From a virus: a stretch of DNA of 25,861 nucleotides. The DNA lies in IMG/VR virus record IMGVR_UViG_3300042868_006287, positions 1 through 25,861 of that record; one strand, written 5' to 3'. The translations under genes were made by a program, and so were the position numbers. The notes under the pieces were generated by a model. It saw nothing but the letters and a program-made list of their open reading frames with translations, was not told where the DNA came from and did not search any database. This document shows positions 1 to 25,861 of this stretch, piece after piece (the first letter of the stretch is position 1; each line of letters begins with the position of its first letter).

Positions 1-275
1 TCCTTGATGCTTGCACTGTAGAAAGGCTTGATGTCGATCTGGCTGCCATCAGCCATCTTGAAGGACTTCATGCCAAGCTCAGAGAGCATGCCGGGGATAG
101 TGTCTTCGAGCAACTTACGTTGTTGTTCCTTGCGCTCTTTAAGCACATCTTCGATGTCGTCGATTTCCTTTTCCAACTCTTTGGCTCGTTTTGCCAAAGC
201 GCCAACGGAAGACAAGTCTTCGTTCTTGACTTGCAGTGCGCCTGCATCTTCTTCAAATATATTGATGTTAGTCAT
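1..275 (-). CDS. Conserved phage early protein, unknown function (3' end cut by window edge)
   Basis: I read this minus-strand frame directly. It opens with ATG at 275 and stays open to the window edge, giving 91 codons that begin MTNINIFEEDAGALQVKNED. Residues of about 25 to 58 are strongly charged (KELEKEIDDIEDVLKERKEQ) and should form a coiled coil. A short segment follows with a pattern close to LGMKSFKMADGSQIDIKPF, which looks like a small beta-rich domain. An AGGA-like ribosome site (GGAG, then AAAGAG) precedes the ATG. The start overlaps the end of the upstream gene by 8 bases, so the two are probably translationally coupled. Small proteins with this coiled-coil plus SFKxxDGS layout occur beside replication genes in podovirus-like phages, but I know no function. 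The stop codon lies outside the window. Confidence 0.8.
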   Translation of the reverse strand, partial: MTNINIFEEDAGALQVKNEDLSSVGALAKRAKELEKEIDDIEDVLKERKEQQRKLLEDTIPGMLSELGMKSFKMADGSQIDIKPFYSASIK

Positions 276-618
276 CTCTTTCTCCATTCTCTGTGATATC
301 AATTTTAACTGGGATATACATCTTTTCACGACGATCCCACTTCAAAACATTAAAACGGCCTGAGTTGTATGCGGCAGCAACTGCGCATGCAAGCCCGATG
401 GCCACGGGGTCTCCGGCTAAAAGCAGAAAGTCACGATCAGAGAAGTTGCGAAGCTTGCGCCTTAGCAGCCTGACTGTCGGTACTGTGGAAAATGCAATCT
501 GGACATTTGACGGCAAAAGCACCGTTGGGTCTCCATATTTCATTGCCCCTGCAATATCATGATTTGGCATCTCTTGTACGACGTACACCAGAGGGAAATG
601 CTCAGTAGTTGTTGACAT
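268..618 (-). CDS. Conserved phage protein of unknown function (116 aa)
   Basis: The 116-residue reading frame starts with ATG at 618 and ends at TAA 268-270, overlapping the next gene by 8 bases. The central part, around FSDRDFLLLAGDPVAIGLAC, followed by NSGRFNVLKWDRREKMYIPV, is a pattern I recognise from small early genes of T7-like and other podovirus-like phages. No biochemical role is known to me. There is no signal peptide, and the hydrophobic stretch near residues 68 to 84 is more likely a buried helix than a membrane span. It is the first gene leftward from the divergent promoter region, with an AGGA sequence about 12 bases before the ATG, farther than ideal. With the next gene it forms a small leftward unit opposite the helicase and nuclease genes. 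Confidence 0.85.
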   Translation of the reverse strand: MSTTTEHFPLVYVVQEMPNHDIAGAMKYGDPTVLLPSNVQIAFSTVPTVRLLRRKLRNFSDRDFLLLAGDPVAIGLACAVAAAYNSGRFNVLKWDRREKMYIPVKIDITENGERDD

Positions 619-650
619 GTTTTACGCTATCCTTTCTTTAAACGTGCATT

Positions 651-662
651 TAGTGTACACTA
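651..662. promoter_or_regulatory. Perfect 12-bp palindrome (possible operator) between divergent genes
   Basis: TAGTGTACACTA reads the same on both strands and sits midway between the divergent genes. It covers the -10 box of the leftward promoter candidate. It also presents TACACT on the plus strand at 656-661. A dimeric repressor or activator site is plausible. A weaker rightward promoter for the helicase can be drawn as TTTAAA (637-642), 18 bases, TATGTT (661-666), which would also overlap the palindrome. Confidence 0.45.
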
Positions 663-679
663 TGTTTTGGGTGTGTCAA
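652..679 (-). promoter_or_regulatory. Candidate sigma70-type leftward promoter with -10 box inside a palindrome
   Basis: On the minus strand a perfect TTGACA lies at 679-674. After a 16-base spacer it is followed by TACACT at 657-652, which matches four of six -10 consensus positions. It points at the 116-residue gene starting at 618. The -10 box lies entirely inside the perfect palindrome at 651-662. This is sequence matching only. Confidence 0.55.
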
Positions 680-688
680 CACCTTTTT
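670..688 (+). promoter_or_regulatory. Short hairpin followed by T5 in the helicase leader
   Basis: GGTGT (670-674) pairs with ACACC (679-683) across the four-base loop GTCA, and TTTTT follows at 684-688. In a rightward transcript this would be a small, weak terminator or attenuator just ahead of the helicase start. The five-pair stem is short. The same bases form the -35 box of the leftward promoter, so the symmetry may instead reflect protein binding or chance. Confidence 0.25.
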
Positions 689-708
689 AAAAAGAAAGTG
701 AGAAAGAT

Positions 709-2160
709 ATGGATTATTTTTTAAACCAGTACCCGTTCAAGAACAAACCGTTCGTCCACCAAGCTGCATTTCTGCAGCGCTTCTGGGAGGACAAAGAAGT
801 TGCATTGTTTGCAGAGATGGGTACGGGCAAGAGCTTTATGCTCATCAACAACGCCGCCATGCTATACGACAAAGGCAAGATCAACTCTATGCTTATCGTA
901 GCGCCAAAAGGGGTATACCGCAATTGGTATACATCCGAATTGCCAAAGCATATGCCAGAGCACGTTCCGACGACTGTGGCTTGTTGGTCGCCTACGCCTC
1001 GCAAAGCGGAGCGTGAAGAGATGGACAAGATGATGAATGCTGTGGATAGCATGCGCATCCTGATCATGAACATTGAAGCGTTCAGCACAGAGAAGGGTGT
1101 AGCCCATGCACGCACGTTCTTGCGAGTGACAAATGCATTCATGGCAGTCGATGAAAGCACGACGATTAAGACTCCATCAGCCAAGCGCACCAAGAGCATT
1201 ATCAAGGTGGCCCGTGATGCGCGGTACAGGAGAATTGCTACAGGCTCCCCTGTAACCAAGTCACCTTTGGATCTGTACAGCCAGTGTGAGTTCTTAGGAC
1301 CTGAGTGCCTCAACAGCTACAGCTACTACGCATTCCAAGCACGCTACGCCATTCTGGTAGAGCGCAAGATGCCAACGCATACGTTCAAGCAGATTGTGGG
1401 CTACAGGCATTTGGATGAACTGCAGAAGAAGCTCAACAACTTCTCGTTTCGCGTGACCAAGGATGAATGCTTGGACCTGCCTGACAAGGTGTTTGTGCGC
1501 CGTGAGATTGAACTCACCAAGGAGCAAACCACGTACTACAACCAGATGAAACTGATGGCGCTTGCCATGGTTGATGGCAACCTGATGTCCACCAACAATG
1601 CGTTGACCCAGATCATGCGGCTGCATCAGATTTGCTGTGGTCACGTCAAACTTGACGATGGGCAGCAGATTGACATCCCAAATAATCGTGTGAACGAATT
1701 GATTGGTACGCTTGAAGAATGTAGTGGTAAAGTAATCATCTGGGCCAACTATCGGCGCGACATAGAAAACATCCGACTTGCCATTCAAAAAGAATACGGC
1801 ATGACTTCTGTTGCAACGTACTACGGCGACACAGAAGCCGAGGATCGCCAAGACATCGTGACCAAGTTTCAGGACCCCGCTTCTGACTTGCGTTTCTTTG
1901 TGGGCAACCCAAGCACAGGCGGCTACGGCATTACCTTGACAGAGGCAAAGACTGTGATTTACTACAGCAATAGCTTTGACTTGGAAAAGCGCTTGCAGTC
2001 AGAGGACAGGGCGCATCGTATCGGGCAGACAGACAAGGTGACCTACATCGACTTTGTATCGCCCAACACAGTTGATGAGCACATTGTCAAGGCGCTGCGT
2101 AACAAAATCAATATTGCAAGCGCTGTGCTTGGCGAAGAAATTAAAGAATGGATCAAATGA
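709..2160 (+). CDS. SNF2-type DEAD/DEAH-like DNA helicase/translocase
   Basis: This 483-residue protein has the ordered motifs of a superfamily 2 Snf2-type ATPase. Walker A is EMGTGKS at residues 36-42. Motif Ib-like VAPKGVYRNW is near 64-73. The Walker B position reads AVDES (146-150), and ATGSP (motif III) is at 177-181. In the C-terminal RecA-like domain, LQSEDRAHRIGQ (429-440) is motif VI with the arginine fingers. It should use ATP to move along or remodel duplex DNA during phage replication or recombination. The length is near the minimal two-domain core, with no extra DNA-binding domain visible. The start has only a weak ribosome site (GTGAGAAAG). The nuclease gene overlaps its 3' end, so the two probably act in one pathway, as such pairs do in many phages. 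Exact substrate is unknown. Confidence 0.93.
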   Translation: MDYFLNQYPFKNKPFVHQAAFLQRFWEDKEVALFAEMGTGKSFMLINNAAMLYDKGKINSMLIVAPKGVYRNWYTSELPKHMPEHVPTTVACWSPTPRKAEREEMDKMMNAVDSMRILIMNIEAFSTEKGVAHARTFLRVTNAFMAVDESTTIKTPSAKRTKSIIKVARDARYRRIATGSPVTKSPLDLYSQCEFLGPECLNSYSYYAFQARYAILVERKMPTHTFKQIVGYRHLDELQKKLNNFSFRVTKDECLDLPDKVFVRREIELTKEQTTYYNQMKLMALAMVDGNLMSTNNALTQIMRLHQICCGHVKLDDGQQIDIPNNRVNELIGTLEECSGKVIIWANYRRDIENIRLAIQKEYGMTSVATYYGDTEAEDRQDIVTKFQDPASDLRFFVGNPSTGGYGITLTEAKTVIYYSNSFDLEKRLQSEDRAHRIGQTDKVTYIDFVSPNTVDEHIVKALRNKINIASAVLGEEIKEWIK

Positions 2161-2849
2161 TGCAACTCGTACCCATCCGCAAGAAATACGTCTACCCAAA
2201 ACTGGTTCGCATTGACTCCGAGCAGGGGCGCACCTACACGCTAGAGGGGCAGCCGGCCGTGCCAAGCGTGACAACCATCCTGTCTGGCACAAAAGATAAA
2301 TCACACCTTGATGCGTGGGCCGCGAGGGTTGGTTTGGATGAAGCAGAGAAGATCAGAAATGAAGCAGCAACTGTGGGCACGCACATGCACAGTGTTGTGG
2401 AACGCCTGCTGCTAAACAGACCACTGGAAACACCACGCACTTGGCTTGCGGTCAAGGGATACTGGATGGGGTATAAGTTGATTGAGACGTTTATGCCGCA
2501 TGTGAACGAGGTATGGGGCACAGAGATCCCGTTGTACTACCCAGAAAAGTATGCCGGCACGTCAGACTGCATTGGTGTGTACAAAGATCACTCTGCAATT
2601 ATTGACTTCAAGCAGACCAATAAGATGAAGCAGCGTAAGTGGATTGAAGACTACTTTGTGCAGCTTGCAGCGTATGCCTTGGCGCACGATGTATCGCATG
2701 GAACCAAGATTGAGCAAGGGGTGATTATGATGGTTGCCCAGAACGGTGAGACGCAAGAGTTTGTAACCTGTGGCCGGGAGTTTGACAACTACAAGGACAT
2801 GTGGATGCGCAGGGTTGAGAGCTTCATAAAAAATAGCCCCGAAGCGTGA
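2148..2849 (+). CDS. PD-(D/E)XK nuclease, Cas4/RecB-like exonuclease
   Basis: The 233-residue product shows the residues of the RecB-like nuclease fold. There is a GTHMH motif with the typical histidine at residue 80, glutamate 127 (WGTEIPL), GTSD with aspartate 141, then IIDFK (152-156) giving D154 and K156, and finally QLAAY (173-177), the QxxxY motif. These correspond to the metal-binding and catalytic positions of phage Cas4-like exonucleases. I see no four-cysteine iron-sulphur cluster, so it is closer to the phage RecB-type than to CRISPR Cas4. The frame opens at ATG 2148, overlapping the helicase end by 13 bases. A second in-frame ATG at 2157 would give a classical 4-base ATGA overlap and may be the real start. 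The stop codon lies inside the terminator hairpin of the opposing operon. Likely role: DNA end processing in replication or recombination, or host DNA breakdown. Confidence 0.9.
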   Translation: MDQMMQLVPIRKKYVYPKLVRIDSEQGRTYTLEGQPAVPSVTTILSGTKDKSHLDAWAARVGLDEAEKIRNEAATVGTHMHSVVERLLLNRPLETPRTWLAVKGYWMGYKLIETFMPHVNEVWGTEIPLYYPEKYAGTSDCIGVYKDHSAIIDFKQTNKMKQRKWIEDYFVQLAAYALAHDVSHGTKIEQGVIMMVAQNGETQEFVTCGREFDNYKDMWMRRVESFIKNSPEA

Positions 2850-2860
2850 GCCTCGGGGCT
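2827..2860 (-). terminator. Rho-independent terminator of the leftward late operon
   Basis: AGCCCCGA (2835-2842) and TCGGGGCT (2853-2860) form an 8-bp GC-rich stem with a 10-base loop. On the minus strand the hairpin is followed at once by ATTTTTT, the classic U-tract. On the plus strand the 3' flank is TAAATCC, so it should work mainly leftward. The stop codon of the plus-strand nuclease (2847-2849) is in the loop. Confidence 0.85.
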
Positions 2861-2926
2861 TAAATCCAACTTCAGGCAACTCAATAATCGCAAGGTTATT
2901 CTGCACATACGCGCAGCGTCTGTCAA
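2827..2926 (-). ncRNA. Candidate small RNA or internal promoter transcript ahead of the terminator
   Basis: On the minus strand TTGACA (2926-2921) is separated by exactly 17 bases from CAGAAT (2903-2898, four of six matches to the -10 consensus). A start near 2891 would make a transcript of about 65 bases ending in the terminator hairpin. It would be complementary to the last bases of the nuclease mRNA. No protein is encoded in this gap. This is an inference from promoter spacing and the terminator alone. Confidence 0.25.
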
Positions 2927-2931
2927 TTAAA

Positions 2932-3171
2932 TTATCTAAATCCTGCGGTCTTTTTTGCAATCTTTTTGGGTTGCGCTACGAATTGTTTTCCGGCGGCTTT
3001 TCCGGCGCGCTTGGCTTTGGTCGTCGCAGCGTATTCAGAAGGGCTGAGACTTTTGATCGCAGCTTCTGGAAGATATCGTTCACCTGTTTCAGAAGATTTT
3101 TTACCACTTTTGGTTCTCCATTTTTGGTTGCCCCAGTCTTTCAGGGATTGTTGTGAAGGCTTAAGTGCCAT
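2932..3171 (-). CDS. Small Lys/Ala-rich basic protein of unknown function
   Basis: I place the start at ATG 3171, giving a 79-residue protein beginning MALKPSQQSLKDWGNQKWRT. GGGAG lies 8 bases before this ATG. The frame can be extended to an in-frame ATG at 3177 or a TTG at 3186, but those are too close to the ribosome site. The protein is strongly basic, with GERYLPEAAIKSLSPSEYAA in the middle and a lysine-rich C-terminus (FVAQPKKIAKKTAGFR). Similar small proteins are common in environmental phages, and I think they fall in a DUF family such as DUF5872, but I cannot confirm that number. The charge suggests nucleic-acid contact; that is inference. It is the last gene before the terminator and overlaps the upstream endonuclease gene by 11 bases. 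Confidence 0.8.
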   Translation of the reverse strand: MALKPSQQSLKDWGNQKWRTKSGKKSSETGERYLPEAAIKSLSPSEYAATTKAKRAGKAAGKQFVAQPKKIAKKTAGFR

Positions 3172-3619
3172 TTCCATAGCTCCCAAATGCTTCTAGATAC
3201 TCTAGCGCGTTACGTAGTATTACAGGGTTATCTTGAAACATGCCTAAAGCACGGTTGCACTGTTTACACAACACACCGCGAAACTCCCCCGTGTCATGAT
3301 TGTGATCTATTGCGCTATCGATCAAAGTAATTTCTACTTTGCAAATTGCGCAACAACCCTCTTGTCGTTCATAACAATCAACAAGCTGTTCTGGGGTAAT
3401 CCCGCGACGACTGCATCTTTTAGCCAATGTCCATGGATCTCTCTCCCGATAATCAGCAACCCTATCTTGGTTTTTTTCAGCCCAGTCTCTATGTCTTTTG
3501 TACAAGCAGGTGTTGCAGTGGCTTTTGTACAGATGTGTCATTTGACCACCCCGACTGCGAAAAGCAGACAATGGTTTGGACTCGCCACAATCTGTACAAG
3601 TTTTTATAGCCTCAGTCAC
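3161..3619 (-). CDS. Endonuclease VII-like HNH nuclease
   Basis: This 152-residue protein matches the phage recombination endonuclease VII (His-Me finger) family. The core CCAICK (89-94), DHNHDTGEFRG (105-115) and LCKQCNRALG (117-126) supplies a four-cysteine zinc site (C90, C93, C118, C121) and the catalytic DHNH plus asparagine. A second zinc pair, CTDC (8-11) and CNTC (35-38), sits at the N-terminus. The T4 enzyme of this family resolves branched DNA before packaging; many free-standing relatives act as homing-type nucleases. The start is GTG at 3619, which overlaps the stop of the preceding gene as GTGACTGA (8 bases). The endonuclease lies among small basic late genes rather than with the replication genes, which fits either clearing of branches at packaging or a mobile HNH gene. 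Confidence 0.9.
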   Translation of the reverse strand: MTEAIKTCTDCGESKPLSAFRSRGGQMTHLYKSHCNTCLYKRHRDWAEKNQDRVADYRERDPWTLAKRCSRRGITPEQLVDCYERQEGCCAICKVEITLIDSAIDHNHDTGEFRGVLCKQCNRALGMFQDNPVILRNALEYLEAFGSYGNGT

Positions 3620-3947
3620 GATATCCGCCCCCAGCAGCTTTATATCGCTTTGCTAGTATCTGACTTTTACGGGCGCTCCACTCTCCTGCGCCTGTGCCTG
3701 CCGTAGCTTCCGCTTTCACAGCATTAAAAATGCGCTTGCGTAGTTCAGGCTTGGTGTAGTTGCCCGCAGCGTTGACCTTGGACTTTGCTTCACCGCCTGC
3801 TTTAAATGAAGCGGTTTTAGCCGCATCAGCAAAGTCGCTTTTTTTAGGAGCGCCTTTGGCACCAACACTGCGCATTTTCTCGCCAGAGCCAGCGGCTATG
3901 CGTTTTTTCTTTGCAGCGATATTTGCATACAAACCAGCGCCTGCCAT
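3612..3947 (-). CDS. Small basic phage protein, unknown function
   Basis: The 111-residue product begins MAGAGLYANIAAKKKRIAAG and ends WSARKSQILAKRYKAAGGGY plus two residues. It is rich in Lys and Ala with little hydrophobic core. The N-terminal pattern (GLYANIxxKxxRIxxGSGEKMR) and the C-terminal pattern (GxWSARKxQxLAKxYKxxGGGY) are familiar from many environmental phage genomes, where this small protein is found in late operons. The C-terminal part looks like a small helical nucleic-acid-binding module, but no function is established to my knowledge. The stop TGA at 3612-3614 overlaps the GTG of the endonuclease gene. The start ATG at 3947 lies one base after the stop of the preceding Met/Lys/Gly-rich gene. 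Confidence 0.85.
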   Translation of the reverse strand: MAGAGLYANIAAKKKRIAAGSGEKMRSVGAKGAPKKSDFADAAKTASFKAGGEAKSKVNAAGNYTKPELRKRIFNAVKAEATAGTGAGEWSARKSQILAKRYKAAGGGYRD

Positions 3948-3948
3948 A

Positions 3949-4149
3949 TCAACCTTTAGTCTTTTTGGGCATGGCAGAGTTTTTCATCGCTTTGCCACCA
4001 GAAGGCATCATCTTAGACATCATGCCGCCGCCGGCTTTCATCTTAGCTTTCATCATGCCGCCATTTTTCATCTTACCCACGCCATCGGCTGCAAAAGACG
4101 GAACCATTTTGCCGTCTTTGCCTTTAACCATTTTCATTTTCGAGTCCAT
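3949..4149 (-). CDS. Met/Lys/Gly-rich microprotein
   Basis: The 66-residue protein is almost entirely Met, Lys, Gly, Ala and Ser. Its pattern is KMKxxGGMMKAKMKAGGGMM, followed by SKMMPSGGKAM, and it ends PKKTKG. It has a good ribosome site (AAGGTGGT, five bases before the ATG), which argues it is translated. The composition closely resembles the small gene at 25446-25667, near the other end of the late operon. Such proteins recur in freshwater and marine phages without a known function. High positive charge and methionine content suggest DNA or membrane contact, but that is only inference. The 45 bases upstream are AT-rich with a TTATAA element, but I see no convincing complete promoter. Confidence 0.75.
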   Translation of the reverse strand: MDSKMKMVKGKDGKMVPSFAADGVGKMKNGGMMKAKMKAGGGMMSKMMPSGGKAMKNSAMPKKTKG

Positions 4150-4194
4150 GATTTACCACCTTTATAAAAGATTATTTAACTTACATTTTCTCTG

Positions 4195-7100
4195 CTATTG
4201 CGGAGGGGCTACAGGTTGTTGACGCTGATTTAGCATTTTGCTAATTGGATCGTCGGGGAACAACATTTGGTACATACCCGGAGCAGCCGGCGCTGTTGCG
4301 GGTGGGGGCGGCGCAAAACGTGGAGACATCGTTGAAGGCAAGCCTCTGGTCTGCGGTGCAGGAGGCATCTTCTTTAACAAAGCAGCCGCCGTTTCAGGGC
4401 GCGGTGCTGCAGCCGAGGGAGCAGCAGCGGAAGAGGCACCAATGGGAGAGGTCTGCATGCCCTGCACAGGGGATTCTCTATCCCCCATTGCCAATTGTGA
4501 GCTCGTCACGCCAATGTCTGCCATCAGTGCCCGGGAAAGATATCCCAAAGACTGTACCTCACGCAAAAGTAATTTACCCTGATCTGCGGTTTTAGCATTA
4601 GACAATGCCTCGGCCACTTTGGGATCAGTCAAGGCACGCACCATCATCTTGTTTTGCAGGTCCTCTTCCATAGAGGACAACAACCGCACACTTAAGCTTA
4701 TGCCTGCGCCTTGAGGCGATATGCGGCCTCCTGCAACGTCTCGGCCATAAGTCATCAAACCCGGAATAGACACGCCAAGCAGGCGTTGAAATACCTGATT
4801 TGCAGATTCAAATTTTGGAGCAACGCCAGTAACTTTAGCAAGGGCTGCATTGCGTGCTTGAATATCGGCAAGTGCATTTAAATCCTTCAAGTGTTTTTCG
4901 TCAAACAACACCTTTAACGACTTATCTGTGATTTCCATGAACTTCTTTAAAGATCCCCCTGTTAGGGAACCTTCTTTAGAAATATCAAACACAGCACGTC
5001 GCAACGCAGCTAATTTGTCAGGATCACCTTTGACGGCACTGACCAGCTTGCTCATTTCAATTGGGCTAGACAAGGCTTGTTTTAAAACAATCTCATTGTC
5101 AGTTCCCGGGCGCAGCACCTTGGTTAGAAAGTTATCGAACTCAACGTCTTGTGCAATAACTTCTTGTTGCTTTATTTCAGCTAAACGACGGGACACGTTC
5201 ACTGCTGTGTCTGCTTCATTGCGTAACGTATCTTGAACTTGTTTAGGCAAAACAGAAACAATGTTTTGGTTTTTCTGCAAGACATCATTAATCTTTTTTG
5301 GACTAATCAAACCATCTTTGTCAAAGATGTTTTTGCTCTGTAGCCAGTTCAATGTGCCTTTTTCCAACAGGTTTAAACCAATTGGGTTATTGCCAATCAA
5401 CGCGGAAAGGGTTCGTACATCTTCTGCGCTCTTAAACGCAACGGATAATACCTGTTCGTTGGGAACGGAGTAACGAGTAGCACCACCTTCGTTCGATCTT
5501 CTTCCAAGAAGCAAAGGCAGTCGCTGCTCATAGACACTTCGGTAATCATCCAAAACAGTTTTCATCGCATCCCGCTCTTGCTTTAAGCGGGGCACGTTGT
5601 TCAAGATCATTTTTTCAAAGTCGTCGTAAACTTTGTTGCCTAATGCAAGGTATTGATCTGCATCTACAACACGGGTTTGGCGACTTCCAGCAAGCACAGA
5701 ATTGTATTTGTCCAATGCTTGATTACGGAAACGAGCTGCGGCCTCAAGGTAATCAATGGCCTCTGGAATATTGATATCTACAGCAGTTTCTGCGTTTGCA
5801 ATTCGTTTTGCATCTTCTGCAATTGATTTTACGTTCATGGTAAGGGTGTCATCTTTGCCCATACTCAAGCGAACATCCCCTGTATCGGGGTTGTATTGAG
5901 CCGACCTGCCCAGCGCTTTTATGTCACCAAGCTCTTTTTCAGTGGGATTAGGCTTAAGAATCAAACGAAGATTTTTTAAAACGTCTTGGATAGTTTTGTT
6001 ATCTTGCGCTGCAAAGTCTTTTGCCAAAGGGCCGCTCATCTTTGCTGCTAGTTTGGTGCCCTGCAGCGCGTCCATGTATTTGTCAACCAACAGTTCTTCG
6101 TTCATCTTTGCTTCCATCGCATCACGGGCTTTGATTTTGTCCGTAACGTTTTTGCGCAAAGTATTTAAGGGCTCAGATCCTGTGATAAATCTGCGCATCT
6201 CTGTGGCCATCGTTGTACGGCCCTTGAGCAGCGTATCGTAGTAGCCCAACAAGTCCACGGCAGGTTGTTCAATGTTAGAGGCAGTCAACAAAGACTTCCC
6301 TTTTTCGTCGCGAACAGGAAGAGGCAACCCATTTTGATCTACACCTTGACTCAGCCCCATCTTGCGCATGATGTTTTTGCGCATGTTGACATCAAGCTCA
6401 GTCTGCGCTTGAAGCATACCGCGAAGCTCCCCGTTTAATTTGTCAGGATTGAGTGGTCCATAGAACATGCTTAAGCGGGTCAGTTCATCTTGGGTAACGT
6501 CTGTTCGATTAGCCGCCAACGAATCAAACAACTGCTGTCGCTGCTGCTGAACTTGGCTTAAAGCAGCCTGCAGTTCCATGTTTGCTTGAGGGGTCAAGTT
6601 GTCGTAGAGCGAAGCAAAAGCAGCGTCGTTTGTAGCTCGCTGTGCCATTAAAAGTTTTTGCGCTTCACTACCTGCTGGCAAACTTGATATGGCTTTCTCT
6701 GCCCTGTCCATTAACATCGGATCCATTGTTTGTTCAACAATGTTGGGCTTAAACCCTGCCGCTGCTAACTGTGGATAGTCATTAAATATCTCATCCATCT
6801 TTGCTAAGGCAGCCATGCCCTCAGGCGAATCAGCAGCCGCGCCTAAGTTTTGTACTAGTTTCTCTTTGGCCCTTGCAGCAAATATCTTTGGAGCAATACT
6901 GATCACCGGAAGCTTGTATCCACCGGGAAGATCTTTAATTGCATCTTTTTCTAACGTACCTAAGGAAGCATTTAAATCTCCCATTTTGCTTTTACCAAAA
7001 CGGTATGCAATAGCAGTAGGGCTAAGTGCTGAAATAGCCAAAGGTGCACCGATCAATGCCGCCGTAGGCATGAAGTCCTTAAAGAATTGTTTGCGCTCAG

Positions 7101-7668
7101 GATCATCATCCGACATGTTTTCTTCTACTGCCTGAACCAATGTCTCGTGAGCCGCGCCAAACGCAGCGTCCATTGTGAACGCCTGCTTAGGATTCTTTTT
7201 AACAAAGTCCAGCGTTTCATTTGCAATTTGTTTGAAAACGCCTGCGCTAGGCGCTGCAATAGGAGCAATGGCTCGGCCGCGTGCAATAAAAGACAATACG
7301 CCTGTAGGCAACAAACCACCACCAATGCCTTCAGCAATAGCTCGTGCATAACGCTCTTGCTCATTGCGCGGCGCTGTCTCGCCCCGATTAAACAGCTTTG
7401 TCAAGGTCATGACGTTTTTATCGTCCATACCCAAGCCTTTGCCAATCCCTTTGACTGCCAAGTCAGGTAATGCAAACAGACCGGCACTTAGGCCCCAAGA
7501 AGCCTGTTTTATTAAACCCGAAACAGGGTCGTCAACTGCTTGGTCAGGGCCCTTGGTCCTCGGGCCGCGTGCAGCAGGAGCGCCCTCCGCCCCACCTGCT
7601 GGACCCTTGGTATTGCCAAAGAGATCAAACGGGCGTCCTTGCGAGTCTTCAATAATGTACGAGGCCAT
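4195..7668 (-). CDS. Very large putative internal virion / ejection protein A (1157 aa)
   Basis: This is the largest gene in the window. Its N-terminal 40 residues are Gly/Pro/Ala-rich. Three hydrophobic or amphipathic stretches follow: around residues 51-75 (GLIKQASWGLSAGLFALPDL), 115-145, and 198-218 (FMPTAALIGAPLAISALSPT). The middle 700 residues are mostly helical and charged, with many coiled-coil-like segments. The last 110 residues are Pro/Ala/Gln-rich (ending NQRQQPVAPPQ). I recognise no enzyme motif, and in particular no transglycosylase or peptidase signature. Size, composition and position downstream of the nozzle-like gene fit the large internal proteins that podoviruses eject to form a channel for DNA delivery. 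This role is inferred. AGGA six bases before ATG 7668 gives a clear start, and the upstream stop is at 7669. Confidence 0.75.
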   Translation of the reverse strand: MASYIIEDSQGRPFDLFGNTKGPAGGAEGAPAARGPRTKGPDQAVDDPVSGLIKQASWGLSAGLFALPDLAVKGIGKGLGMDDKNVMTLTKLFNRGETAPRNEQERYARAIAEGIGGGLLPTGVLSFIARGRAIAPIAAPSAGVFKQIANETLDFVKKNPKQAFTMDAAFGAAHETLVQAVEENMSDDDPERKQFFKDFMPTAALIGAPLAISALSPTAIAYRFGKSKMGDLNASLGTLEKDAIKDLPGGYKLPVISIAPKIFAARAKEKLVQNLGAAADSPEGMAALAKMDEIFNDYPQLAAAGFKPNIVEQTMDPMLMDRAEKAISSLPAGSEAQKLLMAQRATNDAAFASLYDNLTPQANMELQAALSQVQQQRQQLFDSLAANRTDVTQDELTRLSMFYGPLNPDKLNGELRGMLQAQTELDVNMRKNIMRKMGLSQGVDQNGLPLPVRDEKGKSLLTASNIEQPAVDLLGYYDTLLKGRTTMATEMRRFITGSEPLNTLRKNVTDKIKARDAMEAKMNEELLVDKYMDALQGTKLAAKMSGPLAKDFAAQDNKTIQDVLKNLRLILKPNPTEKELGDIKALGRSAQYNPDTGDVRLSMGKDDTLTMNVKSIAEDAKRIANAETAVDINIPEAIDYLEAAARFRNQALDKYNSVLAGSRQTRVVDADQYLALGNKVYDDFEKMILNNVPRLKQERDAMKTVLDDYRSVYEQRLPLLLGRRSNEGGATRYSVPNEQVLSVAFKSAEDVRTLSALIGNNPIGLNLLEKGTLNWLQSKNIFDKDGLISPKKINDVLQKNQNIVSVLPKQVQDTLRNEADTAVNVSRRLAEIKQQEVIAQDVEFDNFLTKVLRPGTDNEIVLKQALSSPIEMSKLVSAVKGDPDKLAALRRAVFDISKEGSLTGGSLKKFMEITDKSLKVLFDEKHLKDLNALADIQARNAALAKVTGVAPKFESANQVFQRLLGVSIPGLMTYGRDVAGGRISPQGAGISLSVRLLSSMEEDLQNKMMVRALTDPKVAEALSNAKTADQGKLLLREVQSLGYLSRALMADIGVTSSQLAMGDRESPVQGMQTSPIGASSAAAPSAAAPRPETAAALLKKMPPAPQTRGLPSTMSPRFAPPPPATAPAAPGMYQMLFPDDPISKMLNQRQQPVAPPQ

Positions 7669-10080
7669 TTATTGTCCTACGGGCTTGAAAAGATTTTGTA
7701 CAGGAGTAGATCTTACTATTCCATCAGGGTTACGTACATAAACTGAAGCCTTAGGGTCATCAACTGCGCCAAAATTAATACGCAAATAATTTAGCATCTG
7801 TTGTTGTCCTGCATCATCTTTAGGTATCACAAATGGATCATTCTTTGTTCCCGTAGGAGGTGTGGTCACCACGATGTTGCGCGTACCGATGCCTAGTTGC
7901 GAAGCAAGCATGGCATATTCATTGAGATAACCGGTTTTTATTGTTCCAAAAACTTTTGCGGCAAGTTCTGGGTTTTTTAACAAATCCGCTGGGTCCTTGA
8001 TAGCTTTAGCATTTTCACGTGCCCATTTTTCACCTTGCACAGAAAGTTTTCCGCCCACTTCTGCGTTGCCTCGGGTAATGTCACTAAACACATTATTAAG
8101 AACAGCAATGGTGGCTGCTTGGTTCACGTCTGGTCGCAAGATAAAATTAGGCACCAACGGAACAACAACATTGTTTGCAAGATTATTTACAAACGTTCCC
8201 GGACTAAATGCATTAGTCACTTGGCTTAGGCCTGTGTCTACTTTTGCAATTAGACCCGTAAGCACATTCATTTTCTCTTGTATTTCTTCGCGCTTCTTTA
8301 ACGATTGCACAGTAACCGTTGTAGCTTTTCCTAAATCTTTGGCAAAAGGATTGGTAGAGGTGAAGTTATTGACCAAAATAGGGTTTTCAGCAATTTCTTT
8401 GTAATCATCAGAGTTTGAATCAATAAAAAAGCCTTTGTAATTTCCTGCTTTATCTTTTCCAATACGACCGCCTGCCCCGGCATTTTCGTAAATAACGCCG
8501 CCTTGTTTTGCTTTCTCTAATTCCATTTTCATGGTGTAGTCAAGAATTACTTTCTGTCTTGCGGCAGCAGCAGCATCTTCAGAACTCACGTCGCTAATGG
8601 CTTGCTGCAAAGACGCACTCTTAGTCTTCAGTGCCAACTCACGCTCTTGTGCAGCAATTGCTGCAATACCGCGAGGAACACCGGAAAACGCGTCAGCAAC
8701 CGCCATGGCAAACGTAGGCTTGGCCGTGCTGGCCAGTTTTAAGCCTGCTTCAGACAGCAGAAGTAGTGCATTAATCTTGGCAGCCTCTTTGTCACTGCCC
8801 AACAACTCTTCAAACAAGGGTCCATATTCCGCTTGGCCTTTTCTAATACGATCCACCTTAGACAAGGGTTTACCCTTGGCTTCGCGCTCATCAAAAAGTT
8901 TTAATTTTTGATTAATAAAAGAACCCAATGGATCAGTATCAACTTTTTCAGCCGCGGCTAATTGACGCTCGTCAATCGCCGCTTGCTCTGCCGCTGTTGT
9001 TGCTGCGACTATTGGAAGAGCCGCGGGCCGTGGTCCTTCAGTAATCGTAACTAAATCAGGACGCGTGGTTGTAAACGGCTTATCAAGGCTCATTGACAAA
9101 ATAGGGGGCTTATTCAACACGCTGTTTGCAACCCGGTCCTCAATGGTATCCCTTGGAATTTGAGACGCCATATCAGTGCCCGGGGCGCTTGGGCTGCTTT
9201 GGCCACCTTTAGGCGAATTTGCCACCCCTAACACACCCGCACCAGCGGCTGCCATTGAGGCTAATCGTGGATACTGATCAATAAGTCTTGCAGTGCCCTG
9301 CATAAGTCCTTGTGTAAAGGTAGGCGCAGTTAATAACTCTCCTCCTGTAACAACAGTCTTACCCGGGCCAACTAATGTCTGGCCAAAATTACCATATGGA
9401 ATTGTTGTAGGTGCAGTGCTGCTTAAAACAGGCTGTGAAATGCCTTGGGGCTGCATAAGCATACGACCAAGCGCAACGTTAGCTGCGGAGCCGTACTGGC
9501 CCAACTTATCACCCACCATTTGCGCACCGCGCACAATACCGCCAAAAGCGTAGCCTTGAGGGGCTTCAGCCCCCGGGGAAAAAGGGGGTGCACTCTCCAT
9601 ACCCGCAGGCATGGGAATACCACCCTGAGGCATGGCCGGAGCAGGTTGAGGAGCGCCCATCTGATCAGGTGGGGGCATCCCTGCATCAAGCGGAGGCATA
9701 CCTCCGCCGGGTGGCATTTCTGCACCGGGAGGCATCATGTTTTGGCCCTGAGGCAACCCACCGATACCCTGCTGAGGAGCACCCAACTGTGGTTGCAGCA
9801 TGGCCAGCACCTCCGGAGGCGTTTCCATGGCAGCTTCTTCACCCACCATCTGCGCCAGTTCCTGATACCGTGCGTCCACAGAACGCATGTCTCCACGCAA
9901 CGTGTTCATCAAGATTTCAGGGTTCTGAGGTGTGCGCGCCATCGGAGGCATCTCTTTCAGATCCTCTTCTTCGCCTTCCATCTCTTCCATGTCAAAACCC
10001 GCCATGATGCCCGAGCTTTGCGCTTTTTTAGACAGCGGCATTGCGAACATAGCACGCTTGAGAATTTCTTCTTTCATCAT
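7669..10080 (-). CDS. Large putative internal virion protein B (803 aa)
   Basis: The N-terminal 90 residues are acidic and helical (GFDMEEMEGEEEDLKEMPPM). Residues of about 95 to 175 form a Met/Pro/Gly/Gln-rich linker with repeated PPG/MPP units. Next comes QGYAFGGIVRGAQMVGDKLG, a short motif also seen in other proteins here. Beyond about residue 370 the chain is a mix of helices and beta segments, ending in a small C-terminal domain (VRNPDGIVRSTPVQNLFKPV). No enzymatic motif is visible. Located between other very large low-complexity proteins, it is probably another internal or injected virion protein. Two ATGs are adjacent at 10080 and 10077; AAGGA (in the upstream stop codon TAAGGA) is spaced better for 10077. 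The 3' end (TAA) abuts the next ATG directly. Confidence 0.75.
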   Translation of the reverse strand: MMKEEILKRAMFAMPLSKKAQSSGIMAGFDMEEMEGEEEDLKEMPPMARTPQNPEILMNTLRGDMRSVDARYQELAQMVGEEAAMETPPEVLAMLQPQLGAPQQGIGGLPQGQNMMPPGAEMPPGGGMPPLDAGMPPPDQMGAPQPAPAMPQGGIPMPAGMESAPPFSPGAEAPQGYAFGGIVRGAQMVGDKLGQYGSAANVALGRMLMQPQGISQPVLSSTAPTTIPYGNFGQTLVGPGKTVVTGGELLTAPTFTQGLMQGTARLIDQYPRLASMAAAGAGVLGVANSPKGGQSSPSAPGTDMASQIPRDTIEDRVANSVLNKPPILSMSLDKPFTTTRPDLVTITEGPRPAALPIVAATTAAEQAAIDERQLAAAEKVDTDPLGSFINQKLKLFDEREAKGKPLSKVDRIRKGQAEYGPLFEELLGSDKEAAKINALLLLSEAGLKLASTAKPTFAMAVADAFSGVPRGIAAIAAQERELALKTKSASLQQAISDVSSEDAAAAARQKVILDYTMKMELEKAKQGGVIYENAGAGGRIGKDKAGNYKGFFIDSNSDDYKEIAENPILVNNFTSTNPFAKDLGKATTVTVQSLKKREEIQEKMNVLTGLIAKVDTGLSQVTNAFSPGTFVNNLANNVVVPLVPNFILRPDVNQAATIAVLNNVFSDITRGNAEVGGKLSVQGEKWARENAKAIKDPADLLKNPELAAKVFGTIKTGYLNEYAMLASQLGIGTRNIVVTTPPTGTKNDPFVIPKDDAGQQQMLNYLRINFGAVDDPKASVYVRNPDGIVRSTPVQNLFKPVGQ

Positions 10081-10086
10081 TAGTCC

Positions 10087-11526
10087 TTAGAAAATACCTG
10101 CTCGAGATCCCGCTGCCGCCGCGCTCAGGCCTGCAATGCCGAGGCCTGCAACTTGTTGGAATGGACTTGGGGTAGGCTTTGACATCTCAATGCTCGACAT
10201 CTGCGAGGACGGAGCACCCTTGTAGATGTCAGAAAGAAAGGCCTGCTGCTGATAGGGCTGCATTCTTTGCTGCAAGATGTTTTGACGATCCGCATCCAAC
10301 TTGCTCTGCTCTTGACGCTGCTGTGTTGAACCCAAGTTGTACAGGAAATTCACATCCTGCTGGCCCTGCGCTTGAGCTTGTTGGCCCAATGCTGCCTGTT
10401 GCATGCCAAGGTTACCCTGCTGTGTGCCCAGCGAACCGAGGCCCTGTGCCATCTGCGCGCCCACGCCAAACTGCTGCCCTGCCAAGTTACCAATGCCTTG
10501 ACCCAAAGACTGCAGTTGTTGGCCTTGCTGGCCCAATATACTGGCTTGCTGGCTACCAATGTTACCGTACATGCCCGACAACCCTGCCAGTTGGTTCGAC
10601 AAATTGCCCTGCATTCCAGCCGCGCCTTGGCCCAATTGAGCCTGTTGCAAAGCTTGCTGACCATACAAGCCGCCAATGCCTTGCAAACCTTGAGCCGCCT
10701 GCAATTGACGGCCTTGCTGCTGTTCAAACGCTTGTTGCGCCTGTATGGCTGCTTGGTTATATCCTTGGGACAGGCCTCCAACAATCGCTGCGTTTCTTTG
10801 TGCCGACAGCCCGCGATCTAATTCTGCGCGTTGGATGCCCTCTCGGCTTCCGCCAAAAGCACCAGACTTCACTGCTTGCGCTTGAAGGCCTTCACGAGAA
10901 ATGTCTCCCTGCCGATTAATCTGACGGATTGATTCGTCGATAACCTGTTGCTGATAGGGATTCATGAACTGCTGTGCAGCGCCCGGGGTGTATCCCTGTG
11001 CACCACCGTAAAGCGCGCCAACTGCTTGGCCAAGTGTGGACGAAGACTGTCCCATGTTGGCCTGCGCAAACTGGTTGGCCATGTTCTGCGCATCCATGAT
11101 GCCCTGAGCCCCCTGACCAATCAGACCTATTCCTGAGCCTGCAGTGTTTGCGGCATTAGCAAGTTGTCCAATCGGAACATTCGCCTGATTCAAAGCGGCC
11201 TGTGCTGCGCCAAACTGGTTGCGGGTATCTGCTCCGCGTAAAGTGTCCGCCGCTTCACCTAAAGTAGCAGAGCCTCCAAGAACATTCTGCTGCGCACCTT
11301 GTAAGAAGGGCTGATATGCCCCAATGCCTCGCTGCCCTGCCAGCATGGCATCAGTCTGCGCTTGATTAAAACCCGCAACTTGGAAGTCTGGATTAAGAAA
11401 TATATTGTTTGCGGCATTTGCATTGGCAGCATCTACCTGCGCCTTGGATGAGCGCATCAACGCTATTTTTTGCGCCTCAATCTCCGGGGCTTCCCGGACT
11501 ATTTGTTCTTGGTATTCGGTTGCCAT
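10087..11526 (-). CDS. Gln/Gly/Ala-rich putative internal virion protein C (479 aa)
   Basis: The N-terminus (MATEYQEQIVREAPEIEAQK) is helical. The rest is dominated by Gln, Gly, Ala and Leu in loosely repeated segments such as GQQGQQLQSLGQGIGNLAGQ and GTQQGNLGMQQAALGQQAQ, giving a long amphipathic helix or fibrous structure. The C-terminus ends in a hydrophobic Gly/Ala stretch (VAGLGIAGLSAAAAGSRAGI), which could insert into or touch a membrane. Similar Gln/Ala-rich proteins in environmental phages lie in the same position and are usually unannotated. I infer a structural or ejected protein. The upstream gene ends at 11530, three bases before this start, and only a weak GGGG ribosome site precedes the ATG, so expression may depend on coupling. 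Confidence 0.75.
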   Translation of the reverse strand: MATEYQEQIVREAPEIEAQKIALMRSSKAQVDAANANAANNIFLNPDFQVAGFNQAQTDAMLAGQRGIGAYQPFLQGAQQNVLGGSATLGEAADTLRGADTRNQFGAAQAALNQANVPIGQLANAANTAGSGIGLIGQGAQGIMDAQNMANQFAQANMGQSSSTLGQAVGALYGGAQGYTPGAAQQFMNPYQQQVIDESIRQINRQGDISREGLQAQAVKSGAFGGSREGIQRAELDRGLSAQRNAAIVGGLSQGYNQAAIQAQQAFEQQQGRQLQAAQGLQGIGGLYGQQALQQAQLGQGAAGMQGNLSNQLAGLSGMYGNIGSQQASILGQQGQQLQSLGQGIGNLAGQQFGVGAQMAQGLGSLGTQQGNLGMQQAALGQQAQAQGQQDVNFLYNLGSTQQRQEQSKLDADRQNILQQRMQPYQQQAFLSDIYKGAPSSQMSSIEMSKPTPSPFQQVAGLGIAGLSAAAAGSRAGIF

Positions 11527-11529
11527 AAA

Positions 11530-13587
11530 TTAACCCCGTTCTGAGTTTTTCTCAAGCTGGTGCATCAGCTTGTACATTTTCTTTGCACCCTCACGACGAC
11601 TGCCTTTGCCCGCGCCGCGGACCGCGGCAGCAGTCATGACAAACTCCCCGTCAGAAAGCATGGCAGGGATTGAATCGGACTTCGCGGTCCCCGGGCCGCT
11701 GATCTGGCCAGTACGTCGAGGATACCCGCCCGCGGCCAAACCTGCAATACCGCCTTGGGCCGCATATCGAATCGGGAATTGCGGAGGAGCCAAAGAGGGG
11801 TACATGCTCTGGTTGTTGTACGGCTGATAAATACCCCCTGCACGGTTGGTCAGCGAATTAGGGGGAGGCGTGTACATGGAGGACATGCCCTGAAAGGGGC
11901 CACTTGGTTGTGCCGAGGAGACAAAGGGCATGTTGGAACTGTTTGCATACCCGGGGGATACGTAAGCAGGAAATGGCGTGCTTTGGTCAGAAACAGGCTC
12001 TCCCCGCTCGTTGTACACAACACCGGGCATATTTTGCAAATAGTTCAGGCGTTCAGTACCGTCTCGGCGCATGCGTTCGTCAGCAGAAAGCCGGTTTGAT
12101 TCGGAAACAGGGCCCGATTGCACAGGCTTTTCTGTAAATCCGCCAGCTAGTGCGGTTGCGCCGAGGCCCAACGCAGTGGCAGGACCATAAGTAGACAGAA
12201 TTCCCGGCAACGCTGTTTGATATGCTTTACCTATTATAGAATTTGCAGGCTGGGCCGCTACTTCTGCAGCCGACATTCCAAACCGTTCGCCTACTTTAGC
12301 TAGTGCTTCATTTGCCCCTGCTTCTTGAATAGCCGAGGGGGAGAAATTATTTTTTACAAAACCCGTAGCAGAATCAAACATGCTCTTAGCGGAGTCCAGC
12401 GTACTGGACAGTGGGCCTGTTCCAGCAGAGGCTACATTAGTTGAAGCAGAGGGGTACTTGTAATCTGCCGGAAGATCAAGCATATTAGGCGCAGGCGGCT
12501 GAGCAGCGGAAGCAGAGGGGAACTCGTAGTTTGCCGGAAGATCAAGCATATTAACAGGCGGCTGATTAGCGGAAGGCAACGGCGCAGACGCAGAGCCTCC
12601 CGTTATCGCTGTGGGCGTGCCTGTGGGAGTAGGTGCAAAAACTTTGTTGTATTGCCCTTTAAGCGCCTCCATTGCTGTTGGATTTACGCCGTCAACAGGG
12701 GCTTGTCCCGTCAGGGAAAACTTGGGGCTTATAGCGGACCCTACGCCTTGAATTGCTCCTGCAGTAGCTGCGCCTACTACGCCCTGTTTAATCGCGGTTT
12801 TTAACCCATCCCCAGCCAAAAGAGAAGAACCGGCGCTTGCTGTAAAACCAGTGATGGCGGCTGCAGTAATTGTTCCGGCAGTCGCTCCAAAGAACGCTAC
12901 GGCTGCAGGGCCTAAAAAGAATCCTACGGCCAATCCGGTCACCAATCGGCCTACGGTGCTGCTGGCAAACTTCTTGATAGCCTTACCAAGGCTCTTAAAC
13001 GCCTTCTTCAAGAAAAACTCAGGCAAGCCCGTAACAGGATTGGTAGTGCCCGAGCCACCACGACGGCGCAACATGCGCGCCTCTGCAGGCGTGATGTGCG
13101 CCAGCATCGTGTCACCATTGCGGCCATAACTGGCAATTGCTTTGGCAATAGGCTTAAGCTCCGCAATACCGCCTTGGGCAAACGCCTGAACACCAGCAGG
13201 CTCTGCAATTAACTGATCCACGGCCATGTTCATGGCAGCAAAGAACTGAGGGTCAAACTGCTCGGGCAGCAACTCTTCTGGCGCACCCATCTCTAAATAC
13301 TTTGCACGGACCGCGGCATACTCCTCTGGGTTGGCCAGAATCTCATCAACCATGTTATTGAGCATCTCCAGATCTTCTGGAGACAAATCAATCTGACTCA
13401 AGTCATCCATAAATTGGGCCGTGGCCCGCGGATCGATCTGCGAGGCACCCGCCAACATCTCATCACCAAATTGTTTAGGTGACACCGTCTGACGCATCTG
13501 GTCATAAACGGCCATCGTATTAGGATCGGCAAAAGGATTTGCGCCTTGCTCGGGCATTTCCATTGCGGTTTGGGGTGCTGTGGCCAT
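11530..13587 (-). CDS. Large putative internal virion / ejection protein D with hydrophobic core (685 aa)
   Basis: Residues 1 to 130 are acidic and helical. The segment near 137-145 reads VQAFAQGGIAELKPIAKAIA. A basic helix (LKKAFKSLGKAIKKFASSTV) leads into a long hydrophobic Ala/Gly stretch at about 217-265 (VGFFLGPAAVAFFGATAGTI), which looks able to cross or insert into a membrane. A Pro/Ser/Ala-rich middle carries a 22-residue direct repeat (NMLDLPAxYxxPSAS, DNA 12445-12553). The C-terminus contains AQGGIAGLAAGGYPRRTGQI followed by SDSIPAMLSDGEFVMTAAAV, a segment I recognise from many phage tail, neck and tape-measure-type proteins. Basic helix plus hydrophobic core fits a membrane-penetrating ejection protein. 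AAGGA sits six bases before ATG 13587. Confidence 0.78.
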   Translation of the reverse strand: MATAPQTAMEMPEQGANPFADPNTMAVYDQMRQTVSPKQFGDEMLAGASQIDPRATAQFMDDLSQIDLSPEDLEMLNNMVDEILANPEEYAAVRAKYLEMGAPEELLPEQFDPQFFAAMNMAVDQLIAEPAGVQAFAQGGIAELKPIAKAIASYGRNGDTMLAHITPAEARMLRRRGGSGTTNPVTGLPEFFLKKAFKSLGKAIKKFASSTVGRLVTGLAVGFFLGPAAVAFFGATAGTITAAAITGFTASAGSSLLAGDGLKTAIKQGVVGAATAGAIQGVGSAISPKFSLTGQAPVDGVNPTAMEALKGQYNKVFAPTPTGTPTAITGGSASAPLPSANQPPVNMLDLPANYEFPSASAAQPPAPNMLDLPADYKYPSASTNVASAGTGPLSSTLDSAKSMFDSATGFVKNNFSPSAIQEAGANEALAKVGERFGMSAAEVAAQPANSIIGKAYQTALPGILSTYGPATALGLGATALAGGFTEKPVQSGPVSESNRLSADERMRRDGTERLNYLQNMPGVVYNERGEPVSDQSTPFPAYVSPGYANSSNMPFVSSAQPSGPFQGMSSMYTPPPNSLTNRAGGIYQPYNNQSMYPSLAPPQFPIRYAAQGGIAGLAAGGYPRRTGQISGPGTAKSDSIPAMLSDGEFVMTAAAVRGAGKGSRREGAKKMYKLMHQLEKNSERG
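12445..12553 (-). repeat. 66-bp-period direct repeat inside the 685-residue protein gene
   Basis: Two 43-base copies at 12445-12487 and 12511-12553 differ at only four bases. They encode NMLDLPANYEFPSAS and NMLDLPADYKYPSAS, with a Gln/Pro/Ala linker between. The offset is 66 bases, or 22 codons, so the reading frame is kept. The similarity points to a fairly recent internal duplication. Confidence 0.85.
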
Positions 13588-13623
13588 GTTAGTTCCTTGA
13601 AAAAGGTATTTTGTTCAATTGTA

Positions 13624-13896
13624 TTACGTAGACGTCTTTATGCGAAGCATTTGACTAGTATCTTGCACACCATCTTGTGTGTCGCGGTACACATCACCTA
13701 AGCGTAAAGTAGGCAAGTCGGCATCGGTAGGCAACGTGTTAAGGTTTAAATTTAACGTTGCGCCGCCCATGTCCCCCGGATTATTAAGCTGCGCAAAAAA
13801 CAAACGCAAGATATTGTTTAACTGCTCTTGATAACGGCGCTCATACTCCTCAGGGGCCAAAGGCAGGTTAGGAGGACGGACATTAAGTTCAGCCAC
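13624..13896 (-). CDS. Small conserved phage protein of unknown function (90 aa)
   Basis: This 90-residue product begins MAELNVRPPNLPLAPEEYER. A helical stretch, YQEQLNNILRLFFAQLNN, follows and resembles a coiled coil or capsid-associated helix. The C-terminal half is polar and ends in Thr-Ser-Thr. The pattern (proline-rich start, EEY, a helix containing LNNILRLFFxQL) is familiar from phage virion operons, but I know no function. It is directly downstream of the nozzle-like gene: its ATG at 13896 is one base from that gene's stop, and a GG-rich sequence serves as ribosome site. It probably belongs to the tail or internal virion assembly, by position only. Confidence 0.8.
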   Translation of the reverse strand: MAELNVRPPNLPLAPEEYERRYQEQLNNILRLFFAQLNNPGDMGGATLNLNLNTLPTDADLPTLRLGDVYRDTQDGVQDTSQMLRIKTST

Positions 13897-15993
13897 TTAC
13901 CGCCTCCCATCAGCTCTGATATCAATTCTAGGAGCGCCAAGCTGCCACTGTGTATTTAATTGATTTGAGTCAATCTTAAATATCATCTGCCGCCCGCGCA
14001 TGCGCGTGAATATTTGACCCGTAAACTCTTCGGTTATAACGTAGGTACTGCCCTTGAGGACAGAAGCTGACGCGTTGCTGGTAGTGCCCGAACCAGAGTT
14101 GGACAATCCAAACAAAGTCATGGTAACCGCAGGAACAGCACCTGCAGGGGAATTTGTAGAATCTCCAAACGTCAGATCAGGCAACACGCGCCACACAAAT
14201 GCAAAATTGTGCCCATCACCTATGTCCAGTTCCGAGGAAGAAATGTAAGCATTAAGTGCAAGGCTTGTAGCTGTTTCATTATCATTTAAACCGTTCTCAT
14301 GCTCAACAATATTACGTGTGTATGTTGCAGCCAAAGGATAGTCACGCAGACCTGAATCAAGCCACGCTGACCGTGCCATCGTGCCGTAATACCAGATTTT
14401 TTCTACATAGTTATAGATGACGTAGCGGTCAACAGCTGTGCTGTTTTTTGAACAATAGAACCACCATATCTCATTAAAACCTTCATTGACCCCAGCAAAG
14501 ACTTGCAGATTTTGCTCTTTATTAATGTCTGTAAAAATAAACCGACGCAGATCACAGTTGAGTGTTTGCACACGGCCGTCATAAGTGTAAAACTTATCTA
14601 TCCCCATCCAGTACACAACACCGGAGGCTACAGCTACCGCATTGGGCCCATAAATAGAAATGCCATCACCAAGAAGCTGAGATCCCCAAACAAAAGGAGG
14701 ACCTAGATACTGCAAAGAATACAAAGCTGAATCGGTAAACACAACAATCTCTTGCCGCGTCTGTGCTGTGGTAATAATTTCAGAGCCATTGGATAAACGC
14801 AAACTTCCCGCTTGGTTGGTAGCGGTGGGTGTCCAATTAAAAGGATCCTCTTGCCCGCACCAACGGATTAACATTGGATCTAATGTTGCACTGCCGTAAT
14901 CATTTACGCCAAATGTTAAAATAAAACGAGAGGTGTCTGAAACAATTAAACTGTTTAGTGTTGTTGGCACGTCCACAATTAAAGACACAGAGCCTGTGCC
15001 TGAACTAGCCGTATTGACTACTGCGCCAGTGCCATCAAGCAATTTAAATGTTAAGCCGTTTACCTCAAACACATAGTACGTAGTAGCCGCAGACACGCCT
15101 ATTGGCAAAGAACCGCCAGAAAACTGCAAAGCCGCGCCCTCCGTGTATACAACAGTTGAGGTTACAAGGGTAGGTGAAGCGTTAGTAAAGGTTACCGTGC
15201 CGCCAAGAGAGTTAAGAAGCACACCACGGGTTGTTAATGTAGGTGCCTCCCAATAATACAAACCCCCACCGCGAGGATTAAATACTAAATCTTCACCAAA
15301 GTTTTGCTGGCTCCACAAACGTAAAGCACCAAAGACTGTAGCAACAGGAGCGCCATTACCCCAAGTACCAAGACCCCACGCACCCGCACCCCAGCCTGTT
15401 AATACTTGTTGAATTTCTGGGCCAACATTTATTTCATAAGCTGCAACAACCGAATTGCCTCCTCCGGCTGCAGTAGCATCCGTTGCGTTGGCTGTAGCCG
15501 TAGCCGTAAATGTATAAGTGTTAGCGTCAACAACGTTTAAAATTTGATAGTTTGCGTTAAGAACAGCCGCCGTTATATTGCCGCCCAAACCAGTTGCACC
15601 ACTAAAAGTTACAAAATCATTTGTATTAGCACCGTGAGAAGTGTCAGTAACTGTGATAACAGCAGAACCGTTTGTAGCTACAAAAGGGTTGTTATTAATT
15701 GTGCTAGTAACCCGGAGGGGTGTGATGTCGTAATAAGCGCCGCCGTTTTCTAAATAAAACTTAAGGTTTGTACCAACACCAATGATGTTTTTACTATTAA
15801 GTAAGACCCAGTTCCACAAAGACCGGCATACACCTAAAAAAGTATTGGTAGAAATGCGTTCCCAACCGCCAATTACTTCGGGATTACCCTGACGAAAGCG
15901 AACCTTGTCGGCTTCGTACCAACCGCCTTCCGTGGTGTATCGCGTGTTCTCTTTATTCACGCCCGGCTTGAACAGGATTTTTTGTAATGGCAT
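13897..15993 (-). CDS. Large phage tail nozzle/hub-like structural protein
   Basis: I start this 698-residue protein at ATG 15993 (MPLQKILFKPGVNKENTRYT), where AGGA from the upstream TAGGA stop lies six bases away; a TTG at 15999 extends the frame by two residues. The opening, continuing EGGWYEADKVRFRQGNPEVIGGW, is highly conserved in podovirus-like environmental phages. The body is beta-rich, with Ser/Thr/Gly insertions near residues 100-190 and 275-340, and segments like ALYSLQYLGPPFVWGSQLLG and VYWMGIDKFYTYDGRVQTL that resemble beta-propeller blades. That architecture, with size and position, suggests the nozzle or hub of a short tail, comparable in role to T7 gp12 or P22 gp10; I cannot confirm homology. 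Near residues 199-213 it carries a Trp-Gly cassette also seen in the repeat fibre. Confidence 0.75.
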   Translation of the reverse strand: MPLQKILFKPGVNKENTRYTTEGGWYEADKVRFRQGNPEVIGGWERISTNTFLGVCRSLWNWVLLNSKNIIGVGTNLKFYLENGGAYYDITPLRVTSTINNNPFVATNGSAVITVTDTSHGANTNDFVTFSGATGLGGNITAAVLNANYQILNVVDANTYTFTATATANATDATAAGGGNSVVAAYEINVGPEIQQVLTGWGAGAWGLGTWGNGAPVATVFGALRLWSQQNFGEDLVFNPRGGGLYYWEAPTLTTRGVLLNSLGGTVTFTNASPTLVTSTVVYTEGAALQFSGGSLPIGVSAATTYYVFEVNGLTFKLLDGTGAVVNTASSGTGSVSLIVDVPTTLNSLIVSDTSRFILTFGVNDYGSATLDPMLIRWCGQEDPFNWTPTATNQAGSLRLSNGSEIITTAQTRQEIVVFTDSALYSLQYLGPPFVWGSQLLGDGISIYGPNAVAVASGVVYWMGIDKFYTYDGRVQTLNCDLRRFIFTDINKEQNLQVFAGVNEGFNEIWWFYCSKNSTAVDRYVIYNYVEKIWYYGTMARSAWLDSGLRDYPLAATYTRNIVEHENGLNDNETATSLALNAYISSSELDIGDGHNFAFVWRVLPDLTFGDSTNSPAGAVPAVTMTLFGLSNSGSGTTSNASASVLKGSTYVITEEFTGQIFTRMRGRQMIFKIDSNQLNTQWQLGAPRIDIRADGRR
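15354..15396 (-). repeat. Trp-Gly cassette (GWGxxAWGxxxWG) in nozzle-like protein
   Basis: The coding sequence here gives GWGAGAWGLGTWGNG. The spacing GWGxxAWGxxxWG is identical to two blocks in the repeat fibre gene at 21297-22577. Sharing of this exact spacing between different virion proteins of one phage suggests a common module. Confidence 0.7.
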
Positions 15994-16001
15994 GGGCAAT
16001 C

Positions 16002-16478
16002 CTAGGAAAGAAACACGGCCCGTTCGTCAATGCGACGATTCTGTAGCCCTTTGAGAATTTTACCCCCCGCCATGCAATACTTCAAGAGTTCTTCTGCTGC
16101 ACCGGCCATATCACCACGAAGCACCTTTTGACGCAGGGTTGAACGCTGAAGAGTACCCAGCCCTACATTGAAAGAAAATGAAACCAGTGCGTCAAACTGT
16201 CCTTGATTAAGAGGCACAGGACAATAAGTAGCCACGCCTTTCTCAAAGCGAGCAAGGTCTGCCCTAAGTATTGCATCTACTTCCTCCATTGAGTGTTTAC
16301 GCATGGCCTCTGGCGGGGGCACAAAGGCGTCGCGCTGGTCTATCTTAAGTTTACCCTGCTCTGGAAACATTACATGCCCAACGCCAATCGTCCACAACTT
16401 TGCAGGGCATTTATACGGATTCTGCCTCACGCCCTCGTGATGACGGATCATGTAAAGGCACTTGGCTGAGATGTTCAT
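16002..16478 (-). CDS. T4-type lysozyme / endolysin (glycoside hydrolase family 24)
   Basis: The 158-residue product matches T4/P22-type lysozymes, which cut the beta-1,4 bond of peptidoglycan. The active-site pattern E-8-[D/C]-5-T is present as HEG with E15, then C24, then T30 (WTIGVGH, 29-35). Cysteine replaces the usual aspartate, as known in some family members. The later part has the expected LNQGQFDALVSFSFNVGLGT stretch and a C-terminal RRIDERAVFL motif close to the family's RRxxExxLw. There is no N-terminal signal peptide, so export depends on the holin. The ATG at 16478 overlaps the holin-like gene stop as ATGA. The stop TAG (16002-16004) supplies the ribosome site for the nozzle gene, so lysis and tail genes are on one transcript. 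Confidence 0.93.
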   Translation of the reverse strand: MNISAKCLYMIRHHEGVRQNPYKCPAKLWTIGVGHVMFPEQGKLKIDQRDAFVPPPEAMRKHSMEEVDAILRADLARFEKGVATYCPVPLNQGQFDALVSFSFNVGLGTLQRSTLRQKVLRGDMAGAAEELLKYCMAGGKILKGLQNRRIDERAVFLS

Positions 16479-16990
16479 TTGCCAAACGCCCGACCACCAA
16501 AGTGGAAAGCAATGATTGATGCAAACAACGCTTGGGTGTCAGAATCCCACAGCATCTCGGCCAGCTCAGTAAACGGTACGCCGTTGTTCCAACCATAGGC
16601 AAATAAGCCGATGTCAATAAACAACAACAGAAAGAAAAATCCGTATGTGATAACGGGACGAACAGAAGCGCGAAGGTTTTTCATCCACTCGCTAGTGCCT
16701 TCGTTTAAACTTGTGTCGTGGGCATAAATGGCTTGCATCTCAGCTTGTTGAGCTTGAACCAATGACTGCTTCTCCGCCGACTTCGTCTCTATTTCTAATT
16801 GTTGGGTATGGATATGCTCCACCCGTTCTTGAGCTTCAAAGCCCAATTTACGCATCTCCAACTCGCGTTGTATTTGCATCTGAGCCAACTCAAGTTCGTG
16901 CTTTTTGTCCTGACGATCTTGTAAGAAGTCGAGTATCTTTGGCAGACCGCCCATTAGGAAAGAAAGTAAGGTTGATAATAGAGTAAGCAT
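16475..16990 (-). CDS. Holin-like multi-TM membrane protein (GTA-type 3TM holin family)
   Basis: This 171-residue protein has a hydrophobic N-terminus (1-20), a long charged helix (25-90) rich in Glu/Gln/Lys, then two strong membrane segments near 112-133 (RPVITYGFFFLLLFIDIGLF) and 152-166 (TQALFASIIAFHFGGRAFGK region). The RPVITY...FFLLLFIDIG...DTQALFASIIAFxFGGR pattern fits the holin family with three transmembrane segments first described in gene-transfer agents. Its 4-base overlap with the lysozyme gene supports a role in making membrane lesions that release the enzyme. AAGGA six bases upstream of ATG 16990 is the ribosome site, and it overlaps the previous gene's stop (TAAGGA). I am confident of a holin-like role but less sure of the exact family. 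Confidence 0.8.
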   Translation of the reverse strand: MLTLLSTLLSFLMGGLPKILDFLQDRQDKKHELELAQMQIQRELEMRKLGFEAQERVEHIHTQQLEIETKSAEKQSLVQAQQAEMQAIYAHDTSLNEGTSEWMKNLRASVRPVITYGFFFLLLFIDIGLFAYGWNNGVPFTELAEMLWDSDTQALFASIIAFHFGGRAFGK

Positions 16991-16999
16991 TTGTTTTCC

Positions 17000-17725
17000 T
17001 TATTCGTCAGACATATCGGTTGAAGCCAAATTAATGCGGGTCTTTAAAGCGCTGATGTCTTCAGGCTTGTCTTTAAACCCAATAGCAATATACCCTGCAA
17101 ACTTACCGGGGTCAGGTGGGATTGAGCCACGGCACATAAACTTCACACCTTGTTTAACGCCCCACTCCCCCACTTTAGACGAAGGATTGAATTCTTCACA
17201 AAGAACTTCATTGTTCAGCATGGCCACCATTGCTGCATTTCGGTCTGCGCTTGCGTTAAACAACGAGGTAACTGTGCCTTCAATCTTCTTTTCCCGTGAG
17301 CCGTCAGCATTGATGGCCAGTACCGTGGTGCGTGAATTGATTGTAAGGTTGGCTTTGTGCACCAGCACAACTAAGCCGTCCACATCCTTCATTAAGCTCT
17401 TAGCAGGCTCAATCAAGTCCTCCTGCTTCACAAGCTGCGGCATATGGTCTTGATTCTGAATAGCCTGAAGGATGACCTGACGGCTGTCCCAAGCAAAATA
17501 GCCAGCAAAGGCTAAGAAGCTGAGAAGAATAACTGTGAGCAGTTTAAACGGGCTGTCCACCCACTTAATTAAGTCTGTGACGCGACCAATGACATCGGTC
17601 TTTGGTGCTTCTGTTGGTTTAGGTGCAGGGGTAGCTACTGCTTCCACCTTTGGCTTGGTAATCCTGCGTTTAACAGGTGCAACCTTAGCGGGAGCCTTGG
17701 CTGGGGGTTTCTTAGCTGTAACCAT
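17000..17725 (-). CDS. Single-TM protein with periplasmic domain in the lysis region
   Basis: Residues 1-45 are Lys/Pro/Ala-rich (KKPPAKAPAKVAPVKRRITK) and presumably cytoplasmic. One transmembrane helix lies near 60-78 (PFKLLTVILLSFLAFAGYFA), and the remaining 160 residues would be periplasmic. That part has two cysteines (C176 and C198) which could form a disulphide. It resembles neither a classical i-spanin (no periplasmic coiled coil) nor an enzyme I can recognise. The gene is directly upstream of the holin-like gene. Its start ATG (17725-17723) overlaps the stop of the preceding small gene by one base (TAATG). Position suggests a role in lysis or envelope interaction, but its function is unknown. 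Confidence 0.75.
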   Translation of the reverse strand: MVTAKKPPAKAPAKVAPVKRRITKPKVEAVATPAPKPTEAPKTDVIGRVTDLIKWVDSPFKLLTVILLSFLAFAGYFAWDSRQVILQAIQNQDHMPQLVKQEDLIEPAKSLMKDVDGLVVLVHKANLTINSRTTVLAINADGSREKKIEGTVTSLFNASADRNAAMVAMLNNEVLCEEFNPSSKVGEWGVKQGVKFMCRGSIPPDPGKFAGYIAIGFKDKPEDISALKTRINLASTDMSDE

Positions 17726-17964
17726 TATGCGTATCTATCAAAATGTTTTGTGCTGTTAAATATTTCCAACTCAATTGTGTTTTGTCGCGCCCGTTTGTTG
17801 TACAACTCAATCTCAAGTGCGTCAACTGCTTTCTCTATTTTGGCGGCTTCTAACGCCAGCTTGTATTCATACTCAAGTTTCTCGGCTCTTTTCTCGTGGG
17901 CTATGGCTCGTGCATCGTAGGGGCTGGGATGCACAAACGGATACCACTTGTGCAACTGAATCAT
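17725..17964 (-). CDS. Small coiled-coil protein of unknown function (79 aa)
   Basis: I start this protein at ATG 17964 (MIQLHKWYPFVHPSPYDARA), which overlaps the upstream stop as ATGA, with GGGAAAGGAA as a ribosome site. A longer frame to 18045 exists but would overlap the upstream gene much more and lacks a good site. From residue 20 on the protein is nearly all helix with heptad-like hydrophobic spacing (HEKRAEKLEYEYKLALEAAK), pointing to a coiled coil. There is no transmembrane segment or lipobox. It stops at TAA overlapping the next ATG. Coiled-coil proteins in lysis cassettes are sometimes spanin-related, but without an anchor I would not call it one. Confidence 0.75.
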   Translation of the reverse strand: MIQLHKWYPFVHPSPYDARAIAHEKRAEKLEYEYKLALEAAKIEKAVDALEIELYNKRARQNTIELEIFNSTKHFDRYA

Positions 17965-18245
17965 TTCCTTTCCCTCTCCGCCGCCCTTGCAAAATAATAC
18001 AAAAGTTTTCCACGAAGCTCTGCGCTGTCTGCCGTGCCTGCCCACATGGGCAAGTTATTCCAAATAGCCAGCAACTGAGCCGTTGAACAATTATCGCCGT
18101 TTGTCGTCAGCCACCTAGATAACTCCATGTGGCGCAAGGTGGGATCACCCAGCCAACTCAGCCCATAAAAATCCGAAACTGTGCATGGGGACTTAGCGCC
18201 TGCCCAAAAAACCAAACTGATGAGCAACAGCCAAAACCAGCGCAT
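17961..18245 (-). CDS. Small secreted (signal-peptide) protein in the lysis region
   Basis: This 94-residue protein starts MRWFWLLLISLVFWAGAKSP, a signal peptide with likely signal-peptidase I cleavage after AGA (residue 17). No lipobox cysteine is at the +1 position, so it is probably not a lipoprotein. The mature part (about 77 residues) has cysteines at 21 and 53 that could pair in the periplasm, and several tryptophans. I do not recognise the family. Next to the holin and lysozyme genes, it may act on the envelope, perhaps as an outer spanin-like, lysis-regulating or superinfection protein; these are guesses. The ribosome site is weak (TGAGA), consistent with coupling to the upstream gene 11 bases away. 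Stop TGA overlaps the next ATG. Confidence 0.7.
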   Translation of the reverse strand: MRWFWLLLISLVFWAGAKSPCTVSDFYGLSWLGDPTLRHMELSRWLTTNGDNCSTAQLLAIWNNLPMWAGTADSAELRGKLLYYFARAAERERK

Positions 18246-18256
18246 TCATGTCAATC

Positions 18257-18535
18257 TCAGCGTTTGTTTTCAGCAAACACATTCACAAAAACTGTACCGT
18301 CTTCCAACGCCTCAATCTCATGCCATTCATTTGCCGTTAAGTTAACTGGCTGCGTATCTTTTGTCATGGTAAGAGACTTGTTTTCTTTAGTCACCAGACA
18401 TGAACCAGCATGGCACATAGTTAAATGCGCGTAAGCGTGTTGATGCCGTGGAAGCCCTTCACCCTTATTGGCGTGAAACACATTTAGGACTGCCCCGTCA
18501 TATGTAACCATCGCTCTGGGGGCTACGGCGTTCAT
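18257..18535 (-). CDS. Small cupin-fold protein
   Basis: The 92-residue protein has cupin motif 1 as GLPRHQHAYAHLTMCHAG (residues 27-44). Histidines 31 and 33 are in the metal positions, and histidine 37 replaces the usual glutamate. A second metal histidine is likely H72 in NEWHEIEA. Cupins are small beta-barrels that bind metal or sugars or act as isomerases or dioxygenases. Phage versions usually have unknown roles; some are thought to help assemble or modify tail fibres. The gene is downstream of fibre genes and upstream of the lysis cassette. Its start (ATG 18535) overlaps the previous stop by four bases (ATGA), with a weak ribosome site, so it is probably translated by coupling. Confidence 0.75.
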   Translation of the reverse strand: MNAVAPRAMVTYDGAVLNVFHANKGEGLPRHQHAYAHLTMCHAGSCLVTKENKSLTMTKDTQPVNLTANEWHEIEALEDGTVFVNVFAENKR

Positions 18536-18825
18536 AGGTCTTGAGCGCCAGTCTGCGTTGGCTGGTCTGGTGGCAAAACAGGCTCTTCAGAGACAAGCAC
18601 GATCTGGCCGCTAGTTCCGGTTAGGGGTACAACCACTTGCATCTCAGCTTCCTCCCAAAGGCGCACAGGAGCAAAAGTCTTAATGACATCTTCAAGTTGC
18701 TCGCCTTCATAGGGCAAGCGTGCGCCAATGTGCATGGTCTGCCGACCTTCACTGGAGTAAACAACCTCCATACAACGGGCCTGCTCGTTGACGTTAATGA
18801 TCTGATATTTGTAAGTGATGTTCAT
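18532..18825 (-). CDS. Small phage protein following the fibre genes, unknown function
   Basis: The 97-residue protein begins MNITYKYQIINVNEQARCME. Its first 70 residues are beta-rich and include MHIGARLPYEGEQLEDVIKT, a conserved pattern I have seen in small proteins next to phage fibre genes. The last 25 residues are Pro/Thr/Gln-rich and probably disordered. There is no membrane segment. The position right after the polyglycine adhesin-like gene raises the possibility of a fibre assembly chaperone or cap, but nothing in the sequence proves it. AAAGGA five bases upstream of the ATG is also part of the preceding stop codon (TAAAGGA), a clear start. Confidence 0.8.
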   Translation of the reverse strand: MNITYKYQIINVNEQARCMEVVYSSEGRQTMHIGARLPYEGEQLEDVIKTFAPVRLWEEAEMQVVVPLTGTSGQIVLVSEEPVLPPDQPTQTGAQDL

Positions 18826-18834
18826 ACTTTTCCT

Positions 18835-19785
18835 TTACGAGATTGAACCAAGGCGAGTTCCAGTTGCCACATAAGTGATATTGCTGTTTCCAGTTATAGC
18901 GCCGCCGCCAGCGCCGCCAGCGCCGCCAGCGCCTGAAGAGGTATAGGAACCCGTTGCGTTAGCGCCGCTAGACCCCGACGAACCCCAAGTTGCCCCATTG
19001 CCGCCAGTTCCAGCCGTTCTTCCTGCGCCCGAGCCTCCAGCACCGCCACTGCCTGCCGCTGAATTGCTGCCGTTTCCGCCTACCGTCCCCTGATACATAG
19101 TCCATACAGTGCCGCCGTTGTCCAAACCTCCGCGAGCTCCCCCGATTGACGCAGTTGAGCCGGTTCGTCCACCGCCACCGCCACCGCCACCCCACAGCCC
19201 GTTGTTAATTGAAATTCCGCCGCCGCCGCCGCCGCCACCGCCGCCGCCGCCGCCAATCGTTCCGTTGTTTGTGACCGTAAGCGCAACCGACACAGAAAGC
19301 GCGAGGCCGCCGCCACTACCAACCCCACCGGCAGACGAGCCAGAAACGCCGGAGCAGGGATCAAAAAACGAACTTGAGCCCGTTGCACCCGCGCCGCCCA
19401 TACCAATAATGAAGCCGTTATTTACAAGCTCCACTCCGCCGGGGAACGAACCGTTCACAGTCAAACCCGGAGTGCCGGTGCTGTTACTGCTGACGTAGAC
19501 ACCCCCGCTGATCGTGGCAACGACCTTGCTCGACGCGTTCCAACCAGCATTAACAGCCAGAGTTCGCAAGTTGGCATTGGTCTGGTTGCTGCTGATCGTG
19601 AACGCAAACTGGTTGGACTTGCCACTTAAATTGGTAATGGCAATAGCCGCTGGGCTTGCACCGACACCAGCTAGGGTACGAACAGCGGAGTCATTTAAAG
19701 AAATTGTTGCCGTTGAAGATAAGCCCAACTCAGTATTGATCTGAGAGAACGACATCGAACTGCCGGGTACGACTGGAAGCGTCAT
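18835..19785 (-). CDS. Polyglycine-rich adhesin-like tail protein
   Basis: The N-terminal 55 residues (SMSFSQINTELGLSSTATIS, then LNDSAVRTLAGV) form a module typical of phage tail fibres and adhesins. The second half is dominated by glycine: 13 in a row at 178-190, eight more soon after, and many GGxGG and GAGG segments. Glycine-rich motifs of this kind form polyglycine type II helix bundles in adhesins such as gp38 of T-even-like Salmonella phage S16, which recognise host outer membrane proteins through loops between the glycine stretches. The C-terminus reads NSNITYVATGTRLGSIS. It is likely a host-recognition tip protein; homology to gp38 is by type only. AGGAG is five bases upstream of ATG 19785, overlapping the stop of the mini-ORF. 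Confidence 0.82.
   Translation of the reverse strand: MTLPVVPGSSMSFSQINTELGLSSTATISLNDSAVRTLAGVGASPAAIAITNLSGKSNQFAFTISSNQTNANLRTLAVNAGWNASSKVVATISGGVYVSSNSTGTPGLTVNGSFPGGVELVNNGFIIGMGGAGATGSSSFFDPCSGVSGSSAGGVGSGGGLALSVSVALTVTNNGTIGGGGGGGGGGGGGISINNGLWGGGGGGGGRTGSTASIGGARGGLDNGGTVWTMYQGTVGGNGSNSAAGSGGAGGSGAGRTAGTGGNGATWGSSGSSGANATGSYTSSGAGGAGGAGGGAITGNSNITYVATGTRLGSIS
19216..19254 (-). repeat. GCC-type trinucleotide run coding for 13 glycines
   Basis: Between 19216 and 19254 the plus strand is an almost pure (GCC)n run with one ACC. On the coding strand it is 13 consecutive glycine codons. A second shorter run at about 19170-19192 encodes eight more. Gain or loss of triplets would alter adhesin length without breaking the frame. 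Confidence 0.85.
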
Positions 19786-19794
19786 GTGTTCTCC

Positions 19795-19854
19795 TTACGG
19801 TGTGTCGTAGGCGGTGATAAGTTCGATCCAAAGGTCTGGGGAATAGGTGCTCAT
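19795..19854 (-). CDS. Candidate 19-codon mini-ORF between fibre genes
   Basis: On the minus strand ATG 19854-19852 overlaps the tail-fibre stop as ATGA. It is followed by 19 sense codons, giving MSTYSPDLWIELITAYDTP, and TAA at 19797-19795. That stop is part of TAAGGAG, the ribosome site of the next gene. A ribosome leaving the fibre gene could thus pass through the mini-ORF to the adhesin. The N-terminus MSTYxPDxW resembles the start of small phage proteins that are usually longer, so it could be a truncated remnant. This rests on recall and on the start/stop geometry only. Confidence 0.4.
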   Translation of the reverse strand: MSTYSPDLWIELITAYDTP

Positions 19855-21287
19855 TTTTCAATCGCCTTTTTGATTTCTCGGACTTCTTCTCTTAGCTCTT
19901 TAATAGCTTCAATCAGAAGTGGAAGCGCTCTCTCATACCTAACTGTAAGGTATTTTTCGTCGATTGGAGCAGGGGCAACAATTTCTGGCAAAATTGCTTG
20001 CATTTGTTGAGCAGATACGCCAGCCTCACGCTGTACCTTGTACCCCAGAGCTTGGGCTATTTCATTGGCCTCATAGTAGAAACCATCAAGGCTGCACAAC
20101 TTATCAAGCGCATTTTCAATTTTACCCAGACGCGTTTTTAAACGGTCGTCAGAGTAGTACGCGGTGATGTTGTTGGTCGCACGAATCTCACCAGCAGTGC
20201 CAGAACCGGCTGTGCCCACACCAACTGAATTGAATTGCGAGTTTTGTGACGTGCTGGTAAACGTGGCTGCTGAACCCGATGCGTTACCTGTTAAAGAAGC
20301 TGTAATTGTCCCAGCAGAAAAGTTACCCGAGCCATCACGCGCAACGATTGCGGACGCGGTATTTGCATTGGTTGCTGTAGTTGCTGAGTTGCTGACTTTT
20401 AACGCCGTGGAAATTGTTGCCAGCTTGGTGTCCACAATACCAGCAGAAGCGTTGATGTCTGCATTGACAATCACCCCTGCGGCAATACTTGTTGCGTTTC
20501 CAACTGAAGTTACATCTCCGGTCAGGTTGGCGTTGGTAACCACCGTAGCTGCATTACCAACTGAAGTTACGCCCCCAGTAAGGTTAGCGTTTGTAACAAC
20601 TGTAGTCGCGTTACCAACGGAAGTAACCATACCCGTCAAGTTGGCGTTAGTAGTTACGTTACCAGCGGTTAAGCCCGAAGCAGTGCCTGTCAAGTTAGTG
20701 GCTGTGCCGCTAGAGGGTGTACCCAATGCACCGCCGTTAACGACAAACGCCCCGGAAGAACCTGTATTTATCCCAAGTGCAGTAGCTACGCCAGTGCCAA
20801 GAGATGTGATGCCTGTACCGCCAGAAGCAGCCGGGAGCGCAGAACCCAAAGTCAAAGAAGTGAGGTACGAAACCGCATCAACAACGTTTGTGCCATTGTT
20901 GTAAACCAATGTGGCCTTGCCCGCAGGGACAGATATGCCTGTGCCTGAAGTGTTCTTAATCGTTTTGGCTCCAGTGCCGGTGTTATTAATAAGGTAAAAC
21001 TTCTCAATCTGGCAACCAGAACCAAGTATTAAATTACGTACAGAACCAATACCCGTAGAGCTTTCTGTTATGTTTAAACGTAAATTTCTGGCCGCTTGGG
21101 TTGTTGCAGAGTCTGTTAATGTAATTGTTACATCTGCGTCCGTTGCAAAATCTACGGTGGCAGAGCCTGTAATGGCCTCTCCCAAAACTGCATCACCCAG
21201 ATTTGTGTTGGTAAGGGTACCCCATTGACCTGAGTTTTGCCCTGTTTCAAGCAACTCTATTTTAAGTGCTGACCATGTTGATGCCAT
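19851..21287 (-). CDS. Tail fibre with C-terminal S74 intramolecular chaperone
   Basis: This 478-residue fibre protein opens with MASTWSALKIELLETGQNSG and QWGTLTNTNLGDAVLGEAIT, a virion-attachment region common in phage fibres. The shaft is Ser/Thr/Gly/Ala/Val-rich and includes three copies of a 19-residue repeat (TNANLTGxVTSVGNAxxVV, residues 213-269). The C-terminal 100 residues are an S74-type intramolecular chaperone. They contain YYSDDRLK with Ser379 and Lys384, the serine-lysine dyad at the family's usual spacing of five, followed by LDGFYYEAN, GVSAQQMQAILPEIV and LIEAIKELREEVREI. Known S74 domains trimerise the fibre and then cut themselves off before Ser379, leaving about 378 residues. 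The ATG at 21287 follows AGGAG by six bases. Confidence 0.92.
   Translation of the reverse strand: MASTWSALKIELLETGQNSGQWGTLTNTNLGDAVLGEAITGSATVDFATDADVTITLTDSATTQAARNLRLNITESSTGIGSVRNLILGSGCQIEKFYLINNTGTGAKTIKNTSGTGISVPAGKATLVYNNGTNVVDAVSYLTSLTLGSALPAASGGTGITSLGTGVATALGINTGSSGAFVVNGGALGTPSSGTATNLTGTASGLTAGNVTTNANLTGMVTSVGNATTVVTNANLTGGVTSVGNAATVVTNANLTGDVTSVGNATSIAAGVIVNADINASAGIVDTKLATISTALKVSNSATTATNANTASAIVARDGSGNFSAGTITASLTGNASGSAATFTSTSQNSQFNSVGVGTAGSGTAGEIRATNNITAYYSDDRLKTRLGKIENALDKLCSLDGFYYEANEIAQALGYKVQREAGVSAQQMQAILPEIVAPAPIDEKYLTVRYERALPLLIEAIKELREEVREIKKAIEK
20481..20651 (-). repeat. 57-bp tandem repeat (three units) in tail fibre shaft
   Basis: Three consecutive 57-base units encode TNANLTGMVTSVGNATTVV, TNANLTGGVTSVGNAATVV and TNANLTGDVTSVGNATSIA (residues 213-269 of the fibre). 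They differ mainly in a few residues, indicating tandem duplication. A trimeric beta-rich shaft is likely. Confidence 0.85.
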
Positions 21288-21296
21288 TTTTAACTC

Positions 21297-22577
21297 CTAA
21301 GTCGTTGCAATGGCAGTCCAACCTGCCGTTTGCGTGTTGCCGATATTTTGCCAGTTTGCAGTCTGTGTATTATCAATTATTTCCCAGAATGGTCGTGCAG
21401 TCAACCCATCTGTGCCTGTTGCTAACTCGTTAATAGACGCAATAAACGCCGCCGCTGCTACTAAGGTATCCGCGCTTACCGCTGTTTCCGTTACCGATGC
21501 ATTAAAACTTGCTTGCGCCGTAATTACATCTGCCCCCGTAGCGGTTTCTGTAATTGCCGCATTAACTACAACTACCGCCGTTACTGCATCTGTGCCTGTC
21601 GCCGTTTCTTGTATATTTCCAAAATATACAAGACTTCCGGTTATGTTATCTGTTCCGGTTGCTGTCTCTCCAACTGTAGCCGCGTACACAGGTAGGCTTG
21701 TTATGTCATCTAATCCAGTGGCTGTTTCGGCTACCAATACTGCAAAATTAACAGTAGAAACAATGGCATCGCTACCCGTACTTGTCTCGGTAACAGAAAC
21801 TCCAACACCGTTTGACCCCGTTATACCGTCTGTTCCTGTAGATAATTCTGAAACAGATGCTACATAAATGGGTACAGAACTAATCGCATCCGTACCTGTA
21901 GCTGTTTCGCTAACAGAAACTCCAACACCGTTTGACCCCGTTATAGCGTCTGTTCCCGTTGCACTTTCAGTAACCGAGGAACTCAATGTAAGTAATGAAT
22001 TAGCGGCATCTAATCCTGTAGCTGTCTCGGTAACCTGCGCCGCAAACGCTGCTACCGCTACAACATCGTCTGTTCCCGTCGCCGTTTCGCTTACTGTTGG
22101 ATTAAGCGTTAAAGTAGAAACTACCGCATCAGTAGCAGTGGCTAATTCACCTTCTCCGCCCCACGAATTACTACCCCAAGCGCTTTCGCCCCAGCCCGTG
22201 CCCGCTATTACCGCATCGTATACTTCACCACCTACTGTTGCATCTGTACCCGTGGCAGTCTCAGCAATTACCGCGCCTACAGCTATGACCGAAGAAATTG
22301 CGTCTGTTCCTGTGCTTGCCTCTGTTACCGTTGCAGCATATAGCGGCCCGCCTTCTGTAGCGTCTGTCCCTGTTGACGTTTCCGTTATGCTTGAGGTAAA
22401 TATCTTACCCGCTGCAATTACATCTGATCCAGTAGCTGTCTCGCTAACAGCGGGGGTTACACTTAATGCAGAAACAACTGCGTCTGCTCCAGTGGAGGTT
22501 TCGGCTATGGTGCTGTCGTAGGCGACAAAGCCACCCCAACCGCTGTCACCCCATGCGCCGTCACCCCACCCAGCCAT
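21297..22577 (-). CDS. Repeat-rich fibre or spike-like protein with Trp-Gly cassettes
   Basis: The 426-residue protein starts with MAGWGDGAWGDSGWGG. Eighteen units of about 20 residues follow, each close to xxxVxETATGTDAIxxxxxx. A second Trp-Gly cassette (GWGESAWGSNSWGG) takes the place of one unit after the fifth. The repeats are rich in Thr, Ala and Val and have no charged core, suggesting an elongated beta-solenoid or fibre. The tail has a short repeat (IxNTQTAxW twice) ending TAIATT. I recognise no enzyme or chaperone domain. Its place between small virion-type genes and the S74 fibre fits a tail or capsid fibre. The ribosome site (GGCGG) is weak. Related-looking repeats occur in uncharacterised environmental phage proteins. 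Confidence 0.75.
   Translation of the reverse strand: MAGWGDGAWGDSGWGGFVAYDSTIAETSTGADAVVSALSVTPAVSETATGSDVIAAGKIFTSSITETSTGTDATEGGPLYAATVTEASTGTDAISSVIAVGAVIAETATGTDATVGGEVYDAVIAGTGWGESAWGSNSWGGEGELATATDAVVSTLTLNPTVSETATGTDDVVAVAAFAAQVTETATGLDAANSLLTLSSSVTESATGTDAITGSNGVGVSVSETATGTDAISSVPIYVASVSELSTGTDGITGSNGVGVSVTETSTGSDAIVSTVNFAVLVAETATGLDDITSLPVYAATVGETATGTDNITGSLVYFGNIQETATGTDAVTAVVVVNAAITETATGADVITAQASFNASVTETAVSADTLVAAAAFIASINELATGTDGLTARPFWEIIDNTQTANWQNIGNTQTAGWTAIATT
21384..22520 (-). repeat. 60-bp-period tandem repeat array (18 units) in the fibre gene
   Basis: Eighteen protein units with a 20-residue period are encoded, each centred on ETATGTD or a close variant. The array is interrupted once by a Trp-Gly cassette (about 22155-22197). 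Units diverge mostly at flanking positions, except for one pair 120 bases apart that is nearly identical (21791-21836 and 21911-21956). The array is coding and in frame throughout. Confidence 0.9.
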
Positions 22578-22578
22578 A

Positions 22579-23157
22579 TTAAGCCGCCAAGCTGAATGTG
22601 TAAGTTACAGACAAGGTATCGCTGTTCACCACAGAACGGTCGCCGGGTGAGCCAAAATCTGCCGCAGAGAACAAAGTCCCAGTTGTACCACTCTTAGTAC
22701 TATCACTGGTCAGGAAAGCCCCGCCCACAGTCGCTGTGCCGTTGATGTTAAACACAGCAGGAGAAGCTGAGTTAGTTACCACGGAGGGATTAGCGGTTGT
22801 AGCTGTTACAAAAGTAGCGGTCACGCGGTTAGCGTTGCTGTATGCAGTAACTTCTGTCCAACCAGCATGGGAAGCCATTGTGTCGCCAGCCGCAGGTGTA
22901 TTAGAAGCGCCAGCGCCGTACAAACCAAGATACCAAGTGGTAATCTGGCTCACTGAAGTCAAAGCACTGCCAGCCATATACTGGAGGCCAACGTTGACTA
23001 CAAGATTCTTAGACTGTGCTTCCCACTTCAAGTTGCCGTCTTTGTCATGGCATTTAATTTCAAATAGGCCGGTTGCCTTTGCGCCCTCACCGGCTTTGGT
23101 ATTACAAGTTAAACCGCTAGAAACTACGTCAGTGGCTTTGGTTTTTTCAATAGTCAT
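22579..23157 (-). CDS. Putative virion structural protein (192 aa)
   Basis: I start at ATG 23157 (MTIEKTKATDVVSSGLTCNT), which has AGGAG five bases upstream overlapping the previous gene's stop; a longer frame to 23199 lacks a ribosome site. The region IKCHDKDGNLKWEAQSKNLV and then VNVGLQYMAGSALTSVSQIT resembles beta-sandwich proteins common among uncharacterised phage virion genes, as does the next segment (TWYLGLYGAGASNTPAAGDT). The second half is Ser/Thr/Ala-rich and beta-like, ending SLSVTYTFSLAA-like. I recognise no enzymatic motif. Two cysteines (C18 and one in IKCHD) are present. It is probably a head, neck or tail decoration protein, by composition and position between other virion genes. 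Confidence 0.8.
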   Translation of the reverse strand: MTIEKTKATDVVSSGLTCNTKAGEGAKATGLFEIKCHDKDGNLKWEAQSKNLVVNVGLQYMAGSALTSVSQITTWYLGLYGAGASNTPAAGDTMASHAGWTEVTAYSNANRVTATFVTATTANPSVVTNSASPAVFNINGTATVGGAFLTSDSTKSGTTGTLFSAADFGSPGDRSVVNSDTLSVTYTFSLAA

Positions 23158-23167
23158 GATGACTCCT

Positions 23168-23584
23168 TTAATTAATTCGTATAAGCGCGTTATCCGCATT
23201 GTTAGGCGGGAATTGAATTTGAAATTGCTGGTTTACTGTGGTTTGATCTACCCCAAAGTTCAGCACCCCTATTGATTTATTACTTTTAGAGAAATTATAA
23301 AGTAGTGCCCCCCGTGTTGTAAAGGATGAACCATTCCACGTTGGATTGCTAAAAGACACATACGCAACGTTTCCCGTCAGGGTTACCGTAACCCCTGTAA
23401 GAATTTCTCCGCCTGCTGTATAGGCTGTTCCAGATGTTTCATTGGAGGTACTGTATACAGTGGTGGTTTCATCTAGCGAAGCAGCAGACGTATACAACGC
23501 AATTTTTATTGTATCCACACTAAAATCATGCACAGCCAGCAAAAGCTGTTGTTTAAAACTGTTGGTCAATCCTGCTGTGATCAT
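23168..23584 (-). CDS. Conserved virion-type protein (138 aa), unknown role
   Basis: This 138-residue protein begins MITAGLTNSFKQQLLLAVHD. It continues through SVDTIKIALYTSAASLDETT, GYTAGGEILTG-like and TRGALLYNFSKSNKSIGVLN patterns. I recognise this as a widespread, unannotated phage family with an opening like MITAGLTNSFKxELLxGVHD. It is beta-rich and lacks a membrane segment or signal peptide. Conserved position near adaptor-like genes suggests a neck or tail component. GAGG five bases before ATG 23584 is the likely ribosome site. The gene ends with TAA at 23168-23170, whose A's form part of AGGAG of the next gene, so translation passes straight on. Confidence 0.82.
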   Translation of the reverse strand: MITAGLTNSFKQQLLLAVHDFSVDTIKIALYTSAASLDETTTVYSTSNETSGTAYTAGGEILTGVTVTLTGNVAYVSFSNPTWNGSSFTTRGALLYNFSKSNKSIGVLNFGVDQTTVNQQFQIQFPPNNADNALIRIN

Positions 23585-23587
23585 TGA

Positions 23588-24433
23588 TTACCTCACTGGC
23601 AAGCGAACTTGACCATCCTGATAAGCATCGCCACGTTGTTTGGCATCGCCCAAATTCTTCAACAACCCTAACGCTTCTTTGTATTTTCCGTCGTACAACG
23701 CCATCATGTCGGCCTCACCCTTCATGTAGGTGTACGCCTCAACCAGCGAGCCATACAAAAGCACCGTATCAAAGTTGTCGCCAAGCCATGAAGTACCCGC
23801 TGTAACAATAGACTCAGGGTAATAATAATAGTGCAGTTCCATTCCATAGGCAGCATTAGGAGTTGGCCCTACTATGAACACTAGCTCGTTGTCATTGCCA
23901 CTATTAGGCCCAAAAATAGCATAGTGTTTTGGTTTAGCCCGTTGCAAAGGGTTTGGATATGCTTCTCGAATAAAGTTAACGTCTCGATTAAGCAAATAAG
24001 TGTAATCGCCCTGAAACGTTAAAGTGCCAGATACAGTTGCCGTATTAGCAATTGTGAGCGTAACTGTAGTTCCTACAATCGTAGAAACCACCGCACCCAC
24101 TGCAATCCCTGTCCCAGAAACATACATTCCCGCCACAATATTCGTAGCACTGGACACTACAACGGTAAAAGCTGCCGCCGTTCCTGTTGCAGTTGGTGTT
24201 GCCACAGCGTACACGGCTAAAGAATAAGTAGAAAGAAAATCTGATGGACAATCTACATACTTGTTGCCCGGGGTCATAAATCCTGTTACGTTTTGGCGCA
24301 GATTAGCAACTTGAACACTATTGTTGATTCGTTGTTCTGCTTGTTTTACAAAAACAGGAATCTGCGCTACAAAAGATGTATCGGTATTTTCGGTATACGC
24401 TTGGATAGACGCGCTTAATTCAGAATAGTTCAT
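23588..24433 (-). CDS. Head-tail adaptor-like protein with inserted beta domain
   Basis: This 281-residue protein begins MNYSELSASIQAYTENTDTS and has a helical N-terminus (VFVKQAEQRINNSVQVANLR). After DCPSDFLSTYSLAV (62-74) comes an insertion at about 78-141, a Thr/Val/Ala-rich beta segment (GMYVSGTGIAVGAVVSTIVG). The conserved scaffold resumes at DYTYLLNRDVNFIREAYPNP, then ELHYYYYPESI, then a helical C-terminus. The scaffold resembles adaptor or neck proteins of podoviruses and similar phages. The inserted module looks like a beta-sandwich that varies between relatives. Start ATG 24433 overlaps the zinc-ribbon gene's stop as ATGA. The ribosome site is weak, again consistent with coupling. 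Confidence 0.8.
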   Translation of the reverse strand: MNYSELSASIQAYTENTDTSFVAQIPVFVKQAEQRINNSVQVANLRQNVTGFMTPGNKYVDCPSDFLSTYSLAVYAVATPTATGTAAAFTVVVSSATNIVAGMYVSGTGIAVGAVVSTIVGTTVTLTIANTATVSGTLTFQGDYTYLLNRDVNFIREAYPNPLQRAKPKHYAIFGPNSGNDNELVFIVGPTPNAAYGMELHYYYYPESIVTAGTSWLGDNFDTVLLYGSLVEAYTYMKGEADMMALYDGKYKEALGLLKNLGDAKQRGDAYQDGQVRLPVR

Positions 24434-24762
24434 GTGATGCTCGTCGTAACTGTTCCAAGCATAGCGCCTGCTACTAAATTTCTTGCAGGAGGCATGGGCC
24501 GCATGCCAATACTTGCAAAAGAAGTATCTCCCGTGTTCCCTACATAAACGTTAACGCCTAGTCGCCCCTCGGGACGCGGCTCCAACAACGCCTGAGGCTC
24601 GTTTAACGTGCGCTTGGGCTCAAGCTGCGGATGTTTAGGCTCATAGCACTCATCGCAGACCTTAAACCCTGTCCACTCTTTTTTAAGCTGATTTAGCTTG
24701 AACTGCTGACCACACTGATCACACAGAGCAAGACCAAATTTGCCAGAAGTGTAACCAGCCAT
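24430..24762 (-). CDS. Small zinc-ribbon virion-region protein
   Basis: This 110-residue protein has a zinc-ribbon at residues 14-39: CDQC and CDEC, separated by 18 residues. The following EPKHPQLEPKRTLNEPQALL is proline-rich. The C-terminal half (VNVYVGNTGDTSFASIGMRP) is beta-like. I recognise a widespread unannotated phage family with the same pattern (YTSGKxALxxCDxCGxxxxLxxLxKEWxGxxVCxECYEPKHPQ). Its location between two adaptor-like genes suggests a small neck component or assembly factor. The four cysteines strongly support zinc binding. Start ATG 24762 overlaps the preceding stop by one base (TGATG). Confidence 0.85.
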   Translation of the reverse strand: MAGYTSGKFGLALCDQCGQQFKLNQLKKEWTGFKVCDECYEPKHPQLEPKRTLNEPQALLEPRPEGRLGVNVYVGNTGDTSFASIGMRPMPPARNLVAGAMLGTVTTSIT

Positions 24763-25442
24763 CAGTAACTCTCCGTGTACGTAGGTACTGCAAAATAACT
24801 AGACCGTTCTCTGTCCTCTGCCGCTGCCCGAGCAAACTCTTCCTCATAAAACTGCTTGAGCATAGCAATACGATCTGGCGCTTTTTTAACAGCCAAATAG
24901 TATGCCAAACCTGCAGTCAAACAAGGCAGAAAGCGGAAAGAAATGTCCGCTGTATTGGTAACTGCACCGGTTTCTTGTATACGGCGAATGCCATAGTAGC
25001 GAAAGATGTACTGCTGCGTTGCATCGGGCGCGGGATACAGAAACAGCTTTGCCGGCACCGTGCGCTGCACATAAAACTGTGCAGGACGAGAAGGAGTGTA
25101 TTTATTTGGTGTGTGCAAATACTCTGCACTGCCAATCCGATCAATCGTAATATCTTGTTGATCAGATTGACCAGAATTAGTACGTATTACCGCAGACAAC
25201 ACATCTACTGTGTCATCCGGCAACGTGTACTCAAACGTATTAGCAACTAAGACCACCTGCCGCTGCTCAATCGTATACAGATTTAATCCGCGATTAGCCC
25301 ACTCAGCAAACATCAAGTTCAATGAGCGACGTGCAGTTAAAACGTCATACCCATCCCGAATCTGCAAGCCGCAGCGTTCATACGCTTCGGTGATGATCTC
25401 ATCGAAGTCCGGGTTGTAGGAAGAGACGCCAGAGGTAGTCAT
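24762..25442 (-). CDS. Head-tail adaptor / tail tubular A-like protein
   Basis: The 226-residue product begins MTTSGVSSYNPDFDEIITEA, then YERCGLQIRDGYDVLTARRS, a mostly helical region. The middle contains FEYTLPDDTVDVLSAVIRT, and later FRYYGIRRIQETGAVTNTAD, then a helical C-terminus (LAYYLAVKKAPDRIAMLKQF). This order resembles the adaptor protein that joins portal to tail in short-tailed phages (comparable to T7 gp11 or P22 gp4 in role). Homology to either by sequence alone cannot be confirmed here. It is the first adaptor-like gene in transcription order, after the capsid-region gene cut by the window edge. No strong ribosome site is visible (TATTAAAAA before ATG), so coupling to the preceding gene is likely. 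Confidence 0.82.
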   Translation of the reverse strand: MTTSGVSSYNPDFDEIITEAYERCGLQIRDGYDVLTARRSLNLMFAEWANRGLNLYTIEQRQVVLVANTFEYTLPDDTVDVLSAVIRTNSGQSDQQDITIDRIGSAEYLHTPNKYTPSRPAQFYVQRTVPAKLFLYPAPDATQQYIFRYYGIRRIQETGAVTNTADISFRFLPCLTAGLAYYLAVKKAPDRIAMLKQFYEEEFARAAAEDRERSSYFAVPTYTESY

Positions 25443-25445
25443 TTT

Positions 25446-25667
25446 TTAATAGATAGTTGCTTTTTGAGCACGGGCTGCACCTACGCCGCGCACAGAAACA
25501 GTTTCACCAGACACTGTCTTCTTAACAGGCTGACTCATGGTCTTGCCCTGTGGGCCGGCCATGTCGGCAACGCCGCCTGCAGCATAGCCTTTTTTCTTCA
25601 TGCCGCCGCTGGCACCCATCTTAGATTTCATCATGCCACCGCTGGCCATCATTTTAGATTTCATCAT
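25446..25667 (-). CDS. Met/Lys/Gly-rich microprotein with YAAGG motif
   Basis: I start this 73-residue protein at ATG 25667, because GGAG lies seven bases upstream; a longer frame extends to 25736 but overlaps the preceding gene in a different frame with no ribosome site. It begins MMKSKMMASGGMMKSKMGAS, then GGMKKKGYAAGGVADM, and ends VRGVGAARAQKATIY. The repeated (M/K)SKM(M/G)ASGGM unit is like the microprotein at 3949-4149. The C-terminal pattern VRGxGAAxxxKxT is familiar from many small phage proteins. Function unknown; a basic structural or packaging-linked peptide is a possibility. The first 14 bases overlap the end of the gene at the right edge. Confidence 0.78.
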   Translation of the reverse strand: MMKSKMMASGGMMKSKMGASGGMKKKGYAAGGVADMAGPQGKTMSQPVKKTVSGETVSVRGVGAARAQKATIY

Positions 25668-25860
25668 CTTTTTTCTCCTGATAGAGGTTGTTAAAAGTTT
25701 CTTCCGCATCCATGTACGAGTCATCTTGCTCTGCACAATGAATCCATTGGTTAGGCCTGAAATCAGGCGCTCCCTGTCCTGTAACCCAATAAGCGGGACT
25801 CGTTACACGGACCCTGTTGTTAGGCAGCGCCACAATATTCCCTGTCCATTTGCCCGCATC
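25654..25860 (-). CDS. C-terminal 68 codons of an unknown late gene (start outside window)
   Basis: I read this frame from the right edge: DAGKWTGNIVALPNNRVRVT, then SPAYWVTGQGAPDFRPNQWI, and ending NLYQEKKDDEI before TAA at 25656-25654. It is open from the window edge with sensible composition, and its stop lies 14 bases inside the next gene. It is therefore a partial, real coding region. I do not recognise the family, although the position just before adaptor-like genes suggests a head or head-completion protein. The acidic C-terminus (DDSYMDAEETFNNLYQEKKD) could be a flexible tail. Frame confidence is good; function is unknown. Confidence 0.7.
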   Translation of the reverse strand, partial: DAGKWTGNIVALPNNRVRVTSPAYWVTGQGAPDFRPNQWIHCAEQDDSYMDAEETFNNLYQEKKDDEI

Positions 25861-25861
25861 A

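Follow-up and report, generated by a model that had tools for sequence, protein, structure and literature searches.

A tryptophan-glycine triple common to a phage tail nozzle and a repeat protein: a candidate dock for trimeric fibres

In phage SU10, the short-fibre dock loop of the nozzle carries three tryptophans (Trp839, Trp847 and Trp857) that form a quasi-threefold star and hold the trimeric short fibre, and Tyr23-Ile24-Tyr25 of each fibre chain clamp this loop, as described in the part of the source drawn on here (PMC9509320). We confirmed the dock and clamp residues in the SU10 sequence KM044272. In LUZ24, gp56 (L286) has W363, W370 and W377, spaced exactly 7 and 7 and lying right behind the propeller, as does the SU10 dock region, and by its sequence the fibre N-terminus of gp57 has a SU10-like look. 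Trimeric fibre N-termini are also held by the tail hub in T7 and P-SCSP1u; in the passages used from these two papers, the docks are folded domains on adaptor and nozzle (a jelly-roll in T7), with no triple-aromatic loop (PMC6702177, PMC10575957). A hub-protein loop that holds a trimeric fibre N-terminus is described for phage Mu (gp48, residues 133-155), in the excerpt used of PMC11915804. Mu differs from the case presented here in that no aromatic triple was seen in the loop and in that its tail is contractile.

We analysed a stretch of marine phage DNA of 25,861 nucleotides, hereafter the window (IMG/VR record IMGVR_UViG_3300042868_006287, positions 1 to 25,861), in which a nozzle protein and a repeat protein carry the same aromatic-glycine triple (Table 1). 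The likeness to SU10 gp17, as far as the excerpted account of that dock goes, is that three tryptophans lie in one loop of a beta-propeller nozzle, that one dock serves one trimeric fibre in SU10, and that the nozzle folds are alike (PMC9509320). Three aromatics in a single loop were indeed found in the window nozzle. In contrast, the gaps between tryptophans are 8 and 10 residues in SU10 and 5 and 5 in the window, the SU10 tryptophans are not each followed by the glycine that makes the window triple Trp-Gly, and a repeat of the SU10 triple in a second protein was not noticed, whereas the window triple recurs in the repeat protein. The positions differ as well, the SU10 dock occupying residues 839-857 of 1005, near the C-terminal end of the propeller, and the window triple residues 202-214 of 700. 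Because its place in the chain differs, we did not file the window triple as a SU10-type member, although by analogy it may work like the SU10 dock loop.

Table 1. Features of the window discussed in the text
Feature	Position	Strand	Description and basis
Tail nozzle protein, 700 aa, beta-propeller	13897..15999	-	phrog_3287; PDB sequence matches; fold matches; relatives SU10 gp17, VP1 nozzle, P22 gp10
Aromatic-glycine triple of nozzle	15358-15396	-	GWGAGAWGLGTWG, aa 202-214 of ORF 13897-15999; proposed fibre dock loop
Adjacent fibre, C-terminal Peptidase_S74, 'GxxxxxWGxxxN' N-terminus	19851..21287	-	S74 match; N-terminal family; start 9 bp past repeat gene end
N-terminal 67 aa of adjacent fibre (MASTWSALKIELLETGQNSGQWGTLTNTNLG...)	21087..21287	-	Proposed clamp; N-terminal family alignment; phage-record searches
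Repeat protein, 426 aa, 20-aa repeats, two triples	21297..22577	-	Proposed fibre-carrying rod
C-terminal Trp ladder of repeat protein	21300..21386	-	W about every 11 residues, '...W..I.(D/N)TQ.A.W..I'
Internal triple of repeat protein	22158-22196	-	GWGESAWGSNSWG, aa 128-140; separates two 20-aa repeat blocks
N-terminal triple of repeat protein	22533-22571	-	GWGDGAWGDSGWG, aa 3-15 of ORF 21297-22577

The nozzle, the repeat protein and their common motif

The 700-residue protein is a podovirus tail nozzle of the SU10 gp17, P22 gp10 and VP1 gp16 class. Its C-terminal half matched solved nozzles by sequence (9nwi_Y, E 9.1e-21; 8zkk_O, E 4e-10). An AF2 model made with 43 sequences (mean pLDDT 63.8) gave fold matches to the nozzles of Pa223, SU10, VP1, P22 and T7, with Foldseek E values of 2.6e-18 to Pa223 and 3.3e-17 to SU10, and VIA-align Z values of 15.8-19.5 against solved nozzles. 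The protein matched PHROG 3287, in which nozzle-like virion proteins are annotated just as head-and-packaging virion structural protein. The SU10 dock loop juts out from the edge of propeller blade 1. In the window model, the cassette loop precedes an LRLWSQxNFGED strand and lies within residues 194-265, which were modelled at a pLDDT <50, falling to about 25 at the cassette itself. Incidentally, PHROG 28581 was matched, in different parts of its profile, by a window protein at 24430-24762 (-) and by residues 101-180 of the nozzle, and CRP-901 gp53, which has a WG triple at its very C-terminus, matched the start of this PHROG. The SU10 adaptor family PF24175 was matched by two separate window proteins (23588-24433 and 24762-25442, both on the minus strand).

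The repeat protein matched no Pfam, PHROG or NCBIfam model, and tblastn searches of the phage collection, using either the full-length protein or its N-terminal 23 residues as query and with the low-complexity filter on, returned no match. Solved relatives of the class-B protein and of the cassette peptide were sought in the PDB, and none was found. The predicted model was poor (mean pLDDT 49.5), with paired strands about every 20 residues that were interrupted at both cassettes. The earlier note had offered a shared beta-strand plug as one reading of the motif, and this found no support, both predicted models leaving the cassette as low-confidence coil.

A six-frame scan of the whole window found GWGxxAWGxxxWG at exactly three sites, all on the minus strand, which bore out the initial observation of one copy in the nozzle-like protein and two in the repeat fibre. 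The looser pattern WGx3WGx3WG returned the same three sites and no other. When the residues of each protein were shuffled 200,000 times, the motif arose 0 times in the nozzle and 0 times in the repeat protein. A trivial explanation would be convergent low complexity or lineage composition, with no shared function: both genes are Gly-rich and their products probably exposed, and, tryptophan having a single codon, similar DNA may arise easily. The shuffling counts, the conservation of the triple across nozzles and a contrast between plus- and minus-strand reading frames (see below) all disfavour it, and we regard it as hardly tenable. The occurrence of the motif is not due to chance.

Conservation of the triple and the count of three

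The triple was kept in all 80 of the closest nozzle relatives, taken from viral contigs, one of them having GWS in place of the first GWG. In 24 of these 80, however, the stretch from the second WG to the third W was 5-13 residues long instead of 3. The general form across relatives was [WYF]Gx3[WYF]Gx3[WYF]G, present in nearly all examined nozzles, and far nozzles retained the triple as WG, YG or FG. It was of W type in HTVC027P, DSL-LC04, MinM2, CRP-901 and HTVC023P, and of Y/F type in phiM5, OctaDB2 and the Manatee Spring phage ctjtQ328; Y/F-type nozzles retained other tryptophans. No triple was found in the LUZ24 nozzle at the place corresponding to the window cassette, nor in the nozzles of L567 and L570, and a scan using the MinM2 nozzle gave no match.

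At least one strict triple was present in the repeat ORF of 78 of the 78 loci L201-L278, mostly at residues 3-15 and again after one repeat block, a count biased by the derivation of two of the six search peptides from the cassette. Close relatives of the nozzle gene and of the repeat gene alike thus had the motif, which thereby withstood in part the refuting condition set in the earlier note, absence from such relatives. Repeat-protein cassettes remained 3/3, part of this evidence coming from loci chosen with a 3/3 pattern, and they did so also where the nozzle of the same locus had a long second gap. A WGx3WGx3WGG scan found at least 120 stretches, with 134 in-frame matches among the matches listed, in several kinds of tail protein. 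Summed over eight sets and with nozzles excluded, N-terminal cassettes were counted in 211 of the 8288 plus-strand ORFs and, on the minus strand, in 6 of 8807, and in many phages with a nozzle triple a repeat protein begins with such a motif. The claim of identical spacing held within this genome and failed in part of the relatives. Because the spacing varies in nozzles and that of the repeat-protein cassettes does not change with it, we ruled it out as the key property: what is conserved is three aromatics.

A possibility was that the exposed aromatics bind host glycans directly. Patches of Trp and Tyr are common in lectins. Yet the nozzle cassette and the repeat-protein N-terminus vary unusually little for a site of host recognition, and we consider direct glycan binding very improbable.

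The relatives' repeat proteins held up to 7 triples. Those of L163, L110 and L116 had a separate folded N-terminal stretch followed by 6-7 W triples, one every ~40 residues, with a WG..N fibre gene adjoining. The C-terminal Trp ladder was shared by repeat proteins whether the nozzle was of W or of Y/F type, and had 1 to 6 steps among 141 non-redundant ORFs; this variation in step count ruled it out as another triple. Separately, in about 20 long proteins a WGx3WGx3WGG triple was found 58-74 residues from the C-terminus (L083, L092, L096, L097, L100, L101, L109, L114, L115, L122, L130, L141, L149, L158, L164, L167, L170, L172, L183 and L185), and the sole one with a match among those scanned matched PHROG 5107, labelled amidase. 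Perhaps these long proteins make up a further nozzle family whose dock is terminal. Equating their triples with the SU10 dock site was considered and dropped, the SU10 dock being ~150-165 residues from the end.

The number of aromatics was far more constant than their spacing in nozzles. In the gathered loci, the plus strand had 347 period-5 W[GN] runs of three and 82 of two, and no run reached four; the minus strand had a single run in all. Once redundancy was removed, 166 runs of three and 46 of two remained, again without any of four or more. The looser [WYF][GN] pattern gave 13 runs of four among 474 non-redundant runs, 12 of which were a chance Phe-Asn five residues ahead of a W triple; the remaining one, in the MJing1 nozzle, was a genuine F/Y quadruple. 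Most of the two-step runs in nozzles were triples whose second gap was longer, or belonged to an unrelated later strand. A fixed number with variable gaps is explained if a threefold guest requires its dock to offer three aromatics in one chain.

These counts also bear on another alternative, namely that the triple is a local structural element only, its Trp-Gly turns capping or linking beta-repeats or stiffening an exposed loop, with no partner. In its favour, the repeat-protein cassettes lie at the N-terminus and at the junction of two repeat blocks, and nozzles tolerate 5-13 residues between the second and third tryptophans. What it leaves unexplained is that runs end at exactly three, never at four, that a gene lying several kilobases from that of the nozzle has the element too, and that a fibre gene neighbours this second gene. 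We hold it to be unlikely.

The adjacent fibre and the aromatic classes

S74 fibres are trimers, and the fibre encoded next to the repeat protein matched Pfam PF13884 (Peptidase_S74) with 35.8 bits, the gathering score being 22. A 30-sequence alignment of its N-terminal family showed M1, G16, W22 and G23 to be invariant. No clear relative of this WG..N region was found in the PDB, and weak matches to scavenger receptors were taken as chance. The window fibre and SU10 gp16 each have a short N-terminal region ahead of the shaft, and we found no sequence relation between the two.

A WG..N fibre lay downstream of the cassette-bearing repeat ORF in 158 of 189 loci, within 500 bp in 152 and within 50 bp in 132. 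The remaining 31 loci included 26 from the OctaDB2-seeded set, and three ran off the contig. Counted per nozzle cluster, a downstream fibre was present in 23 of 29 (W, 14/15; Y/F, 8/12; unclassed, 1/2). Among 50,697 phage records the WG..N N-terminus was rare (15 records, found as 10 + 5), and 14 of these 15 were also among the nozzle-homologue records. The exception, the siphophage Tunturi_4, has a WG..N-like N-terminus, with no aromatic triple in the scanned parts. The nozzle triple and the WG..N fibre occurred together in 13 of 18 named phages examined. As for the others, ct7L0027 had the nozzle triple alone, its record covering only about 5.5 kb upstream, 023Pt_psg01 had a WG..N fibre and a nozzle in which we could recognise no triple, and neither a nozzle [WYF]G triple nor a WG..N fibre was seen in SU10, LUZ24 and Venkman.

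We then compared aromatic classes, using 69 nozzle clusters obtained from 400 nozzles at 75% identity. Repeat proteins located via the C-terminal Trp motif often began with a triple of the nozzle's aromatic class. W-type repeat proteins accompanied 12 W-nozzle clusters and 0 Y/F-nozzle clusters, while YG-type repeat proteins accompanied 12 Y/F-nozzle clusters and a single W-nozzle cluster, which proved on reading to be F-type (FGISAFSQTAFG). F-type N-termini, for example MFGISAFAEAPFASL, were found in several repeat proteins of W-nozzle phages too. Starts like MFGISAFAEAPFASL, with an aromatic every 5 residues and FA or FG rather than WG, were seen in the repeat proteins of L012, L038, L044, L063, L068-L070, L075, L077 and Venkman (L583). 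At the DNA level, the WG-triple pattern had at least one exact match in 13 of 20 W-nozzle records, nozzle included, and 0 exact matches in 17 Y/F-nozzle records over the searched extent. Base composition does not explain the class match, since G+C was similar in the window and Y/F sets and tryptophan outside the cassette was more frequent in Y/F-type nozzles (3.1% versus 2.0%).

One could take such a match, with its 12 W/W and 12 Y/F-YG clusters and no Y/F-nozzle cluster with a W-type partner, as a sign that the repeat protein docks straight onto the nozzle by stacking of like cassettes, as the earlier note had proposed, all the more so as neither G+C nor the tryptophan frequency beyond the cassette accounts for it. 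However, the match is close to one contrast, because the nozzle tree puts W nozzles and all but one of the Y/F nozzles into two main groups. We thus rejected class co-variation as independent proof, the cluster-level Fisher p of 2.7e-6 being an overstatement. Moreover, F-type N-termini accompany W nozzles, and repeat proteins with up to 7 triples fit poorly to one nozzle site. Direct docking of the two proteins is accordingly quite improbable in our view, and a third, trimeric fibre is the likelier partner of both.

A dock-and-rod proposal and its meaning

We lean, with somewhat better than even confidence, towards the explanation that each [WYF]Gx3[WYF]Gx3[WYF]G triple is a compact dock loop for a trimeric fibre, that the guest is the neighbouring S74-type fibre, and that the repeat protein is a rod with two docks. 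The proposal builds on the motif, its conservation, the fixed count of three, the gene order and the co-distribution with the WG..N fibre type. The complex, the guest and the stoichiometry we infer by analogy, the SU10 dock being taken from its paper. Against the proposal count the low-confidence models at the cassette, the differences from SU10 in gaps and chain position, the phages and loci that break the pairing of triple and fibre, and the F-type starts in W-nozzle phages; joint descent may also be enough to explain why motif class and gene order go together. We cast the cassette of the nozzle in the role of a fibre dock, and the repeat protein in that of a rod for further fibres, because a triple suits a threefold guest and accounts for a constant number at variable gaps. 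One chain would offer three near-equivalent aromatic side chains, and each subunit of the trimeric fibre would grip one of them. Each nozzle subunit would provide one dock, and two further docks would be placed along the rod of 20-residue repeats in the repeat protein. The guest would be the S74-type fibre encoded right downstream of the repeat gene, gripping via its N-terminal GxxxxxWGxxxN region. The suggestion that the motif was a docking module rather than chance thus survives as the best-supported reading, favoured by the SU10 dock loop, the fixed three and the gene neighbourhood, while the exact spacing on which it had been based is not a conserved property.

A broader reading, which we put forward tentatively and hold to be less likely than not, is that the repeat proteins are modular fibre racks. 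They would be solenoid rods with one to seven triple docks, any of which could take up a trimeric receptor-binding fibre, and would form branched multi-fibre arms on short tails with the same plug as the nozzle, the W and Y/F types being two plug standards kept in step. Our searches of open-access PMC papers returned no title or abstract treating the triple as a general motif, which does not prove that none exists.

If the proposal is true, a 13-residue sequence signature would mark the attachment sites of trimeric fibres in many uncultured marine and freshwater phages, and would tell fibre carriers among unnamed tail genes. It would also explain how a short tail can bear more fibres than there are subunits in its sixfold nozzle.

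Follow-up and report, generated by a model that had tools for sequence, protein, structure and literature searches.

What does a phage gene built of 20-residue repeats encode, and how does it change from one related phage to the next? We addressed this for a gene in a window of 25,861 nucleotides, the whole of the DNA analysed here (IMG/VR virus record IMGVR_UViG_3300042868_006287, positions 1 to 25,861). The gene probably encodes a tail-fibre shaft of a short-tailed phage from fresh water, and the fibre-like character proposed for it by the initial annotation was borne out in that a repeat shaft lies beside a tail-fibre gene.

Architecture of the repeat protein

The gene (21297..22577, minus strand, as are all features described below unless stated) has an ATG start and encodes a protein of 426 aa with a net charge of -46, which contains 1 Lys, 1 Arg, 23 Glu and 25 Asp. 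Two long plus-strand ORFs over the gene (21310-21867 and 21868-22521) were taken as antisense by-products of the biased repeat. We anchored the units on the E of ETATGTD, which gave the order cassette, five units, internal cassette, thirteen units and a W..I..Q..W tail, with 18 units in total. The N-terminal Trp-Gly cassette MAGWGDGAWGDSGWGG (aa 1-16; 22530..22577) is separated by a half-unit (aa 17-25) from shaft 1, whose five 20-aa units (aa 26-125; 22203..22502) start at residues 26, 46, 66, 86 and 106. An internal Trp-Gly cassette GTGWGESAWGSNSWGGEG of 18 aa follows (aa 126-143; 22149..22202), and the anchor step across it is 38 because these 18 aa replace one 20-aa unit. The thirteen 20-aa units of shaft 2 (aa 144-403; 21369..22148) start at residues 144, 164 and so on to 384. 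The C-terminal tail of 11-residue W..I..xxQ repeats (aa 396-426 plus stop; 21297..21392), recognised from its sequence and its match to phage DSL-LC04, continues directly out of the last of these units as PFWEIID-NTQTANWQNIGNTQTAGWTAIATT. Coordinates, strand, length and counts all matched the initial annotation of two modules, each a Trp-Gly cassette followed by 20-residue units, five in the first and thirteen in the second, and the middle cassette indeed sits in the slot of one unit.

The self-identity of the protein was 0.355 at lag 20, 0.350 at lag 40 and 0.314 at lag 60, compared to a mean of 0.106 (SD 0.014) at lag 20 for shuffled sequences. At the DNA level the gene's own units were on average only 49.5% identical, and the array is therefore old and diverged. 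A 2 x 40-aa higher-order repeat within aa 184-263 departs from this; Tandem Repeats Finder reported a period of 120 at 21765-22034, which corresponds to a two-unit higher-order repeat. Repeats also occur in other genes of the window: a small basic protein (25446-25736, minus strand) has 11-residue repeats KSKMMASGGMM with a 33-bp tandem repeat at 25593-25667, and a 685-aa protein weakly similar to tape-measure proteins contains a 66-bp tandem repeat of the PPVNMLDLPANYEFPSASAAQ type at 12443-12575.

Sequence searches of Pfam, PHROGs, NCBIfam and the PDB with the repeat protein or members of its family gave no family match. Weak matches of one or two members (SVA, fructuronate reductase) were taken as composition noise; designed helical repeats matched in the PDB were regarded as coincidental. 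With tblastn, isolated phages gave no match up to E 10, presumably owing to low-complexity masking of the query, and the open-access literature on repeat-number or Trp-Gly phage fibres contained no description of the family.

Unit-wise variation, block relocation and gene exchange among relatives

Relatives were collected by scanning IMG/VR with four queries and fetching the best 80 of 200-430 candidates per scan. This yielded at least 169 distinct complete relatives, whose lengths differ by whole units almost throughout; of the 70 closest proteins, 69 had integer unit counts and the remaining one includes a lone 19-residue unit. A scan of the collection of bacterial and archaeal genomes turned up no relative, and a prophage origin was rejected on this basis. 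The gene belongs to a large family of phage shaft proteins that had no annotation and was seen here in viral contigs only.

Architectures were counted in the 162 fetched relatives with a countable array and an upstream neighbour, with an automatic unit counter that is approximate where a unit's anchor is lost. Single-cassette forms had 10 (n=60), 14 (n=29), 15 (n=9) or other numbers of units (n=6), and two-cassette forms had 5/9 (n=50), 9/9 (n=3), 5/13 (n=2), 4/9 (n=2) or 10/9 (n=1) units before and after the internal cassette, proportions that depend on our choice of queries and should not be read as a census. The window's own 5+13 form was rare among the fetched relatives, as were 9+9 and 10+9, and totals of 10, 14 or 18 units accounted for roughly 89% (144/162) of the distinct relatives counted.

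The internal cassette was present in about 60 of the 169 distinct relatives and is a real, optional module boundary. About 109 of the 169 carried a single cassette, and because these form the majority of the relatives fetched, two head-plus-shaft modules, as first proposed, are not the basic design. Nor was the term "head" supported for the cassette: it occurs at the N-terminus, internally, doubled at the N-terminus (L036 and L039) and near the C-terminus (L353), and no globular head was shown. W4, G5 and W14 of the N-terminal cassette did not vary across 50 relatives. The C-terminal 11-residue repeat is present in one to about five copies (L236, L243, L285 and L353), and L353 has an additional Trp-Gly cassette within its tail.

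Unit order varied as well. A block of four units (aa 184-263; 21789..22028), located in shaft 2 of the window protein, was found in shaft 1 of relatives L002, L003, L018 and L024, with nucleotide identities to the window of 98-100% in L002 and L003 and 90-97% in L018. L018 and L024 belong to another lineage, in which the upstream flank (measured in L018) shares 86% identity with that of the window. Relative to the window gene, two neighbouring segments have changed places in L003, so that the block has left shaft 2 and follows the first unit of shaft 1, ahead of the second. BLAST of the window against L003 gave pieces of 94-99% identity in exchanged order, with the same total length and flanks that are 97% identical. 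Counterpart units in the two genes shared 92-100% DNA identity; only the internal cassette (85%) and the unit that precedes it (78%) fell below this range. Unit-by-unit DNA comparison further showed that the unit at aa 164-183 (22029..22088) is present twice in L002, once per shaft, with both copies 100% identical in nucleotide sequence to the window. A diverged copy of the block, rotated by two units, was found in L005.

Let 0 stand for the first unit, A for the segment that follows it (four units, the cassette and two more units) and B for the four-unit block; the order is then 0-A-B-rest in the window, 0-B-A-rest in L003 and 0-(last unit of A)-B-A-rest in L002. We infer that all three orders would follow if A-B had been duplicated in tandem and parts then deleted, with L002, which has kept the duplicated unit, as the expected intermediate. 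The earlier suggestion of evolution by repeated duplication is supported in this form, with whole units being duplicated and moved. Every relative with a differing order is a metagenome contig, and the orders might be artefacts of assembling a repetitive gene. We consider this highly improbable: units differ by about 50% at the nucleotide level and short reads can therefore order them, and the block lies in shaft 1 in several contigs from two lineages (L003, L004, L018, L019, L020 and L024), all with intact reading frames.

Exchange also extended to the entire gene. In L118 the upstream 1888 nt are 97.6% and the start of the downstream gene 97.7% identical to the window, whereas the repeat gene between them is a 14-unit, one-cassette version that aligns to the window over 472 nt only, at 79.7% identity. 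The comparison indicates that the repeat gene was replaced between near-identical flanks. On a tree of the upstream neighbour protein, 30 architecture changes were needed compared to 85 with shuffled labels, the former being a rough number because many branches are weak. As near-identical phages have it with whole units gained, lost or relocated, the gene is a surface part that reshuffles quickly and not a new kind of system. The conserved ETATGxD codons would be the sites between which recombination alters shaft length and unit order in whole units, and near-identical phages swap complete gene versions.

Such whole-gene exchange between near-identical phages, together with rapid unit turnover, is typical of host-contact proteins, and Trp-rich patches, as present in the cassettes, often bind sugars. 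The repeat protein might accordingly be a host-binding adhesin, whose Thr/Ser faces and Trp cassettes bind glycans and whose shuffling generates host-range variants. We regard this as doubtful: the most variable sequence is the C-terminus encoded by the next gene, the conserved positions of the units look structural, and no known binding domain was found. In the fibre-shaft reading that we favour, the protein may help the phage to reach or bind its host.

Predicted fold and genomic setting of the shaft

The unit consensus is E-T-A-T-G-T-D-A-V-x-A-x-x-x-F-x-A-x-V-x. Over 1294 distinct units, the conserved positions were mostly odd (1, 3, 5, 7, 9, 11, 15, 17 and 19, occupied by E, A, G, D, V/I, A/S, F/Y/V, A/S and V/I, respectively), and even positions were largely Thr/Ser. 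Lys and Arg were almost absent, and E1 was found in 98% and D7 in 96% of units, percentages that are inflated because the pattern used to select units includes E1 and D7 and predetermines part of positions 1-7. For the window protein as well as for a 10-unit relative, monomer modelling with AlphaFold2 placed two beta-strands in each unit at a mean pLDDT of 58, with the cassettes and most of the tail below or near 50. Disorder was rejected on the regular strands in both models; together with a unit number that varies and a module boundary that is present in relatives, this is the opposite of the disordered, constant and boundary-free array that would have spoken against the initial annotation. 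In Foldseek searches of BFVD and the PDB no match fell below E 0.001, and the top, non-significant matches of these low-confidence models were mostly beta-helices.

The new fibre fold raised in the initial annotation is a conjecture. It is reasonable to suppose a beta-solenoid in which each unit makes one turn, and the protein may instead form a trimeric beta-fibre. A more specific version, in which a right-handed beta-solenoid has one 20-residue turn per unit and stacked Glu1 and Asp7 are neutralised by calcium, would agree with the near-invariance of both residues, the scarcity of Lys and Arg, the net charge, the two strands per unit in both models and the beta-helical character of the top Foldseek matches. 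We advance it tentatively and think it somewhat unlikely, as Foldseek gave nothing significant, the frequencies of E1 and D7 are inflated by selection, these residues may merely be exposed in turns, and the units have no RTX motif GGxGxD. Less likely again is a fibrous beta fold of a kind not yet described, in which inside and outside positions alternate without a break and carboxylate pairs are stacked, combined with a shaft length quantised in four-unit steps and with 10, 14 and 18 units arrived at again and again through recombination; if true, phages would tune fibre reach by adding four-unit blocks, or moving them between two shafts, across a Trp-Gly joint.

The conserved upstream partner gene (22579..23199), which adjoins the repeat gene in relatives, belongs to phrog_8123, and a homologue was found upstream in 163 of the 169 fetched loci. 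The downstream gene (19851..21287) encodes a tail fibre with an S74 intramolecular chaperone according to Pfam and PHROGs; direct reading of close relatives showed a conserved GTWG...N fibre N-terminus and very different C-termini. The stop codon of the repeat gene overlaps the likely ribosome-binding site of this fibre gene in TAGGAG (21294..21299), an arrangement found in 70 of the 70 close relatives fetched and in 148 of 169 overall, and this shared element suggests that the two are translationally coupled. The surroundings also include two SU10-type adaptor proteins upstream, and a lysozyme and a stabilisation-type protein downstream. The S74 fibre has 57-bp (19-residue) repeats of its own, LTG.VTSVGNATTVVTNAN, at 20493-20652. 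The gene next but one to the repeat gene (18835-19785) encodes a 316-aa protein with long polyglycine runs, which resembles the glycine-rich HTVC023P gp59-62 and has a very weak match to the host-specificity fibre family phrog_2056 (E 0.42).

The repeat gene lies a few genes past the head-tail adaptor proteins, in a region where head and tail genes are mixed, and the S74 neighbour may be the real fibre, with the repeat protein a whisker-like decoration of the head or neck. We judge this quite unlikely, since the gene directly adjoins, and is coupled by stop codon and Shine-Dalgarno sequence to, a tail-fibre gene of variable C-terminus, and since the corresponding position in Roseobacter phage CRP-901 is occupied by an annotated tail fibre (PMC10149686).

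We think it probable, with a good measure of remaining doubt, that the protein is an elongated beta-rich tail appendage, a fibre shaft, that evolves by unit recombination. This reading draws on the lag-20 periodicity, the whole-unit architecture in 169 relatives, the block swap, the L118 replacement and the at least 30 architecture changes compared to 85 with shuffled labels; on the synteny with phrog_8123 and the GTWG...N fibre, and the comparable gene pairs in HTVC027P, HTVC023P and DSL-LC04; and on the CRP-901 tail-fibre position, the alternating beta pattern and the two strands per unit. Against it stand the lack of a match in Pfam, PHROGs, NCBIfam and the PDB and the low confidence of the models. 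In such a shaft the two constant ends, a Trp-Gly cassette at the N-terminus and a W..Q..W tail at the C-terminus, would probably serve as attachment points for the phage tail and for the partner fibre of the adjoining downstream gene. The 20-residue units would build a rigid rod with odd positions facing inward and even, Thr/Ser positions outward, and the internal cassette would be a second module insertable along it.

Comparison with known phages and fibres

As part of the same reading, the window phage is probably a podovirus akin in its structural genes to Pelagibacter phages HTVC023P and HTVC027P and to DSL-LC04. The repeat gene adjoins a GTWG-type fibre gene downstream of adaptor genes, as in HTVC023P/DSL-LC04-type phages, and counterparts in isolated phages were located by gene position. 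In DSL-LC04 (OR003939), where gene order is similar, this position is occupied by the hypothetical protein WJZ48131.1. Together with its IMG/VR relatives, this protein likewise has Trp-Gly cassettes both N-terminally and within the shaft, repeats that are short and of beta type, and a C-terminal W..Q..W tail homologous to the window's (BLASTP E 7e-05; hhalign probability 93.6%, E 2.2e-07). However, its units are 22 aa long (VTGVQATGQVGTVTV type), are not acidic and cannot be aligned to the 20-aa ETATGTD units; conversely, the 22-aa VTG..VG unit is absent from the window protein, whose units are of the ETATGTDAV type. HTVC027P gp68 lies directly upstream of a GTWG-type fibre gene, as in the window, and has WG cassettes but another repeat sequence, and HTVC023P gp68, just before its GTWG-type fibre gene, has 22-aa repeats without WG cassettes; both are annotated as hypothetical only. 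Thus, across DSL-LC04, HTVC027P, HTVC023P and CRP-901, ends and position are largely shared whereas the shaft repeat differs.

Thin shafts of short beta repeats, whose number differs among relatives, are also found in the adenovirus fibre, reovirus sigma1 and the T4 long tail fibre. Shaft units of adenovirus and reovirus are about 15 residues long and have a typical Gly/Pro turn; in contrast, the window units have exactly 20 residues, conserved E and D and inserted Trp-Gly cassettes, and with proline at about 1% of unit residues they do not resemble a triple beta-spiral. The ETATGTDAV consensus and period of 20 likewise differ from the GGxGxD nonapeptides of RTX calcium beta-rolls, and the Peptidase_S74 domain has no Pfam match in the repeat protein and sits in the next gene.

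The shaft-protein family is newly defined, being absent from Pfam, PHROGs and NCBIfam, and it offers an unusually clear natural record of phage fibre length change: close phages have different numbers of whole units, carry unit blocks at new places, with one intermediate preserved, or have had the entire gene replaced. Fibre reach, flexibility and host range thereby become testable questions, and protein engineers gain a regular scaffold that tolerates reshuffling. Recombination in a tail-fibre gene, as part of the mosaic evolution of phage tail fibres, is reported for Litunavirus (PMC9786124). By comparison, recombination in the window family takes place inside the shaft, in whole 20-aa units and in blocks between two shafts, and the added value lies in the family and in this record of whole-unit recombination.
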